Source: Carboxylicivirga linearis
Lineage (GTDB): Bacteria; Bacteroidota; Bacteroidia; Bacteroidales; Marinilabiliaceae
Direction of reading: 5' to 3'
Assembly (NCBI RefSeq): GCF_018271995.1
Contig: NZ_JAGUCO010000001.1
Location: 682,001 to 746,000 of the forward strand
Length of the DNA stretch: 64,000 bases
The notes beneath the pieces are model-generated. The model was given only the letters and a program-made list of their open reading frames with translations, was not told the DNA's origin and made no database searches. Below, piece by piece: positions 1 through 64,000 of the stretch. Numbering within the stretch: the first letter of the stretch is position 1; each line of letters opens with the position of its first letter. A program made the position numbers and the translations under genes.

Positions 1-1725
1 AATACCAACATTACAAGCATGAATGGCCAGGTCTGATGCTAAGGGAAGTTCCTGTTTGATGATTGCAGCATCGTACGATGAGATTTTCGCTTGATTTAAG
101 AGTTCAATTTGATCTTTGATATACTGTTTTGTTTCAATCAGACGAGCGGCATTTATTCGTTTAAGTCTACCATCAGTTTTAATGGAATACTTGTTTCGGC
201 GTAGAATCTGATAAAATACGTTACTGTTGTCGGTAATGACTCCACTTTTTAAATAGGCATTGCCCAAATTAATCAATGCTTCACCTGAAAAACCCGAGTC
301 ATCCTGTAATGCAAAACGCGAGGTAGCCTTTGCAATATTCATGTTTTTGCTACCTGCAACATTCCAGCTTAAGGCTGATCCATAAACAAACGATGGATAC
401 GAAACCGATAGTGGCTGCCAGTGTCCATAATCGCCCCAGTCGGTTGTCAGGTAACCTTTGGCATTATACTTTTTACCATTTTCGGCAGCATTTAACAGAT
501 TGGCAAAAGCATTTTTGTTTCTTCCAATAATACTTAACCACGATGAGGTTCCCGGGCATACGTAATAATCCAATCCAGCATCTTCAAATTTCTTACATTG
601 CTTATCAAATGGATGATTGGCTTCGTATCCCCAAATTAAAGCCACCATGTCTTTGGGTAAATATTTTATTAATTCGGGATGATTTAAAATGATATCACCC
701 CAAAACTGTGTGGTTCGTCCATATTTATCAACCTCTTTTTTTAATTCAAGAAGATAATTCAGATATACTTGTCCTTTGCCAATTTTCTTACATAGCTGTT
801 TTGATTTACCAACACCTAGTTCAACAGTTTCGTCGCAACCAACATTAAAATACTGACTGCTGAAATTGGGCAATAGCTCTGCATACAATTCTCTCATTAA
901 TTTTAACGAACCGTCTTCCATCGGGCTCAAAGTGTTTTTCGAGCGCATTCCCCAAATGGTTTTGCCGGGTTTTTCCAGTTCTGCCAAATGAGTATATTTG
1001 GGATGTTTCAGCCAACGGTTCATATGGCCGAATGAGTTTTGATTAGGCACTAAGTCAATGAAACGCTCTTTACAGAATTTATCCAGTTGATGAATCTGTT
1101 CAGGCGTCATTGGGCTGGCATCTTTCCACACCAGTTCATGATTCTTGTAAGCAAAGGTGTGCTCGGTGTACAATTGTATTTCGTTTATCTTCCAACCAGC
1201 AAGTTGATCGATTAAAGACATCAAAGTATGCATGGTAGGCACTTTATCTCGACTGATATCAATCATGAGTCCGCGACGTTGAAAATCTGGTTCATCCTTT
1301 ATTTCAACGCATGGCCAATAACCTATTGCTTTGGCATAATCACCAATTTGATTTAAGGTGAGCAATGCATAATAGAAGCCTGATTCAGAGCTGGATTGTA
1401 TGACTATACCATCAGGTTTAATCGATAGGTGGTATCCTTGACCGCAAATGCTATTATCATCTTTGAATTGAAGAATATTAGTAGGTTCATACAACGCAAA
1501 GCTTTTTAGTTGAGCACTAATACCCGATTCAATCAGTTTATTTTGAAGTAGCAAGGTTGGCCCAATAAATTTGGGATTATGAATGGTGATGTCTCCATTC
1601 TTGATAGTAAGTTTTCCTTCCTTAATCTTTATTTCTTTGGGTTGTGGCAATAGAAAATCGGCAAGGTTTTCAGCCGAAATATGAATGGGAATAAGAATCA
1701 GAATCAGTAAAATTACGGTGCGCAT
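1..1725 (-). CDS. Glycoside hydrolase family 20 beta-N-acetylhexosaminidase (3' end beyond window)
   Basis: Translating the minus strand from the ATG at 1723-1725 gives 575 codons without a stop, running off the left edge, so the C-terminus is missing. The first 18 residues (MRTVILLILILIPIHISA) look like a signal peptide, so the enzyme is probably periplasmic or surface-bound. An N-terminal GH20b-like domain (about 25-145) precedes the GH20 barrel (from about 148, 'QRRGLMIDISRD'). The catalytic Asp-Glu pair of GH20 is visible in GCDETVEL (D298, E299). Such enzymes release terminal GlcNAc/GalNAc from glycans or chitin fragments by substrate-assisted catalysis; the substrate here is unknown. 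No downstream neighbour is visible. Confidence 0.88.
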   Translation of the reverse strand, partial: MRTVILLILILIPIHISAENLADFLLPQPKEIKIKEGKLTIKNGDITIHNPKFIGPTLLLQNKLIESGISAQLKSFALYEPTNILQFKDDNSICGQGYHLSIKPDGIVIQSSSESGFYYALLTLNQIGDYAKAIGYWPCVEIKDEPDFQRRGLMIDISRDKVPTMHTLMSLIDQLAGWKINEIQLYTEHTFAYKNHELVWKDASPMTPEQIHQLDKFCKERFIDLVPNQNSFGHMNRWLKHPKYTHLAELEKPGKTIWGMRSKNTLSPMEDGSLKLMRELYAELLPNFSSQYFNVGCDETVELGVGKSKQLCKKIGKGQVYLNYLLELKKEVDKYGRTTQFWGDIILNHPELIKYLPKDMVALIWGYEANHPFDKQCKKFEDAGLDYYVCPGTSSWLSIIGRNKNAFANLLNAAENGKKYNAKGYLTTDWGDYGHWQPLSVSYPSFVYGSALSWNVAGSKNMNIAKATSRFALQDDSGFSGEALINLGNAYLKSGVITDNSNVFYQILRRNKYSIKTDGRLKRINAARLIETKQYIKDQIELLNQAKISSYDAAIIKQELPLASDLAIHACNVGI

Positions 1726-1798
1726 GTTTATTTGATATTAGTCTTGTTGTACTAGAATGGCCTCATTGAGGATGAGAGTTGTTAAGAAGTTGAAGTTT

Positions 1799-1950
1799 TA
1801 GTAAGACCGGGAAGCTGAGAACTTGTTCGAAGATCACCCGGCCGCACTTAAATTCAACGATTAAACAAGTTTCATCAACAATGTAGCCTTGATTTTCTTT
1901 GTTTCGTTTCTTGTATCAAGACAAGAAATGAATTGAAAAAAGCGAAGCCA
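1799..1950. repeat. Dispersed structured repeat, copy A
   Basis: A 53-bp core (1799-1851) begins TAGTAAGACCGGGAAGCT and ends GATCACCCGGCCGCACTTAA, matching a core of the same length at 23234-23286. CCGGG pairs with CCCGG around an inner hairpin. The inner arms (CTGAGAA/TTCGAAG here) differ from copy B but keep their outer and inner pairs. About 50 bp further on is a second hairpin (1903-1914 with 1921-1932, one G:T pair). It lies in the 530-bp gap between the hexosaminidase and cstA; apart from the cstA promoter nothing else was seen in that gap. Confidence 0.7.
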
Positions 1951-2208
1951 AGATTCTTGCAACTTGAGTGAAAAACAAATCGCAGATTCGTTTAATACAA
2001 CAATGACGATGTGTATTTAATCATTCAGAAACGAAGATAAGGAAACACAGATAAAACAGGATATGTTTCTAGTGAGTTTATTAGTTATTAGGCAGAAGTT
2101 TAATTTCATATTCAAAGAGGTGACTTTATTGCTATTAATATTTAAGAAAGTAAGATGTTGGATACTCTAAAATAAAAGCGAGGTGTTCATTAAGTATTTG
2201 TTTTTTGA

Positions 2209-2238
2209 TTGCTTGAAATCTATAAAATACTAGATTTG
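2209..2238 (+). promoter_or_regulatory. Predicted Bacteroidota-type promoter of cstA
   Basis: TAGATTTG at 2231-2238 fits the Bacteroidota -7 consensus TAnnTTTG exactly. A TTG at 2209-2211 sits 19 bp upstream, where the -33 element is expected. The box lies 21 bp before the ATG at 2260. Confidence 0.45.
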
Positions 2239-2259
2239 TAGTTCTTTATTTAGTTGATC

Positions 2260-3699
2260 ATGTGGACATTTATAGGTGCTATTCTGGCTTTAATACTAGG
2301 ATTTATTATTTACGGAAAATTTATTGAGCGTTTCTTTGGAGCTGATGATAACCGTAAAACACCGGCTATCGATAAGCCCGATGGTGTTGATTTTTCGCCC
2401 ATGCCAACCTGGAAAGTGTTTACCATTCAATTTTTAAATATTGCCGGATTGGGTCCAATCTTTGGTGCTATTATGGGTGCCAAATACGGACCCATGGCCT
2501 ATGTGTGGATTGTGTTGGGATGTATTTTTATGGGATCAGTTCACGACTACATGTCAGGTATGTTGTCCATTAGAAACGGAGGTGCCAGTATCCCCGAAAT
2601 TGTCGGTAAATATTTGGGGAAAGGATTTCAAAACTTCTTACGAATATTTACTGTTGTACTTCTCATATTTGTGGGAGTGGCCTTTGTTACCGGGCCTGCA
2701 GGGTTGTTGTCGACCTTTACCAAAGGAGGGAAAGAAATTTGGCTATACATCATTTTTGGATATTATTTAATCGCCACTTTATTACCTATCAATAAAATCA
2801 TAGGACGAATTTATCCAATCTTTGGTGCTACCCTTTTAATTATGGCTTTGGCAATTGGCGGAGCGATGTTTTGGGGTGGTTTTAGCGGATCTCTTCATTT
2901 ACCCGAATTATCAACACAAAGCTTTGCTAACTTCCATTCCAATCCTACCGAAAATATTTTGTTTCCCATGATGTTTATTGTCATTTCATGTGGGGCCATC
3001 AGTGGTTTTCATTCTACCCAAGCACCTTTAATGGCCCGAACCATCAAAAAAGAGAGTCATGGTCGGTATGTTTTTTATGGAGCCATGATTGCCGAAGGAA
3101 TAGTGGCCATGATTTGGGCTACAGCAGGAATGACATTTTTTGGAGGCCCTGAAGGTTTAAATGAAGCCATGGTACCCAAAGCGCATAATGCAGCGTGGGT
3201 GGTTAACGAAATAAGTGTGGCTTGGTTGGGAGCTGTGGGCGCCATATTTGCTATTATCGGTGTGATTGCTTGTCCGATAACCACCGGTGATACTGCTTTC
3301 AGAAGTGCACGCTTAACTATTGCCGATGTGTTTAATTACGATCAGGCAAAGATCTCTAAGCGATTGGTTATAAGTATTCCCTTGTTTGTGATCGGATATC
3401 TTTTAACTCAATTCGACTTTGATACTATCTGGAAGTATGTGGGTATTTCTAACCAGATATTAGCGGTTGTGATTTTATGGACGGGTGCTATGTATTTTGC
3501 CAAAGTGGGCAAATGGCACTGGTTGATGTCGGTTCCGGCAACCTTTATGACCACTATCTGCAGCTCGTATCTACTAGTAGCTCCTTTTAAAAATGGCGGA
3601 ATGGCCATTGATACCAGCATTGGATTATGGATTGGAAGTTTTGTTGGGCTTGCTTCTTTAGGTCTGTTCTTATTTAGAGCAAAAAGAGTTGCCGCATAA
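2260..3699 (+). CDS. cstA: CstA family carbon-starvation / peptide transporter
   Basis: An integral membrane protein of about 480 residues with more than ten hydrophobic segments. It has CstA family features: an N-terminal GKFIERFFGADD segment, FTIQFLNIAGLGPIFGAIMG after the first helices, and GAISGFHSTQAP in the middle. CstA proteins import peptides or pyruvate during carbon limitation; the substrate here is inferred from the family. It is shorter than the roughly 700-residue E. coli protein, as is usual for the compact form. A TTG two codons upstream (2254) would also be in frame, but ATG gives the expected MWTF start. It is monocistronic, with a convergent kinase gene downstream. Confidence 0.88.
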   Translation: MWTFIGAILALILGFIIYGKFIERFFGADDNRKTPAIDKPDGVDFSPMPTWKVFTIQFLNIAGLGPIFGAIMGAKYGPMAYVWIVLGCIFMGSVHDYMSGMLSIRNGGASIPEIVGKYLGKGFQNFLRIFTVVLLIFVGVAFVTGPAGLLSTFTKGGKEIWLYIIFGYYLIATLLPINKIIGRIYPIFGATLLIMALAIGGAMFWGGFSGSLHLPELSTQSFANFHSNPTENILFPMMFIVISCGAISGFHSTQAPLMARTIKKESHGRYVFYGAMIAEGIVAMIWATAGMTFFGGPEGLNEAMVPKAHNAAWVVNEISVAWLGAVGAIFAIIGVIACPITTGDTAFRSARLTIADVFNYDQAKISKRLVISIPLFVIGYLLTQFDFDTIWKYVGISNQILAVVILWTGAMYFAKVGKWHWLMSVPATFMTTICSSYLLVAPFKNGGMAIDTSIGLWIGSFVGLASLGLFLFRAKRVAA

Positions 3700-3782
3700 A
3701 CATGTTTTAGGCTTGCAAATTAATGGGATAGAATACAATGGAGTTGAATTGAAACTAATTTCTAGCTTCTAATCTCTAATAC

Positions 3783-5108
3783 CTAAAAATGCAAACTAAT
3801 CTTTGTTCCTTCTCCCTGATTGGATTGAATCTTTATTTCACCATTGTGTAGGCGCATCACCTGTTGTGTTAGAGCTAAGCCAATGCCATTACCATTCTCG
3901 CGGGTAGTATAAAACGGAATACAAACCTTATCAATTTCACTTTGCGGAATACCCACTCCATTATCTTCAATACTGATGAGTAGTTGGCGGTTATTCTTTT
4001 CTACTTTTAATTGAATTATACCGGTTTGGTCATCTACTGCTTCAAGACTATTTTTGAAAAGGTTGATTATAACCTGTTCTATCAGTTTCTCGTCGAGGTT
4101 AAATTGTAAATCATCGCTGCAGATGGTTTCAATGGTTAATCCTCGTTCCATTATTTGGGAATGAAAAAGTACTTCAACCCGATGCAATAACAGGCAGATT
4201 TGTGTAGATGTAATTTTTGCTGAATGCAGTCCGGCAATGCTTCGGTAATTTTCAACAAAACGGGTAAGTCCTTTACTACGCGAGTGAATTACATCCAGCG
4301 CTTCGAACCAGTCGGTTTTTTCTTCATCGGAGCAAGTGTTTAAATCATCCAAACGCTGCTTTAAGCTTGCCGATAAAATATTAACAGGACTTAAGGAATT
4401 CATTACCTCATGGGTTAAAACACGAATCAATTTTTGCCAGCTTTCCATCTCTTTTTGCTGAATTTCGCGGTGAATATCGCGAAAAGCAAACAAACGCAAT
4501 TCGGTTTGATCCTGCATCATCATTACCGAGGTAACCGTTACCTGCCTGATTTGATTGTTAACAACAAATTCAATCAGTTGCTGATCGTCGGGTTTAAGTT
4601 GGAGCAGTTCGCCCGAAAGGTTATTTTTGAACTGATTCAACTTATCAATGCGATGGATATATTCAAAATTAAAAAGCTTGAGCAGGGCTTTGTTGCTCAT
4701 TAGCACATCGCCGCGTTGATTGGCTACCATTACCGCCACATCAATGTTTTGTAAAGCATTTTCGAAGAACAGATATTCTTTTTCCTTATCCATTTTTAGC
4801 TGACGAAACACAGCTACTACCTTATTAAACGATTGGAATAAGTCCTGAAACGAAGCATCCTTATCAGTTGTTTTAAAGCTGATAGTAGTGTCGCCAAAAC
4901 CAAACGATTCGATAAAATGTGACAGCTCGCGATTGGTCTTTCGAACGGTTGTAATCAGTTTCCATATTTGCAGAACGTATATGATGGCCAGTAAATAGCC
5001 AATTGTTGGAAATATTTCGGTGGAAGTAAGCACATAGATCAATACAGGTGTGCATGCCAGCAAAACCGACTGAATTATAACCGAGAATGTAAAATGCCTA
5101 AAGGTCAT
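3783..5108 (-). CDS. Membrane sensor histidine kinase of a sigma-54 two-component system
   Basis: 441 residues. Two N-terminal membrane helices (about 8-28 and 34-52) enclose almost no periplasmic loop, so sensing is probably at or inside the membrane. A HAMP-like linker and a PAS-like domain (about 115-215) precede the transmitter. The phospho-acceptor is His233 in THEVMNSLSP. ATP-binding boxes follow: N-box N353 (FKNSLEA), EDNGVGI 381-387, IPFYTTR 397-403 and GNGIGLAL 406-413, so it looks catalytically complete. Its start overlaps the end of the response-regulator gene by 11 bp, giving a regulator-kinase operon. It is divergent from the permease array it probably controls. Confidence 0.9.
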   Translation of the reverse strand: MTFRHFTFSVIIQSVLLACTPVLIYVLTSTEIFPTIGYLLAIIYVLQIWKLITTVRKTNRELSHFIESFGFGDTTISFKTTDKDASFQDLFQSFNKVVAVFRQLKMDKEKEYLFFENALQNIDVAVMVANQRGDVLMSNKALLKLFNFEYIHRIDKLNQFKNNLSGELLQLKPDDQQLIEFVVNNQIRQVTVTSVMMMQDQTELRLFAFRDIHREIQQKEMESWQKLIRVLTHEVMNSLSPVNILSASLKQRLDDLNTCSDEEKTDWFEALDVIHSRSKGLTRFVENYRSIAGLHSAKITSTQICLLLHRVEVLFHSQIMERGLTIETICSDDLQFNLDEKLIEQVIINLFKNSLEAVDDQTGIIQLKVEKNNRQLLISIEDNGVGIPQSEIDKVCIPFYTTRENGNGIGLALTQQVMRLHNGEIKIQSNQGEGTKISLHF

Positions 5109-6468
5109 ATTTCTTAATTTTATCGTACAATGTTGAACGATTAATGCCTAGTTTTTTGGCAGCCTTACTCATATTGCCTTTGCAGTTTCTAATGGCTTTT
5201 TCAATTAGCAATTTTTCATGGTCGATGAGGTTAAAATGGTTTTCGTCTAGTGCTTTATTGTTATTGACACTTAAGAAAAGATCATCTTTATCGATGGTGG
5301 TATCATCAGCTAAAATAACAGCTTTCTCAATTATATGCTGTAACTCACGGATATTTCCCGGCCAGGCCTGATCCTGCATTAGTTCAATGGCATCAGCAGT
5401 AAAACTCATTTTGCCTTTTTTGTATTTGTCCGACTGCTTATTCAAAAAGAAATGTGCCAGTCCGGGAATGTCTTCTTTTCTGTTCCGTAATGAAGGCAGT
5501 TCAACCGAAATAGTGTTGATGCGATAAAGCAAATCTTCGCGAAAACTACCTTCGGCAACCATCTTTTCAAGCGGCATATTGGTAGCACAAATCAATCGGA
5601 TATCAACTTTGATGGGATGAGTTCCTCCAACAGGAGTGATTTCTCTGTTTTGCAAAGCAGCCAATAGCTTGGCTTGTGCCGCTAATGATAAGTTACCAAT
5701 CTCGTCGAGGAAAAGTGTACCGCCCGAAGCCAGTTCAAACCGTCCTGTTCTATCTTCTTTAGCATCGGTAAAAGCTCCTTTTTTATGCCCGAATAGCTCA
5801 CTCTCAAAAAGGTTCTCATGAATGGCGCCCAAATCAACTGCAACAAATATCTCGTCACGTCTATCAGAAAGATGATGAATATGGCGGGCCATCACTTCTT
5901 TTCCTGTACCGTTTTCGCCTAATATCAATACATTCACATCTGTTGGAGCTACTTTCTGAACAACCTTAGTAATTTGTTGAATAGCTTCAGAGTTACCCAT
6001 AAAAACATCTTGCTGATCGTTGATGCATTCTTTCAGATGTTGTTGCTTTTTCTTTAGCTGAGTGATTGATTTCTTGGATTTCTGCAGTTGATAAACCGAT
6101 AAAAGAGTTGACAGAATCTTACGCTCATCCCATGATTTTTCGATAAAATCCGCAGCTCCTTTTTTGATGGTTCTTACAGCTAATTCAACATCGCTGTATC
6201 CGGTAATAAATACTACAGCCATCTCAGAATCGGCTTGTTTGATTTCATTCATCCAAAAAAGGCCCTCGTTACCATTGTTGATGCCCGTCTTAAAATTCAT
6301 ATCAAGCAAAACAATGTCGAAGGCATGTTTCGATAAATGTTCCTTAATCCGATTAGGATTATGCTCGGTAACGATTTTCTCGAAATGAGGATTTAAATAT
6401 AGTTTGAGGGCTAATAAAAGGTCTTTATTATCATCAACAATTAATATACTTCCTTCTTTTTTAGGCAT
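5098..6468 (-). CDS. NtrC-family response regulator, sigma-54-dependent activator
   Basis: 456 residues in three domains. The receiver (about 7-125) has phospho-acceptor D56 in VLLDMNF. The AAA+ domain has Walker A GENGTGKE (184-191), Walker B TLFLDEIG (251-258) and the sigma-54 contact loop GAFTDA (231-236), a variant of GAFTGA. The C-terminus is a FIS-type helix-turn-helix (about 433-454, KLGINRSTLYDKIKKY). It should bind a palindrome upstream of sigma-54 promoters once phosphorylated by the kinase encoded next to it. Candidate sites are the matching palindromes at 6700 and 16711. The divergent 343-bp region between this gene and 6812 holds one of them. Confidence 0.92.
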   Translation of the reverse strand: MPKKEGSILIVDDNKDLLLALKLYLNPHFEKIVTEHNPNRIKEHLSKHAFDIVLLDMNFKTGINNGNEGLFWMNEIKQADSEMAVVFITGYSDVELAVRTIKKGAADFIEKSWDERKILSTLLSVYQLQKSKKSITQLKKKQQHLKECINDQQDVFMGNSEAIQQITKVVQKVAPTDVNVLILGENGTGKEVMARHIHHLSDRRDEIFVAVDLGAIHENLFESELFGHKKGAFTDAKEDRTGRFELASGGTLFLDEIGNLSLAAQAKLLAALQNREITPVGGTHPIKVDIRLICATNMPLEKMVAEGSFREDLLYRINTISVELPSLRNRKEDIPGLAHFFLNKQSDKYKKGKMSFTADAIELMQDQAWPGNIRELQHIIEKAVILADDTTIDKDDLFLSVNNNKALDENHFNLIDHEKLLIEKAIRNCKGNMSKAAKKLGINRSTLYDKIKKYDL

Positions 6469-6675
6469 ATTTAATCTGTATTAAAGAATAACCGGATTGA
6501 TTAGAAAAAGCAAAATGCTGTAAATATTCCAATTAATATTTAGTTATTATTGTACCATAGCAATCTTTATTTTTTCACCGCTCTAGCCGCGGGGGCTTTT
6601 TATTTAATGATTGAAAGCAAAATTTCTGCCTTTTGCCTGTTTAACTTACTATCTAATTTTTACAAAATACTTCAT

Positions 6676-6716
6676 TATTGTTGGAATTACATACATAGGT
6701 GTTGGAAAATCCAACA
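6676..6716 (+). promoter_or_regulatory. Candidate binding site of the NtrC-type regulator, first operon
   Basis: TGTTGGAAAATCCAACA at 6700-6716 is a perfect palindrome with 7-bp arms. A weaker half-site, TATTGTTGGAA, lies 24 bp upstream (6676-6686). The same pair, with the same 24-bp offset, occurs at 16687-16727 before the second permease block. The position upstream of a sigma-54-like promoter suits an enhancer for the adjacent activator; the assignment is inference. Confidence 0.65.
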
Positions 6717-6770
6717 CAAGATAAATAGTAATTGGTATTAGTTTGCATTATATCAGTGAATTAAGATAAA

Positions 6771-6787
6771 GGCACGAGGTTTGGCAT
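6771..6787 (+). promoter_or_regulatory. Candidate sigma-54-type promoter before the adaptor gene
   Basis: GGCACGAGGTTTGGCAT resembles the -24/-12 GG...GC pattern of sigma-54 promoters, but GG and GC are 11 rather than 10 bases apart. It starts exactly 71 bp after the start of the palindrome and 41 bp before the ATG at 6812. Thirteen of 17 bases match the element at 16782. A second, weaker candidate (GG at 6734, GC at 6745) has nine bases between. Confidence 0.5.
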
Positions 6788-6811
6788 GTTATTTTCAAAT
6801 ACGAATGAACA

Positions 6812-8062
6812 ATGGACAGACAACTCGAACAAAAGCCTTGGTGGAAGAAAAATTTAAAATGGATTACCGGAGTAGCCATTTTCTTAATGTGTTGTATCTA
6901 TTTTATTGCTTTTGCCGATCATAGAAGTAGTGTGAAGATGGAAAGTGATCGTATAACTATTTCATCAGTTGAACAAGGCGATTTTCAGGATTATATAAGT
7001 GTGACAGCTACTGTTGAACCCATTAAAACCATTTATCTGGATGCCATTGAAGGGGGGCGAGTTGAGTCGATTTTGCTCGAAGAAGGTAAAATGGTTGAAA
7101 AGGGTGATCCTATTGCCCGCTTGAGTAATACCAACCTGATATTAGAGATTTCGAATAATGAAGCCAATGTGGCACGTGCCATCAACGAGTTGCGTACTGC
7201 CCGTTTGCAAATGGAAATGAATGCCATGGAATTGCAAAACCAGATTGTTAAGCTGGGTGGCGACTTATTTCTTCAGAAACGTAAGTATACCAATTCAAAA
7301 AACTTCTTTGCCGAAGGATTAATATCAGAAGATGAATATTTAAAAGATAAGACTGATTTTGAAGCTTCGGAACGTCAGATGACTTTATTGAAAGAGAGTT
7401 TTAAACGCGATTCGATCTATCGAAAAATACAAATTGAAACATTGGAGAGTTCTGCAGAGCGTATGGAAGAAAATCAAGACATTATTCGTCAGCGATTGGA
7501 TAACCTCACCATCAAAGCTCCGGTAACAGGCCAGTTGGCTGCTTTAAATCTCGAAGAAGGTCAGGTGATCAATTATGGAACGCGGGTTGGAAAAGTAAAT
7601 GTACTCGACGATTTTAAACTAAAAGCCAAAGTTGACGAACACTATATTTCGCGCATTCATAAAGGATTGAAAGGAAGTTGCCAGTTTCCATCGGGCGATA
7701 TTGAGGCAGAACTAACTAAAGTATATGCCGAGGTGGTTGAAGGTAAGTTTGAAGTGGATCTGACCTTTGACGAAACCATGCAAAAAGCCTTGCGCATTGG
7801 GCAAACCAGCTACGTTAAATTACAGTTAGGCGATCCTGTTCAGGCTATTTTACTTCCACGCGGAAGCTTTTTTCAGAGTACAGGTGGCCAGTGGGTATTT
7901 GTGTTGAATAAAGATCGTACGGCAGCTTATAAACGAGCCATTACCATTGGGCGTCAGAATCCAAAATACTTCGAAGTATTGGATGGATTGCAACCCGGCG
8001 AGGAAGTGATTACCTCGGGATACGAAGTTTTTGGCGATAATGAAGTGGTAATTTTAAACTAA
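6812..8062 (+). CDS. Periplasmic adaptor (HlyD/MacA-type) of an ABC export system
   Basis: 416 residues. One N-terminal membrane anchor (about 16-32) is followed by a biotinyl-lipoyl-like half domain (ESILLEEGKMVEKGDPIARL), a long coiled-coil hairpin (about 110-225), the second lipoyl half (IKAPVTGQLAALNLEEGQ) and beta-barrel/membrane-proximal domains. Adaptors of this family link an inner-membrane permease to an outer-membrane channel. It is the first gene after the operator/promoter at 6676-6787, and the first permease follows 28 bp later. No TolC-like gene lies in this array, so the outer-membrane partner must be encoded elsewhere, perhaps by the one at 44500. Confidence 0.88.
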   Translation: MDRQLEQKPWWKKNLKWITGVAIFLMCCIYFIAFADHRSSVKMESDRITISSVEQGDFQDYISVTATVEPIKTIYLDAIEGGRVESILLEEGKMVEKGDPIARLSNTNLILEISNNEANVARAINELRTARLQMEMNAMELQNQIVKLGGDLFLQKRKYTNSKNFFAEGLISEDEYLKDKTDFEASERQMTLLKESFKRDSIYRKIQIETLESSAERMEENQDIIRQRLDNLTIKAPVTGQLAALNLEEGQVINYGTRVGKVNVLDDFKLKAKVDEHYISRIHKGLKGSCQFPSGDIEAELTKVYAEVVEGKFEVDLTFDETMQKALRIGQTSYVKLQLGDPVQAILLPRGSFFQSTGGQWVFVLNKDRTAAYKRAITIGRQNPKYFEVLDGLQPGEEVITSGYEVFGDNEVVILN

Positions 8063-8090
8063 ACTCGAACAACGAACTCACAACTATAAT

Positions 8091-10493
8091 ATGTATCTAT
8101 TAAAAATAGCCTTCCGAAATCTGTTTCAAAAACAGCAACACTCTATTACTCGCATTATCTCATTAGCTGCCGGTTTAGCTTTTGGGATATTAATGCTCTC
8201 TGAGGTTTTTTATTATTACAGTTTCGATAGTTTTTATCCCGAAGCTAGTAGAGTTTATGTTGTTCAATCCAATGCCAGACTGTCGGATGATAATGCTGAA
8301 ATGGATGTATGGGATCGTACCAGTGGAGCAATTGCCCCGGGAATGAAGGATGAAGTGCCAGGAGTGGAAGTGGCAACACGATTAAATTCGATTGGCAACC
8401 TGATTTTTTATACTGCCGATCAGAAAAGTTACAAAGGGCGGTGTGTGCTGGCCGACGAATATGTGTACGATGTTATTCCCCGCAATATGTTGGTAGGTAA
8501 TGCTAAGGAAGCGATGCTAAAACCTTCGAACTGTATTATCTCAAGTAAAATTGCGGCTTCGATGGGGGATGATGCGGTTGGTAAAGTAATTGAGTTTAGA
8601 AAATATCCGGGAGTTCAACTAACAGTTGCCGGCGTGTTTGAAGCTCTTCCTGAAAACAGTAATTACAAGTACGATGTGTTAATATCAATGTCGTCGATTG
8701 CTCAGTTTTTTGATTGGGATGGATCAACCAATTGGTTGGGTAACGACCGGTATTACAGTTGTGTAAAACTAGATGCTGGCGTTAATCCAAAAGACCTGGC
8801 ACCAGCTATTCGAAAAATGCAGGAAAAACATCAGGATATCATAAAACTGGAGCAAGATCATGGTGGTGAACTGCTGAAATATACATTGATACCTATTCAA
8901 AAAGTTTATGTGAGTAGGATACAGGGAATGGTAATCATTTTAAGTACCATCGCACTTGCAGTGTTGTTTGTTTCGTTGATGAATTATGTATTGCTAACTT
9001 TTAGTAGCTTGATTAATCGGGCTAAAAGTTCGGCTGTTTATAAAACCTGCGGAGCCACAGCCAACGACCTAAAAAAAATTATATTTACCGAATCGTTTGT
9101 GTTTTTTGTATTAGCCCTGTCTGCAGCTCTGGTAATTTTAATGGCTGTAAAACCCCTTGTCGAAAATTTAGTGGCTCATAGTTTAGAGGCAACATTAAAC
9201 CAGTATGTATTGTGGCCAATAGTAGGAGTTTTAATCATCTTTGTTCTTTTATCGAGTTACTTTCCAGGGCGATTTTTTGCCAATATTCCAGTATCTGCTG
9301 CATTTCGCAATTACAAGCAAAAGAAGAATAAATGGAAGTTAGGATTGCTTTCGTTCCAATTTATTGGAGCTTCTTTTATCCTGACTCTTCTGGTTGTGGT
9401 AACTCTTCAGTATCATAAAATGATCAATGCCGATCATGGTTATCGTTCCCAAGGTGTTTATTACTGTTCGACAAATGGAATTGACGGAAGTAAACTGAAT
9501 ATGATAATGAATGAACTTCGGAAATTACCCGAAGTTGAAAAGGTGGGTATGGGCGAAGAAGTCCCGGTTTATCAGCAATCAGGAAATAATATTTACTCGC
9601 AAGACGGCAAGAAAGATCTGTTTAATATAGCCGACTTTTATAGTGTTGATGAGAACTACTTATCCATTCTTGATATAGATGTCACCAATGGCCGTGATTT
9701 TTCTACAAGCGGTATCAATAACAATGATGTGTTTATTAGCAAGAAGTGTGCTGAGTTATTAAAAATTCACAATCATTGGGAAGATGGTGTAATTGGGAAA
9801 GAAATTAAGGTTTCGGAACACCAAAGATCTACTATTAAAGGTGTATTCGACGATTTTATTATAGGTTCTATTGTAGAGCCGGATAAGCGACCATCCGTAT
9901 TTTTTTATCAGTCGGAAGAAGGATTCATCAGACAAAAAGAGAAATATCCTTCGATGGAGTTTAAACTGTTGGTTCAGGCAAAAACAGGTATGGAAGCTAA
10001 TATCAGAAATAAAATAAAGCAAGTGGTTGATATGGCTTTACCTAATAAAGATGCCGTTGTAAGAAGTCTGGAAGATGAGCAGTTTAATGGTTATCAGGCT
10101 CAATTAAGTTTCCGAAATGGTATGCTGGCAGGTAATGTGGTGGTATTTCTAATCACTATTATTGGTTTGATAGGCTATACTTCTACCGAAACAACCCGAC
10201 GTAGTAAAGAGCTGGCCATTCGACGAATCAGTGGTGCTTCAATTTCAGATTTAATAGTCAACTTTATTCTGGAGCTTCAGTATTTGGTTTTGCCATCGTT
10301 GCTGATCGGTTTGGGACTGGCATGGTTTATACTTACCAAATGGATGGAATCGTTTGCTCAAAAAATGCCTTTGCAGTGGTGGATCTTCTTGCTGTGCAGT
10401 ATAGGTATTTTATTAATGGTGGCCATTATTGCAATGATAAAATATTCGCGTATTGCATCTCGTAACCCGGTGGAATCTTTGCGATATGAATAA
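8091..10493 (+). CDS. MacB/FtsX-type ABC transporter permease (array member 1)
   Basis: 800 residues in the double-unit layout of Bacteroidota MacB-like permeases. An N-terminal helix (about 20-45) leads into a periplasmic MacB_PCD-type domain, then three helices (about 275-410). A second helix (about 420-445) leads into a second periplasmic domain and three C-terminal helices (about 680-790). The FtsX-type motif appears as STETTRRSKELAIRRISGAS and the protein ends NPVESLRYE, a tail shared by all five permeases here. These proteins transmit ATP-driven motion across the membrane to expel substrates from the periplasm (MacB-like mechanotransmission); the substrate is unknown. It probably pairs with the ATPase at 10648. 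Confidence 0.87.
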   Translation: MYLLKIAFRNLFQKQQHSITRIISLAAGLAFGILMLSEVFYYYSFDSFYPEASRVYVVQSNARLSDDNAEMDVWDRTSGAIAPGMKDEVPGVEVATRLNSIGNLIFYTADQKSYKGRCVLADEYVYDVIPRNMLVGNAKEAMLKPSNCIISSKIAASMGDDAVGKVIEFRKYPGVQLTVAGVFEALPENSNYKYDVLISMSSIAQFFDWDGSTNWLGNDRYYSCVKLDAGVNPKDLAPAIRKMQEKHQDIIKLEQDHGGELLKYTLIPIQKVYVSRIQGMVIILSTIALAVLFVSLMNYVLLTFSSLINRAKSSAVYKTCGATANDLKKIIFTESFVFFVLALSAALVILMAVKPLVENLVAHSLEATLNQYVLWPIVGVLIIFVLLSSYFPGRFFANIPVSAAFRNYKQKKNKWKLGLLSFQFIGASFILTLLVVVTLQYHKMINADHGYRSQGVYYCSTNGIDGSKLNMIMNELRKLPEVEKVGMGEEVPVYQQSGNNIYSQDGKKDLFNIADFYSVDENYLSILDIDVTNGRDFSTSGINNNDVFISKKCAELLKIHNHWEDGVIGKEIKVSEHQRSTIKGVFDDFIIGSIVEPDKRPSVFFYQSEEGFIRQKEKYPSMEFKLLVQAKTGMEANIRNKIKQVVDMALPNKDAVVRSLEDEQFNGYQAQLSFRNGMLAGNVVVFLITIIGLIGYTSTETTRRSKELAIRRISGASISDLIVNFILELQYLVLPSLLIGLGLAWFILTKWMESFAQKMPLQWWIFLLCSIGILLMVAIIAMIKYSRIASRNPVESLRYE

Positions 10494-10494
10494 C

Positions 10495-10590
10495 CATTTT
10501 TGTCACCCCTCTATCTCCCCCAAGGGGGAGAACCAGACAAAAACTATATGCACTGCATTAAAAGTCCCCCTGGGGGAATTTAGGGGTAAA
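10495..10590. repeat. Emptied copy of the DUF559-associated CCCCCAAGGGGG repeat
   Basis: Immediately after the permease stop codon come a hairpin CTCCCCCAAGGGGGAG (10515-10530) and, about 35 bp later, TCCCCCTGGGGGA (10565-10577). Outer arms ACCCCT (10505) and AGGGGT (10582) also pair. Its left end (TTTTTGTCACC...) and right end (AAAAGTCCCCCT...) match the ends of the element at 16146-16616, but no DUF559 gene lies between. It sits between two operon genes and might act as an mRNA processing or attenuation hairpin. Confidence 0.7.
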
Positions 10591-10647
10591 CGGAAGCTAA
10601 GAGAAGGCTAAGTGAGTTTGTTGAAATAAAAATTTAAAACCAAAACC

Positions 10648-11346
10648 ATGATACAACTGAACGACATTTTCAAGTACTACGATAACAAGTTTCAACGCAG
10701 TTATGTGTTAAAAGATTTTTGCCTGAACATCAACGAAGGCGAATTTGTATCCATTATGGGCCCCAGTGGTGCTGGTAAATCAACCCTGTTAAATATTATT
10801 GGTATGCTGGATGTGGCTGATGATGGCGAATATTTCTTTATGGATCAACCAGCACATAAACTGAGTGATAAAAAGAAAGTAGAGTTTCATCGGAACTATG
10901 TGGGATTTATTTTTCAGGCCTTTCATTTGATTGATGAAATGACGGTTGCTGAAAATATTGAGACTCCATTGATTTATAAAGGTGTTAAATCGAAAGAACG
11001 CAAAGCTATGGTGGCCGATTTGCTCGACCGATTTAATATGGTGGCTAAAAAAGATCTGTTTCCAGCTCAACTATCAGGAGGTCAGCAACAGTTGGTAGGA
11101 ATCGCCCGCGCAATAATTAGCAAGCCTAAATTACTTTTAGCCGATGAGCCTACGGGAAATCTTCATTCCGACCAAGGAAAAGAAATTATGAAGCTGTTGA
11201 AAAAGCTGAATGAAGAGGAAGGAATAACCATTATTCAGGTTACGCACAACGAGGAATTTGCTCAATACGGAAAACGTATTATTCGCATCGAAGATGGTAT
11301 GAAGAAGAGTGACTTACCTGTGGCTACTTTGCTAGAGCAAGTGTAA
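10648..11346 (+). CDS. ABC transporter ATPase, LolD/MacB type, with altered D-loop
   Basis: 232 residues, the usual length. Walker A GPSGAGKST, Q-loop region FIFQAF, signature LSGGQQQ, Walker B LLLADEPTGN and H-loop VTHNEEF are all present. Two positions are unusual for the family: the D-loop reads GNLHS instead of GNLDS (Asp to His), and the segment after the signature is QQLVGIARA instead of QQRVAFARA. The ATPase at 21544 has the canonical versions. Whether this lowers ATP turnover or marks a heterodimer with the second ATPase cannot be told from sequence. It is flanked by permeases on the same strand. Confidence 0.9.
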   Translation: MIQLNDIFKYYDNKFQRSYVLKDFCLNINEGEFVSIMGPSGAGKSTLLNIIGMLDVADDGEYFFMDQPAHKLSDKKKVEFHRNYVGFIFQAFHLIDEMTVAENIETPLIYKGVKSKERKAMVADLLDRFNMVAKKDLFPAQLSGGQQQLVGIARAIISKPKLLLADEPTGNLHSDQGKEIMKLLKKLNEEEGITIIQVTHNEEFAQYGKRIIRIEDGMKKSDLPVATLLEQV

Positions 11347-11375
11347 TACATTACCAAACCTATAAAACTATACCA

Positions 11376-13706
11376 ATGTTACGTTTCCGACTTTTAATGG
11401 CTATCCGAAATCTATTAAACGATAAGTTAAATGGATCACTTATAATAGGTGGTTTCGCCATAGGGTTTACAGCCTGTATTCTGATTGGGCTCTTTCTCTT
11501 ATCGGAGCATAGGGTAAATAAAGTGTTCAGTAATTCAGAGAATATATATCGTATTTATGATGCTAAAAATAAAACCGAAATGCTGGATTACAGTTTGTAT
11601 CCGAAACTTTGGAAGGAATACCCTGAAATTGAAGATGCTTGTCCTATGGAATATAGTAGTGGATTTCCAATTGTGGTAAAAGATGCTGAGTTGGATGTCA
11701 GTGCCAGGTTAGACCAGATTATCGGAACAACAGATAACTTTTTCGATATCTTTTCTGTTAAAGTGATTTCTTGTCTTTCTGATAAACCTTTTGCTTTCGA
11801 TAAATCAATAGTGATTACCAAATCGGTTGCCAAACAAATGTATGGTTCCATAAATCCGTTAGGGCGAACGCTAAAAACTGACTTTTTTGAAGGTACAATT
11901 ACGGCAGTAATAGAAGACTTACCTCGAATGGCTAGTTTTCAAGCTCAACTTATTATCAATACTGACTTCGAAGAATTCCGTTTATCTCAGTCATGTAACG
12001 ATGGTAAATGTTGGTATGTGACACCCCATTTTGTAATATTAAATAAATCTGTTGTTCCCGAGCAACTTGCTAATAAAATCAATTCATCGATTAAAGATAT
12101 TAGTGTTCATGTTGATAGTCTGGCTTTTCAAAATATTGAAGATATTTACCTTTCAAAACTTCAAATGAAGGACGCACATGCCAAAGGAAACTCTAATGTG
12201 TTGTCTGTTTTTCTTGCTATTGGCATCTTGATTTTGCTTCTGTCAAGCATTAACTATATCAATTTTACAATTTCAAGGCAATTCAGTAAACTTAAAGAAT
12301 TTGGTATAAAAAAGATTAATGGAGCCAATGCTACAAACCTGTTTTTAGGGGCCTTCATTGAAGTATCGTTGGGAATTATTATTTCTGCTTGTATTGCCAT
12401 ATTGCTTACTGCACTTATTTTGCCGCATTCAGCCAGCTTGTTTGGCAAGGAGATTCATTTTGCTGATGTGAATGCGGGAGTGGCTGTTGCTTTAATGCTT
12501 AGTGTAATTGTACTTGTAGTTTTAATGAATTGTATGGCTCCTGTTTATATGTTTACACGTTTTAAAATAATCGATTTCCTTGCAGGGAGCAGTAAGCATA
12601 ACAGAAAACAAATCGGAAGACAAGTCATGCTTACTTTTCAGATGGTCGCATCAATCATACTTATTGCAAGTGTGTTAACCATTTTTAAACAACTTGAATA
12701 TGTAAAACATTTCAATCTTGGTTTTAATAAAGAGCAGCTTGTACGTTTTGATTTACCTTATACCTACGAGTCTCCATCAACCATAAAAGAGGAGATTGGG
12801 AAGTTGCCATTTGTGGTAAGTAGCACATTAAGTGACGGATATCCCGGGCACGTGAAACTTCGGATGGGAAGTGGTGAAGGTGAAAATAATTTTAAGATGC
12901 ACTGTATTACAATCTCAGACGATTATCTGGAAACGATGGGAATTAAACTGAAAGATGGTCGTAAATTTCATAGAGGAGATCAAAACAGTGCATGTATAAT
13001 TAACGAGGAAGCTTATAAGCGTTTTGGATGGAATAGCACAGAGAATAAAATATATCAGCAAGGTAGGAATGGAGGTTATCAGGTTCTGGGTGTTGTTGAG
13101 GATTTTAATACTCAATCGTTGCATGCAGGCATTGAACCTGTCGCCTTATTGTATCGTGCTGACGTTCCTTTTGGAACCCTTTCGGTAAGGTTGGCTCCCG
13201 GTAATGTATCACTTCAGCTTAAAGGCATTGAGCAGGCATGGAAAAGAATTCTACCACACGAACCTATGTATTTTACTTTTTACGATCAGCAGTTTCAGGC
13301 TATGTACCAAAAAGAAGAGCGGTTGGCGCGATCTGTTTCTTTCTTTTCGATTATTGCCATTGTGTTAACATGTATGGGGATTTTGGGACAGATTCTGTTA
13401 GTCAGTTTTGCTCGCACCAAAGAAATCGGCATCCGAAAAGTAAACGGAGCTAAAATATCCGAAATACTTACCCTGCTTAACAAAGACTTTATCAAATGGG
13501 TAGCCATTGCTTTTGTTATTGCAACACCCATAGCCTGGTTTGCCATGAATAAGTGGCTCGAGAATTTTGCCTATAAAACCAACCTTAGCTGGTGGATATT
13601 TGCCTTAGCAGGATTATTTGCCTTAGCAATTGCCTTACTTACCGTTTCCTATCAATCGTGGAAAGCAGCTGTGAAAAATCCGGTGGAGGTGTTGAGGTAT
13701 GAGTAA
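11376..13706 (+). CDS. MacB/FtsX-type ABC transporter permease (array member 2)
   Basis: 776 residues with the same two-unit layout: N-terminal helix (about 20-45), periplasmic domain, three helices (about 280-395), another helix near 425 and periplasmic domain, then three C-terminal helices. It ends NPVEVLRYE. It follows the ATPase gene by 29 bp, so the two are cotranscribed. Close to the C-terminus a 41-residue stretch beginning RTKEIGIRKVNG is identical to member 3, far more alike than the rest of the two proteins. Substrate unknown. Confidence 0.87.
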   Translation: MLRFRLLMAIRNLLNDKLNGSLIIGGFAIGFTACILIGLFLLSEHRVNKVFSNSENIYRIYDAKNKTEMLDYSLYPKLWKEYPEIEDACPMEYSSGFPIVVKDAELDVSARLDQIIGTTDNFFDIFSVKVISCLSDKPFAFDKSIVITKSVAKQMYGSINPLGRTLKTDFFEGTITAVIEDLPRMASFQAQLIINTDFEEFRLSQSCNDGKCWYVTPHFVILNKSVVPEQLANKINSSIKDISVHVDSLAFQNIEDIYLSKLQMKDAHAKGNSNVLSVFLAIGILILLLSSINYINFTISRQFSKLKEFGIKKINGANATNLFLGAFIEVSLGIIISACIAILLTALILPHSASLFGKEIHFADVNAGVAVALMLSVIVLVVLMNCMAPVYMFTRFKIIDFLAGSSKHNRKQIGRQVMLTFQMVASIILIASVLTIFKQLEYVKHFNLGFNKEQLVRFDLPYTYESPSTIKEEIGKLPFVVSSTLSDGYPGHVKLRMGSGEGENNFKMHCITISDDYLETMGIKLKDGRKFHRGDQNSACIINEEAYKRFGWNSTENKIYQQGRNGGYQVLGVVEDFNTQSLHAGIEPVALLYRADVPFGTLSVRLAPGNVSLQLKGIEQAWKRILPHEPMYFTFYDQQFQAMYQKEERLARSVSFFSIIAIVLTCMGILGQILLVSFARTKEIGIRKVNGAKISEILTLLNKDFIKWVAIAFVIATPIAWFAMNKWLENFAYKTNLSWWIFALAGLFALAIALLTVSYQSWKAAVKNPVEVLRYE

Positions 13707-13814
13707 AAGAGAGTGAGGATATCAGAGTATAGTTTGTAAGCTTTGAGAACCGAAAACCAATAGACAAACAACTGTAAGGGTAAGAATAAATAATTAATAA
13801 AGTCATCCAAATTT

Positions 13815-16145
13815 ATGTTGCCAATGAATCTCAAATATGCATTTCGAACAATAATGAAACAAAAAGTCAAGACAAGTATAGGTATTGCTGGTTTTGCTGT
13901 TGGTTTTTCAGTGTTTATTACTACTCTACTTTTTGTAAATCGAGAGTATAACATAGATACCTGTTACGATAATTATAAAAATATATACAGAATAACAGAA
14001 AACTCATCAGGCAAAAGGAATGCTGACCTTGACTATGATTTGTATGATATTTTAAAAGAGCATTACTCGGGTATTGAGATGGTTTGTCCAGTTAGGCAAA
14101 AGGGGAAGTGGCCATTTATGTTTCGAACCAATAAAACATTTATTAAAACTTCATCTTTTGTAAGTACGACCAATGATTTTTTCAAAATGTTTTCAATAAA
14201 AACGGTCAAGCGTTCAGGCAAGGAGCCTTTTGCTAATGAGAATTCTGTAGTATTAACTCAATCAACAGCTGCCAAATTATTTCCAAATCAAGAACCCTTA
14301 GGAGAATCGATAGTCTTTATGGGTGGGATTCAATTAACAGTAACTGCTATAATAGAAGATTTGCCTGATGGAAGCAGCTTTTCGGCTGATTTATTATTGA
14401 ATGCGGAGAATTCAGGTTTGCGCTTTGGAAAAATAAGAAAAAATGGAAAGGGTATTAATCCCATTAATCATTTTATACAACTGGGTAATGACGTAGATTA
14501 TAAGCAGGTTGAGCAAGCTATAAATAAAACTCTTGCAAAGTATTCAATTCATGATGATCCAATTGTTTTACAGCCTATTCAAGATATCTATCTTAGTGAT
14601 AAGATAATCGGTGATTATAATAAGAAAGGGAATAGGCAATTAATAATATTATTAGAGGGTATTGCAATCCTTATTTTATTAGTTGCTTTTATTAATTATA
14701 TCCATTTTATTTTATCAATGCAGTTGTCAACAAAGAAAGCTGTTGTTATAAAACGGATTCATGGAATTTCAATAAGAAGCCTTTATTCGTATTTTTTATC
14801 TGAGTCATTGCTTTTGATAGGAGCTTCTTTACTACTGGCTTTTGTTTTTGCTATATTTCAATTGCCATTAATAAATAGTATTTTTAAAATAGACCTTAAT
14901 ATAAAACAGGTTTTTAATCCTACATTAATAGCAATTTGGGGAGGAGTTATATTATTTATTATTCTATTATTATCTTTTTTTTCTGTTAAAAGTGCTACCC
15001 GAAAGACCAAAAATGGAAACCTTGTATCCGAATATTCTAAAGGATCAATTTCGTATAAATCAATATTAACCACCTTTCAATTAGCTGTTTCAATAATCTT
15101 AATAGCTTGTGCGATTGTGGTTAATATGCAACTAAAATTTATGAAGGACCATTCTTTAGGTTTTGATTCCGAACAATTAGTTAGAATAGATTTACCTTCT
15201 ACTTTTAATTCGTTTCAAGTATTAAAAGATAAAGTAAATCAACTTGCTTTTGTAAAGAATAGTTCATGGAGTAATGGTGCTCCCGGGTATATCAATAACA
15301 CAAGTAGATTGCAAATAGGTGAGAAAACAATTTTGTTGAATGGTATATATGGAGATAAAGATTTCCTTAATACAATGAATATAAAACGTATTGAAGGAAG
15401 TGATTTTTGGGATTCAGGAAAAGATACTTTATGTATGGTTAACGAATCTTTTATGAAGGAAAGTGGCTGTAAAACGTTGGATGATCTTTGGCAATTAAAC
15501 AAAAAGATAGAAGGAAGATTTAAAATAGTTGGTGTGGTAGAAGATTTTAGTATTACTTCTTTTCATTCCTTGATTGAGCCTTGTTATATAGCTTTTGCAG
15601 AGGAAAACCATTGTTTTTTAAATGTTCGGTTGTCCCAAGGGAATATACCAGAAATGATTAGGCAACTAAAGAAAGTTTGGAATGAAATTATTCCTAATCA
15701 ACCTTTTGAGGTAGTGTTTTATGATGATCATTTTGATTCCTTATATAAAAAAGAAGAAAGATATGGAACAGCTGTGCTTTATTTGTCATTGATAACAATA
15801 TTAATCACTTGCCTGGGGATACTTGGACAGATTATACATTGTTCGATAATTCGCACAAAAGAAATCGGCATCCGCAAAGTAAACGGTGCTAAAATATCAG
15901 AGATTCTTACCCTGCTTAACAAAGACTTTATCAAATGGGTTGCCATTGCTTTTGTAATAGCTACACCCATCGCTTATTATTCTATGAATCTTTGGCTTCA
16001 GAATTTCGCTTATAAAACTGAACTGAGTTGGTGGATCTTTGCTCTGGCTGGCATTCTAGCCCTCGGAATTGCTCTGTTAACAGTGAGTTGGCAGAGCTGG
16101 CGGGCAGCCACAAGGAATCCGGTGGAGGCGTTGAGGTATGAGTAA
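13815..16145 (+). CDS. MacB/FtsX-type ABC transporter permease (array member 3)
   Basis: 776 residues from ATG 13815; the in-frame ATG at 13824 (MNLKYAFRTI) is equally plausible and aligns better with the other members' starts. The two-unit permease layout is intact and the tail is NPVEALRYE. The first two thirds are visibly richer in A+T and more diverged than the neighbouring permeases, while the last 130 residues closely match member 2. This suggests a divergent paralogue whose 3' end is kept similar by gene conversion or selection. A DUF559-type repeat element begins directly after its stop codon. Confidence 0.85.
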   Translation: MLPMNLKYAFRTIMKQKVKTSIGIAGFAVGFSVFITTLLFVNREYNIDTCYDNYKNIYRITENSSGKRNADLDYDLYDILKEHYSGIEMVCPVRQKGKWPFMFRTNKTFIKTSSFVSTTNDFFKMFSIKTVKRSGKEPFANENSVVLTQSTAAKLFPNQEPLGESIVFMGGIQLTVTAIIEDLPDGSSFSADLLLNAENSGLRFGKIRKNGKGINPINHFIQLGNDVDYKQVEQAINKTLAKYSIHDDPIVLQPIQDIYLSDKIIGDYNKKGNRQLIILLEGIAILILLVAFINYIHFILSMQLSTKKAVVIKRIHGISIRSLYSYFLSESLLLIGASLLLAFVFAIFQLPLINSIFKIDLNIKQVFNPTLIAIWGGVILFIILLLSFFSVKSATRKTKNGNLVSEYSKGSISYKSILTTFQLAVSIILIACAIVVNMQLKFMKDHSLGFDSEQLVRIDLPSTFNSFQVLKDKVNQLAFVKNSSWSNGAPGYINNTSRLQIGEKTILLNGIYGDKDFLNTMNIKRIEGSDFWDSGKDTLCMVNESFMKESGCKTLDDLWQLNKKIEGRFKIVGVVEDFSITSFHSLIEPCYIAFAEENHCFLNVRLSQGNIPEMIRQLKKVWNEIIPNQPFEVVFYDDHFDSLYKKEERYGTAVLYLSLITILITCLGILGQIIHCSIIRTKEIGIRKVNGAKISEILTLLNKDFIKWVAIAFVIATPIAYYSMNLWLQNFAYKTELSWWIFALAGILALGIALLTVSWQSWRAATRNPVEALRYE

Positions 16146-16616
16146 CCGTTTTTGTCACCTCTCTAACTCCCCCAAGGGGGAGAACCGAACAAAAACTAAA
16201 TAATAGCTAAAATGAATGAACTTGATAAGACAATGTATTTCGGAGCAAAACCAGGTATTTTAGAAAAGGCAAAAGCTTTAAGAAAAAATATGACAGGTGC
16301 AGAAAAGTTATCATGGGATAGGTTAAAGAATAAACAAGTTTTAAACTTAAGGTTCTGAAGGCAGCATCCTATTGATATTTTCATTGCTGATTTTTATTGT
16401 CATCAAGCAAGATTGGTTATTGAAGTAGATGGTAAAATTCATGAGAGTCAAAAAGAATATGATAGAGGACGATCGGTAGAATTGGAACGTTTTTATATAC
16501 AGGTTATCCGGTTTAGTAACCAAGAAGTTGAAAATAATATAGATAATGTAATTGAAAAAATAAACACAGCGATTATAAACCGGCTCAAAAGTCCCCCTTG
16601 GGGGATTTAGGGGGAG
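16146..16616 (+). mobile_element. DUF559-type repeat element (filled copy)
   Basis: The left end (TTTTTGTCACC followed by CTCCCCCAAGGGGGAG) and right end (AAAAGTCCCCCTTGGGGGA, then TTTAGGGGG) are inverted G/C-rich hairpins matching the emptied copy at 10495-10590. Between them is a DUF559 endonuclease-like gene. Both copies start directly after the stop codon of a permease gene. DUF559 genes bounded by such CCCCCAAGGGGG repeats are, as I recall, widespread in Bacteroidota. Transposition has not been shown here, so 'mobile' is inference. Confidence 0.6.
16212..16610 (+). pseudogene. DUF559 endonuclease-like protein, interrupted by an in-frame TGA
   Basis: Reading from ATG 16212 gives MNELDKTMYFGAKPG... 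then a TGA at 16356-16358 (codon 49), after which the frame continues to TAG 16608-16610 (133 codons in all). The TGA sits in '...LNLRF*RQHPIDIF', where the family normally has Arg, so a single CGA-to-TGA change explains it. Downstream, the endonuclease-like core (FIADFYCHQARLVIEVDGKIH) is preserved, so decay is recent. The last residues (KSPPWGI) are encoded by the element's terminal repeat. DUF559 is related to very-short-patch-repair type nucleases; its role here is unknown. Confidence 0.75.
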
Positions 16617-16617
16617 G

Positions 16618-16647
16618 AATTCGGTGGAGGTGTTACGTTACGAATAA
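16618..16647 (+). pseudogene. Ghost 3' end of a deleted MacB/FtsX permease gene
   Basis: The frame AAT TCG GTG GAG GTG TTA CGT TAC GAA TAA encodes NSVEVLRYE followed by a stop. This matches the last nine residues of every permease in the array (NPVE[V/A/S]LRYE). Nothing upstream in this frame matches a permease; it abuts the right end of the DUF559 element. It is best read as the remnant of a sixth permease lost in an insertion/deletion event. Too short to be functional. Confidence 0.6.
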
Positions 16648-16686
16648 GACATTTAATAAGATCTGACACAACAATATGAAATACAA

Positions 16687-16727
16687 TATTGTAGGAAATA
16701 AATACACCAGTGTTGGATATTCCAACA
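16687..16727 (+). promoter_or_regulatory. Candidate binding site of the NtrC-type regulator, second operon
   Basis: TGTTGGATATTCCAACA at 16711-16727 has the same 7-bp arms as the palindrome at 6700. TATTGTAGGAA at 16687-16697 lies 24 bp upstream, the same offset as in the first operon. Confidence 0.65.
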
Positions 16728-16781
16728 GTTGAAAAATGATTTGAGTTTTTAACAAGTACATATTCAGTGTGTTATAATTGA

Positions 16782-16798
16782 GGTATAAGATTTGGCAT
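16782..16798 (+). promoter_or_regulatory. Candidate sigma-54-type promoter before permease 4
   Basis: GGTATAAGATTTGGCAT matches 13 of 17 bases of the element at 6771. It also starts exactly 71 bp after the start of its palindrome, and lies 47 bp before ATG 16829. GG and GC are again 11 bases apart. Confidence 0.5.
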
Positions 16799-16828
16799 AG
16801 TTAAAATAGATTTATAAAGTAGCAGATT

Positions 16829-19147
16829 ATGAAGAGGCAGTATATATTATGTGCTTTCCGAAGCATCAAAAGAAATAAAATACCCAGCTTTATTAACATT
16901 GTTGGTTTAGCTATTGGATTAAGTACTGCTCTTTTTGCTTTACTATTCTCATACTATGAGTTTACATACGAAAGAGGGCATGATAAATATGAGCAAATAG
17001 CGAAGGTAATCACCTTTGGTAATTTTGGTGCTTTCTCGGAATTGCCAAGTAGTTTTCCACAAACTGCCATTGATTTACCAGCTAACTTTCCCGAAATAAC
17101 AGATGGGGTATGTAGCTTTCAATTACCTTCTATCTTTTTTAAAGATAATGTGCCTTTAACCGAATCAAATATTGTATTGGCGCAGGAAAGATTCATGGAA
17201 ATTTTTACATATCAATTTATCTCAGGACAGATTTATTCTGATGATGATGAGTCTTTATGCCTATCGGAGTCAATGGCAAAGAAATATTTTGGCAAAAATA
17301 ATGCTGTAGGCAAGTTGTTGAAGGCGAATTTAAATGGTCATGAAGTAATGCTGACTGTAGCTGGCGTTTTTAAAGATCTACCGGGTAATACACATTTAAA
17401 AACCGATGCTATTGTATCGTGGAATTTGGCTAAACAGGTTTTGAACAATCCCGAAGGTTACCTTACAACCGATTACGATATTTACTGTTTGGTAACTCCT
17501 CATACAGATATAAAAAAGCTGAACAAGAAGATTGCGACTAATTTTAAATTTCCATCAAAAATTGAAGATTGTACGGTTGCATTAATGCCTATCACTGACT
17601 TTCACTTGAACAGTGTTTTCGAAAATAATAAAGCCAATTTATACATATTGTTTATTGGTGGATTATTATCCTTGATGCTATCCATATTAAATTACGTTAG
17701 TCAGTCATCCATAATGTATACCACTCGCATAAAGGAAGTAGGTATACGCCTTTCGAATGGCGCTAAAGCAAAAGATATTTTTAGTCAGTTTATGACCGAT
17801 ACTGCAGTGGTTACATTGCTAGGGTTTGGACTGGCTCTGGTAATTGTATATCAAGGTTTGCCCTATTTTAATTCGATGATGGATACAGATTTAACCTTAC
17901 TCTTTAATTCAACAGTGATGGGTTTAATTGCTGTTCTTTTTATCATCACAGTGTTTCTGGCCGGATTCTATCCTTCAATGCTAATGTCGAGATTCAAGCC
18001 CGTGTTATTATTGAGGTCATCGTTTGGTGACACAACAGGTAAAAGCCGAATACGCAATGTAATGTCAACCTCTCAGTTTGTTGTGGCAATTTTATTAATT
18101 CAGCTAATGATCGTTAGCCATAAGCAAGCCGGATATTTAGACCGTGATGAGGTGGTTGGGTTTAATGCTGATAATGTAATAAGCATTAATGGCCATAATT
18201 GGGGCGATTTGAATAAAATAAAAAGTGAAGTATTACTGAATACGGCAATTGAATCTGTAACCTGGAGCCAGAATATGCCGGCTATGCAAGCCAGTTTTAC
18301 TTCTAATTGGAAGATGGAAGATAATACTCAAATGACAAATATGTTTGTTTGCGAAGCCGACTTTTTAAATCTGTTTCATATTCGTATGAATAAAGGGCGC
18401 TTTTTCTTGTCCGATCGTGAAACAGATAAAGACAACTCAATTGTGATAAATGAATTAATGGCTAGTAACATGGGATGGGACGAACCTTTAGGTAAACAAT
18501 TGATGGTATGGGATAAAATGTATACCGTAATTGGGGTAGTAAGTAATTATATGGCTGCGCCGCCTATATTTGAAGATACTCCTTTAATTATAAGGCGTGC
18601 TGGCAATAAGGCAAACCGACTTATTTTTCGCATCAATCCCGGTAAAAAGAAAGAAGCCTATGAGCATATTACACATGTTTTGCGTGAAGCTAATCCCAAT
18701 TATCCAATTAACTTAAAATCGTACGAAGATTCAACATCACAAGGAGCTAAATCATTTTATAGAACGGTAACATTAATCAACATTTTCGTGTTAATTGTTA
18801 TTCTCAATGCTTTTCTGTCGCTTTTTGGTTTATCGTATTTTATTGCTGAGCGTAATAAAAAGCAAATAGGGATTAACAAAATATTTGGTGCATCGGTAGC
18901 TACCATCTATTGGAAGCTCTCGAAGAATTTGATGCTTCGTTTTGCTATTGCATTTATTATTGTTACACCCATATCGTATTTTATAAGTAACCAATACCTT
19001 ACAACCTTTTCGTATCAAATACCTATAACAGCCGATATATATATTATTAGTGGTTGTTTAGTTTTGATGATGCTGTTGGTTTCAACGGGTTTTAAAATTA
19101 TTACAGCTGCTAATCGAAACCCTGTAGATGCCTTACGTTACGAATAA
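16829..19147 (+). CDS. MacB/FtsX-type ABC transporter permease (array member 4)
   Basis: 772 residues with the array's two-unit architecture: N-terminal helix about 20-42, helices around 270-400, a further helix near 415-430 and three C-terminal helices. The tail is NPVDALRYE. It is the first gene of a second transcription block that has its own operator and sigma-54-like promoter (16687-16798). The next permease begins 37 bp after its stop. Substrate unknown; shared control with the first block suggests a common or stepwise export function. Confidence 0.86.
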   Translation: MKRQYILCAFRSIKRNKIPSFINIVGLAIGLSTALFALLFSYYEFTYERGHDKYEQIAKVITFGNFGAFSELPSSFPQTAIDLPANFPEITDGVCSFQLPSIFFKDNVPLTESNIVLAQERFMEIFTYQFISGQIYSDDDESLCLSESMAKKYFGKNNAVGKLLKANLNGHEVMLTVAGVFKDLPGNTHLKTDAIVSWNLAKQVLNNPEGYLTTDYDIYCLVTPHTDIKKLNKKIATNFKFPSKIEDCTVALMPITDFHLNSVFENNKANLYILFIGGLLSLMLSILNYVSQSSIMYTTRIKEVGIRLSNGAKAKDIFSQFMTDTAVVTLLGFGLALVIVYQGLPYFNSMMDTDLTLLFNSTVMGLIAVLFIITVFLAGFYPSMLMSRFKPVLLLRSSFGDTTGKSRIRNVMSTSQFVVAILLIQLMIVSHKQAGYLDRDEVVGFNADNVISINGHNWGDLNKIKSEVLLNTAIESVTWSQNMPAMQASFTSNWKMEDNTQMTNMFVCEADFLNLFHIRMNKGRFFLSDRETDKDNSIVINELMASNMGWDEPLGKQLMVWDKMYTVIGVVSNYMAAPPIFEDTPLIIRRAGNKANRLIFRINPGKKKEAYEHITHVLREANPNYPINLKSYEDSTSQGAKSFYRTVTLINIFVLIVILNAFLSLFGLSYFIAERNKKQIGINKIFGASVATIYWKLSKNLMLRFAIAFIIVTPISYFISNQYLTTFSYQIPITADIYIISGCLVLMMLLVSTGFKIITAANRNPVDALRYE

Positions 19148-19184
19148 AAATTCCCTTAATTAAATATGACAAAATCTGAACTAA

Positions 19185-21506
19185 ATGAATATATTAAAAA
19201 CTATCAAAAGTAACCTTCGCGTATCCAAACGAATTAAGGCCTTTAACCTTCTTGGTTTAAGTATTTCATTTGGGGTATTTATAATTCTGGCTTTATACAT
19301 CTACAATGAATACACCTTCGACTCAAATAATCAAAAGTCTGAGAATATCTATTTGATAGAAATAAATAATTTAAATCAAGGAAGGAAGCATCCTTTTTTG
19401 CCCAATCCATTAGGTGATTATGTTGAAGATCAGTTGGGCGATATCAAGAGTCATTGTACTATAAAGTCTTGGGACGGAATGTATTCAAAGAAGAGTGATA
19501 TTGAAAATACATTTGATTTGTCATTATTTTCCGTTGATTCAACCTTTACCAGTTTTTTTACATTCAATATTATCAGAGGCAATAAAACACCTCTGTATGG
19601 CAAGGATAAAATTATCCTTTCTCAATCTGCAGCCACAAGAATATTTGGTGATGAAGACCCTATTGGTAAGCAGATCCTTAAAAATTACAGAGAACCTCTT
19701 ACCGTTGAAGCAGTTTATGAAGATTTACCTGTGAATAGTTCATTTTATGCGCAAGATGGCTTTTGCAGTTTTATAACATACAATTGGGTGAATGAATGGA
19801 GTGAATGGAGTTTCTTCTCCTTTGTAAAGCTTGCCGATGGGGCAAATGTTGATGCTGTAAACGCTAAATTAAACCAGTTGGATAAAATGCAAGATAATTG
19901 CTATGATGATGATGGTGAACAAATACGTCAGTTATCCTTGACACCCTTATCTGATTTGCATTTCAAAAGTGCATTTGGTAATGGTAATATTAAACTGGTT
20001 AATACGCTATTGATAGTATCTATACTACTGTTGGTTATGGCTTTTGTTAATTACCTGAACTTTTCATTTGCGGACTTACCCAAACGGATAAAGAATGTTA
20101 GTTTGAGAAAGATAAGTGGAGGATCCCGAAATGAAATTTATCTATACGATTCCTTTGTTGCTGGTTTTATAATAACTGTTGCCTTTATTATTGGACTGGG
20201 GATTGCTCAAAATATTTTACATCTGTATCCCGATTTGTTTGGGTATGAAATTAAAATGAGTTCTAATTTTTCGTTGTTGTTAGTTTTATACCTACTGCTA
20301 TTCGTTTTTGGTGTTGCATTGTATTTATTATCTACGGGTGTCCTCAACAGGGTTGAACCAATTAAAGCATTAAAAGGAATGGTTCCTTTATCTATCAAAA
20401 GAGGTACATCAAAACAGATATTGCCGGTAATGCAATATGTGGTTGCCATTACTCTGTTGGCAGGAGTACTTCTCATCTACAAGCAACTGGATTTTATTAA
20501 GAACTACGATTTGGGTTTTGAGAAGGAAAATATACTGGTATTACGAACTACCGGTGATATAACTAAAAGTGAAGATACTTTCGCTGATGAGCTACTTAAA
20601 AACCCTAACATAAGTGATTATGCTTATTCTCAATTTGTTCCCGGAGAAGTAGGAATGGGATGGGGACGTAGCATAGACGGTAAAATAGTTAACTACAAAG
20701 CCTGGCCGGTTGATGAACGATATTTGAATTTCATGGGATTTGAAATTGTGAATGGACGATCCTTCTTATCTAATATAAAGTCTGATGAAAATAACTTTAT
20801 ATTTAATGAAGCAGCAGTTACAAAGTTTGGTTGGCAGGAAAATATCATTGGAAAGAAGATGCCTGGTTTTGATTTTGAAGGCGATGTTGTTGGTGTGGTG
20901 AAGGATATGAAGTATGCTTCATTGTACGAAGAGGTGCAACCAATGTGTTTCTGGTTAACATCTACTCGTCACAATTGTTTGAGTTTAAAAGTGTCTGGAA
21001 ATAATTTGGCTCAAACAATCAACTATATCGAAGAAACTTATTCCAAGTTCGAAAAAAGGTTTCCAATAAACTATTTCTTTTTAGACGAGTCGTTAAACAA
21101 ACAGTACCTGCAATCCGAAAAGCAAGGAAGGTTAATTATTTATGCCAGTATTATTGCACTTTTTATAGCATTGATAGGTTCGCTGGGTATGGTTATCTAT
21201 TCATGCGAATATAGAGTGAAGGAAATAGGCGTAAGAAAAGCTAACGGTGCTAGAGCTATAGAGATAGTTAAGCTTTTAAATAAATCAATTATAACTCAAG
21301 TATTGATTGCTTTTGTATTAGCATTACCTTTAATTTATTATGCTTTGTCGAAATGGTTGGAAAGCTTTGCTTTTAAAACAGAAGTTAGTTGGTGGATTTA
21401 TCTATTATCAGGCTTTATGGTTTTGGTAATTACTATTGCCTCCATTAGCTGGCAAAGCTGGCGCGCAGCAACACGCAACCCAATAGAAGCACTACGTTAC
21501 GAATAA
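19185..21506 (+). CDS. MacB/FtsX-type ABC transporter permease (array member 5)
   Basis: 773 residues with the N-terminal helix at about 20-42, two periplasmic domains, the FtsX-type motif YRVKEIGVRKANGAR before the last helices, and the tail NPIEALRYE. It lies between permease 4 (37 bp upstream) and a canonical ATPase gene (37 bp downstream), so permeases 4 and 5 and that ATPase probably form a transporter, possibly with a permease heterodimer. Confidence 0.86.
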   Translation: MNILKTIKSNLRVSKRIKAFNLLGLSISFGVFIILALYIYNEYTFDSNNQKSENIYLIEINNLNQGRKHPFLPNPLGDYVEDQLGDIKSHCTIKSWDGMYSKKSDIENTFDLSLFSVDSTFTSFFTFNIIRGNKTPLYGKDKIILSQSAATRIFGDEDPIGKQILKNYREPLTVEAVYEDLPVNSSFYAQDGFCSFITYNWVNEWSEWSFFSFVKLADGANVDAVNAKLNQLDKMQDNCYDDDGEQIRQLSLTPLSDLHFKSAFGNGNIKLVNTLLIVSILLLVMAFVNYLNFSFADLPKRIKNVSLRKISGGSRNEIYLYDSFVAGFIITVAFIIGLGIAQNILHLYPDLFGYEIKMSSNFSLLLVLYLLLFVFGVALYLLSTGVLNRVEPIKALKGMVPLSIKRGTSKQILPVMQYVVAITLLAGVLLIYKQLDFIKNYDLGFEKENILVLRTTGDITKSEDTFADELLKNPNISDYAYSQFVPGEVGMGWGRSIDGKIVNYKAWPVDERYLNFMGFEIVNGRSFLSNIKSDENNFIFNEAAVTKFGWQENIIGKKMPGFDFEGDVVGVVKDMKYASLYEEVQPMCFWLTSTRHNCLSLKVSGNNLAQTINYIEETYSKFEKRFPINYFFLDESLNKQYLQSEKQGRLIIYASIIALFIALIGSLGMVIYSCEYRVKEIGVRKANGARAIEIVKLLNKSIITQVLIAFVLALPLIYYALSKWLESFAFKTEVSWWIYLLSGFMVLVITIASISWQSWRAATRNPIEALRYE

Positions 21507-21543
21507 AGAACCCTAAAAAAGAAATTAAAAAAAACTCACAAAT

Positions 21544-22257
21544 ATGTTACAAACAAAGAATCTACAAAAGATATTCAGAACAGAGGAAGTTGAAACAACG
21601 GCTTTAAATAATGTGAATATTCATGTGAAGAAAGGCGAATTTGTTGCCATTATGGGACCATCAGGTTGTGGTAAATCAACTTTGCTGAATATTATTGGCT
21701 TGCTGGATAATCCATCGGAAGGCGAATTGTATTTTGATGGCTTGGAAATCTCGAAGTTCAAAGAACGTCAGCGTACTGATTTACGTAAAGGAAACATTGG
21801 ATTTGTATTCCAAAGTTTTAACCTGATTGATGAATTAACCGTTTTTGAAAACATCGAGATGCCTTTGATCTACCTGAAATTATCGGCCAAGGAGCGCAGA
21901 GAGCGTGTACAAAAAGTAATGGAGCGTATGCAAATAGCTCATCGTGCCAAACACTTTCCTCAACAATTATCGGGTGGTCAGCAACAAAGGGTTGCCTTTG
22001 CTCGTGCTGTAGTAGCCAATCCTAAATTGATATTAGCCGATGAGCCTACAGGTAACTTGGATTCGAAAAACGGAGCAGAAGTAATGAATCTGTTACGTCA
22101 GCTAAACGAAGAAGGAACCACCGTTGTAATGGTGACTCACTCTGCCGAACATGCCGAGTATGCACACCGCACCATCAACCTTTTTGACGGACATATTGTA
22201 ACCGAGAAAATGAATGGATCTATGGCACCTAAAAACCTGGTTAACGAAAATATTTAA
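21544..22257 (+). CDS. ABC transporter ATPase, LolD/MacB type (canonical)
   Basis: 237 residues with Walker A GPSGCGKST, signature LSGGQQQRVAFARA, Walker B LILADEPTGN, D-loop NLDS and H-loop VTHSAEH, all intact. It is the last transporter gene of the array and the likely motor for permeases 4 and 5. It may also serve permeases of the first block, whose own ATPase has an altered D-loop. Confidence 0.93.
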   Translation: MLQTKNLQKIFRTEEVETTALNNVNIHVKKGEFVAIMGPSGCGKSTLLNIIGLLDNPSEGELYFDGLEISKFKERQRTDLRKGNIGFVFQSFNLIDELTVFENIEMPLIYLKLSAKERRERVQKVMERMQIAHRAKHFPQQLSGGQQQRVAFARAVVANPKLILADEPTGNLDSKNGAEVMNLLRQLNEEGTTVVMVTHSAEHAEYAHRTINLFDGHIVTEKMNGSMAPKNLVNENI

Positions 22258-22367
22258 AGGCTAAAAACAATTTATGATAGCGTTTAATAAATTATTTTCT
22301 TCTGCCATCTGCCTAAAAATCTGTTGAACTATTATATATTTAAGTCGTCAAACATAAAATAATTACT

Positions 22368-22820
22368 ATGAAAAGACTTAATGTATTAGCAGCTCTGTTT
22401 TTAGTGTTAGCTGTTAGTGTTAATGCCCAAACCAAAGTGGAAACACTTACTGAATTTTTAGACGGAATTATCAAATTTGAGAATACTACCATTCAGGAAG
22501 GAACGCCCATAGCTGACATCAAAGAATTGGCAGCAGCTCAGGCTGATAAAGTGATGGATTTGAATAAAGAAACCATAGCAGAAGCATTGGAAACAGCCAA
22601 AGATTATCATTTCTGTGTTATTACAGTAGGTGTTCATACCATTGCACGCATTACCGATATAGAAAACTGCCAGCAAAGTGGCTCGTGGGGTCAGTGCATG
22701 CCAATGGGTGAGGGATATGTTCAAAAAGGTGGACTTACTGTTAAAAACGATTACCTGAATAATATAATTGGTATTCCAAGTAGTCAGGAGCGAAAAGTAT
22801 ATTTCTTTATGAAAAAATAA
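22368..22820 (+). CDS. Small secreted protein of unknown function
   Basis: 150 residues. The first 21 (MKRLNVLAALFLVLAVSVNAQ) form a clear signal peptide, so the protein is periplasmic or secreted. The mature part (about 129 residues) begins with a helical acidic region and carries three cysteines (in YHFCVI, ENCQQ and GQCMP). I do not recognise a family. It lies 110 bp after the ABC array on the same strand and before a strong terminator, so it may be the last gene of that unit or have its own promoter. Confidence 0.6.
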   Translation: MKRLNVLAALFLVLAVSVNAQTKVETLTEFLDGIIKFENTTIQEGTPIADIKELAAAQADKVMDLNKETIAEALETAKDYHFCVITVGVHTIARITDIENCQQSGSWGQCMPMGEGYVQKGGLTVKNDYLNNIIGIPSSQERKVYFFMKK

Positions 22821-22842
22821 AAGCAAATTATACAGCATAAAC

Positions 22843-22876
22843 AAAAAGCAGGTTCGACTATCGGATCTGCTTTTTT
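22843..22876 (+). terminator. Rho-independent terminator of the permease array
   Basis: AAAAAGCAG pairs with CTGCTTTTTT across a short loop with further partial pairing, ending in a T run. It closes the array and the small secreted protein gene. Confidence 0.8.
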
Positions 22877-22904
22877 GGTTTGCCTCGCATGCAAACTAAT
22901 CCGT

Positions 22905-23115
22905 CAGTTTGGAAGAAAACTGAGTTGCCTAATCGGAAGGAAGACAATATGAAGCCAAGTGCGCTGTTGGCAACGACAGGGTCCGAACATAGCGGAATGG
23001 TGGCTTTGAGAAACGAGAAGTTGTACCTGAAGCCATAAGTTCGTCAACGGTGCGCAGCAATCGCCTCAAACCTAAAGATTTTTGATGTCCCTGGCTGACG
23101 ACCTACTCTTTCACA
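22905..23115. other. G+C-richer non-coding island of unknown origin
   Basis: About 210 bp visibly richer in G+C than the surrounding intergenic DNA, with no long reading frame. It begins with a small hairpin (CAGTTT/AAACTG). On the minus strand its last part reads GTGTGAAAGAGTAGGTCGTC followed by AGCCAGGGA. This resembles the 3' end of bacterial 5S rRNA (from memory, GTGGGAGAGTAGGTCGTCGCCAG), but the rest of a 5S gene is not recognisable. It could be an RNA-gene relic or another repeat family. Confidence 0.35.
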
Positions 23116-23233
23116 CATTATTGTTAACTAAATTTTCCGATATATTTATTGAGCAATAATAGATCATTCACTTCTTTTCCCTACACTCTTTTTCGGCCTC
23201 ATTAGGGATGATTATTAGATAGCAGTAGTTCAT

Positions 23234-23373
23234 TAGTAAGACCGGGAAGCTCGGAGCTTGCCTCCGAGATCACCCGGCCGCACTTAAGAGCTACAATAGC
23301 AAATGATCAGCACTAATGCAGCCGCGGCCTTTTTTGTTTACTTTTTTTGACTGTTGAAAAAAAGTAAAAGCCT
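23234..23373. repeat. Dispersed structured repeat, copy B
   Basis: The 53-bp core (23234-23286) shares its first 18 and last 20 bases with the core at 1799-1851. The inner hairpin here is perfect (CTCGGAG/CTCCGAG). About 50 bp later comes a perfect 12-bp hairpin, TTTACTTTTTTT (23337-23348) with AAAAAAAGTAAA (23357-23368), bracketed by GGCC and AGCC, at a position equivalent to the second hairpin of copy A. Confidence 0.7.
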
Positions 23374-23594
23374 TGCCGGCTTGAGGCAAAAAAATCAAAA
23401 GAATAGCTAAACAGTATGATGGCATTTAATACAATACTTAAAAGAAAAATGAAGGTTATGTATTAGCACTGTATATCTTGAACAATAAAGTATTAAAAGA
23501 GTAGGCTGACGACAGGCAGGTTTTTCTAAAAAAGGAATAATAGAATTCTTTACTTAAGCTTCTATGGCTTCAACTTTTTGTTCATATATTTTTA

Positions 23595-23828
23595 TAATGC
23601 GAATCAATAGTTCAAATTGTTTTATAGTAAAGTTCAACCCACTTTCGGGGTTTTATCATTAGTCAAATAGTCACCCCGCGCTCCGCACGAGGCTATTATT
23701 GTTAATGTCCTTCAGACATTTTCAAATCCTGAAAGGATTTAATAAGAATAGCCACGGGTGGAACCCGTGGAATATGAACGTATTATAAAGGAACCCCAAA
23801 GTGGGTTCAACTGCTGATTCGCATTTAT
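23595..23828. repeat. Multi-hairpin palindromic element with inverted ends
   Basis: The outer ends ATAATGCGAATCA (left) and TGATTCGCATTTAT (right) are inverted. Inside them lies a second inverted pair, about 20 bp each, at 23632-23652 and 23792-23811. Within these are nested hairpins: GGCTATT/AATAGCC, AATGTCCTTCAGACATT, AAATCCTGAAAGGATTT and CCACGGGTGGAACCCGTGG. No coding frame is present. This organisation suggests a non-autonomous mobile repeat (MITE/REP-like) or a structured RNA. Confidence 0.6.
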
Positions 23829-24026
23829 AATTCAAAAGTATTCACGATTTTCGTTTCACTACAATTGCCTTCAGCTCAAAGGTCTGCCGGTGGATGGTAG
23901 ACTGGTTTATTAATCTAAATTTTAAACCAATGCAGTAAGAGACCTTTATGAAATAGAGTGCTTATGTGCTTGCTTTTTCCTGTTAAGAAGCTTAAATTAG
24001 TTAAGCATTTACATGCAATATTAACT

Positions 24027-24099
24027 GGGGTTAAAAAAGATTATAACCCGGTTAATATAAATGAAAGACCCGGTTAAAATAGATTATAACCCCGGTTAA
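24027..24099. promoter_or_regulatory. Tandem GGTTA...TAACC repeats before the HU-like gene
   Basis: Two near-identical units, GGGTTAAAAAAGATTATAACCC-like and CGGTTAAAATAGATTATAACCCCG-like, lie in direct repeat (about 24027-24055 and 24069-24099). Each is itself an inverted repeat (GGTTA/TAACC). They end 45 bp before the ATG of the HU-like gene, so they could be operators, perhaps for autoregulation. Confidence 0.45.
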
Positions 24100-24143
24100 A
24101 TAATTAATGAAATACTTATCCGTATTTAAACAAATACTTACTT

Positions 24144-24533
24144 ATGGCTTTAAAGTACAAGATTATTAAACAAGAAGTAGTTGATAAGGTTGGGATTACA
24201 AAAGATGTTTACTATGCTAGAGCATGTGACAGAAGTAAGGTTGATTTGAATGAATTATCAAAATTAATTTCAAGAATGTCGACTGTGTCGCGTGCTGATA
24301 TTATTGGCGTACTAACTGCCTTTAGCGATATTATACCATCTCTTTTAACTGAAAACCGAACGGTTCAACTGGGCGAGTTGGGTACTTTCAGCCTGCATAT
24401 GAAGAGTGATTGTGTAGATTCGAAGGAAGAAGTTACCTGGCGTTGTATAAAAGATGTGAATATTCGCTTTAGAGTGGGTAAAGAATTGAAGAATCAATTG
24501 AAGGATATTCATTTTCAAAGGGTGGATGAGTAG
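24144..24533 (+). CDS. HU-like DNA-binding protein (HU-HIG type)
   Basis: 129 residues. The pattern of helices followed by a short strand with 'TVQLGELGTFSL' and 'IRFRVGKEL' matches Bacteroidota HU-related proteins with an N-terminal extension (HU-HIG family). They bind DNA and are thought to have nucleoid or regulatory roles. The gene stands alone between repeat-rich non-coding regions. Confidence 0.8.
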   Translation: MALKYKIIKQEVVDKVGITKDVYYARACDRSKVDLNELSKLISRMSTVSRADIIGVLTAFSDIIPSLLTENRTVQLGELGTFSLHMKSDCVDSKEEVTWRCIKDVNIRFRVGKELKNQLKDIHFQRVDE

Positions 24534-24687
24534 TATCAGGTCGGAAGACTGAGGACCGATGTGGGAAGTTAATTGCTTAGCGGACTTTTTTTTATTCGGA
24601 CTTCGGACTCAGTGCTTTTCACTGATGAATTGCCGAACTGTTAATGAGCTATCAGCTAGTAGCCAGCAGCTAACAGCCAACATCTAA

Positions 24688-24774
24688 ACAGTCCCGGAGG
24701 GACGCCTGTACAAGCACAGTACGTAATTGCTGTGAAGGGATTCATCACGGATAGAGTCCTGCAAGGACGACTGT
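24688..24774. repeat. Cluster of GTCC...GGAC hairpins
   Basis: GTCCCGGAGGGAC (24691-24703), CACAG/CTGTG (24716-24734) and GTCCTGCAAGGAC (24756-24768) are consecutive hairpins, closed by the outer pair ACAGTC (24688) and GACTGT (24769). It lies in the 390-bp gap after the HU-like gene; the rest of that gap shows only short GGACT-rich direct repeats. Confidence 0.5.
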
Positions 24775-24899
24775 AGCTAGATCCAAATCAAAAGAATTCA
24801 AGTTAAAAGTCAAAAGTTAAAAAAACATCTGATTTATATCGATCGGACTTCGTGCTCCGGACTCCGGACTTTTCCCTCTTCTGTCTTCAAACAAATCCA

Positions 24900-24907
24900 T
24901 ATCTTTG
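24900..24907 (+). promoter_or_regulatory. -7 promoter box of the DUF3810 gene
   Basis: TATCTTTG fits TAnnTTTG exactly and lies 16 bp before ATG 24924. No convincing -33 box was found. Confidence 0.35.
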
Positions 24908-24923
24908 TTACAAAATAGCAACT

Positions 24924-25982
24924 ATGAGAATCAAAACCTGGCTAACAAAACCCTTTGTACTCATCTTATTATTAGCCTTGATTACATTTATCCTAACTGA
25001 ATTAGCTGCCACATCACCACAACTTACTAATCAGTTTTATTCATCGGGTATTTATCCACTCATAGCATCTTTTCTTTCTTTGATTAGTGGCTGGTTTTCA
25101 TTTTCTCTCGACGATCTGTTTTACATTCTTCTTTCGCTTGGATTACTTTCTTTATTGATTTTACCATTGTTTCGAAAAATTAAATGGGCCAAATCTCTTC
25201 GTCTCATTATTAGTTCCCTGGCATTGACTTATATGGCTTTCTATTGGTTGTGGGGCTTTAATTATTATCGATCTGACTTAAATGAGCGTTTGTCGTTTGA
25301 GGAAGCACAAGCCGATACAACAGAATTAATGAATACTTTCCGATGGTTGATTGATGAAGTGAATCAGAGTTATACCCAAGTTGATTCCATTGATAAAAGG
25401 CAATGGGTTTCAATTATTGAAAACGAATACGTTAAGCATCATAAGTTTTTAAAGATTGATACACGCCTTTGTAAGACCAACCCCAAAAGCATGACTTTTA
25501 GTCGTTTTTTTGCAGCTGCCACCATTTCGGGCTATTACGGTCCGTTTTTCAGTGAAGTACATATTAATAAACACCTTCTGCCGGTTGAATTACCTTTGGT
25601 ATTGTCTCACGAATTATCGCATCGATACGGAATAACCTCCGAAGCTGAAGCCAACTTTTATGCCTGGTATATTTGCACTCACTCCGATGATCAACAAATG
25701 AAATACAGTGCCAACTTGTATTTACTCAGATATTTCGCTTATGCAACCCATCGTATAGGCAGCTTTAAAGAAGCGGTATCATATCTTCGTCCGGAAGTAA
25801 AAGAGGATTATACCAAGGTTTCCAAACACTGGATGGCTTTAATGAATCGTAATGTAGAAGAAGTAGCCACAGCGGTTAATGATGCTTACCTAAAAACCAA
25901 CAAAGTGGATGAAGGTATTGCTGATTACGAAGGAGTAGTAAAATGTGTGATGGACTATCTGTATACGCAATCAATGAAGTAA
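24924..25982 (+). CDS. DUF3810 membrane protein with HExxH metallopeptidase-like motif
   Basis: 352 residues from ATG 24924. A start 24 codons upstream is open, but a promoter box (24900-24907) lies inside that extension, and this start gives a normal membrane N-terminus (MRIKTWLTKPFVLILL). Three hydrophobic segments (about 10-30, 45-90 and 100-120) precede a globular part containing LSHELSHRYG (HExxH) followed by an acidic helix (TSEAEANF), as in zinc metallopeptidases. DUF3810 is the matching family as I recall it; activity and substrate are unknown. It is monocistronic. Confidence 0.78.
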   Translation: MRIKTWLTKPFVLILLLALITFILTELAATSPQLTNQFYSSGIYPLIASFLSLISGWFSFSLDDLFYILLSLGLLSLLILPLFRKIKWAKSLRLIISSLALTYMAFYWLWGFNYYRSDLNERLSFEEAQADTTELMNTFRWLIDEVNQSYTQVDSIDKRQWVSIIENEYVKHHKFLKIDTRLCKTNPKSMTFSRFFAAATISGYYGPFFSEVHINKHLLPVELPLVLSHELSHRYGITSEAEANFYAWYICTHSDDQQMKYSANLYLLRYFAYATHRIGSFKEAVSYLRPEVKEDYTKVSKHWMALMNRNVEEVATAVNDAYLKTNKVDEGIADYEGVVKCVMDYLYTQSMK

Positions 25983-26125
25983 TTTGCTTTGCATATAGCT
26001 TCGCTTGCTGTTATTCTTGAAAAATTTCCGCTAACAATAAGGTTTCGTTGATGAATGATAATCAGCTTGATTGACTATGGTGCAAATTGATGGTAATTTG
26101 CATTGATTCAAAAATACACCTTATT

Positions 26126-27085
26126 ATGAGAAAATACATAATCACAGTTGTAGTGATAATAGCTGCATTTGCAACACAGAATGTGCAATCGCAATCCTTT
26201 CTGGAAAAAATGGCTAAGAAAGCAGCTGAGAAAGCCGAGAAAAAAGCTGAACAAAAAACCGAAGAGGAAATGGATAAGAAGCTTGATCAGCTTTTTGAAG
26301 AAGCCTTTGAGGATGACGAATCTCAGTCAGAGAGCGATGTTGATATGTCTGCTAAGTGGGCAGAGAAACTGGCCGGTATGGGATATGCCGGTGAACCGGT
26401 GGATATTGATGATAGTTATTCCTTTTCTTCATCCATTACCATGCACATCGAGAGCATAGATAAAGATGGTACAACTTCGAGTAACGGAGATATAAAGATT
26501 TATACCAATACTGATGATCAAACCTTTGCCTATGAATTTATTTCCAATGAGACCGAATCAAATCCTGATCAGCAAAAAGGATTGATTATAATGGATATGA
26601 AAAATCAGGCGAGTATTATTCTTAATGATGATGAAAAATCAGGTATTATTTATGGAGTAGATGGTTTAGTGGATGGTTCGATGTATGATGAAAGTGATGA
26701 GGAAGAGGAAGACGAAATGCCGGAGGATATGAATAATCTTGATCCGAGGTTAACCAAAACAGGCAATACTAAAACCATCTTGGGCTATAAATGTGATGAA
26801 TATAAGTATAAAGATGAAGAGAGTGAAGGCTTGGTATATATTACACAGGATGTTGATTGGAAAAGTGAGGATTTTATGACTACCATCTTTAAATCATCGA
26901 TGTATTCAAATGGAGTGTTTAATGGCTTTATGATGGCTAGTGAGCATGTTAATCTGAATGATGGAGAAAAATCGACCTATGAAGTAACAGATATCAATAA
27001 AAATGATAAAAGTGCATTTGTAATGTCCGATTACCAATTAACTAATATCGGTTCTTTTAAAATTCCGGAAGAAGTTGAAGAGTAA
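26126..27085 (+). CDS. DUF4412-like secreted/periplasmic protein
   Basis: 319 residues from ATG 26126, chosen because it gives a clean signal peptide (MRKYIITVVVIIAAFATQNV ending near Gln-Ser-Gln) rather than the upstream in-frame ATG. A highly charged Lys/Glu coiled-coil stretch (about 25-75) is followed by a beta-rich domain. The late segment 'KTILGYKCDEYKYKDEE' is typical of DUF4412 proteins, which sit in the envelope with no established function. An acidic run (DEEEEDEMPEDM) lies mid-protein. Confidence 0.7.
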   Translation: MRKYIITVVVIIAAFATQNVQSQSFLEKMAKKAAEKAEKKAEQKTEEEMDKKLDQLFEEAFEDDESQSESDVDMSAKWAEKLAGMGYAGEPVDIDDSYSFSSSITMHIESIDKDGTTSSNGDIKIYTNTDDQTFAYEFISNETESNPDQQKGLIIMDMKNQASIILNDDEKSGIIYGVDGLVDGSMYDESDEEEEDEMPEDMNNLDPRLTKTGNTKTILGYKCDEYKYKDEESEGLVYITQDVDWKSEDFMTTIFKSSMYSNGVFNGFMMASEHVNLNDGEKSTYEVTDINKNDKSAFVMSDYQLTNIGSFKIPEEVEE

Positions 27086-27161
27086 TTAATGTTGGAGTGA
27101 AGTGTCTTTTTTTATATTATTGTTCGTAAATCCAAATTTTATAAATTGAGAAAAATCTAAC

Positions 27162-27527
27162 ATGAGAAAGCCAGAATTTATCAGTTATAATGGTAAAACA
27201 TTTTTCTTTATGGACTTTTCAGATATGAGGAGTCGTGAAGAGGTTGACGGTTTAATACAACCGAGTGCGGAATATATTCGCAGCCAATCCGAAAAATCAG
27301 TATTGACACTAACCAATATTAAAGGAATGCACTTTAATAACGAAATCAAAAATGCGTTTTCCGATTTCTTAAAAGGGAATAAGCCTTTTGTTAAGGCAGG
27401 AGCTGTTGTGGGTATTGGTGGTTTACAACGTATTGTTTATAACGGCGTCATGAAGTTGTCTGGTCGCGATCTACGTTCGTTTGAAACACTTGATCAGGCT
27501 CAGGATTGGTTGGCTACAGTGAATTAA
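27162..27527 (+). CDS. STAS/SEC14-like domain protein (SpoIIAA-like)
   Basis: 121 residues without a signal peptide or membrane helix. The C-terminal part 'GIGGLQRIVYNGVMKLSGRD' and 'FETLDQAQDWLA' fit the SpoIIAA-like STAS/SEC14 family of small single-domain proteins. Members are thought to bind lipids or act in signalling; nothing here fixes the role. It is followed directly by a terminator, so it is monocistronic. Confidence 0.65.
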   Translation: MRKPEFISYNGKTFFFMDFSDMRSREEVDGLIQPSAEYIRSQSEKSVLTLTNIKGMHFNNEIKNAFSDFLKGNKPFVKAGAVVGIGGLQRIVYNGVMKLSGRDLRSFETLDQAQDWLATVN

Positions 27528-27550
27528 TTTAACATTGTATTATATGCATA

Positions 27551-27575
27551 GGGATCGTTTTTGATCCCTTTTTTT
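27551..27575 (+). terminator. Rho-independent terminator
   Basis: GGGATC, loop GTTTTT, GATCCC, then a run of seven T. It ends the STAS-like gene. Confidence 0.85.
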
Positions 27576-27588
27576 ATGCTTAATTTTG
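27560..27588 (+). promoter_or_regulatory. Predicted Bacteroidota-type promoter
   Basis: TTTG (27560-27563) and TAATTTTG (27581-27588) are 17 bp apart, fitting -33 and -7 boxes, and the second is 15 bp before ATG 27604. The -33 box lies inside the preceding terminator. Confidence 0.45.
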
Positions 27589-27603
27589 AAATAAAAACTG
27601 GAT

Positions 27604-27822
27604 ATGGAAAATATGTCATTTGTATTTTATTTAATGATTGCCTTTGGTCTTTTCCTGGTGATTGCAGTTATTATTAACTGGGAGTGGTATTTTAAACAGC
27701 GTAGAGCTCAGATTATTATAAAATCATTAGGGAGAACGGGTGCTCGCTGGTTATATGGTGCTCTGGGGTTATTTTTTGCTGTTGTTGGATACCTGGTAAT
27801 AAGTGGAAATATAAAAATCTAA
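27604..27822 (+). CDS. Small two-helix membrane protein, Imm17-like
   Basis: 72 residues with two hydrophobic helices (about 6-26 and 49-68) separated by a basic segment ending in LGRTGARWLYGALG. This pattern resembles the immunity-17 family as I remember it, whose members are predicted immunity proteins. No toxin gene lies next to it, so a role in toxin immunity is not supported by context. Confidence 0.5.
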   Translation: MENMSFVFYLMIAFGLFLVIAVIINWEWYFKQRRAQIIIKSLGRTGARWLYGALGLFFAVVGYLVISGNIKI

Positions 27823-27895
27823 ATAAGTTTAGGTGGGCTTGTAACCTTTTTCGTTCTAATAGTCTCTTACCTGCAAAACATTAAAATACTAGAAT

Positions 27896-28273
27896 ATGGA
27901 AAGTGTAAGAATTGTTGAAAATATCATGATTGGTATTGTTTGGCTTGCTTTTTTTGCAGGAGCATTTATGGCATGGTTTTTTTATGTCAAAGCAAGAAAT
28001 ACTGAGCGATTAGCTTTAATCGAAAAAGGAGCAGATGTAAATAACTTCTATGGAAAAAGGAATGACAAAAAGACTTTTAGATTTCCATGGATGAAATTTG
28101 GATTGTTGCTTAGTGGATTAGGTTTTGGTTTAGTGTTGGGGTTGTTTATCATTTCAATACCTGAATTAAAAGATTCATTAAATCAAGTTGCACCAGGCTT
28201 GGTTTTTGCATCTATGCTTTTATTTGGTGGTTTAGGTATGATCTTAGCTCATTTTGTAGATCGTAAAAAATAA
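27896..28273 (+). CDS. DUF6249-like membrane protein
   Basis: 125 residues with three hydrophobic helices (about 11-30, 67-90 and 99-118). The cytoplasmic segment 'NTERLALIEKGADVNNFY' is typical of DUF6249 proteins, which are commonly encoded beside ECF sigma factors in Bacteroidota. The sigma gene starts 14 bp downstream, so they are cotranscribed. It may help sense envelope state; that is inference. Confidence 0.65.
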   Translation: MESVRIVENIMIGIVWLAFFAGAFMAWFFYVKARNTERLALIEKGADVNNFYGKRNDKKTFRFPWMKFGLLLSGLGFGLVLGLFIISIPELKDSLNQVAPGLVFASMLLFGGLGMILAHFVDRKK

Positions 28274-28287
28274 AACAAGGCTCTTTA

Positions 28288-28839
28288 ATGGAAGATATTT
28301 ATATCGAAAAGGTTAAGAATGGCGATGTGGAGGCATTCCGGTTTATTATCCGGCAATACCAAAACATGGCCTTTTCTGTTGCAATGTCGGTGGTTAAAAA
28401 TGAATTTTTAGCCCGTGATGTAGCTCAGGAAGCCTTTTTAAATGTCTTTCAGAATATTAAACAATTCAGAGGCGATTCAAAATTCAGTACATGGTTGTAT
28501 CGCATCGTTATTAATAAAGCCTTTAGGGTAGCCGAGAAGGAAGGGAAGCATACTTTTGATAGCATTGATGATGTAGGTAAGGAGACGGAAGAAAACAGTA
28601 TGGATAAACTTACTGATGATGAGCGTAAGTTCTATATCAATGAAGTGTTAATTCGGATGCCAGCTAACGAAAGCCTGGCATTGCGTTTATTTTATTTGCA
28701 GGAAATGGCAATGAGCGAAGTGCAGGAAGTAACAGGCTGGTCGTTGAGTAATATAAAAGTGATTTTGCATCGCGCCCGAAAGCGTTTTCAGGTAGAGTTG
28801 AATACGATTTTAAAAACCGAAGCTAAAAGTATATTGTGA
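28288..28839 (+). CDS. ECF-type RNA polymerase sigma factor
   Basis: 183 residues. Region 2 is seen in 'VAQEAFLNVFQNIKQFRGDS' and 'FSTWLYRIVINKA', and region 4 HTH in 'EVQEVTGWSLSNIKVILHRA'. Region 1.1 and region 3 are absent, as expected for group 4 sigma factors. It directs RNA polymerase to a small envelope or stress regulon. The following gene overlaps its stop codon by one base, the usual position of a cognate anti-sigma factor. Confidence 0.9.
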   Translation: MEDIYIEKVKNGDVEAFRFIIRQYQNMAFSVAMSVVKNEFLARDVAQEAFLNVFQNIKQFRGDSKFSTWLYRIVINKAFRVAEKEGKHTFDSIDDVGKETEENSMDKLTDDERKFYINEVLIRMPANESLALRLFYLQEMAMSEVQEVTGWSLSNIKVILHRARKRFQVELNTILKTEAKSIL

Positions 28840-29168
28840 TGGAAGAAAACAAGTTTAAAGAGTTGTTAAGTGACAGTAAACTAAATATGCCCTTCGCTGA
28901 TTTTGAAGATAGTGTGATGCAATCGGTTTATAAAGAAGAGGAAAGTCGTCAGGGTATTTTAAAAAATATACGATTGTCGTGGGTGTTTTTTACTATAGGT
29001 ACTTTATTTGGCATTATTGCCACTATTTCTATTCCCTATATCCAACAACCCATCTTTAATTTTGATATGAAATACCTTCAAATACCTTTACTATTGGTGT
29101 TAACAGGTGTGTTAGTTTGGTTGATGGATGCTTTATTCCGATTCTCATTCCGTAATAGTCGAAAGTAA
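28839..29168 (+). CDS. Small membrane protein, putative anti-sigma factor
   Basis: 109 residues from ATG 28839, which overlaps the sigma stop codon (TGATG). A soluble N-terminus (about 1-45, with 'FADFEDSVMQSVYKEEE') precedes two hydrophobic helices (about 48-68 and 80-100). Position and topology suit an anti-sigma factor, but the classical HxxxCxxC zinc motif is absent. It is followed by 207 bp of AT-rich DNA where I see nothing. Confidence 0.6.
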   Translation: MEENKFKELLSDSKLNMPFADFEDSVMQSVYKEEESRQGILKNIRLSWVFFTIGTLFGIIATISIPYIQQPIFNFDMKYLQIPLLLVLTGVLVWLMDALFRFSFRNSRK

Positions 29169-29375
29169 GTCAGTGCAAAAGGGGAAGCTTAGAATAAAAG
29201 TGAATATACTTCTGCTTTCTGCCTGTTTACTATGCTGTCTTTATAAAGAATAGATTGGTTAACTATTAAAATATGAGATAAACTACTATTAATTTAAAGA
29301 GGATGTACAATAATCGTAAGCGCTATGTAAATCAATCAATCTAAAGTCTGGTTTCTATAAGTCTAACAGTCTATA

Positions 29376-30407
29376 TTAATACACGGTAATTAAGCTTTCT
29401 TTCGTTTTGGTAAGTTCGCCAAAAGATTCAGCTTTAATTCCTTTGCTTATTAGCAGAGCTTCCACATCTGCTGCCTTTTCAGGACGAACAGCCAATAGTA
29501 AACCTCCACTTGTTTGAGGATCACATACAAGCGACTTATAAGATTGTGATTTCAGGTTTACATTTTCACCGTAACTATTCCAGTTGCGATGTGTTCCTCC
29601 GGGCATACAACCTTGTTCAATATATTCATCCAATACATCCAATTTTGGAATCTTGTCGAATTCAATTTCAGCTGAAAGTCCACTTCCTTCACACATTTCA
29701 CTCAAATGACCAATCAGACTGAAACCGGTTACATCAGTCATGGCTTCAACGCCATCCATATTAGCCAGTTCTTCTCCAATAGAATTGAGTTGGCTCATAA
29801 TATCAGGAGCTATATCAGCATGTTCTTCTTTTAACTTGCCTTGCTTTTGAGCAGTGGTTAAAATGCCAACACCCAACGGTTTTGTTAGGTAAAGTAAACA
29901 TCCTTTGGTGGCAGTATCGTTTCTTTTCAATTTGTTTAAATCTACGCGACCAGTTACAGCTAAACCAAAAATGGGTTCGGGACTATCAATGCTGTGTCCT
30001 CCTGCTAATGGAATTCCGGCTTCTTTACAAGCCTGACGACCACCTTCCATTACCTTTGATGCTTCCTCGGGCGGCAATTTATCTACCGGCCATCCTAATA
30101 TAGCAATCGCCATCAGCGGAGTTCCGCCCATGGCATAAATATCACTGATGGCATTGGTGGCCGCTATTTTACCAAAAGTAAAAGCATCATCCACAATAGG
30201 CATAAAAAAGTCGGTTGTGCTAATAACGCCAGTTCCATCTCCTAAGTCATAAACAGCAGCATCATCGCGGGTATCATTCCCAACTATTAATTTGTCATTG
30301 CTTACAGGAGGTATATTGCTTTTTAAAATCGAACTCAAAACGGAAGGTGCTATTTTACATCCGCAGCCAGCACCATGGCTGTATTGTGTTAGTTTAAATT
30401 CCAACAT
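29376..30407 (-). CDS. selD: Selenide, water dikinase (selenophosphate synthetase)
   Basis: 343 residues from the ATG at 30405-30407, which gives the family start [18 protein letters not shown]. The active-site position is Cys15 (with C17 and K18), so this is the cysteine and not the selenocysteine form. ATP/Mg-binding segments '[16 protein letters not shown]' and '[12 protein letters not shown]' follow. The enzyme makes selenophosphate from selenide and ATP. It overlaps the end of mnmH by 14 bp, and the pairing points to tRNA 2-selenouridine. No selA, selB or tRNA-Sec is seen in the window. Confidence 0.95.
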
Positions 30408-31434
30408 ATAAATGTTTTTGATAGTATTCAAGTATGGTTTGGGCATTTCGCTTTGAATCGGTATCTTCAAGTTTCAGAATCTCAATTTTATCTTCATCTC
30501 TTTTCGCCAATCCTTTTAAATAATATTTATCGTAGTATTCAAGAGTAATCAATGCTACTTTATAAAAATTGTCTTGTTCCAGAAAATCAAGAGCCTCTTT
30601 TGTTCTTTGAGGGCCAAGGCGTTTACTTATTCGTTGGATGGCATCGGCCAGTTTAGGTTTGTTATCCAATGCATATTCATTTACCAGTAACTTTGCCCTT
30701 TCTTCTTTTGAAATATCGATAAACAGAAGTTTATTTGCCCGCATTTTCTGAAACAGGTATTGCGGAATGTTTACATTACCAATATTCGGACTCTCGTCCT
30801 CAATCCAAATAGGGTGGTTGGTATTTAAATTGCGCCATTCCCAATACAAATTGTTTTCGAATTGTTCGGTTGTGGGTTGTTGTCCATATCCGATGCTACC
30901 AAAGGCCGAGCCTTTATGTTTTGCAATAAACTCAAGATCCAGTACTTGCTCCCCTCGATCTTTTAGTTCATTTAAAATATGAGTTTTACCACTACCGGTA
31001 TAGCCACCTAATACATTGATTTTGTATTCATCAAATGAGTTTAGAGCTATGCCTCGAAAAGCCTTATAGCCTTTTTCAATAACATACACTTCAGTAAATC
31101 CATTGTCTTGCAGGTGTTGTGCAAAAGCATGACTTCGCATTCCGCCTCTCCAACAGTGAACCACTACTTTTTTGTTGGGAGCAATAGCTTTTGATCGATC
31201 AATGAATGATTGTAGCTTAGGATTTACATATTGATACCCTAAGTCAATGGCTGCTTGTTGCGACTGTTGCTTATATACAGTTCCTACATGAGCACGTTCA
31301 TCGTTGCTGAATAGCTCTATGTTGATAGCACCAGGGATATGTCCTTTAATAAACTCACCGGGTGAGCGAACATCAATCAGAGGCCAGTCTTCAAAATCGT
31401 TCAAATATTGAGTTATGGTTATATCTATTGGCAT
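30394..31434 (-). CDS. mnmH: tRNA 2-selenouridine synthase
   Basis: 346 residues. An N-terminal rhodanese domain (about 1-125) carries the catalytic Cys94 in [13 protein letters not shown]-loop domain follows with GGYTGSGKT (143-151). MnmH replaces sulfur with selenium at the wobble 2-thiouridine of certain tRNAs through a geranylated intermediate, using selenophosphate from SelD encoded by the overlapping downstream gene. Confidence 0.94.
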
Positions 31435-31525
31435 GGGGTAAAGGTAATTATTCTACCCCAATGCTAGATAAAACAATGAAATTAAAAGTTACTTGTCTAT
31501 TATCTTCTGCCTGATAACGATTCAA

Positions 31526-32566
31526 TTACTTTGTATAAACTCTGTTTTCTTGCTCAGCAACACGAATAAATGTAGTTCTTTTAGTCAGTTCTTTAAGTTT
31601 TGAAGCACCAACGTATGTGCAAGTACTGCGTACCCCACCTAAAATATCTTGTACGGTATTTTCGACAGATCCGCGGTAATCAACTTCAACAGTTTTTCCT
31701 TCACTGGCGCGATATTCGGCCACGCCTCCAGCATGTTTTTTCATAGCAGTAGATGAACTCATACCATAAAACTGTTTGTATTTTTTACCATCTCGCTCTA
31801 CTAGTTCACCGCCACTTTCATCGTGTCCTGCAAGCATTCCGCCTAGCATAACAAAGTCAGCGCCGGCACCAAAAGCTTTGGCTACATCTCCCGGAGAAGA
31901 ACAACCTCCATCACTAATTATTTGACCTCCCAATCCATGAGCAGCATCAGCACATTCGATAATAGCAGAAAGTTGTGGGTAACCAACACCTGTTTTAATA
32001 CGCGTGGTACATACCGATCCGGGTCCAATACCTACCTTAATAATATCAGCCCCGGCCAATATTAATTCTTCCACCATTTCTCCGGTAACTACATTGCCTG
32101 CCAGAATAGTCATGGTTGGAAATTGTGCACGTGTTTGCTTTACAAATTCTACAAAATGCTCTGAATAACCATTGGCCACATCAATACAAATAAATTGCAT
32201 TTGGGGGTGAGCCTGAATTACTTTACTTATTTTTTCAAGATCTGGTTGGCCGGTTCCGGTGCTTATAGCAATGTATTTTTCAATGTCCTTGGGGGCTGTC
32301 TTTAAAAATTGATCCCATTCCTCAAAAGTGTAATGCTTATGAATAGCAGTAAAAATTCTCTTTTCAGCCAATTTAATTGCCATCTCAAAGGTCCCTACGG
32401 TATCCATATTGGCTGCCATAATAGGCACACCTGTCCATTCCTTTTGGCTGTTTCTAAACAGAAATGTTCTGTCCAGACTAACTTGCGATCTACTTTTTAA
32501 AGTGGACCTTTTGGGCCGAAACATTACATCTTTAAAACCTAATTTGATGTCGTATTCTATTCTCAT
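31526..32566 (-). CDS. guaC: GMP reductase
   Basis: 346 residues, the normal length for GuaC, and no CBS domain, unlike IMP dehydrogenase. The N-terminus '[20 protein letters not shown]' is characteristic of GMP reductase, and the catalytic Cys186 lies in [11 protein letters not shown]. It converts GMP to IMP and ammonia with NADPH in purine salvage. It lies 91 bp upstream of mnmH on the same strand and 88 bp downstream of the nitroreductase gene, with a terminator between. Confidence 0.94.
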
Positions 32567-32630
32567 AATTAAAGTTTTTAACTCATAAATGTAATTAATT
32601 CTTCACTGTTTGTTGGTGAGAATAAAATAA

Positions 32631-32652
32631 AAAAAGGACAGGAGTCCTTTTC
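32631..32652 (-). terminator. Terminator of the nitroreductase gene
   Basis: AAAAAGGAC pairs with GTCCTTTT around AGGA. Read on the minus strand the hairpin is followed by T-rich sequence just after the nitroreductase stop. Confidence 0.65.
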
Positions 32653-32654
32653 TT

Positions 32655-33284
32655 TTAGTAGGTAATTACCATTTCATTAATCGGTTTTCGAACCTTTGGC
32701 AGATGCTGGTATTTATCTGTTTCAGATCTGAATCCTACGGCAGCCATTACAACGGATGTCAGATTCTTTTCTTTCAGTCCTAAAATATTATCAAACTCTT
32801 CATGGTTGAATCCTTCCATCGGACAAGTGTCGATATTATTAAGAGCACAGGTTGTTAATAGTTGACCTAATGCTATGTAAGTTTGTTTTGCTGCCCAAAC
32901 TGTTTTTTCATCATTTGATAAGTTGGCCATTGATCCTTTCATCATAGAAGAATAATCAACCAACGAATCAACAGGTACTCCACGAACTTCTGAAACTAAC
33001 TGAATAAAGGCATCTACATCCTTATCTTCTAAATTTGTTTTGGCCGCAAAAATAATAATTTGAGAGGCATCGGTTAGTTGTGGCTGTCCCCAGGCTGCAT
33101 CTTTAAGTTTTTCTCGTATTTCTTGGTTTTCAACTACAATAATCTGATAAGGCTGCAAACCATATGAAGAAGCTGATAAGTTAGTTGCTTCCAAAATCAG
33201 GTTTAATTGATCGTTTGTTAGTTTTTTAGAACTATCAAATTGTTTAGTGGCATAGCGCCAATTAAGTTGTTTAATAATATCCAT
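32655..33284 (-). CDS. Nitroreductase-family NAD(P)H-dependent FMN oxidoreductase
   Basis: 209 residues. 'WRYATKQFD' at the N-terminus, 'SASSYGLQPYQIIVV' (FMN contact region) and 'CPMEGFN' (about 158) fit NfsB/NfnB-type nitroreductases. Such enzymes reduce nitro compounds or quinones; the physiological substrate is unknown. It is divergent from the large sensor kinase at 33379. Confidence 0.85.
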   Translation of the reverse strand: MDIIKQLNWRYATKQFDSSKKLTNDQLNLILEATNLSASSYGLQPYQIIVVENQEIREKLKDAAWGQPQLTDASQIIIFAAKTNLEDKDVDAFIQLVSEVRGVPVDSLVDYSSMMKGSMANLSNDEKTVWAAKQTYIALGQLLTTCALNNIDTCPMEGFNHEEFDNILGLKEKNLTSVVMAAVGFRSETDKYQHLPKVRKPINEMVITY

Positions 33285-33378
33285 TGCAATTCGTTTTAAA
33301 AAGAAGAAACGTTAGTCAAGAGAATTTGTTTGATAGAAGGATTGAATTATGTGATTAGGAAATTTGTGTATCTAAAGA

Positions 33379-36300
33379 GTGTTAGTAATTTCGTTTTTAT
33401 TACTATTGTATCTAAATGTCTATATAACAGATAAATTGTTGGTTAAGAAGTTGAGAGTTATTGTTGATAAATATTTTGCTACTATTCGAATAAAATTGTT
33501 GATTTTATTGGGGTGTTTTTTCTTATCTGTGCAGGCGCAGGAAAGGAAATACAGCTTCGACAATATTTCAGTTAATGAGGGATTATCTCAAAATACAATA
33601 TTCTCGATTTTTAAAGATCACAGAGGTTTTATATGGTTCGGAACCAATGATGGGTTAAATCGCTATGATGGTCTAGAAGTGAATGTCTTCAGGGGTGCAG
33701 GAGTGAAGGGTAATAGTCTTTTAAATAGCACTATTACTGATATTGTTGAGGATGTTGAGCGTGATAGGATTTATATTGCTACGGCAGGAGGATTAAGTGT
33801 ATTTGATCCATCTAAAGAAACTTTCACCAATTATAAGGTTCAGCAAGACAGCAATTCTATTCTATCCGATTTTCTATATGACTTGGAAATTGATGATGAA
33901 GGAACCGTCTGGATGGCCAATTCATATGGCTTAAGTGCATTTCATCCTGATTCGGCAAAATTCACCAATTATCAAACTTATCAATGTGAAGATGGTGAAA
34001 TAAAAGATGCATCTCCTCTTTCGTTACTAGTTAGTTCTACAAATGAAATATGGCTGGGAACTTTTGGTCAGGGATTAATAAAGATTGGAAGGAAGAACCA
34101 TGGTCATCAACTTTTTTTAAATAAAGTATCTGAAGATAAAACTCTTGAAAGCAATATTATTAATTGTATTGTGGAGTTGGAAGAGAACTATCTGATGGTT
34201 GGAACTGATAATGGTTGTTTTAAAGTTTGTACACAAACAGGTGAATACGAACCGTCCATTGCCCAAGGACAATATATTACACAAATTATAAAAGGGGTTG
34301 ATGACGATTTTTGGATTGGAACCAAAGAAAATGGATTATTACATGTTGATAAAAACGGAAAGCAAGAAAAGTTTGTCAATAATAGATTTGATTCCTATTC
34401 AATCCCGGAAAACTATGTAACCTCTTTGTTTATTGATGACACCAATTTGCTTTGGATTGGAACTCATAATTCTGGGGTTGTTAAAATGCCGTTACAACCC
34501 AATTTCTTTCAACATTATTACAACGTACCCGATGAAAGTTCAGTTTATGGAAATGCAGTATTTGCTTTTGAACAAGATGTGCAGGGTAATGTATGGATTG
34601 GTACCTCTCAAGGTGTAACTAAATGGTATGTGAAGGAAAATCGATTTGAACATATCGATATTTTTAAGGATGGCAAAGATTATGCTATCTGGAGAATTTT
34701 GAGTGATCCTATTGGTATTGTATGGATTGGTTCCTCCAGTGGTTTAATAAAATATGATGTTGTACTTGATAAGGTGAAGCTGTATAATAATATTCCGGGA
34801 GACTCAACTTCATTGCCAAGTAATGATGTATTTGCTTTGGAGCGCGATGCTCAGGATCGTTTATGGGTAGGTACCAATTTTGGATTGTGCAGAATGGATG
34901 AAGAAAATGGTACATTTAAGGTGTATAAGCCGAGCAATAAAAAACATTCGATAAGTAGTGTCTCTATTTGGGATATAAAATGTGATTCTCAGGGTAGGCT
35001 TTGGATTGGAACAGAAGATGGATTGAATTTATACGATTATACTGCAGATCAATTTACTGTTATCAAGCATGAGGACGGTAATCCAAACTCAATTTTATCC
35101 AACCGCGTTAATACAATATCAGAAGGGCTGAATAATAAAATCTGGATAAGTACAGATAAGGGAGTCGATTGTATTGATGGAGATCTAAAGGTGTCAAAAC
35201 AATATACTGAAGATACTGGATTGCTTAATGGTTTTGTATATTCTGTATTTGAAAATGGAGAAAATTTATGGTTCTCAACAAACCGGGGAATCAGTAGGTT
35301 AAATATGACAACCGGTGAAATTTTAAATTTCGACAGTAGTGATGGTGTGCAGGATTATGAATTTAATCCGGCGGCGATTGAATTATTCGACGGAAGTTAT
35401 TTAATGGGTGGTATTAATGGGTTTAATAGGTTTCATCCTGATAGCTTGAAGCTTTCGAAATATGAACCACCAATATATTATACAGGACTGTATTTGTACG
35501 GTAAAGATGGTTCAATACGCGACGCCCGTGAAAGAGAGAATGTTTTTATTAGAACGTCTTTGATAACTGCATCAAGAATAAGACTGTCGCACGATGAGCG
35601 CTTCTTAACCTTAAAGTTTGCTTCGTTGGATTATAAAAATCCCCAAAAGATAGAGTATTACTATAGACTTAAGCCTAGCTTTCAAAACTGGATTCCATTA
35701 CAAAATGAAAGCCACTTGAGTTTTGTGGATCTAAGGCCGGGTAATTATCAGTTGGAAGTTCGTTCAACCAATTCTGACGGATATTTATGTGATAATATCA
35801 GACAAATAGAGATTGTAGTGACTCCTCCATTTTGGGAGACAGCTTGGTTTATTGCTTTGTTGTCCTTTTCAGTTTTGCTTAGTGTTTTCTTCCTGGTTAG
35901 GTATCGCATACATAAGGTGCGAAAAGAAAAGGAAATACTGGCGCAAACAGTAAAGGAAAAAACGCACGATCTTCAAATACAAAGCAGTATTGCTCATAAG
36001 CAGCGCGATGAAATTGCAAGGCAGAAAAAACAGCTCGAAGAGTTTGCTCAATCGTTAGAGGAAAAGGTACAGGAACGTACAGCCCAATTAGAGAAAGCGA
36101 AGTTGGCTGCAGAAGAATCAGATAGGTTAAAATCAGCATTTCTGTCAAATATGAGTCATGAGATTCGTACACCAATGAATGCAATTATCGGTTTCTCCGA
36201 TCTTTTGCTCGATGCCTCTCTTAATCCGAAAGAAAGACTTGACTATGCCGAAATGATAAAATCTAATGGTGATGAATTGTTGAATCTTCTAAACGATATT

Positions 36301-36810
36301 ATTGATATATCAATGATTGAATCTGAGCAGATTATTACCAAGGCATCAAGTTTTTCTGTGAATAGTGTAATAACAGAGGTGTTTTATTCTTTCCTTAATT
36401 CTAAGTATCTGGTTGATAAAGATGAACTCGAACTTAAATTAGATATTCCTGATACGGAATTAACAATACAAACGGACCCCTTTCGCTTAAAACAAGTTTT
36501 AAAAAACTTGGTTAATAATGCATTAAAGTTTACTTCTCATGGTCATGTTAAGCTTGGATATATTGTAATTGATGGTCATGTTCGGTTTTTTGTTGAGGAT
36601 ACAGGTATTGGAATTGATGAGGTACATCAGCGGATTATTTTCGAACGCTTTTTGAAAGTAAAAAATGATGTTAGTAATTTATATAGAGGCAATGGATTGG
36701 GCTTAACGATATCAAAAAATCTGGTTGAGTTGTTAGGCGGAACAATAGGACTTTCTTCCCAGGAAGGTATAGGTTCATGTTTCTATTTTCAGATTCCAAT
36801 TAAGAAATAA
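33379..36810 (+). CDS. Large periplasmic beta-propeller sensor histidine kinase
   Basis: Up to 1143 residues. A signal-peptide-like helix (ending FFLSVQAQ) precedes two seven-bladed propeller sensor domains, with repeats such as 'GFIWFGTNDGLNRYDG' and 'GRLWIGTEDGLNLYD'. A Y_Y_Y domain, a membrane helix (about 818-838), a coiled coil, HisKA with His927 (SNMSHEIRTP) and HATPase (N-box VNNALKF) follow. Unlike hybrid two-component systems of Bacteroidota it lacks fused receiver and AraC domains, so it needs a separate regulator not seen here. No ATG opens the frame: GTG 33379 or a later TTG must serve, so the true start is uncertain. Confidence 0.85.
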   Translation: MLVISFLLLLYLNVYITDKLLVKKLRVIVDKYFATIRIKLLILLGCFFLSVQAQERKYSFDNISVNEGLSQNTIFSIFKDHRGFIWFGTNDGLNRYDGLEVNVFRGAGVKGNSLLNSTITDIVEDVERDRIYIATAGGLSVFDPSKETFTNYKVQQDSNSILSDFLYDLEIDDEGTVWMANSYGLSAFHPDSAKFTNYQTYQCEDGEIKDASPLSLLVSSTNEIWLGTFGQGLIKIGRKNHGHQLFLNKVSEDKTLESNIINCIVELEENYLMVGTDNGCFKVCTQTGEYEPSIAQGQYITQIIKGVDDDFWIGTKENGLLHVDKNGKQEKFVNNRFDSYSIPENYVTSLFIDDTNLLWIGTHNSGVVKMPLQPNFFQHYYNVPDESSVYGNAVFAFEQDVQGNVWIGTSQGVTKWYVKENRFEHIDIFKDGKDYAIWRILSDPIGIVWIGSSSGLIKYDVVLDKVKLYNNIPGDSTSLPSNDVFALERDAQDRLWVGTNFGLCRMDEENGTFKVYKPSNKKHSISSVSIWDIKCDSQGRLWIGTEDGLNLYDYTADQFTVIKHEDGNPNSILSNRVNTISEGLNNKIWISTDKGVDCIDGDLKVSKQYTEDTGLLNGFVYSVFENGENLWFSTNRGISRLNMTTGEILNFDSSDGVQDYEFNPAAIELFDGSYLMGGINGFNRFHPDSLKLSKYEPPIYYTGLYLYGKDGSIRDARERENVFIRTSLITASRIRLSHDERFLTLKFASLDYKNPQKIEYYYRLKPSFQNWIPLQNESHLSFVDLRPGNYQLEVRSTNSDGYLCDNIRQIEIVVTPPFWETAWFIALLSFSVLLSVFFLVRYRIHKVRKEKEILAQTVKEKTHDLQIQSSIAHKQRDEIARQKKQLEEFAQSLEEKVQERTAQLEKAKLAAEESDRLKSAFLSNMSHEIRTPMNAIIGFSDLLLDASLNPKERLDYAEMIKSNGDELLNLLNDIIDISMIESEQIITKASSFSVNSVITEVFYSFLNSKYLVDKDELELKLDIPDTELTIQTDPFRLKQVLKNLVNNALKFTSHGHVKLGYIVIDGHVRFFVEDTGIGIDEVHQRIIFERFLKVKNDVSNLYRGNGLGLTISKNLVELLGGTIGLSSQEGIGSCFYFQIPIKK

Positions 36811-36813
36811 TCT

Positions 36814-37302
36814 TTATTCCAGATGAAGTTCTGTGCCGGTTTTTATTTCGCGCATTACAAATGAGCTTTGTACATTACCAACATTGTTTACCGAAGATAA
36901 TTTGTTATACACAAAGTGATGGTAAGTTTCCATATCCTCTGTTACTACCTTTAAGGTATAGTCGAACATTCCGGCAATGTGGTGGCATTCCAATACCTCA
37001 GGAAGCTCACTGATACTTTTTTCAAAGTCGCGGATTATATCGTGCGAATGTTCCTTTAACGAGACATTGCAAAAGGCTATTAACTCTTTACCCACTTTTT
37101 CCTTATTGATGATGGCAACGTATTTTTCAATCACACCGTTTCTTTCCAACCTCTTTATTCGTTCAAACACCGGTGTGATACTCAAATTGAGATGATGAGC
37201 CAGTTGCTTGGTCGTCATTTTTGCATCTTTCTGAAGAAGCATAATCAGTTTTTTGTCAGTAGCATCCAACTGTATAGCCGAATATTTTTCTTTTCTAATC
37301 AT
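36814..37302 (-). CDS. Lrp/AsnC family transcriptional regulator
   Basis: 162 residues. An N-terminal helix-turn-helix (about 12-65, 'LDATDKKLIMLLQKDAKMTT') and a C-terminal RAM ligand-binding domain ('VLECHHIAGMFDYTLKVV') are clear. Lrp-type proteins sense amino acids. It is transcribed away from the PLP enzyme at 37429, suggesting it controls that gene in response to sulfur amino acids; this is inference. Confidence 0.92.
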   Translation of the reverse strand: MIRKEKYSAIQLDATDKKLIMLLQKDAKMTTKQLAHHLNLSITPVFERIKRLERNGVIEKYVAIINKEKVGKELIAFCNVSLKEHSHDIIRDFEKSISELPEVLECHHIAGMFDYTLKVVTEDMETYHHFVYNKLSSVNNVGNVQSSFVMREIKTGTELHLE

Positions 37303-37428
37303 TTTATCGCAATTGCATAGAATAAATGACTAATATATAATTAATAAATAGAAATTAAAACTATATAAATGAATATAGATGGTATAATGAACTAGATATA
37401 GGTAACTTTGATAAAAAATAGTTCAGTT

Positions 37429-38706
37429 ATGAAAAAGCGAAAATTACAACCGGAAAGTTTGATGATGAGTCTTGGTTATAATGCTCATGAGCATCAGGGA
37501 GCTGCCAAATGCCCCATATATCAAACATCAACTTTTGTTTTTAATAGTTGCGAAGAGGGAAAGGACTTTTTTGAGCTGGCGTATGGATTGCGTGACAAAA
37601 AAGAAGGTGAAGAAATGGGTATGATCTATTCTCGTTTAGATCATCCAAATATGAATATTTTGGAAAAAAGACTGGCAGCCTGGGATGAAGCTGATGCTGG
37701 TGCTTTTTTTTCAAGCGGTATGGCAGCTATTTCAACCAGTATATTAACCTTTGTAAAACCAGGTGATGTATTGTTGTTTTCTTCACCCGTATATGGAGGC
37801 ACAGACCATTTTATACACCATGTTTTACCTCAATTTAATATAGGAGTTGTTGGTTTTGTGAAAGGAGAAAAAGAAGAAACTATCATTGAGAGGGTTGAAA
37901 AGTCATATCCGGGTCGTCGACCTTCTATGATCTATGTTGAAACGCCAGGTAATCCAACTAATTCAATTATTGATATAGAAATGACTTCGCGAATAGCAAA
38001 GTATTTCAGTACTAAAGATAGCAAATGTGTTTTGGCGGTAGATAACACCTTTCTTGGTCCCGTATTTCAGCATCCATTGCAATTTGGAGCTGATTTAGTT
38101 ATATATTCAGCCACTAAGTTTATAGGCGGGCACAGTGATGTGGTTGCCGGTGCCTGCACAGGTTCAGATCAACTGATTAGCCAGATTAAGGGGATGCGTA
38201 CTTTTTTCGGAAGTCAGTTGGATCCGAACTCCAGTTGGTTACTGCAACGTAGCCTTGAAACAGTGAAAGTGAGGATGGAAGCTCAGGCTAAAAGTGCACA
38301 AATAATTGCAAAATATTTAAAGAACCATCCATTGGTGGAAAAAATACACTATCTTGGCTATCTGGAAAATGATTCTGAATTGAAGGAAATCTTCGATAGA
38401 CAGTGCCTTTCAACTGGTTCGATGATTGCTTTTGAAATTACTGGCGGCGAGAAAGAGGCGTTTTTGTTTCTGAATAACTTGAAATTATTTAAATTAGCAG
38501 TCAGTTTAGGATCCACCGAAAGCTTGGCAGAGCATCCTGCTACAATGACGCACGTAGACGTATCACCGGAAGACAGGGTGAAGTTAGGTATTTCACCATC
38601 ACTGGTCAGACTTAGTATAGGACTGGAAAATCCACAGGATTTGATAGATCAAATAGAAAACGCCTTCGAAGTGGTTAAGAAGGCGAATAGTTCGGCCGTT
38701 TGTTAA
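37429..38706 (+). CDS. Cys/Met-metabolism PLP-dependent enzyme (methionine gamma-lyase / cystathionine synthase family)
   Basis: 425 residues from ATG 37429; an upstream TTG at 37408 is rejected because a promoter-like TAACTTTG box (37403-37410) covers it. PLP residues are visible: the Schiff-base lysine in SATKFIGGHSD, 'SSGMAAIST' for phosphate binding and 'VDNTFLGP' for the pyridine-ring Asp. The enzyme acts on cystathionine, methionine or related sulfur amino acids. The exact reaction cannot be fixed, but 'LGSTESLAEHPATMTH' near the C-terminus is typical of gamma-lyase/synthase members. Confidence 0.88.
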   Translation: MKKRKLQPESLMMSLGYNAHEHQGAAKCPIYQTSTFVFNSCEEGKDFFELAYGLRDKKEGEEMGMIYSRLDHPNMNILEKRLAAWDEADAGAFFSSGMAAISTSILTFVKPGDVLLFSSPVYGGTDHFIHHVLPQFNIGVVGFVKGEKEETIIERVEKSYPGRRPSMIYVETPGNPTNSIIDIEMTSRIAKYFSTKDSKCVLAVDNTFLGPVFQHPLQFGADLVIYSATKFIGGHSDVVAGACTGSDQLISQIKGMRTFFGSQLDPNSSWLLQRSLETVKVRMEAQAKSAQIIAKYLKNHPLVEKIHYLGYLENDSELKEIFDRQCLSTGSMIAFEITGGEKEAFLFLNNLKLFKLAVSLGSTESLAEHPATMTHVDVSPEDRVKLGISPSLVRLSIGLENPQDLIDQIENAFEVVKKANSSAVC

Positions 38707-38745
38707 AAATGGCTTGAATTTGGTTTTTATGGTTAATGTTTTGCT

Positions 38746-38768
38746 AAACCCCGCTGCGGCGGGGTTTT
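38746..38768 (+). terminator. Rho-independent terminator
   Basis: AAACCCCGC and GCGGGGTTT form a 9-bp stem around a four-base loop, followed by T's. It ends the PLP enzyme gene. Confidence 0.92.
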
Positions 38769-38843
38769 TGCAATAAATAGCAAACTTCTTTTAAAAAAAT
38801 ATCTCAAAACTTTTACTTAGTATTATTTAAATTGTTAAAATTG

Positions 38844-38872
38844 TAGTCTCAAAAAGTAAACTAAGTAGACTA
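38844..38872 (+). promoter_or_regulatory. Candidate TetR autoregulatory operator
   Basis: AGTAAACTA (38855-38863) is followed directly by AGTAGACTA (38864-38872), and TAGTCT at 38844 is inverted to the last AGACTA. The same AGTAAACTA half-site forms the inverted repeat at 39496-39525. It ends 13 bp before the tetR start codon. Confidence 0.55.
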
Positions 38873-38885
38873 AAATAGTATACAA

Positions 38886-39455
38886 ATGGCTAAAGTTGGT
38901 GATTTAGATATAGAAAACCGTGTTTTTGAAACAACAAAGGAGCTGTTGATCAATCATGGTGTGAAGGGTTGGAATATGGACGAGCTTTCAGATGCTGTTG
39001 GTGTATCAAAGCGTACTTTGTATAAAATAATTGGCAATAAAGAGGACCTTTTATTTAAGGTTACTGAGAAAAACATTACCAGTGATATTAAGGAGAAAAC
39101 TGATTTTTTACATGGTGATTCTCCTTATCCCGAACGTTTAAATGGCTTTTGTGAATTTATCACCCGAGGGTTTGATGAGTTTGTTCTGTTAAATGCCAAT
39201 CATATAGTGAAGGAATATCCGCGAATTGGCTGCGTTGTTGAGAAAGAAAAAGAAAAACTAAATCAGTCTTTTGCTACCTTTTTTACTCTTGGTCAGGAGC
39301 AAGGCTATATTAATAAGGATTTGGATGTTAATATGGTAGCTGTTTTTATACAAAGTGTAATAACCTATAATATCAGCTTTTGTAAATCCTCTATCGAATT
39401 TAAAAACAAGGCTTTCCCCGAGTTAGAAATCATTATTAAAGGTATTCAGGTTTAA
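38886..39455 (+). CDS. TetR family repressor of the RND efflux operon
   Basis: 189 residues. The N-terminal TetR helix-turn-helix (about 10-58) is seen in 'WNMDELSDAVGVSKRTLYKI', and the remainder is a helical ligand-binding domain. It precedes the efflux genes on the same strand. AGTAAACTA-type operators occur before both this gene and the adaptor gene, which suggests autorepression and control of the pump. The inducer is unknown. Confidence 0.9.
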   Translation: MAKVGDLDIENRVFETTKELLINHGVKGWNMDELSDAVGVSKRTLYKIIGNKEDLLFKVTEKNITSDIKEKTDFLHGDSPYPERLNGFCEFITRGFDEFVLLNANHIVKEYPRIGCVVEKEKEKLNQSFATFFTLGQEQGYINKDLDVNMVAVFIQSVITYNISFCKSSIEFKNKAFPELEIIIKGIQV

Positions 39456-39495
39456 AAATCACTCATTGGCAGAATGCCATTTTTTTATGATTAAA

Positions 39496-39525
39496 AGTAA
39501 ACTAAATATTCAAAAGTAGTTTACT
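39496..39525 (+). promoter_or_regulatory. Candidate TetR operator before the RND operon
   Basis: AGTAAACTA (39496-39504) and TAGTTTACT (39517-39525) form a perfect 9-bp inverted repeat with a 12-bp spacer, 51 bp before the adaptor start. Confidence 0.65.
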
Positions 39526-39576
39526 GTGTATAGTGTCGACAATTTATTAATTACATACATTTATTAATTCAATTCA

Positions 39577-40644
39577 ATGAAGAAGATTAGTTTGATGTTA
39601 ATTCTGGCCAGTTTTTTATGGGCAGGATGTTCGCATTCAAAAAAAGTAGAAGAGAAAATCAGGAGTGTTAAAGTGGCGCAGGTAGTGTCGTTGAACGAAA
39701 GCAGCAATAAGCTTACTTTACCTGCCACTTTAAATGAAAGAAGAGGTGTTGATCTTGCTTTTCGGGTGGGAGGTCCTTTGGTAACTCTTAATAATATTGT
39801 AGGAGCTTATGTGAAGAAAGGAGATGTTGTGGCATCAATCGATCAGCGCGATTTTAGTGTTGGATTGGATAAAGCAGAATCGAATTACAAACTTTCGAAA
39901 AAAGAATATGAGCGCTACAAAGAACTATTAAAGCGCAAAAGTGTGTCGCAAAGTATGTTTGATCAAATGGAGGCTCGTTATATTCTGGCTAAAGGAAATT
40001 ACGAGGATGCAAAACATGCATTTGAGGATACTCAATTAAGAGCTCCTTATTCGGGATATATTGATCGTGTTTATGTTGAGAATTTTCAGAAAGTGGTTCC
40101 TGGTCAGCCTATTATTTCTTTTATCGATTTATCGAGTTATAAAGTTACTGCCTGGATTTCGGCTGATGATGTGGCTAAAATTGGAGATGATACGCGCTTT
40201 GTTTGTAAAGTTAAAGAAGCAGACAATACGCTAAGTTTTGATGCCAAATTTCTGGAATTAGGTTCTAAATCAGGTTTTACAAAGCAATCGTACCCTATTT
40301 CGGTGGTTATCGAAAATACCAATGGACTAAAGTTAAGAGCTGGAACATCCATGCTATTGGAGTTGTATAACAAAGGTGAAAATGAAGGGAATACTAATGT
40401 TATCCCTGTAACATCTTTATTTACCCATGCTGGTAATACTTGTGTTTGGGTATTAAAAAATCAAAAAGTAGAACTTCGTAATATCCACGTTAATCGTGTA
40501 CTGTCTGATAGCGAGGCAGTCGTAAATAAAGGTTTAAGTGAAGGTGAGGTAATTGTAAGTGCCGGTGCCAATTATTTGCAGCAAGGTGAGGAAGTAAAAG
40601 TTTATAAAGGCTTTTCAAAAACGAATAAAGGACGTCAACTCTAG
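39577..40644 (+). CDS. RND efflux periplasmic adaptor lipoprotein
   Basis: 355 residues. The N-terminus MKKISLMLILASFLWAGC has a lipobox with Cys18, so it is a lipid-anchored adaptor like AcrA. A short coiled coil (about 90-145) lies between lipoyl halves ('GAYVKKGDVVASID' and 'LRAPYSGYIDRVYVE'). It joins the RND pump to the TolC-type channel encoded in the same operon; the pump gene starts 9 bp later. Confidence 0.92.
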   Translation: MKKISLMLILASFLWAGCSHSKKVEEKIRSVKVAQVVSLNESSNKLTLPATLNERRGVDLAFRVGGPLVTLNNIVGAYVKKGDVVASIDQRDFSVGLDKAESNYKLSKKEYERYKELLKRKSVSQSMFDQMEARYILAKGNYEDAKHAFEDTQLRAPYSGYIDRVYVENFQKVVPGQPIISFIDLSSYKVTAWISADDVAKIGDDTRFVCKVKEADNTLSFDAKFLELGSKSGFTKQSYPISVVIENTNGLKLRAGTSMLLELYNKGENEGNTNVIPVTSLFTHAGNTCVWVLKNQKVELRNIHVNRVLSDSEAVVNKGLSEGEVIVSAGANYLQQGEEVKVYKGFSKTNKGRQL

Positions 40645-40653
40645 AAAAATACT

Positions 40654-43600
40654 ATGAATTTAGCGGAATATACACTAAAGAATAGGGTGTTTGTATACTT
40701 TATTCTGGCATTGGTGTTGATCGGTGGTGTTGTTTCTTACTTTAAAGTAGGTAAGTTAGAAGATGCCGAGTTCACCATTAAAACAGCATTGGTTGTTACC
40801 CGGTATCCGGGAGCATCGCAATACGAAGTAGAGCAGGAAGTAACAGAGAAACTCGAACGCGCTGCTCAACAAATGGATAATATCGATGAGATTTACTCTA
40901 GCTCTTATGCTGGTTTGTCCATCATTCAATTGGATTTAAAAGAATCCATGCGGGCTAATCAAATGCCTCAGGAATGGGATATTTTACGTAAGAAAATTAA
41001 TGATGCACGCGGCGAATTGCCAATGGGAGCCCAAGCTCCAATGGTTATCGACGATTTTGGCGATGTTTATGGAATGTTCTATGCCTTAACAGGCGATGGT
41101 TATTCGCAGGATGAACTAAATGATTATGCCCGATTTATCAAACGTGAGTTATTAACCGTTAATCAGATTGGTAAAATCATTTTGTTTGGTGATAGAATGG
41201 AATGTGTGGATTTGATTATTAACCACGAGAAACTATCTGAATTAGGCATAAACCCTGGAGTTATTATTCAGGCTATTAATAATCAGTCAACCGTTGCTAC
41301 AAGTGGAACGATCCAGTTAGATGCACTTAATATACGTGTAGCAGGTAATACCGCTTTTCAAAGCATTGATGATATAAAAAATACAATCGTTCAGGTAGGT
41401 GATGTACAGTTCTATGTGAAGGATTTAGTGGAGGTTAATAAATCTTACATCGAACCTGTTCAAAGCATGCAGCGATTCAATAATCAGCAGTCTGTGGGTA
41501 TTGGAATTTCTACCATTAACGGTGGAAATGTGCTGGAAATGGCTGAAGATATTAATGCAAAATTAGAGTTGGTTGAAGAGCAGCTTCCGGTTGGGTTGGA
41601 GCTTCATACTATTTATGATCAGGCACGTGAGGTTGAAAATGCAAACAATGTATTCATTGTAAATCTAATAGAATCCATTGCTATTGTAATTATTATTCTA
41701 TTGGTATCAATGGGATTACGATCTGGTATTCTTATCAGTAGTGGATTGCTATTTGCCATTTTAGGAACCTTGGTGGCAATGAAGGCTTTCAATATTTCTT
41801 TACACCGAACTTCTTTATCAGCCATTATTATTGCAATGGGAATGTTGGTTGATAATGCTATTGTGGTAACCGATGGTATTTTGGTGGCTTTGCAACGAGG
41901 GTTAAATCTTCGAAAGTCTATTGTTAATGTGGGTAAAACAACTGCCTGGCCGTTGCTGGGAGCAACATTTATTGCTATCCTGGCATTCTTGCCTGTGTTT
42001 CTAGCACCTAATAGTGCCGGAGAAATTAATGAGGATTTATTTAAAGTGCTGGCCATTTCGTTAGGTTTGAGTTGGATATTTGCAATGTCGCAAACTCCGT
42101 TAGTTTGTGAGCGATTTCTAAAACCAGGTAAGGAAGTAACCAACCCATACGGAGGAAAAGGGTATCGCATTTTTAAAAATGTGTTGGAAACAATTCTGAA
42201 GTATCGTAAACTATCGTTGGGCGCATTGATGTTGATGTTGGTGATTTCAATAGTTGCTTTCGGATTTACTAAAAAGGCATTTTTTATGCCATTGGAAAAA
42301 AACTATACTTTGGTTGATTATTGGTTGCCCGAAGGAAGTAATCTTTATAAAGTATCTGAAGATCTGTCAGAAATTGAAACCTATTTATTGGATAGTGTTC
42401 CTCAGGTAAAAAATGTGAGCACAAGTATTGGTCAAACGCCACCACGATATATGCTGAGTGCACAAACTCAGAACTACAATTCAGGTTTTGGACAGTTAAT
42501 GATTGAAACACATGAATTGGATGAGGTTGCTGAAGTTAATGATATCGTCCAAAATACCATAGCACAAAAGTATCCAAATGCTCGCTTACGTATTAAAGGA
42601 TACATTGGTGGCCCTCCTATTGAGTACAAAGTGGAAGCTCGTTTTATTGGTCCTGATCCTGCTGTGTTAAGGGATCTAGCCGATCAGGCAGAAAAGATTT
42701 TTCATGAAGAACCCATGTGTGGAGATGTTACAAACGATTGGCGTAACGAAGTTTTGGTTTGGGAGCCTCAATATGCCGAAGCTAAAGCTGCACGTGCCGG
42801 AATTACCCGTTCTGATTTAGGTGGAGCTATTTTAAGTGCAACATCAGCCGGATTGCCAATTGGTTTGTATCGCGATAATGATGTAATGCGTCCGATTGTT
42901 CTAAAAACAGATGAATCGGCTCAAAACAACTTAGAAAGAATTGCCAATTCAATGGTTTGGGGCCGTAATAGCAATGAGCCGGTTCCTTTAAAAGACGTAG
43001 TTGATCATCCTATTAAAGTCAATTTTGAAAATAGCGTTATTCAGCGTTACAACCGACAAAGAGCCATTACAGTACAGTGTGATCCATTGGATCCGGAAGT
43101 GAGTGGAAGTACTCTTATGTCAAAGGTTGGAGCTAAGATCGAAGCCATTCCTTTACCGGCAGGCTATTCTTTCATGTGGGATGGCGAGTATAAACCTTCG
43201 ATGGAAGCCAATGAGGCCACTGGTACATATATGCCTGTTGCTATGTTATTAATTGTGCTTATTGTGGTGATGTTGTTTAATAGTATTCGCCAGTCGTTGA
43301 TTGTAATGGCTATTATTCCACTTTCAATTATAGGTGTTTCAGCCGGCTTGTTTTTAACAGGTAAAGCCTTTGGATTTATGGCTATTACCGGATTTTTAGG
43401 ATTGATTGGTATGGTTCTGAAAAATGCCATTGTAATGATGGATGAAATCAACCTTAATCTGAATAAAGAAAATAGCAGACCGTACGATGCAGTGGTAGAT
43501 GCTGCTATTAGTCGTATGCGTCCAGTGCTGTTGGCAGCGTTGACTACCATCTTTGGTATGTTTCCGCTTATAACCGATGCAATGTATGGATCAATGGCAG

Positions 43601-43701
43601 TAACCATCATTTTTGGTCTTCTGTTCGCCACATTCCTTACATTATTGGTATTGCCACTGTTGTATGTATTGTTTTATAAAATCAAACCTGAAAACAATTA
43701 A
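40654..43701 (+). CDS. RND family multidrug efflux transporter (AcrB-like)
   Basis: 1015 residues with the RND layout of twelve helices and two large periplasmic loops. In helix 4 the proton-relay pair reads Asp400-Asn401 (GMLVDNAIVV) where AcrB has Asp-Asp, a variant seen in other RND pumps. Lys923 in GMVLKNAIVMMDE corresponds to the essential AcrB lysine in helix 10. It probably exports small amphipathic compounds using proton or ion flow. The next gene begins 5 bp after its stop. Confidence 0.95.
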   Translation: MNLAEYTLKNRVFVYFILALVLIGGVVSYFKVGKLEDAEFTIKTALVVTRYPGASQYEVEQEVTEKLERAAQQMDNIDEIYSSSYAGLSIIQLDLKESMRANQMPQEWDILRKKINDARGELPMGAQAPMVIDDFGDVYGMFYALTGDGYSQDELNDYARFIKRELLTVNQIGKIILFGDRMECVDLIINHEKLSELGINPGVIIQAINNQSTVATSGTIQLDALNIRVAGNTAFQSIDDIKNTIVQVGDVQFYVKDLVEVNKSYIEPVQSMQRFNNQQSVGIGISTINGGNVLEMAEDINAKLELVEEQLPVGLELHTIYDQAREVENANNVFIVNLIESIAIVIIILLVSMGLRSGILISSGLLFAILGTLVAMKAFNISLHRTSLSAIIIAMGMLVDNAIVVTDGILVALQRGLNLRKSIVNVGKTTAWPLLGATFIAILAFLPVFLAPNSAGEINEDLFKVLAISLGLSWIFAMSQTPLVCERFLKPGKEVTNPYGGKGYRIFKNVLETILKYRKLSLGALMLMLVISIVAFGFTKKAFFMPLEKNYTLVDYWLPEGSNLYKVSEDLSEIETYLLDSVPQVKNVSTSIGQTPPRYMLSAQTQNYNSGFGQLMIETHELDEVAEVNDIVQNTIAQKYPNARLRIKGYIGGPPIEYKVEARFIGPDPAVLRDLADQAEKIFHEEPMCGDVTNDWRNEVLVWEPQYAEAKAARAGITRSDLGGAILSATSAGLPIGLYRDNDVMRPIVLKTDESAQNNLERIANSMVWGRNSNEPVPLKDVVDHPIKVNFENSVIQRYNRQRAITVQCDPLDPEVSGSTLMSKVGAKIEAIPLPAGYSFMWDGEYKPSMEANEATGTYMPVAMLLIVLIVVMLFNSIRQSLIVMAIIPLSIIGVSAGLFLTGKAFGFMAITGFLGLIGMVLKNAIVMMDEINLNLNKENSRPYDAVVDAAISRMRPVLLAALTTIFGMFPLITDAMYGSMAVTIIFGLLFATFLTLLVLPLLYVLFYKIKPENN

Positions 43702-43706
43702 TAGTC

Positions 43707-44486
43707 ATGACTCAATTTTTAAATAATCCATATTATCAATCAGAACAAAAAGGGAGTATTCTCTTCTTGCGATTGAATTATTGTCTTTTTCTCGAGAGCA
43801 AAACCTATGAGTATCGTGATGGATTAATCGACATGCTCGATAAAGTATCGAAAGATGAAACTGTCAAATCAGTTGTGATAAGTAATGATCATCCTAATTT
43901 TTCATTGGAGAGTTATCAACAAGTGTGGCACTCATTTTTTAAGGATAAAAATTACGAAGAAAAGGTTTTGCGAAGCTTTAGAGTTTTCGACTTGTTGGTG
44001 TTGAAGTTATTTGCATTGAAAAAAGTGGTTGTTTCGATGTTGGTAAAACCAATGAATGCTTTTCTTTTCAATTTTAGTTTTATTGCTGATTTAAGAATTG
44101 TATCCAAAGATTTTTATCTCGACAATAACAATGTTGATATGGTTAATATTCCCAAAGGAAGTACAATGCATAAGCAGTTTATCAATGCAACTATTAATCC
44201 AATCAATGTTTATTTTCTGTCGGACAAGATTTTTCCTGATGTTTTATCGAAGCATAATATGGTCGATCGAGTGTTTAATCCCGAGGAGTTGAACGAACGC
44301 TCAGAATCGTTGGTGCAACGTTTCGAAAATGTGCACTATGCTGAAATTGAAGCGGCAAAAATGACTAAGTCTGCTGATAATTTCGAGGGGTTTGAAAATT
44401 TGCTTCAGCAGGAAAATACTTTTCTGTTATCGTGTATCAGAGAGAAATTTAATGAGTCATCTCAGAAAATTCAACGTTTCCAATAA
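43707..44486 (+). CDS. Crotonase-like protein lacking the catalytic signature, in an efflux operon
   Basis: 259 residues in the ClpP/crotonase fold. 'SVVISNDHPNFSLESY' aligns with the first oxyanion segment but lacks the A-G-x-D residues. 'FLFNFSFIADLRIVSKDFY' matches the second segment, where the usual Gly-Gly is replaced by Phe/Asn. An active acyl-CoA hydratase is therefore unlikely. It lies 5 bp after the RND gene and 13 bp before the tolC gene. It could be a regulator or a structural partner; the role is unknown. Confidence 0.7.
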   Translation: MTQFLNNPYYQSEQKGSILFLRLNYCLFLESKTYEYRDGLIDMLDKVSKDETVKSVVISNDHPNFSLESYQQVWHSFFKDKNYEEKVLRSFRVFDLLVLKLFALKKVVVSMLVKPMNAFLFNFSFIADLRIVSKDFYLDNNNVDMVNIPKGSTMHKQFINATINPINVYFLSDKIFPDVLSKHNMVDRVFNPEELNERSESLVQRFENVHYAEIEAAKMTKSADNFEGFENLLQQENTFLLSCIREKFNESSQKIQRFQ

Positions 44487-44499
44487 ATTAAAAATCATA

Positions 44500-45837
44500 A
44501 TGTTAAAATATAGTTTCACAATAGTTTTCTGTTTCATTGCCTATGTGGCAATGGGGCAGGAGGTACTAACGCTCGATAGCTGTCGACACAAGGCTTTGGA
44601 GCACAGCCAGAATGTGAAGACAGCCGAAGCGGATTACTCCATTAGCAAAGCTTCGCATAAACTAAGTAAATTAGGGCGCTTACCGCAGTTCGATTTTTCG
44701 GCTACCTATAATTATATGAATAAACCTCAGATAATGGAGATTCCAGGATTTGAATTGCCAACGCTAGGAGGCTTGCCAAGTGGAGTTTATTATCCGGGTG
44801 GAGTAACTAACCTGACATATCATAACAATTATAGTGGAGGTGTCGATTTAAGTTTGCCACTTTATTTGGGTGGTAAATTAAGGCATTACGTTAAAATGTC
44901 GGAGTATGGAGTTGGTATGGCAGAGCATAATCTTACCAATACAAAAGAAAACCTCATTCTTCAGGTTGATCAGCAATATTGGGCATTGGTTTCTTTAAAA
45001 GAAAATCTGAATGTTTTGAACAAGGCTGTTAAGATGCTTGAAGGAGTAGTAACGCAAACTCAGAACTGGGCTGATGTTGGTTTGTTAACAGGTAATGAAG
45101 TATTGAAGGTAAAAGTTGAGCTAAATAACGCTAAGTTATCAGTAATTAATCTGAACAATAATATATCGTTAGCCAAAATGGCATTAAATCAAACCATGGG
45201 CAAAAGTATTTTGGATGATATTGTTGTGGAAGATTCGGTAGTTATAGCCAGCGACTCGCCGGTTATGGTTGCTGATATTGAACAAAAAGCAGAAGAACGC
45301 CATGAGTTACAGATTTTGGCAAATCAGGTAAATATCAGTGAAGAAGACAGAAAGGCTGTGCGATCAGATTATTTGCCTCAACTGGTTTCGTTTGCCAATT
45401 ATGGATTTCAAAATCCAAACCATAAGGCACAAGACGAAACAGAAATGGCTTTTGTGGCAGGTGTGAGTGTTTCAATACCTGTTTTTCATTGGGGTGAACG
45501 TCATGTGAAGATGCAAATGAAAAATATGGAAAGTCAGAAAGCACAGTTAACTTATGATAAAGCGAAAGAAGGATTAATTCTCGAAATTCAACAATGTGTT
45601 TATCAAGTGAACGAGTCGTTGGTGAAGATTGATTTTACCGAGGAATCATTAGAGCAAGCAGATGAAAATTTACAAATGGAGCTTAATAGATTAAATGAAG
45701 GTATAGTTACAACGACTGATGTTTTGGATGCTCAAGTGCAGTGGCAAAGGGCTTATGCCGATTTTATCGACTCTAAAGTAAATTACAAAGTAAATCTCCT
45801 TCATTATAAAAAGGTAATGGGGAGTCTTAATTATTAG
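44500..45837 (+). CDS. TolC-family outer-membrane efflux channel
   Basis: 445 residues from ATG 44500, which gives a signal peptide (MLKYSFTIVFCFIAYVAMGQ). A longer frame opens upstream inside the crotonase-like gene but lacks a sensible leader. Two repeats of paired helices and beta strands typical of TolC follow, e.g. 'LDSCRHKALEHSQNVKTAEA' and later 'GVSVSIPVFHWGERH'. It completes the RND pump and could also be the missing channel for the ABC array at 6812-22257. Confidence 0.9.
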   Translation: MLKYSFTIVFCFIAYVAMGQEVLTLDSCRHKALEHSQNVKTAEADYSISKASHKLSKLGRLPQFDFSATYNYMNKPQIMEIPGFELPTLGGLPSGVYYPGGVTNLTYHNNYSGGVDLSLPLYLGGKLRHYVKMSEYGVGMAEHNLTNTKENLILQVDQQYWALVSLKENLNVLNKAVKMLEGVVTQTQNWADVGLLTGNEVLKVKVELNNAKLSVINLNNNISLAKMALNQTMGKSILDDIVVEDSVVIASDSPVMVADIEQKAEERHELQILANQVNISEEDRKAVRSDYLPQLVSFANYGFQNPNHKAQDETEMAFVAGVSVSIPVFHWGERHVKMQMKNMESQKAQLTYDKAKEGLILEIQQCVYQVNESLVKIDFTEESLEQADENLQMELNRLNEGIVTTTDVLDAQVQWQRAYADFIDSKVNYKVNLLHYKKVMGSLNY

Positions 45838-45855
45838 TTTTGATTGACTTAATGA

Positions 45856-45951
45856 TAATCCATTATTTCTGACGTATTAAACACCCGAAAATCTGTTTTA
45901 CAACATTTTTTGTCTTCTTAATGCGTTTTTTACTTCCGAAATAATGGATTA
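45856..45951. repeat. Inverted repeat of 14 bp
   Basis: TAATCCATTATTTC (45856-45869) and GAAATAATGGATTA (45938-45951) are perfect inverted copies 68 bp apart, in the 614-bp gap between tolC and the V-ATPase operon. They could flank a small lost insertion or form a long hairpin. Confidence 0.5.
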
Positions 45952-46451
45952 ATCTATACATTGTGACGCGTTTTTCGGAATGTAATAACACGATTATTTT
46001 TTAACGGTGTTTCTGAATAACGAAGTATTTACTCTTGAAATAAGATCCAAATCTATAAAATCAATTAGTATATTTTCACTACTGAAAAAATTTAGAATTA
46101 TGCATAAAGAGCTCCGGTTGTCAGATAACAAGAATTTCTTTAAGGGAGTGCAGAAAGCTAAAGAAGGTGTGGTTTATTGAAGAATTCTTCGATAGAACAA
46201 TGAAAAAACAATTGATGTTTATTAATCTGCCTGCATACATTTCAGAAATGTTTCAAAATGGAATTAGTTTTCTTATTTGCCGGGAATTATGCGTAAAAGC
46301 AACTCCTGTTTATTTACTATTTTATAAAAATGCAAATAATGGTTTCTAACTTTTTTGTTTGTTTTTAATGTATTGGAAATGAGTAGTGTTGTGATTTTAA
46401 TTAGTAATGGGGAGTCAGTTGATTAAAACAACTGCTTTTAAAATATAAATT
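45952..46451. other. Non-coding gap before the V-ATPase operon
   Basis: AT-rich DNA in which I see no convincing gene. A 26-codon frame (46100-46180) and an overlapping 60-codon frame (46167-46349) exist but show no recognisable domain. The promoter of the V-ATPase operon must lie here; no clear box was found. Confidence 0.4.
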
Positions 46452-48227
46452 ATGAAGGATATCAATAAAAAAAGGACAGGAACCCTTATTTCCATCCAGG
46501 ATTCGTTGGTGAAGGCACGATTCTTTGATGATGTGATAATGGGGGAGACTGCTGAGATTTCCGTCGATGGGAAATTTCTTCAGGCAGAAGTCTTGCAGAT
46601 TCAACCTGATCCGAAAAATGCCGACGCTGGCATTGTTGAAATGCAGGTTTTTGAAGATTTAACCGGTGCCAAAATTGGTGATGAGGTCGTATTTAAAGGT
46701 ACACCTTTGTCCGTTTTGTTAGGGCCGGGACTCTTAACCAGTGTATGGGATGGACTTCAAAACCCCTTGTATAAACTAAGTGAAGAAGATTCGTATTTGA
46801 AACCGGGTATGAATGCCCCGGCCTTAAACGAAGAGACATTATGGGACTTTACTCCAAGTGTAAAAGTTGGTGATTCAGTTTCTGGAGGCGATGTTATAGG
46901 TTCAGTTCCTGAAGGAAAAGTGGACCACAAAATTTTGGTTCCATTTAGCTTTGGTGCTTGTACGGTTGAAAGCATTATCGAAAAGAGTTCGGTAAACATC
47001 ACTCAGCAAGTAGCTATTGTGGTTGATGAACTAGGTAATAAGCATGAGCTGAAATTAGCTTTTCGTCAGCCGGTAAAAGCGCCTATTCCATTTAAAGAGC
47101 GTGCTATCCCAACAAAACCTATTTCTACAGGAACCCGAGTTATTGATCTATTAGCTCCTGTTGGATATGGAGGTACAGTTGGTAACCCTGGTCCTTTTGG
47201 AGCAGGTAAAACAGTATTACAGCACTCGCTTTGTAAATATGCTGTAGCTGACATTATTATTATGGCTGCCTGTGGTGAACGTGCCGGTGAAGCGGTTGAG
47301 GTATTTAAAGAATTTGCAGAGTTGGAAGATCCAACAACAGGTGAGTCTTTAATGAATCGTATGTGTATTTTCGGTAATACCAGTTCAATGCCTGTAGCAG
47401 CTCGTGAGGCTTCAGTATTTATCGCATTAACAGTGGGTGAATATTACCGTTATCAAGGTAAAAAAGTAGTAATGTTAGCTGACTCAACATCTCGTTGGGC
47501 ACAGGCATTACGCGAGCGTAGTGGTCGTCAGGGTGATATTCCCGGACCAGAGGCTTTCCCAATGGATATTCCAGATCAGATTAAGGGTATGTACCAACGT
47601 GCAGGTGATGATTTAGGTACCGAAGGTTCATTAACTTTTATTGGTACTGTATCGCCAGCGGGTGGTAACTTCCAGGAGCCGGTAACACAGGCAACAATGG
47701 ATGCAACCGGTGGTTTCTGGGGACTTTCTCAGGATCGTGCCGATGCTAAAAAATATCCAGCCATCGATCCTTTGGTGTATACAACTTCGGTTTATAACGG
47801 ATTTGTATCATGGAAAGATCGCCAGAACATGATTAGTGCATTAAGAACAGCAAACGATATTGATCAAACCATTAGTACCATTGGTTTGAAAAAAGTACCT
47901 GTTTCAAATTATATACAATTTCAAAAAGGTCAAACCATCGACTTCTGTGTAATGCAGCAAGATGCTTTTGACAAAGTTGATGCTTGTACTCGTCCCGAAC
48001 GTTTAGAAGTAATCAATGAAGCGGTTCAGAATTTAATTAGCAGCAATATTGATTTTGAAGCTGGCGAAATGGATGATGAACAATTAAAAGAGTCAATCAA
48101 GCAGAAGTTTGATGAGCTGCGTCAGTGGTGGCGCGATTGGAACTATTCAGCTACCACCGAAGAGCAATTAGCTCAGTTGCCAGGCGCAGTTAATAAATTT
48201 ATTTTACAGGAGGAATACGCCGTATGA
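46452..48227 (+). CDS. ntpA: V-type ATPase subunit A (catalytic)
   Basis: 591 residues, normal for V/A-type A subunits. The P-loop G247-P-F-G-A-G-K-T254 and the 'GERAGEAVEVFKEF' and 'SRWAQALRERSGR' segments identify the catalytic subunit. The inserted non-homologous region typical of A subunits is present. It hydrolyses or makes ATP in the hexameric head. It starts the operon A-B-E-DUF2764-D-I-K; the next gene overlaps its stop codon (ATGA). Confidence 0.96.
   Translation: MKDINKKRTGTLISIQDSLVKARFFDDVIMGETAEISVDGKFLQAEVLQIQPDPKNADAGIVEMQVFEDLTGAKIGDEVVFKGTPLSVLLGPGLLTSVWDGLQNPLYKLSEEDSYLKPGMNAPALNEETLWDFTPSVKVGDSVSGGDVIGSVPEGKVDHKILVPFSFGACTVESIIEKSSVNITQQVAIVVDELGNKHELKLAFRQPVKAPIPFKERAIPTKPISTGTRVIDLLAPVGYGGTVGNPGPFGAGKTVLQHSLCKYAVADIIIMAACGERAGEAVEVFKEFAELEDPTTGESLMNRMCIFGNTSSMPVAAREASVFIALTVGEYYRYQGKKVVMLADSTSRWAQALRERSGRQGDIPGPEAFPMDIPDQIKGMYQRAGDDLGTEGSLTFIGTVSPAGGNFQEPVTQATMDATGGFWGLSQDRADAKKYPAIDPLVYTTSVYNGFVSWKDRQNMISALRTANDIDQTISTIGLKKVPVSNYIQFQKGQTIDFCVMQQDAFDKVDACTRPERLEVINEAVQNLISSNIDFEAGEMDDEQLKESIKQKFDELRQWWRDWNYSATTEEQLAQLPGAVNKFILQEEYAV
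48208..48213 (+). promoter_or_regulatory. Strong ribosome-binding site before subunit B
   Basis: AGGAGG lies 10 bp before ATG 48224, inside the end of the A gene. Such a full Shine-Dalgarno is rare elsewhere in this window and supports translational coupling. Confidence 0.6.
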
Positions 48228-49534
48228 TAAGAAAAGAAATTAATAAGATAAGCGAAGTAGGTAAAGCTCTTATTTCTGTTGAGGGTAATCCTGGAGTAGC
48301 GCTGAATCACGTGGTTGAATTGTTAGAAGCCGATTCAGGACAAAGCTTATCATTTGCTAAAGCCATTAATATTACAGAAGATTCAACTCGATTTCAGGTA
48401 TTTAATGGTACTACCGGTTTAAGTACGCGAACTAAAATTCGCATGCACGAGATTCCTTTGACTGCTGGGTTTTCAAATAAAATGTTAGGACGTAGTTTCG
48501 ATGGTTCTGGTGAAGTTGCCGATGGCGGACCAGAGGTTATCTTCGAAAAACAAGTATCAACTCGTTTGGATACTTTGAATCCTACTGTTCGTAACGTACC
48601 AAAACAAGCTTTGTGGACAGGTATTCCAATGATTGATGTTTTCAATACATTGGTAAAATCGCAAAAGATTCCAATTTTTGCGGGTCCAACAGAGCCATAT
48701 AATCGCTTATTGTCGCAAATTGCACAAGGAGCTCAGGCTGACGTTATCATCTTTGCTGGTATTGGATTAAAGTTTGATGAGTATCAGTATTTTAAAGAAC
48801 AATTATCGCAATCAGGTAATATTGATAAAACCATCATGTTTACTCACCTTGCCGGTGATTCGCAGATTAAAGGTTTGATGTTGCCCGATGTTGCCTTGAG
48901 TGTGGCTCGTGAGTTTGGTGATCAGGGAAAAGACGTATTGGTACTTTTAACTGATATGACAAACTGGTCGAACATCTTACGTAATGTTGCCAACTATCAG
49001 GATATGATTCCTTCATTGCAGGGATATCCTGGATCCTTGTACTCAGAGCTGGCAAAACGATATGAGGTAGCTGCCGATATCGAAGGTGCTGGGTCTATTA
49101 CTATTATTGGAGCAACCACTTTGGAATCATTAGAAGATCCGGTTCCTGATAACACCGGTTATATTACCGAAGGTCAGTTCTTCTTGGATGGAGGTAAATT
49201 GAAATTAGCTCGTTCGCTTTCTCGTTTGAAACAAGGGGTGAATGGTAAAACACGTAGCGACCATCGTGCTATCATGACCGCTATGGCTTCTTTATTGGCC
49301 GATGCCGAAAAAGCTTTTGAAGCATCAGAGGTTGGAGCGGCTAATGACCCTTACTCTCAAAAATTATTGCGCTATCGTACCGACTTTATCGAGAATATCG
49401 AAGAGCCATTTGGTGAACCTATCGAGCTGGAAGCAGCTTTAGATAAATGTTGGTCTATTCTTAAACGCCATTTCGAACCTACAGAAACAGGCCTCAGTAA
49501 AAAACTGATTGAAGAATATTGGGATAAGAATTAA
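48224..49534 (+). CDS. ntpB: V-type ATPase subunit B (non-catalytic)
   Basis: 436 residues. 'PMIDVFNTLVKSQKIPIFAG' stands where the A subunit has its P-loop, so the P-loop is degenerate as expected for the B subunit. 'SDHRAIMTAMASLLADAEKA' lies near the C-terminus. It alternates with subunit A in the head. The start is coupled to the A gene by a four-base overlap. Confidence 0.95.
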   Translation: MIRKEINKISEVGKALISVEGNPGVALNHVVELLEADSGQSLSFAKAINITEDSTRFQVFNGTTGLSTRTKIRMHEIPLTAGFSNKMLGRSFDGSGEVADGGPEVIFEKQVSTRLDTLNPTVRNVPKQALWTGIPMIDVFNTLVKSQKIPIFAGPTEPYNRLLSQIAQGAQADVIIFAGIGLKFDEYQYFKEQLSQSGNIDKTIMFTHLAGDSQIKGLMLPDVALSVAREFGDQGKDVLVLLTDMTNWSNILRNVANYQDMIPSLQGYPGSLYSELAKRYEVAADIEGAGSITIIGATTLESLEDPVPDNTGYITEGQFFLDGGKLKLARSLSRLKQGVNGKTRSDHRAIMTAMASLLADAEKAFEASEVGAANDPYSQKLLRYRTDFIENIEEPFGEPIELEAALDKCWSILKRHFEPTETGLSKKLIEEYWDKN

Positions 49535-49561
49535 GCGGTTATCTATTTAAAAGAAAAAGAA

Positions 49562-50167
49562 ATGAACGATAATAAAGAAAATCTGGAAGGGATTGTTGCC
49601 AAGCTAAAAGAGCAAGGAATTAATGCAGGAGAAGCTGAAAAGCAACGCATTATTGAAGAGGCTAAAAAACAAGCGGAAGCAATTATTTCTGATGCAGAAG
49701 CTCAAAAAAAGACCATTATAGATGAAGCCAATACAAAAGCAGAGCAAACAGGTAAAAATGCTCAAACTGCTTTAAAACAAGCTTCGCGCGATATGGTTGA
49801 AGCAACTAAAGTGGCTGTTCTTAAATACATGGAATCTATTTTTGGAGGATTGACTGAGAGTTTGTTTACTCAGGAACAATACCTGCAAGAATTGGTAAAA
49901 GCCGTGGTAGCTTCTATCGAAGGAAACAAAACAGTATCTGTACCTGCCGACACTTTAAAAGGCATGGAGGCATTTATTACCAGCGAAGGTTTAAAACAAC
50001 AAGTTGAATTAAAACCGTTGGCTAATAGCGATGCTAAAATTGAGGTGCAGTCAAACGATAAGAGTGGCGTTCAGTTTGTTTTGAGCGATAGTGACATTCA
50101 ACAAGCTATGTTTGCTTTGTTGAACAAAGATTTGGTTGAACGCATAACCCAAAGCCAGGAGGACTAA
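49562..50167 (+). CDS. ntpE: V-type ATPase subunit E (peripheral stalk)
   Basis: 201 residues. The first half is a long charged coiled coil ('EEAKKQAEAIISDAEAQKK') and the second a small globular domain ending near 'ALLNKDLVERI', as in subunit E. It forms the stator linking head and membrane sector. In the Bacteroides gene order I remember, E precedes A; here it follows B. Confidence 0.82.
   Translation: MNDNKENLEGIVAKLKEQGINAGEAEKQRIIEEAKKQAEAIISDAEAQKKTIIDEANTKAEQTGKNAQTALKQASRDMVEATKVAVLKYMESIFGGLTESLFTQEQYLQELVKAVVASIEGNKTVSVPADTLKGMEAFITSEGLKQQVELKPLANSDAKIEVQSNDKSGVQFVLSDSDIQQAMFALLNKDLVERITQSQED
50157..50162 (+). promoter_or_regulatory. Strong ribosome-binding site before the DUF2764 gene
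   Basis: AGGAGG lies 7 bp before ATG 50170, across the end of the E gene. Confidence 0.6.
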
Positions 50168-50169
50168 GT

Positions 50170-50673
50170 ATGTCAAACTTGGTTTATTTAATGTCGAGTT
50201 TGCCTTCGTTGAGTTTTGGCCAGGTACCTCCTATTACGATGGAGGAGTTTACCCAGGATGCCAAAAGTCAGCTGTCGGCAAAGCACTTTAAAAAACTCGA
50301 ACCGGTAGATATATATAAGGCAACCGATTCGGAAGGGAAGGTTGGTTTAAAGAGTATTAGTGTGATGTTAAACGAAATGCAAAATGATATTTCGGAAATA
50401 AGAGCAGCTAAAACTCAAAAACGAACACCCGGTTTACAGCGTCTTCCACAAGCTATTATAAATGCCAATCCGTTAGAACGCGAAAAGCTAATTATGCGGT
50501 GGCAGTGGGAGGAATTGGATACTATACTGGCTGGCGAAATGTTTACACTAACGGATGTAATGGTTTACAAACTGCGATTGCAGATTTTAAATCGTTTGAA
50601 TTCGTTTGATAAAGAACAAGGAAAGCAGGTATTGGCATCCGTTGTTAATCCACCTAAAAAGGAGGAGGTATAA
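50170..50673 (+). CDS. DUF2764-like V-ATPase-associated protein
   Basis: 167 residues beginning MSNLVYLMSSLPSLSFGQ, typical of the DUF2764 proteins encoded in Bacteroidota V-ATPase operons. The family may replace the missing subunit C. Helical and probably cytoplasmic; the C-terminus is 'LNRLNSFDKEQG'. It lies 2 bp after the E gene, and its stop overlaps the next start by one base, so it is made together with the complex. The biochemical function is unproven. Confidence 0.75.
   Translation: MSNLVYLMSSLPSLSFGQVPPITMEEFTQDAKSQLSAKHFKKLEPVDIYKATDSEGKVGLKSISVMLNEMQNDISEIRAAKTQKRTPGLQRLPQAIINANPLEREKLIMRWQWEELDTILAGEMFTLTDVMVYKLRLQILNRLNSFDKEQGKQVLASVVNPPKKEEV
50661..50668 (+). promoter_or_regulatory. 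Strong ribosome-binding site before subunit D
   Basis: GGAGGAGG lies 4 bp before ATG 50673, at the end of the DUF2764 gene. Confidence 0.6.
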
Positions 50674-51281
50674 TGGCAGGACAAAAGATAAAATATACAA
50701 AAACAGAACGTGCCCGTCAGAAGAAAATTCTGAAGGTATCATTGCGTATGTTGCCATTGTTCGAAGCCATGGAGAAATCCTTAATGTCCACAATTAATAC
50801 AATTGCTGAACGAATTGAGGAGATCCGTCAGGAAATAGATAAGAACAATAAGGCTGCAGAGCCATGGGTAGCTGTAATGAGTGATTCTCATGTAGATATA
50901 AAATCATTTATTTCGGTTAATAAAGTCATTACTAAGCATATTGATGTAGCCGGTGTACGTGTGGATCAATACGAGGGTGTTGATTTTAATGTAAAGCCCA
51001 TTGAGGATGATACTCCTTTATGGGTGGATGATGCAATTGAACTAATGCAGGTGCAATTGCAGTTGATGGCTGAAATTGAATGTTTGGAAGAACAGATACG
51101 ATTGCTGGAGGAAGAACTTTTAGATGTTCGTGCCCGAATCAAACTGTTTGAAAACAGACGTATCCCGAATGCAAAAACGGCTATTCGTAAGATTGGTCAG
51201 AAATTGCAGGATGACGAGCGTTTGACGATTGCAACAGCAAAAGTGGTTAAAACCAGTCAAAAGGAAGGAGTGATGGTATGA
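50673..51281 (+). CDS. ntpD: V-type ATPase subunit D (central rotor shaft)
   Basis: 202 residues, mostly two long antiparallel helices. It has 'KYTKTERARQKKILKVSLRM' at the start and 'RIKLFENRRIPNAKTAIRKI' near the end, the latter a subunit D motif. It turns inside the A/B head. Overlaps the next gene by four bases (ATGA), with AAGGAG at 51265-51270 preceding that start. Confidence 0.9.
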   Translation: MAGQKIKYTKTERARQKKILKVSLRMLPLFEAMEKSLMSTINTIAERIEEIRQEIDKNNKAAEPWVAVMSDSHVDIKSFISVNKVITKHIDVAGVRVDQYEGVDFNVKPIEDDTPLWVDDAIELMQVQLQLMAEIECLEEQIRLLEEELLDVRARIKLFENRRIPNAKTAIRKIGQKLQDDERLTIATAKVVKTSQKEGVMV

Positions 51282-53095
51282 TTATAAAAATGAAAAAACT
51301 ATTGCTCTTTATGTCTCATCCAACTAACGATATGGATGAAGATCTAACTGTTTTAGGGCAATTGGGATTAGTGCATATTAAGCCATTTCAACCCGCTAAG
51401 GATGATTCAATTGATCGTGTTCAGGACCGTATAAAGCAGTTGGAGAAAGCCATCTCAATATTAGATAATTGTGAAGAAGAAACAAATGCATCGGTTGATG
51501 TAAGCAATTATAAAAAGATTGAGAGAGGTGATATTGCGTTGTTGGATAAAGTTTTAGATATCAACAAGGTGAATAAACATCTTGAAAGGCAAATTGCTGA
51601 ATACACCAAAGCGCAGGAATGGTATGATACCTGGGGAAAAATCTCGCTTGATGACATTCAGGCCATCAATAATAAAGGAGTGTATCTAAAGCTTTACGAA
51701 GTGTCTGAGAAGGATATGAAAACTATCCATAATCAGCAAAACGTAAAGGTGGTAGGGCAGTTCAATGGTGTAAATCAGGTTGCGCTTATCTCTGAGGATA
51801 AAGAAGCTTCGTTGAATTTTCGTGAGATAGAATTTTCTAAGTATTCTCAAGCGGAAATAGAACTTGCCATCACAGAAAAGACAGCTCAATTGAAAGAAGG
51901 CAAGGGGCATCTATTTCAACTTAGTAAGCAGAATGATTTGTTGAAAGAAGCATTAGCTGAAAGAGAGCGTCGTTTAAAAGTACGCACCGTTCAGTATGGA
52001 GGAATTGCTTTTCATGATAAAGTTCGTTGTTGGGAAGGATTTGTTCCGGAAGATAAAGTTGAAAGTGTAGTTGAAGTAGCTGATCAAAATGGTTGGGGGT
52101 ATGTGGTTAAAGAACCTCGTCCTGATGAATATGATCAAGTGCCAACTTTGTTGAAGAATCCAACGTGGTCGCACAAAATAAAGCCCGTAATGAGCTTTAT
52201 GGGCTTGGTTCCTGGTTACGATGAGATCGATGTGTCAAAAGTATTTTTAATCTTCTTTACCTTCTTTACAGGTATATTGGTTGGAGATGCTGGTTACGGT
52301 CTGATCTTTTTCGCCTTGACACTTTTTGCTCACTGGAAAACAGGCTTTGCCAAGAAGATTGAGTTCGGATTGTTTTATACGCTTTCGGTATCCGTTATGA
52401 TCTGGGGTGTTCTTACAGGAACCTACTTTGGAGCTGAAGCCATTGCAAATATTCCATTTTTAAGTCAATTAAAAGTGCAGCAATTGGCAAGTTTCGGAGG
52501 AGATAACCTGAAGATTCAGCAGTTCATGTTCATGATTGGTGCTATTCATCTTACCATTGGTCATATACAAAAAGGTTGGAAATACCTAAATACTGTATTG
52601 GTTATTGCTCAGGTGGGTTGGATTGCTATTATCTGGGGGCTTTATTTTCTGGTAAGTCAAATGGTATTGGCCATTCCAGGGCCCGATTATATGGTGTGGT
52701 TATTTGCTGGAGGTTCTGTTTTGGTAGCACTGTTTTCAAGCCCTGGCCATCCTATTTATAAAGGCATCTTGTCTTCATTGGGTAATTTACCCTTGAATGT
52801 AATAAATGGTTTTTCAGATGTTATTTCATATATCCGTTTATATGCGGTAGGGTTATCTACAGTTTTGATGGCAAGTAGTTTTAACGATATGGCCATTGGT
52901 GATGGTATCACTACCATAGCGTCAGGAATTGGAGCTGTTTTGGTTCTTATTCTTGGGCACGGATTAAATATGACACTTGCAGCAATGGCTGTCCTGGTTC
53001 ATGGTGTTCGCTTAAATATGTTGGAATATGCAGGCCATGCCAGTGTTGAGTTTTCGGGTAGTGATTACAACCCATTTAAATTAAAAAATAAGTAA
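51278..53095 (+). CDS. ntpI: V-type ATPase subunit I (membrane stator, ion path)
   Basis: 605 residues. A cytoplasmic coiled-coil half (about 1-310) is followed by about eight helices. 'ILVGDAGYGLIFFALTLFAH' and 'VISYIRLYAVGLSTVLMA' carry the conserved arginine that faces the K ring. The first ATG (51278) overlaps the D stop; another ATG at 51290 is in frame. It couples ion flow to rotation. Confidence 0.93.
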   Translation: MIIKMKKLLLFMSHPTNDMDEDLTVLGQLGLVHIKPFQPAKDDSIDRVQDRIKQLEKAISILDNCEEETNASVDVSNYKKIERGDIALLDKVLDINKVNKHLERQIAEYTKAQEWYDTWGKISLDDIQAINNKGVYLKLYEVSEKDMKTIHNQQNVKVVGQFNGVNQVALISEDKEASLNFREIEFSKYSQAEIELAITEKTAQLKEGKGHLFQLSKQNDLLKEALAERERRLKVRTVQYGGIAFHDKVRCWEGFVPEDKVESVVEVADQNGWGYVVKEPRPDEYDQVPTLLKNPTWSHKIKPVMSFMGLVPGYDEIDVSKVFLIFFTFFTGILVGDAGYGLIFFALTLFAHWKTGFAKKIEFGLFYTLSVSVMIWGVLTGTYFGAEAIANIPFLSQLKVQQLASFGGDNLKIQQFMFMIGAIHLTIGHIQKGWKYLNTVLVIAQVGWIAIIWGLYFLVSQMVLAIPGPDYMVWLFAGGSVLVALFSSPGHPIYKGILSSLGNLPLNVINGFSDVISYIRLYAVGLSTVLMASSFNDMAIGDGITTIASGIGAVLVLILGHGLNMTLAAMAVLVHGVRLNMLEYAGHASVEFSGSDYNPFKLKNK

Positions 53096-53116
53096 AATCT
53101 AATAAAATTAAATACG

Positions 53117-53575
53117 ATGACATTATTAACAGTAGTAAACGGATTTGGTGGTCACGCCATCGCTTTAGGAATCGCAGGAGTAGGTTCAGCAATCGGAACC
53201 GGTATTGCTGCCATGGGTGCAATGGGACTTTGGAAGCAATCTATTAAGGATAAAAAGAAGTTACCTTCATTGGCTTTAGCAATGGTTGGTATGCCTTTAA
53301 GTCAGGTGATTTATGGTATGATTTTTATGAATTCGTTAATGGGTGCGGATTTGAATCCTGATAGCTATATGAACCAAATGGTTTTTGCTTTATTTGTTGG
53401 TATTGCAATTGCTGCATCTGCTATTATGCAAGGAAAAGCAGGAGCTGCTGCCTGTTCAAACTTAGCAGTTGATGATAAGCAAGGTGCAGGTATGTATATT
53501 GCTGCTATGGGTATTATCGAAACAGTTGCTCTTCTTGCCATGGTATTTGGTATGGGCGGTATCCCAGGAGCATAA
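53117..53575 (+). CDS. ntpK: V-type ATPase subunit K (rotor ring), sodium-type ligands
   Basis: 152 residues forming two hairpins (four helices), as in the 16-kDa K subunit. Aligned by eye with Enterococcus hirae NtpK, its ion-site positions are Ser62 (Thr64 there), Gln63 (Gln65), Tyr66 (Tyr68), Gln105 (Gln110) and Glu135 (Glu139). The motifs are PLSQVIYG, MQGKAGAAA and GIIETVALL. This set suits sodium coupling rather than protons; confirmation needs biochemistry. It is the last gene of the operon, followed by a terminator. Confidence 0.9.
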   Translation: MTLLTVVNGFGGHAIALGIAGVGSAIGTGIAAMGAMGLWKQSIKDKKKLPSLALAMVGMPLSQVIYGMIFMNSLMGADLNPDSYMNQMVFALFVGIAIAASAIMQGKAGAAACSNLAVDDKQGAGMYIAAMGIIETVALLAMVFGMGGIPGA

Positions 53576-53605
53576 TCTAAGATATTAGTAAGAAGTGTTT
53601 TTTAT

Positions 53606-53639
53606 AAAAGAGTTGGTATATTTGCCAGCTCTTTTTTTT
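53606..53639 (+). terminator. Terminator of the V-ATPase operon
   Basis: AAAAGAGTTGG and CCAGCTCTTTT pair around TATATTTG with a following T run. Confidence 0.8.
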
Positions 53640-53702
53640 ATTGATTGGTTTAAGGTTGTTCTTTAATACAAATCTTAACCTGATAAACTATTAAATTTTA
53701 AT

Positions 53703-54062
53703 ATGGATCTGACAGGGCAATGGAGTTTTTTTGAGCAATTTGAAGCCGGATTTGATATGGGATATGCGCTGTTGAAACAAGACGGAAATAAGATAACCGG
53801 TTCCTTGATTTATACAGAGTATATTTATGATGATGGTCAATTTATGATTGACATAGAAGTGGCTGGTGAATTGGATAATAATCAATTGCTTTTAAAAGGA
53901 GTTTGCTATACTGTTTTAGAGAGTCCATATGAGATTGAGTATTGTTTGGATGATAGAATTGCTGAAATAAGTGACCCTTATAGAATTGAAGGGCATAGTG
54001 TAGATGATCAGGATCTTGAGGGACGCTTTGTTCTTAGGCGCTTGAGTCTGAAAGTATCTTAA
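53703..54062 (+). CDS. Small acidic protein of unknown function
   Basis: 119 residues with no signal peptide or membrane helix. The sequence alternates short strands ('LTGQWSFFEQFEAGFDMGYA', 'NKITGSLIYTEYIYDDGQF') and is acidic, suggesting a small beta-barrel or lipocalin-like fold. I recognise no family. It has its own flanking gaps; the 285 bp after it hold no visible gene. Confidence 0.6.
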   Translation: MDLTGQWSFFEQFEAGFDMGYALLKQDGNKITGSLIYTEYIYDDGQFMIDIEVAGELDNNQLLLKGVCYTVLESPYEIEYCLDDRIAEISDPYRIEGHSVDDQDLEGRFVLRRLSLKVS

Positions 54063-54347
54063 AGGGTTAATTACTCTGTACAACGGATTTGAGTTACACA
54101 TAATTGATCAAAATGCATTTAATATTGATTAAATGTGGATTATCTTACATTAAAATTCTAACCAAAATCCAGCATCATTCGTATACTATATAAGTAACGT
54201 TCTCAAAAAAGGAATTATTCCTTTTTATTCTTACCGTTTTATTGATATTACAGTCATTGCTCATCGAAAAAGTTCGAATGAGAGTCTTCCTAAGCCAACA
54301 GCGGCCATTGTACAAGAAAAACTTTGAAATTGAAAAAGTTTTGAATT

Positions 54348-55154
54348 ATGAAAAGGATTTTATTATTGACCGACTTTTCAGATACAGCCAGGAATGCCGC
54401 TATTTATGCTCTCAAGATGTTTGAAAATGAAAAGGTTTATTTCGACTTATTAAATTCCTACGATCTTGAGTTTAGCGGTAGCCCATATATTATGCAGGTA
54501 AAAGAAGAGTTGGCACAGGAAAGCCTGAAAGGCTTAAAAAATGAATTGTCTGTTTTGCACAGGCGCTTCCCGAATGCTCGTATTGAACTCGCTTCCCGAT
54601 TTGGTTCTTTGCTTGATGTTGTAAAAAATGAAGTTTCTGATTTTAAACCCGAGTTGATTGTTTTAGGATGTAGAGGAGAAACAGCGCTTGAAAACTTCTT
54701 GTTAGGTAGCAATGCCTATGAGGTGGTTAAAAATGTAGAAGCTGCCATGTTAGTTGTTCCTAAACATGCTAAGTTTAAAAAACCAGAAAAAATTGTATTT
54801 GCAACCGATTTAAAGGATGTGAAATTGGATGATGTTGTTCAACCACTGCGTGATATTGCACATCAATTTGATGCCGGAATTAGTTTTGTCAATGTTTTAG
54901 AAGATGAATACGTTAATCGTTTAGATGCAGAAGAAAAAATTGCAGGTCACTTTGAGGGAGTTGATTTGAATTTTAATTTTATTGAAGGGGAAAATGTTAG
55001 TAAAGGTATTTTAAAATTCATGGATGAACATGATTTTGACATGGTGACATTAGTCCGACATAACGAGAGTTTCTTCGAACGTTTGTTCCATCCTAGTACT
55101 ACCAGGCAAATGGTATTGCATCCCGAGCATCCAATGCTTATCCTTCACGATTAA
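54348..55154 (+). CDS. Universal stress protein, two UspA domains
   Basis: 268 residues made of two tandem Usp folds. The first starts 'RILLLTDFSDTARNAAIYAL' and ends with a nucleotide-loop-like 'VLGCRGETALENFLLGSNA'. The second starts 'PEKIVFATDLKDV' and has a poorer loop. Such proteins bind ATP or nucleotides during stress or growth arrest. It has its own terminator. Confidence 0.88.
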   Translation: MKRILLLTDFSDTARNAAIYALKMFENEKVYFDLLNSYDLEFSGSPYIMQVKEELAQESLKGLKNELSVLHRRFPNARIELASRFGSLLDVVKNEVSDFKPELIVLGCRGETALENFLLGSNAYEVVKNVEAAMLVVPKHAKFKKPEKIVFATDLKDVKLDDVVQPLRDIAHQFDAGISFVNVLEDEYVNRLDAEEKIAGHFEGVDLNFNFIEGENVSKGILKFMDEHDFDMVTLVRHNESFFERLFHPSTTRQMVLHPEHPMLILHD

Positions 55155-55160
55155 GAATAA

Positions 55161-55187
55161 AAAAAAGCGGCCTCGGTCGCTTTTTTT
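55161..55187 (+). terminator. Terminator of the universal stress gene
   Basis: AAAAAAGCG and CGCTTTTTT form the stem around GCCTCGGT, with a T run. Confidence 0.85.
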
Positions 55188-55231
55188 ATAATACATGTAA
55201 TCTTAATCCTATAATTCAGTTTTAAGCATAA

Positions 55232-55261
55232 TAAAGCCGGCTTGTTATAAACAAACCGGCT
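55232..55261 (-). terminator. Terminator of the peptide transporter gene (minus strand)
   Basis: AGCCGGCTTGTT pairs with AACAAACCGGCT around a short AT loop. Read on the minus strand it is followed by a T-rich stretch. Confidence 0.65.
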
Positions 55262-55284
55262 GAGATATATTTTAAAACGAGCTA

Positions 55285-56811
55285 CTAGTGAACTCCTTTC
55301 ATCATTTTATTCAGTTTTGGAGCAACAGCAAATGCTACACCTGCCAAAATAATTGAATAGATAGCAATAAAATAGAAAGTAGGTAAGCCTAACCAGTTAC
55401 AAAAGGCGGTCATAGCAGCTGCCAGGTAGTTACCTAAAGCAATAGATGCAAACCATGTACCCATCATTACTGATGTGATTTTTTGAGGTGATAGTTTGGT
55501 TATCATTGATAAGCCAACGGGCGACATGCAAAGTTCACCCATAGTATGTAAAAGGTAAACCAATACAAGCCAGAATGGACTTACTAATGAAGTTGCTGCA
55601 TAGTCGTTTGCAATAGCAATAATTAGGAAGCCTATTGATAAGAATACCAATGAAAACCCAAATTTGTTAGGCGTACGAGGATTCATTTTTTTGGCTGATA
55701 ATTTATCCCACACAATGGTAAATACTGGTGCTAGTAATACAATAAATAGCGCATTTACTGATTGAAACCATGATGCAGGGATTTCCCAACCAAAAACAAC
55801 CCTGTCGGTAAGGTCTTTGGCAAAAGTATTAAAAGATGTACCAGCTTGCTCAAATCCCGACCAGAAAGCTATGTTGAATAGTGCTAATACTAAGATAACA
55901 CCCACACGACTCCATTCTGTTTTGCCAGAGGTACCTTTGTAAATAGTCACTCCTAAATAACTAAATCCAATAACAGCTGCCGAGATTGCAATAATGTTGG
56001 TAACAAGGCTAGGTAATGATAAAATACCGTATACAATAACCAAGATCATGGCACTAATTCCCAACGCGTACATTACAATTTTACCCCAGTCGGTGCCATT
56101 AAGTCTTTTCTTGTTCATTACGTCATCATTAGGACGTAATCCAATATTTTTACCAGTTTCTCTTTGTTGTACTGAAGTCTCACGGATGAAGAACCAGATT
56201 GTTGAAGCAACCATACCCATACCGGCAGCTACAAATCCCCAGTGCCAACCAATTTTTTCGGCAAGAGTTCCTCCAATAAAGTTAGTTACTAAGGCTCCAA
56301 GGTTAATACCCATATAAAAAATGGTGAAGCCATTATCTCTTTCGTTATCGCCTTCCTGATATAAACCTCCAACCATAGTTGAGATAACAGGTTTAAAGAA
56401 TCCATTACCTAAAATTAAAAGACCTAATCCGGCAAAAAGCATAAATTGCTGAATATGTTGTAATTCACCGGTGTGAGTAACCTTTCCATAGTATGAGCCT
56501 GCAGCCATGGCAAACTGACCAAGGGCCATCATTAAGGCTCCTACATATATTGAAAATCTTTGTCCCCAAAGTTTATCGGCAATAATACCACCGGCAATTG
56601 GGGTTAGGTATACAAGAGAAGTAAATAATCCATAAATGGCGTAGGCACCAGTTTCATCAAGGCCAAATCCACCTGTTGCTAATTCAGCAGTTAAAAAGAG
56701 GACAAAGAAGCCTCTCATTCCATAATAACTAAAACGTTCCCAAAACTCGGTAGCAAAAAGCGTGGATAATCCTAACGGGTGTCCGAAAAATGCTCTATCT
56801 TTATTACTCAT
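55285..56811 (-). CDS. POT/PTR family proton-coupled oligopeptide transporter
   Basis: 508 residues with about 14 helices. The helix-1 ExxER motif ('EFWERFSYYGM') and the PTR2 signature 'FYMGINLGALVTNFIGG' with 'GWHWGFVAAGMGM' identify the family. It imports di- and tripeptides with protons. It runs opposite to the Usp and Nnr genes on either side, and with CstA and PepD here suggests active peptide use. Confidence 0.93.
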   Translation of the reverse strand: MSNKDRAFFGHPLGLSTLFATEFWERFSYYGMRGFFVLFLTAELATGGFGLDETGAYAIYGLFTSLVYLTPIAGGIIADKLWGQRFSIYVGALMMALGQFAMAAGSYYGKVTHTGELQHIQQFMLFAGLGLLILGNGFFKPVISTMVGGLYQEGDNERDNGFTIFYMGINLGALVTNFIGGTLAEKIGWHWGFVAAGMGMVASTIWFFIRETSVQQRETGKNIGLRPNDDVMNKKRLNGTDWGKIVMYALGISAMILVIVYGILSLPSLVTNIIAISAAVIGFSYLGVTIYKGTSGKTEWSRVGVILVLALFNIAFWSGFEQAGTSFNTFAKDLTDRVVFGWEIPASWFQSVNALFIVLLAPVFTIVWDKLSAKKMNPRTPNKFGFSLVFLSIGFLIIAIANDYAATSLVSPFWLVLVYLLHTMGELCMSPVGLSMITKLSPQKITSVMMGTWFASIALGNYLAAAMTAFCNWLGLPTFYFIAIYSIILAGVAFAVAPKLNKMMKGVH

Positions 56812-56953
56812 GTTACTTAATTTGATGTCAATTTTATTTGGTTTATTTTTTATTTTCTAAATTTTCGAATTGGCAAATGTAGTCATTAATATCATTTTAA
56901 ATAATGTGATTTCTCATTCTTAATAGTATAAAATTGGATTTCTCTTTAAAAAA

Positions 56954-58462
56954 ATGACAAAAATTTTAGAAGCACAACAAATAAGAGGGGTTGATAAGGC
57001 GACGATTGAAAATGAACCTATTGCCTCTATAGATTTAATGGAGCGAGCAGCGGAAGCTTTTTTTAAAAGAGTTGCAGAGTTGAGTCCAAATGATCCTGTG
57101 GTTGTTTTGGCAGGGCCAGGTAATAATGGAGGCGACGCTTTGGCTGTGGCCAGAATGCTGATTCAACAAGAGAGAGAGGTGCGGATTTTTCTTGTTAAGA
57201 GCTCAAGTGGTAAATTATCACCTGATGCTGAGATTAACTTTAAGCGATTAAGAAATACTAATTGCTCAATAACAGAAGTTGAAAAATCAACTAAAATAAA
57301 CTTGCAATCTAATGAATGGATTGTTGATGGTTTGTTTGGTAGTGGATTAAATAAACCGGTTTCTGGTGCTTTTGCCCAATTGATATCAGAAGTAAATGAA
57401 ATGGATAATAAGGTTGTGTCCATTGATGTGCCTTCGGGTTTATACTGTGAGTATAATACAGATGAGAATTTAAAATCTTGCATTAAAGCTGATTATACAA
57501 TTAGTTTTCAGTTACCTAAATTGGCTTTTTTGCTGGCTGATAATTACTCGTTTGTAGGTGATTGGGAAGTTGTGGATATTGGATTGGACCAGAAAGCAAT
57601 TGTTGATGCCGAATCACCATTTTTTTTAACAGATCATACCGAAATTAGTAGGTTATCAAAATCGAGAAATAAATTTGATCATAAAGGTACTTTCGGTCAT
57701 GCATTATTATTGGCAGGTTCATACGGAAAAATGGGTGCTGCTGTTTTGGCATCTAAAGCTTGTTTAAGATCGGGTGTAGGATTGCTAACCACTCATATTC
57801 CTCGGTTGGGGTATGAAATTATGCAAAGTTCCGTTCCTGAAGCAATGGTTAATATTGATCGATCCGATATTCTAATATCCGAGCATCCCGATCTTGAGGA
57901 TTATAAAGCTATTGGTATTGGCCCGGGAATAGGGACAAAACCAAATACTATAACAGCATTGTTTGAATTGTTGCAGGAGGTGGGAAGTAAAGCACTGGTT
58001 TTAGATGCGGACGCCATCAATATAATAAGTAAAGATGAGCGCAGTTGGAAGTTGTTACCTGAAAATGCGATTCTAACTCCACATCCCGGAGAGTTTGATC
58101 GCTTAGTTGGTAAATCTGCTAATGCATCTGAAAGATTACAAAAGGCTGTTGTATTGGCTAAAGAGAAACAGATTGTTTTAATATTAAAAGGCGCATATAC
58201 AGCTGTAATAAATAAAGATGGAAAATGCTATTTTAATCCAACAGGAAATCCAGGAATGGCTACTGCAGGAAGTGGAGATGTTTTAACTGGAATTGTATTG
58301 TCCTTTCTAGCTCAAGGGTATCCTTCAATAGATGCTGCTCGTTTAGCTGTGTATATTCATGGTTTAGCTGCGGATATTTTCGTAGAAGATGGTTATGTAG
58401 AATCGTTGATTGCAAGTGATATTATTAATCATTTAAAAGCTGCATTTAGATTTTTGCATTGA
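56954..58462 (+). CDS. nnr: Bifunctional NAD(P)H-hydrate epimerase / ADP-dependent dehydratase
   Basis: 502 residues in two domains. The N-terminal YjeF_N epimerase (about 1-215) contains 'VLAGPGNNGGDALAVARML'. The C-terminal kinase-fold dehydratase (about 230-500) contains 'GIGPGIGT' and 'NPGMATAGSGDVLTGIVL', whose Asp is catalytic. Together they repair hydrated NADH and NADPH (NADHX/NADPHX). The fused form is the common bacterial arrangement. Confidence 0.94.
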   Translation: MTKILEAQQIRGVDKATIENEPIASIDLMERAAEAFFKRVAELSPNDPVVVLAGPGNNGGDALAVARMLIQQEREVRIFLVKSSSGKLSPDAEINFKRLRNTNCSITEVEKSTKINLQSNEWIVDGLFGSGLNKPVSGAFAQLISEVNEMDNKVVSIDVPSGLYCEYNTDENLKSCIKADYTISFQLPKLAFLLADNYSFVGDWEVVDIGLDQKAIVDAESPFFLTDHTEISRLSKSRNKFDHKGTFGHALLLAGSYGKMGAAVLASKACLRSGVGLLTTHIPRLGYEIMQSSVPEAMVNIDRSDILISEHPDLEDYKAIGIGPGIGTKPNTITALFELLQEVGSKALVLDADAINIISKDERSWKLLPENAILTPHPGEFDRLVGKSANASERLQKAVVLAKEKQIVLILKGAYTAVINKDGKCYFNPTGNPGMATAGSGDVLTGIVLSFLAQGYPSIDAARLAVYIHGLAADIFVEDGYVESLIASDIINHLKAAFRFLH

Positions 58463-58608
58463 GTATAAAGTTGTAGAATAAACTGTTTTGAGGGTTGTTG
58501 CAGTTGGTCAATAGCCTTGGTGATTCATTTTTTTTCGTTTACCTTTGATGCTTACCGCTTCCCTAATAGTATTAATCGATAATAGACTGTTTTGAAAATT
58601 ATTGAAGA

Positions 58609-59718
58609 ATGAAGAAGTTTTTGTTTGTTTTATCAACAGTAGCTCTGTTGGCATCATGCGCCGGAGAGAAAACTATTCCATCCAAAGTTAATGTTAAGGC
58701 TGTTTCGTCCATGCAGAATGCAACGACAAACAATATTATATATAGCCTGCCAACAACCCATCTCAAGGTGGCCGTAACCGTAGAAAAAACCATTTTTAAA
58801 GTAGGTCCTTTTTATAGGTATTCGCAGAAGATGTTAAATGTAACAGATGTTGTTACCGAAGATAAAGTAGAGTGGAAAATAAAGGATGTGGATATTTCAT
58901 CTTATGGTTTGCCTGATCCCTCAAAGCAATTCGCAATTAGTTATGAAGGAAATAATGTTGCACCTTTGATTAATTTAACTGGTGATGGTGTTTTGTATGG
59001 CATTAATTCAGATGTAGTTATAGAACAGTCTTCGGCGTTAAAGAAATATGATTATATCCCTCTTCCAGATGTTGATGATGTTAATTTTAATGATGTTGCA
59101 ATGCTAGGCAAACAACTCGAAAAAACATCAACGGCAGCAATGGCACAGGAAGCAGCCAACTTTATTTACAAGTTACGAAAGCGTAGATTTAAAATATTGG
59201 CAAGTGATTTTGAGCAACTACCTCCTGATGGACAGGCGTATGAAGTAATGATACAGGAGTTAAATGATCTTGAGCAATCGTTTTTAGAGTTATTTGTAGG
59301 AAAAAAAGTGAACGTAACGGAAACTAAAATATTTGATCTGGAGCCAAGTAGTTTAAGTGCCGAATCAGATGTGTTATTTCGCTTCTCTTCCGTAAAAGGT
59401 ATAGTTGATAAAATGGATGTAAGTGGAGCTCCTGTATATATTGAAATAAAAGCTGAGGAGCAACCTAAAATACCTGATGCTCCGCTACCTCCTTCAAAAG
59501 ATGAAGTAAGAAACGGATTGTTTTACTGTAAGCCTGGCAAGGTCATTGTGAAATTAATCGATCGTAATCAATTGATTAAAGAGCAAGAAGTTTATCTTGG
59601 ACAGTATGGACAATTAATTAGCTTGCCATCAACCATCCTGGAAGAGGAAAGAGTTTCCATACAATTAGATGAAAAAACAGGTGCCTTGCAATCAATTAAA
59701 AGAAGTGCGAAATTATAA
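58609..59718 (+). CDS. DUF4831 lipoprotein
   Basis: 369 residues with a lipoprotein signal (MKKFLFVLSTVALLASCAG; lipid Cys17). The body fits DUF4831, a Bacteroidota family of unknown function ('NNIIYSLPTTHLKVAVTVEK' near the N-terminus). It is probably anchored in the outer membrane. PepD follows 40 bp later on the same strand, so cotranscription is possible. Confidence 0.75.
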   Translation: MKKFLFVLSTVALLASCAGEKTIPSKVNVKAVSSMQNATTNNIIYSLPTTHLKVAVTVEKTIFKVGPFYRYSQKMLNVTDVVTEDKVEWKIKDVDISSYGLPDPSKQFAISYEGNNVAPLINLTGDGVLYGINSDVVIEQSSALKKYDYIPLPDVDDVNFNDVAMLGKQLEKTSTAAMAQEAANFIYKLRKRRFKILASDFEQLPPDGQAYEVMIQELNDLEQSFLELFVGKKVNVTETKIFDLEPSSLSAESDVLFRFSSVKGIVDKMDVSGAPVYIEIKAEEQPKIPDAPLPPSKDEVRNGLFYCKPGKVIVKLIDRNQLIKEQEVYLGQYGQLISLPSTILEEERVSIQLDEKTGALQSIKRSAKL

Positions 59719-59758
59719 CAATATTCAATAATATACTCCCCCAAATAAATAGATTATT

Positions 59759-61219
59759 ATGAGTAACGAAATAGCTAAGTTAGCTCCACAAGGATTATGG
59801 GAAAGTTTTTACCAGCTAACTCAGATTCCCCGACCATCAAAGAAAGAAGGAAAAGCCATTGATTTTATCGAAAACTTTGGAAAAGATTTAGGATTTGAAA
59901 CCATTCGTGATGAAGTGGGTAATGTTATTATTAGAAAGCCTGCCACGCCGGGGATGGAAAATAGAAAAGGTGTGATACTGCAGGGGCATATTGATATGGT
60001 GCCTCAAAAGAATAGCGATAAACAGCATAATTTCGAAACTGATCCGATTGAAACATATATTGAAGACGGCTGGGTAACTGCCAATGGAACTACTCTAGGT
60101 GCTGATAATGGTATTGGGGTTGCAGCGGCAATGGCTGTTCTGAAGGCAACGGATATTCAACATGGGCCGGTTGAAGCTTTGATAACAATGGATGAAGAAG
60201 CTGGAATGACTGGAGCCAATGCTTTAAAAGCTGGGTTACTGCAAGGTGATATTCTGTTGAATATGGATTCGGAAGATGAAGGTGAATTATATGTTGGATG
60301 TGCGGGTGGAACTGATGCTAATATTGTGTTTAAATATGCAGAAGAGGCTGTTCCAGAAGGTTCGGTTGCATATAAGTTAAACCTAACTGGATTAAAAGGT
60401 GGTCATTCGGGATTGGATATCAATAGAGGCAGAGGGAATGCTAATAAATTAATGATCCGCTTTTTAAAATTTGCAATCGCAAATCTTGATGTCCGTTTGG
60501 CTTCAATAGATGGAGGAAGTTTACGAAACGCTATTCCACGTGAAGCTTTTGCAGTAATAACGTTACCTGCCGATAATGCTGACGAGCTATTAGAATCGAT
60601 AGAAGAATTTGAAGATATATACAAAGAAGAGTATAAAGGTGTTGAGCCTTCTATTTCCTTTTTGGCTGATGCAGTGGATATACCTTCGGGGGTGATAAAT
60701 GAAGTAGTGCAGGATGATTTAATAAATGCTGTTCAGGCATGTCCTAATGGGGTTATTCGATTTAGTAATGATATGGAAGGTCTGGTTGAAACATCTACTA
60801 ACCTGGCATCGGTTAAGTCTGGTGATGGAGTTATTGAAGCCAAATGCTTAATTCGAAGTTCTGTTGATACCGCAAAGGAAGATGTGGAGTCGTCAATTGA
60901 AAGTACATTCCGTCTGGCAGGTGCTGAAGTAACTTTCGGAGGTCAATATCCTGGCTGGAAACCTAATATGGATTCGCCCATTTTAAAAACAATGCAGGAA
61001 GTTTATAATAAGAAATGGGGAAAGATTCCGGAAATTAAAGCAATTCATGCAGGGTTAGAATGTGGTATTCTAGGTAGCGCATATCCACATTGGGATATGA
61101 TCTCTTTTGGGCCAACCATACGATTTCCTCACTCTCCGGATGAAAAAGTAAATATTGAAACGGTTGAAAAGTTTTGGGAGTTTCTAGTTGAAACTTTACA
61201 GGACATTCCTGAAAAGTAA
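59759..61219 (+). CDS. pepD: Aminoacyl-histidine dipeptidase (cytosolic PepD type)
   Basis: 486 residues, the family's length. The M20 metal-site residues are visible: His77 and Asp79 in QGHIDMVPQ, Asp116 in GADNGIG, Glu146-Glu147 in DEEAGM, and 'HAGLECGILG' in the late part. The enzyme cleaves Xaa-His and other dipeptides with two zinc ions. Together with the POT and CstA transporters it fits intracellular use of peptides. Confidence 0.94.
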   Translation: MSNEIAKLAPQGLWESFYQLTQIPRPSKKEGKAIDFIENFGKDLGFETIRDEVGNVIIRKPATPGMENRKGVILQGHIDMVPQKNSDKQHNFETDPIETYIEDGWVTANGTTLGADNGIGVAAAMAVLKATDIQHGPVEALITMDEEAGMTGANALKAGLLQGDILLNMDSEDEGELYVGCAGGTDANIVFKYAEEAVPEGSVAYKLNLTGLKGGHSGLDINRGRGNANKLMIRFLKFAIANLDVRLASIDGGSLRNAIPREAFAVITLPADNADELLESIEEFEDIYKEEYKGVEPSISFLADAVDIPSGVINEVVQDDLINAVQACPNGVIRFSNDMEGLVETSTNLASVKSGDGVIEAKCLIRSSVDTAKEDVESSIESTFRLAGAEVTFGGQYPGWKPNMDSPILKTMQEVYNKKWGKIPEIKAIHAGLECGILGSAYPHWDMISFGPTIRFPHSPDEKVNIETVEKFWEFLVETLQDIPEK

Positions 61220-61243
61220 GATGTTATACATCTATATATCGTC

Positions 61244-61274
61244 AAAACCCGGTTGTAACGCAATCGGGTTTTTT
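61244..61274 (+). terminator. Terminator of pepD
   Basis: AAAACCCG and CGGGTTTTTT form the main stem with TTG/CAA pairing inside, followed by T's. Confidence 0.85.
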
Positions 61275-61751
61275 ATTTCTATCTATAGGATACGTCTTAA
61301 TAGTATAGTATCGATTTATGTATTTTATTTACTTGAAAGGTTGATTCTGAGCTTTTATTTTGTGGAATTTTCAAAAAAAATCACAAAAGGTATTGTGAAA
61401 AATAGGGGTACTAAAATTTTAAAAACTTTTTTTTCTCAAAAAGGTTATATCTTTGGATTAGTGAAAATAACAATTTGTATTATTTTAATAAACATCGTTC
61501 TTTATAATTTCTTGAAAATGAGAGGACCAAATGGTCGGTTGTTAAAATAGATAACATATCTAGTTTTAACAATTTAAGTAGCAAAAACATGACAGATGTC
61601 ATAAAAGAGTTGTTTATTATAGGTTTCTCGTCCTTAGTTAGGAAAGTAAAGTAAAAATACAATGTTAAAAAGTTTTAAAAATTAATACAGATTGTTATTT
61701 TTACATTAGAATTGAATAATTGTCCTATTTATTAATTTAAACCTTTAGTCT
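61275..61751. other. Long AT-rich leader before the SusC gene
   Basis: About 480 bp of very AT-rich DNA without a convincing gene; the 120-codon frame that crosses it is low-complexity and starts inside pepD. It should contain the promoter and leader of the receptor gene, but no exact TAnnTTTG box was found. Confidence 0.4.
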
Positions 61752-64000
61752 ATGAAGAAAGTACTTTTAGCGCTTTCGTTTATGGTTATTGTGGGATTGC
61801 AGGCACTTTTTGCCCAAACTACAAATATAACCGGTAAAGTAACTGATGCAAATGATGGTATGGCTATACCTGGTGTATCAGTTTTTGTAAAAGGAACAAC
61901 TGTTGGTACTGTAACAAAACCTGACGGTACATACAGTTTAGCCGTTCCTAATGATGCAACAACTTTAGTATTCTCGTTTGTAGGGATGACTACGCAAGAA
62001 GTTGAAATTGCTGGTCAATCAACAATCAGTGTCTCAATGTCTAGCGATGCTGAGGATATTGATGAAGTAATTGTGGTTGCATATGGTACATCAACAAAAG
62101 GATCTTATACTGGATCTGCTGCAGTAGTTGATGCAGAAGCGATTGAGAAACGCCAAGTCTCTAATATATCGCAGGCTTTGGCAGGTTCAGCTGCTGGAGT
62201 TCAGGTTCTTAGTAATAATGGTCAGCCTGGTGCAGATGCAACTATACGTATTAGGGGAGTTGGTTCTATTAATGCAGACTCAGATCCTTTATACGTTTTA
62301 GATGGGGTTCCATTTGATGGGGATTTATCATCAATTAACTCATCTGATATCGAATCGATGACTGTTTTAAAAGATGCAGCCTCAACTGCACTTTATGGAT
62401 CGCGAGGAGCCAATGGTATTATCATGATCACAACTAAAAAAGGTAAAGCAGGTAGAGTTGTAGTTAATTTTGATGCAAAGTACGGAATGAACTCACGTGC
62501 TCTTGAAAACTATGATGTGTTAACTAGTCCACAGAATTATTACGAGAGAGCTTACGAGTCAATTTATAATGCAGGATTAGGTATGAATCTAACGCCTGTT
62601 GAAGCGAATATTTATGCTAATGAAACTATTACCTCAAATGGTGATGGAGGATTAGGATATCAAGTTTATACCGTTCCTGATGGAGAGAATCTGATTGGGG
62701 CTAATGGAAAACTAAATCCTAACGCGACTTTGGGATATAGTGATGGACAGTACTATTATACTCCTGATAATTGGGCTGATGAAACTTTTACTTCAAATCC
62801 TAGACAGGAATATAATCTATCTATTTCTGCTGGTTCACAAAGTAACTCTTTCTATATGTCTTTTGGATATTTAGATGATAATGGTGTTGTCGATGGGTCT
62901 GGATTCACTCGTTTTTCTGGACGGTTAAAAGGTGATCAAAAGATTAATGATTGGTTAAAAGTGGGAGCTAACGTTAATATTAATAGCATAGAAAGTAACT
63001 ATCCTTCAGAACAAACTGAAGTTAGTTCTAGTGGAAATGCATTCTTTATTGCTAATTACATTGCTCCAATTTACCCAATATATGTAAGAGATTCTGAGAC
63101 TATGCAAATTTTGCAGAATAATGGTCGTAATTTATATGACTATGGTGATGGTGTAAGTACTAATTTTGATCGTCCATTTATGTCTATTGCTAACCCTGCA
63201 GGAGATCTTAAGTACAATAAGAGAGACTACATAATGGATGTTGTAAATTCTAGTTGGTTTGCAGAAATTTCTCCTATTGAAGGTCTTAAGATAAATGCAC
63301 GTTATGGTTTGAATGTAGATAATACACGCTATAATGATCTTGGAAATGCATATATGGGCCAGAGCGCCGCATATGGAGGTACCGCTTGGCAACAAGCATA
63401 CAGGACTGTTGGATTTAACCAACAATATGTTGCAAATTATCAATTCTCAATACAAGATGAGAATCAGATAGATATTACAGCTGGTTATGATGGATATAAT
63501 TATACTTATGAGTATAATTTTGCTTCTGGACAAAACCTATACAATCCTGAATCTTATTATGTAAGTAATGCCATTGACCAATTACGTGGAGGTGGTAAGA
63601 AGGATGAATATGCAACTCAAGGTATCTTTGGACGTGTAAATTATTCATTAAGAGACACCTATTTCTTTAATGTGGCTTACAGAAGGGATGCTTCATCTCG
63701 TTTTCATCCTGATAATCGTTGGGGTAATTTCTATTCGGCAAGTGCAGCTTGGATGATTACTAATGAGTCATTTATGAGTTCTCTGTCTTGGATTAATATG
63801 TTAAAATTGAAAGCTTCTTATGGAGAGCAAGGAAATGATGCTATAGGTAATTATTATGCCTATATGGATCAATTTGAAGTAGGTGGTGCAGATGGCGTTT
63901 TCTCAGATGGAGCGCTAGCATATAAAGGTAATCCAGATTTAACATGGGAGACATCAACTACTTATAATGTAGGAGTTGATTTTGCTTTTCTTGCTCACAG
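61752..64000 (+). CDS. SusC/RagA-type TonB-dependent outer-membrane receptor (5' part)
   Basis: 749 codons from ATG 61752 run off the right edge without a stop. A signal peptide (MKKVLLALSFMVIVGLQALF, cleaved near AQT) is followed by a carboxypeptidase-like beta-sandwich domain (about 25-105), a TonB-box-like 'DEVIVVAYG' segment, the plug domain with 'VLDGVPFDG' and 'TALYGSRGANGIIMITTKKG', then barrel strands. SusC proteins import glycans or peptides across the outer membrane with a SusD lipoprotein lid; the SusD gene would lie beyond the window. Confidence 0.93.
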   Translation, partial: MKKVLLALSFMVIVGLQALFAQTTNITGKVTDANDGMAIPGVSVFVKGTTVGTVTKPDGTYSLAVPNDATTLVFSFVGMTTQEVEIAGQSTISVSMSSDAEDIDEVIVVAYGTSTKGSYTGSAAVVDAEAIEKRQVSNISQALAGSAAGVQVLSNNGQPGADATIRIRGVGSINADSDPLYVLDGVPFDGDLSSINSSDIESMTVLKDAASTALYGSRGANGIIMITTKKGKAGRVVVNFDAKYGMNSRALENYDVLTSPQNYYERAYESIYNAGLGMNLTPVEANIYANETITSNGDGGLGYQVYTVPDGENLIGANGKLNPNATLGYSDGQYYYTPDNWADETFTSNPRQEYNLSISAGSQSNSFYMSFGYLDDNGVVDGSGFTRFSGRLKGDQKINDWLKVGANVNINSIESNYPSEQTEVSSSGNAFFIANYIAPIYPIYVRDSETMQILQNNGRNLYDYGDGVSTNFDRPFMSIANPAGDLKYNKRDYIMDVVNSSWFAEISPIEGLKINARYGLNVDNTRYNDLGNAYMGQSAAYGGTAWQQAYRTVGFNQQYVANYQFSIQDENQIDITAGYDGYNYTYEYNFASGQNLYNPESYYVSNAIDQLRGGGKKDEYATQGIFGRVNYSLRDTYFFNVAYRRDASSRFHPDNRWGNFYSASAAWMITNESFMSSLSWINMLKLKASYGEQGNDAIGNYYAYMDQFEVGGADGVFSDGALAYKGNPDLTWETSTTYNVGVDFAFLAH

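Follow-up and report, generated by a model that had tools for sequence, protein, structure and literature searches.

The two regulatory regions that precede the transporter blocks of Carboxylicivirga linearis are, with high confidence, enhancer-promoter modules for sigma-54 that belong to a single small and dedicated regulon, predicted to be run by the adjacent NtrC-family regulator. Both are located in the window, the stretch of 64,000 nucleotides that was analysed, and the switch of the transporter blocks is very probably operated by this neighbouring two-component regulator, judging from the sequence. An earlier note on this DNA had proposed that the dyads are enhancers of the regulator and that both blocks form one regulon. 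This core claim stands as a well-supported prediction, backed by the conservation of the layout, the matching phyletic distribution of the genes and the domains of the regulator. The features are listed in Table 1.

Table 1. Regulatory elements and genes of the predicted regulon, with positions in the window.
Feature	Position	Strand	Remarks
Sensor histidine kinase, 441 aa	3783..5108	-	two N-terminal membrane helices, weak PAS match, HATPase
NtrC-family response regulator, 456 aa	5098..6468	-	receiver, sigma-54 AAA+, Fis-type HTH; recognition helix GINRSTLYDKIKKYDL
Upstream weaker dyad, block 1, TGTTGGAATTACATACA	6679..6695	+	half-site of the earlier note; centre about -109 from predicted start
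Main dyad, block 1, TGTTGGAAAATCCAACA	6700..6716	+	centre about -88 from predicted start
Putative sigma-54-type promoter, block 1, GGCACGAGGTTTGG	6771..6784	+	GG-N10-GG; transcript start predicted near 6796
HlyD/DarC-like periplasmic adaptor	6812..8062	+	first gene of block 1
MacB_PCD/FtsX permease P1	8091..10493	+	block 1
ABC ATPase A1 (DarD/LolD-like)	10648..11346	+	block 1
Permease P2	11376..13706	+	last ~294 bp closely common to several paralogs
Permease P3	13815..16145	+	no close counterpart in relative G001
Upstream weaker dyad, block 2, TGTAGGAAATAAATACA	16690..16706	+	
Main dyad, block 2, TGTTGGATATTCCAACA	16711..16727	+	
Putative sigma-54-type promoter, block 2, GGTATAAGATTTGG	16782..16795	+	weak -24 half; transcript start predicted near 16807
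Permease P4	16829..19147	+	first gene of block 2
Permease P5	19185..21506	+	no close counterpart in relative G001
ABC ATPase A2 (DarD/LolD-like)	21544..22257	+	block 2

Each of the two regions contains a main dyad, read directly from the sequence, an upstream site and a promoter-like element. The motif TATTGTwGGAA (at 6676 and 16687) starts 24 bp upstream of the palindrome, and the motif GGyAyrAGrTTTGGCAT (at 6771 and 16782) starts 71 bp downstream of it. The three features lie where the earlier note had placed them, and both offsets are identical in the two regions. By pattern search, each of these two motifs is confined to the same two places within the window. The upstream motif had been described as a half-site. 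Its position is correct, but it is really part of a second, weaker dyad, with outer arms TGT-N11-ACA.

The palindrome TGTTGGA-N3-TCCAACA has five matches in the window with up to two mismatches, two of them exact, compared to 0.27 expected from shuffled sequences. In the whole genome (G000, 6.05 Mb), five palindromes are found with at most one mismatch, and only the copies at 6700 and 16711 are exact. The other three, at 47320, C104:508289 and C104:327026, are all located inside open reading frames. The first of these (47320-47336, within the open reading frame 46452-48227) is probably a chance occurrence. That at C104:327026 is in an open frame of 193 codons, and both the upstream dyad and a matching promoter are missing there. 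The tandem-site pattern has two exact matches in the genome, and its sole further match, with three mismatches, is one of the three palindromes in open reading frames. A larger regulon in this genome was rejected on these grounds.

The layout is conserved well beyond this organism. A search with the adaptor sequence in 60 genomes gave a match in 36, including 11 of the 14 members of the genus. The earlier note had named the lack of the layout before orthologous arrays as the result that would count against it. The layout (two dyads and the -24 element, with the same geometry) is instead present at all 11 adaptor loci of the genus and at two loci in other genera (G032 and G022). Within the 14 genomes of the genus, regulator orthologs are confined to the 11 that have the adaptor; in the other three, G005, G006 and G008, neither gene was found. 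The 13 adaptor loci and the copies before the second block of G000 and G001 form a set of 15 elements. In all 15 the upstream site is a 17-bp dyad with the TGT and ACA arms, 21 bp upstream of the main dyad, and the distance from the end of the main dyad to the -24 GG is exactly 54 bp. The distance from this GG to the ATG takes 10 different values, from 40 to 164. The consensus of the main dyad is TGTYGGA-N3-YCCRACA, and that of the upstream dyad is mostly TGTTGGA-N7-ACA.

The spacer between the main dyad and the promoter has a mean pairwise identity of 40%, compared to 29% for shuffled sequences (12 elements, with three near-duplicates dropped). A few of its columns are conserved, and it is not fully randomised. 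Because of this residual conservation, drift of the spacer without insertions or deletions is only partly tested by this set, and the orthologs in it do not count as independent events. The spacers were also searched with the IHF consensus. The sequence WATCARNNNNTTR is a perfect match in the block-1 spacer of C. linearis and is found on the other strand in G032, but 13 of the 15 spacers are without it, most of them scoring no better than shuffled sequences, and assistance by IHF-induced bending was rejected.

The geometry also emerges when the gaps are left free. With 40-70 bp allowed for the first gap and 3-8 for the second, 14 sites are found in 12 of the 71 family genomes, and within the genus 12 sites in 10 of the 14 genomes; the control pattern has no match in either case. 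The matches are 86 or 87 bases long, in agreement with the 54-bp gap. The element in G002 is missed by this pattern because its -12 part reads CTTGGAT. Thirteen of the 30 adaptor loci examined have the layout, and at the other 17, with adaptors of at most 53% identity, the dyad patterns are unmatched within 300 bp. The 30 loci leave out eight further adaptor matches, the region of one of which is covered by locus L130. A search of a collection with named genomes gave 13 loci: 11 close ones (seven named Carboxylicivirga, three Marinilabiliaceae and one Bacteroidales) and two remote ones (25% and 21%), which were not used. The regulator gene was likewise considered for a sigma-54 promoter of its own, and this was rejected, as the GG-N10-GC candidate in C. 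linearis and G001 is not conserved across 12 loci.

The promoter-like elements of C. linearis had been said to differ from the sigma-54 consensus by one extra base between GG and GC. The base count is right, and the spacing reading is probably wrong. The gap from GG to GC is 11 in six of the 15 elements (two each in C. linearis and G001, one each in G032 and G022) and 10 in eight genus members, while the element of G002 has GA instead of GC. We consider it likely that the C. linearis promoters have the normal N10 spacing, with GG at -13/-12 replacing GC. When the elements are anchored in this way, the -24 GG and the -13 G are present in all 15, and position -12 is C in eight, G in six and A in one. 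In a paralogous regulon (see below), position -13 is G in 28 of 28 promoters, and position -12 is G in 13, A in 11, T in four and C in none; these promoters come from a single orthologous locus in 14 genomes, one for each direction, and are not independent of each other. A matrix derived from them gives both C. linearis promoters a score of 4.5 with N10 and -6.0 with N11, although the matrix is narrow, as the eight N10-GC elements score -6.0 at N10. The alternative is a true 11-bp gap between GG and GC, with an RpoN that tolerates either 10 or 11. The distribution of the gaps would fit with it, and the definition in passages of PMC12316311, where five to seven bases separate TGGCAC and TGC, would admit N11. 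We regard it as unlikely, because the invariant -13 G, the lack of C at -12 in the paralogous promoters and the preference of the matrix, narrow as it is, all argue for N10.

The two promoters differ in how well they score. The -24 half scores 0.2 in block 2, compared to 6.2 in block 1, and among 127,964 positions in the window the block-1 promoter ranks 8th and the block-2 promoter 131st. A scan of the block-2 region finds a sigma-70-like match, TTAACA-18-TATAAT (11 of 12 positions), at 16749-16778, overlapping the second module, and a search for terminator-like sites between the blocks, at 16100-16850, found none. Given these two observations, block 2 may be transcribed by read-through from block 1 or from another promoter. 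A genome-wide count of canonical promoters gave 94 matches over all gaps and 24 for the reversed pattern, with coding and intergenic matches not separable.

The elements could also be promoters for the housekeeping sigma factor, with the regulator serving as an ordinary activator or repressor. The -7 motif of Bacteroidota is TAnnTTTG, and most of the elements have TTTG in common with it; the sigma-70-like site in the second module points in the same direction. This reading is nevertheless very unlikely, as TAnnTTTG is absent around the element in all 15 cases, the GG and the G ten bases further on are invariant, and the regulator has a sigma-54 AAA+ domain.

By its domains the regulator is sigma-54-linked, as the earlier note had it. 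Profile matches are observed for PF00072, PF00158 (229 bits) and PF02954, comprising the receiver, sigma-54 AAA+ and Fis-type HTH domains, and the genome has one match for RpoN (PF04552, 183 bits). The AAA+ loop reads GAFTDA, one residue off the textbook GAFTGA. The genome contains 16 matches for PF00158, ten of them with at least 220 bits and six weak. The recognition helix, GINRSTLY[DE]KIK[KR]Y, is found in all 12 regulators compared that are associated with this dyad (the regulator of G013 is outside this set).

A paralogous regulator in the same genome is 50.7% identical, has GLTRTSLYRR in its recognition helix, and faces an ATPase and a permease gene. Its intergenic region contains the dyad TGTTCG-N4-CGwACR and two sigma-54-type elements, one for each direction, in 14 of 14 genus genomes. 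The distance from dyad to GG is 81/82 bp in five genomes and 92/93 bp in nine, a step of one helical turn. In this system (L083:7591-7903 and L103-L116), dyad-like sequences are also present directly before the ATPase start codon. A third system, upstream of the regulator in G003 (L130), has TGTAAA-N5-TTTACA twice, 22 bp apart. The nearer dyad is 73 bp before a GGCAC element. Its centre is 65 bp from GG, which misses a whole number of turns by 2 bp. Two further loci are more distant: L089 has a single dyad with its centre 95.5 bp before GG, roughly nine turns, and no clean dyad was found at L088. Measured from the dyad centre to GG, the distances 63, 73.5-74.5 and 84.5-85.5 bp come near six, seven and eight turns of 10.5 bp.

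Another protein than the adjacent regulator might bind the dyads, with the NtrC-type gene next to them being incidental. This is likewise very unlikely, as the adaptor and the regulator co-occur in the same 11 of the 14 genus genomes and the recognition helix tracks the type of dyad across two paralogous systems. That the two regions are alike merely as a recent duplicate, for which one could cite the 85 identical bases among the 160 aligned, is hardly credible, as the layout is found again in 13 genomes and the spacers, unlike the sites, have diverged.

The mechanism that best explains the adjacent regulator and the conserved sites would start with the membrane kinase, which would phosphorylate the regulator. 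The kinase has membrane helices at residues 5-33 and 35-55, with nearly no loop between them, and may sense its signal inside the membrane or via a partner. The phosphorylated regulator would bind both 17-bp dyads, the centres of which are 21 bp, or two helical turns, apart, and this would nucleate the AAA+ ring. Through a loop of about 60 bp, the ring would then reach RpoN polymerase on the same face of the helix, at GGYAY-N5-TKGV (GG-N10-G, with G at -13), and open the promoter. Module 1 would drive the genes for the adaptor, P1, A1, P2 and P3, and module 2 those for P4, P5 and A2. A loop of this size is well below the length needed for free bending of DNA, and this would account for the rigid spacing. 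The 54-bp distance would be kept despite drift in the sequence because a short loop forces the enhancer to face the promoter.

The kinase and regulator genes overlap by 11 bases and face block 1. On their other side, positions 2254-3699 encode a multi-membrane protein, presumably resembling the carbon starvation protein CstA, a homolog of which also adjoins the kinase in G001, G002 and G004. In the NCBIfam collection, the ATPases and the adaptor are nearest to DarD and DarC, and the permeases to ADOP and DarB; the darobactin exporter DarB-DarC-DarD and ADOP are among the best family matches. All of the scores are below the curated cut-offs, however: 195.9 against 450 bits for DarC, 255.7 and 293.8 against 375 bits for DarD, at most 97.5 against 700 bits for DarB, and 142.7 to 187.7 against 622.3 bits for ADOP (TIGR03434). 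With the broad RND_mfp adaptor model, the adaptor scores above the cut-off. Moreover, there are several permeases per ATPase here, another difference from the darobactin and ADOP systems. Two short open frames are located between the blocks at 16212-16610, which we take to resemble a broken DUF559-type gene.

The permeases behind the switch show large differences between close relatives. The DNA of C. linearis and G001 is 96.0-96.5% identical through the flank and block 1, and 88% across the region of P4 and A2. Identity is 97.5-99.6% for the kinase, the regulator, the adaptor, both ATPases, P1 and P2, and 91% for P4. In comparison, the best matches in G001 for P3 and P5 have only 41% and 30% identity. 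The array of G001 (L076 and L077) has 10 permease frames, one of them cut by a sequence boundary, compared to five in C. linearis. At the other genus loci, covered as far as about 10 kb beyond the adaptor, identity is 76-80% for the adaptor, 87-92% for the ATPases and 25-32% for the permeases, except for three permeases at about 54%.

The permeases of block 1 other than P1 share their 3′ ends. Among the paralogs in C. linearis and G001, the last 294 bases are 67-94% identical, with the proteins 27-46% identical overall. These tails cover 13413-13706 in P2 and 15852-16145 in P3 of C. linearis; P1 is without the shared tail (46-53%). At four-fold degenerate sites, 10 of 39 differ in the pair of P2 and g4, compared to 9 of 41 between the P2 orthologs, and there are more differences in other pairs of tails (16 of 40 and 19 of 35). 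From the alignments, the 3′ ends look like products of recombination or gene conversion, and selection for a shared contact with the ATPase could add to their likeness. The 3′ segment of P2 occurs in C. linearis only at P2 and P3. In G001 it is found at seven places of the array, with one 38-base match elsewhere, and it was not found in G009. The idea of silent permease cassettes elsewhere was rejected on these results.

A possible, tentative explanation is that of a cassette array, in which a single kinase-regulator pair, a single adaptor and the shared ATPases would be kept. The permeases would be exchanged and recombined via their near-identical 3′ ends, so that close relatives would have different repertoires under the same control, and long arrays would have an additional enhancer-promoter module. 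Two narrow searches of open-licence literature returned, among the matches listed, no paper that apparently describes such arrays.

The switch itself has known counterparts. In Vibrio, the qrr enhancers have tandem sites, and their loop lengths change in steps of about 11 bp, according to passages of PMC4740811; helically phased sigma-54 enhancers are therefore already known. LuxO-qrr shares with the system described here an NtrC-like activator, tandem sites, a loop of short length to a single sigma-54 promoter, and the steps of about 11 bp in loop length. Loops of this kind, constant or stepped by a turn, are what is observed here, with 54 bp in 15 of 15 elements and 81/82 or 92/93 bp in the paralogous system; the G003 system is 2 bp off. 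On the other hand, the same passages give small RNA genes as the qrr targets and loops that cluster at about 80 to 120 bp, whereas the focal system has a shorter loop of a single length and acts on ABC transporter arrays. In Desulfovibrio, the largest fraction of promoters is within 100 bases of an activator site, according to passages of PMC4641369. Taken together, these stepped tandem sites and short distances (PMC4740811, PMC4641369) make the principle of the switch a known one. In the sigma-54 regulome of Desulfovibrio vulgaris, however, the distances vary and some of the sites are downstream, and the main text of PMC4641369 contains no words starting with TGTCGG or TGTTGG.

For Bacteroidia, passages of PMC12316311 report that COG0577 permeases are enriched behind predicted sigma-54 promoters. 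The likeness to the present blocks is in ABC-type permeases of the antimicrobial-peptide class behind predicted sigma-54 promoters in this class of bacteria. These passages name neither an enhancer motif nor a regulator or spacing for this system, though, and Carboxylicivirga is absent from the main text. The matches listed in the literature search contain no description of this particular regulon.

The analysis provides a specific operator, promoter and regulator for one sigma-54 regulon of Bacteroidota, where general predictions exist already (passages of PMC12316311). The constant 54-bp loop, together with the one-turn steps in the paralogous system, provides a natural setting in which helical phasing could be tested for this phylum. 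The turnover of permeases behind the switch is less ordinary than the switch, and the array deserves more attention. The regulon offers a handle on these fast-changing transporter arrays and, if the cassette-array reading is true, the module would serve in defence or export and be subject to arms-race selection.
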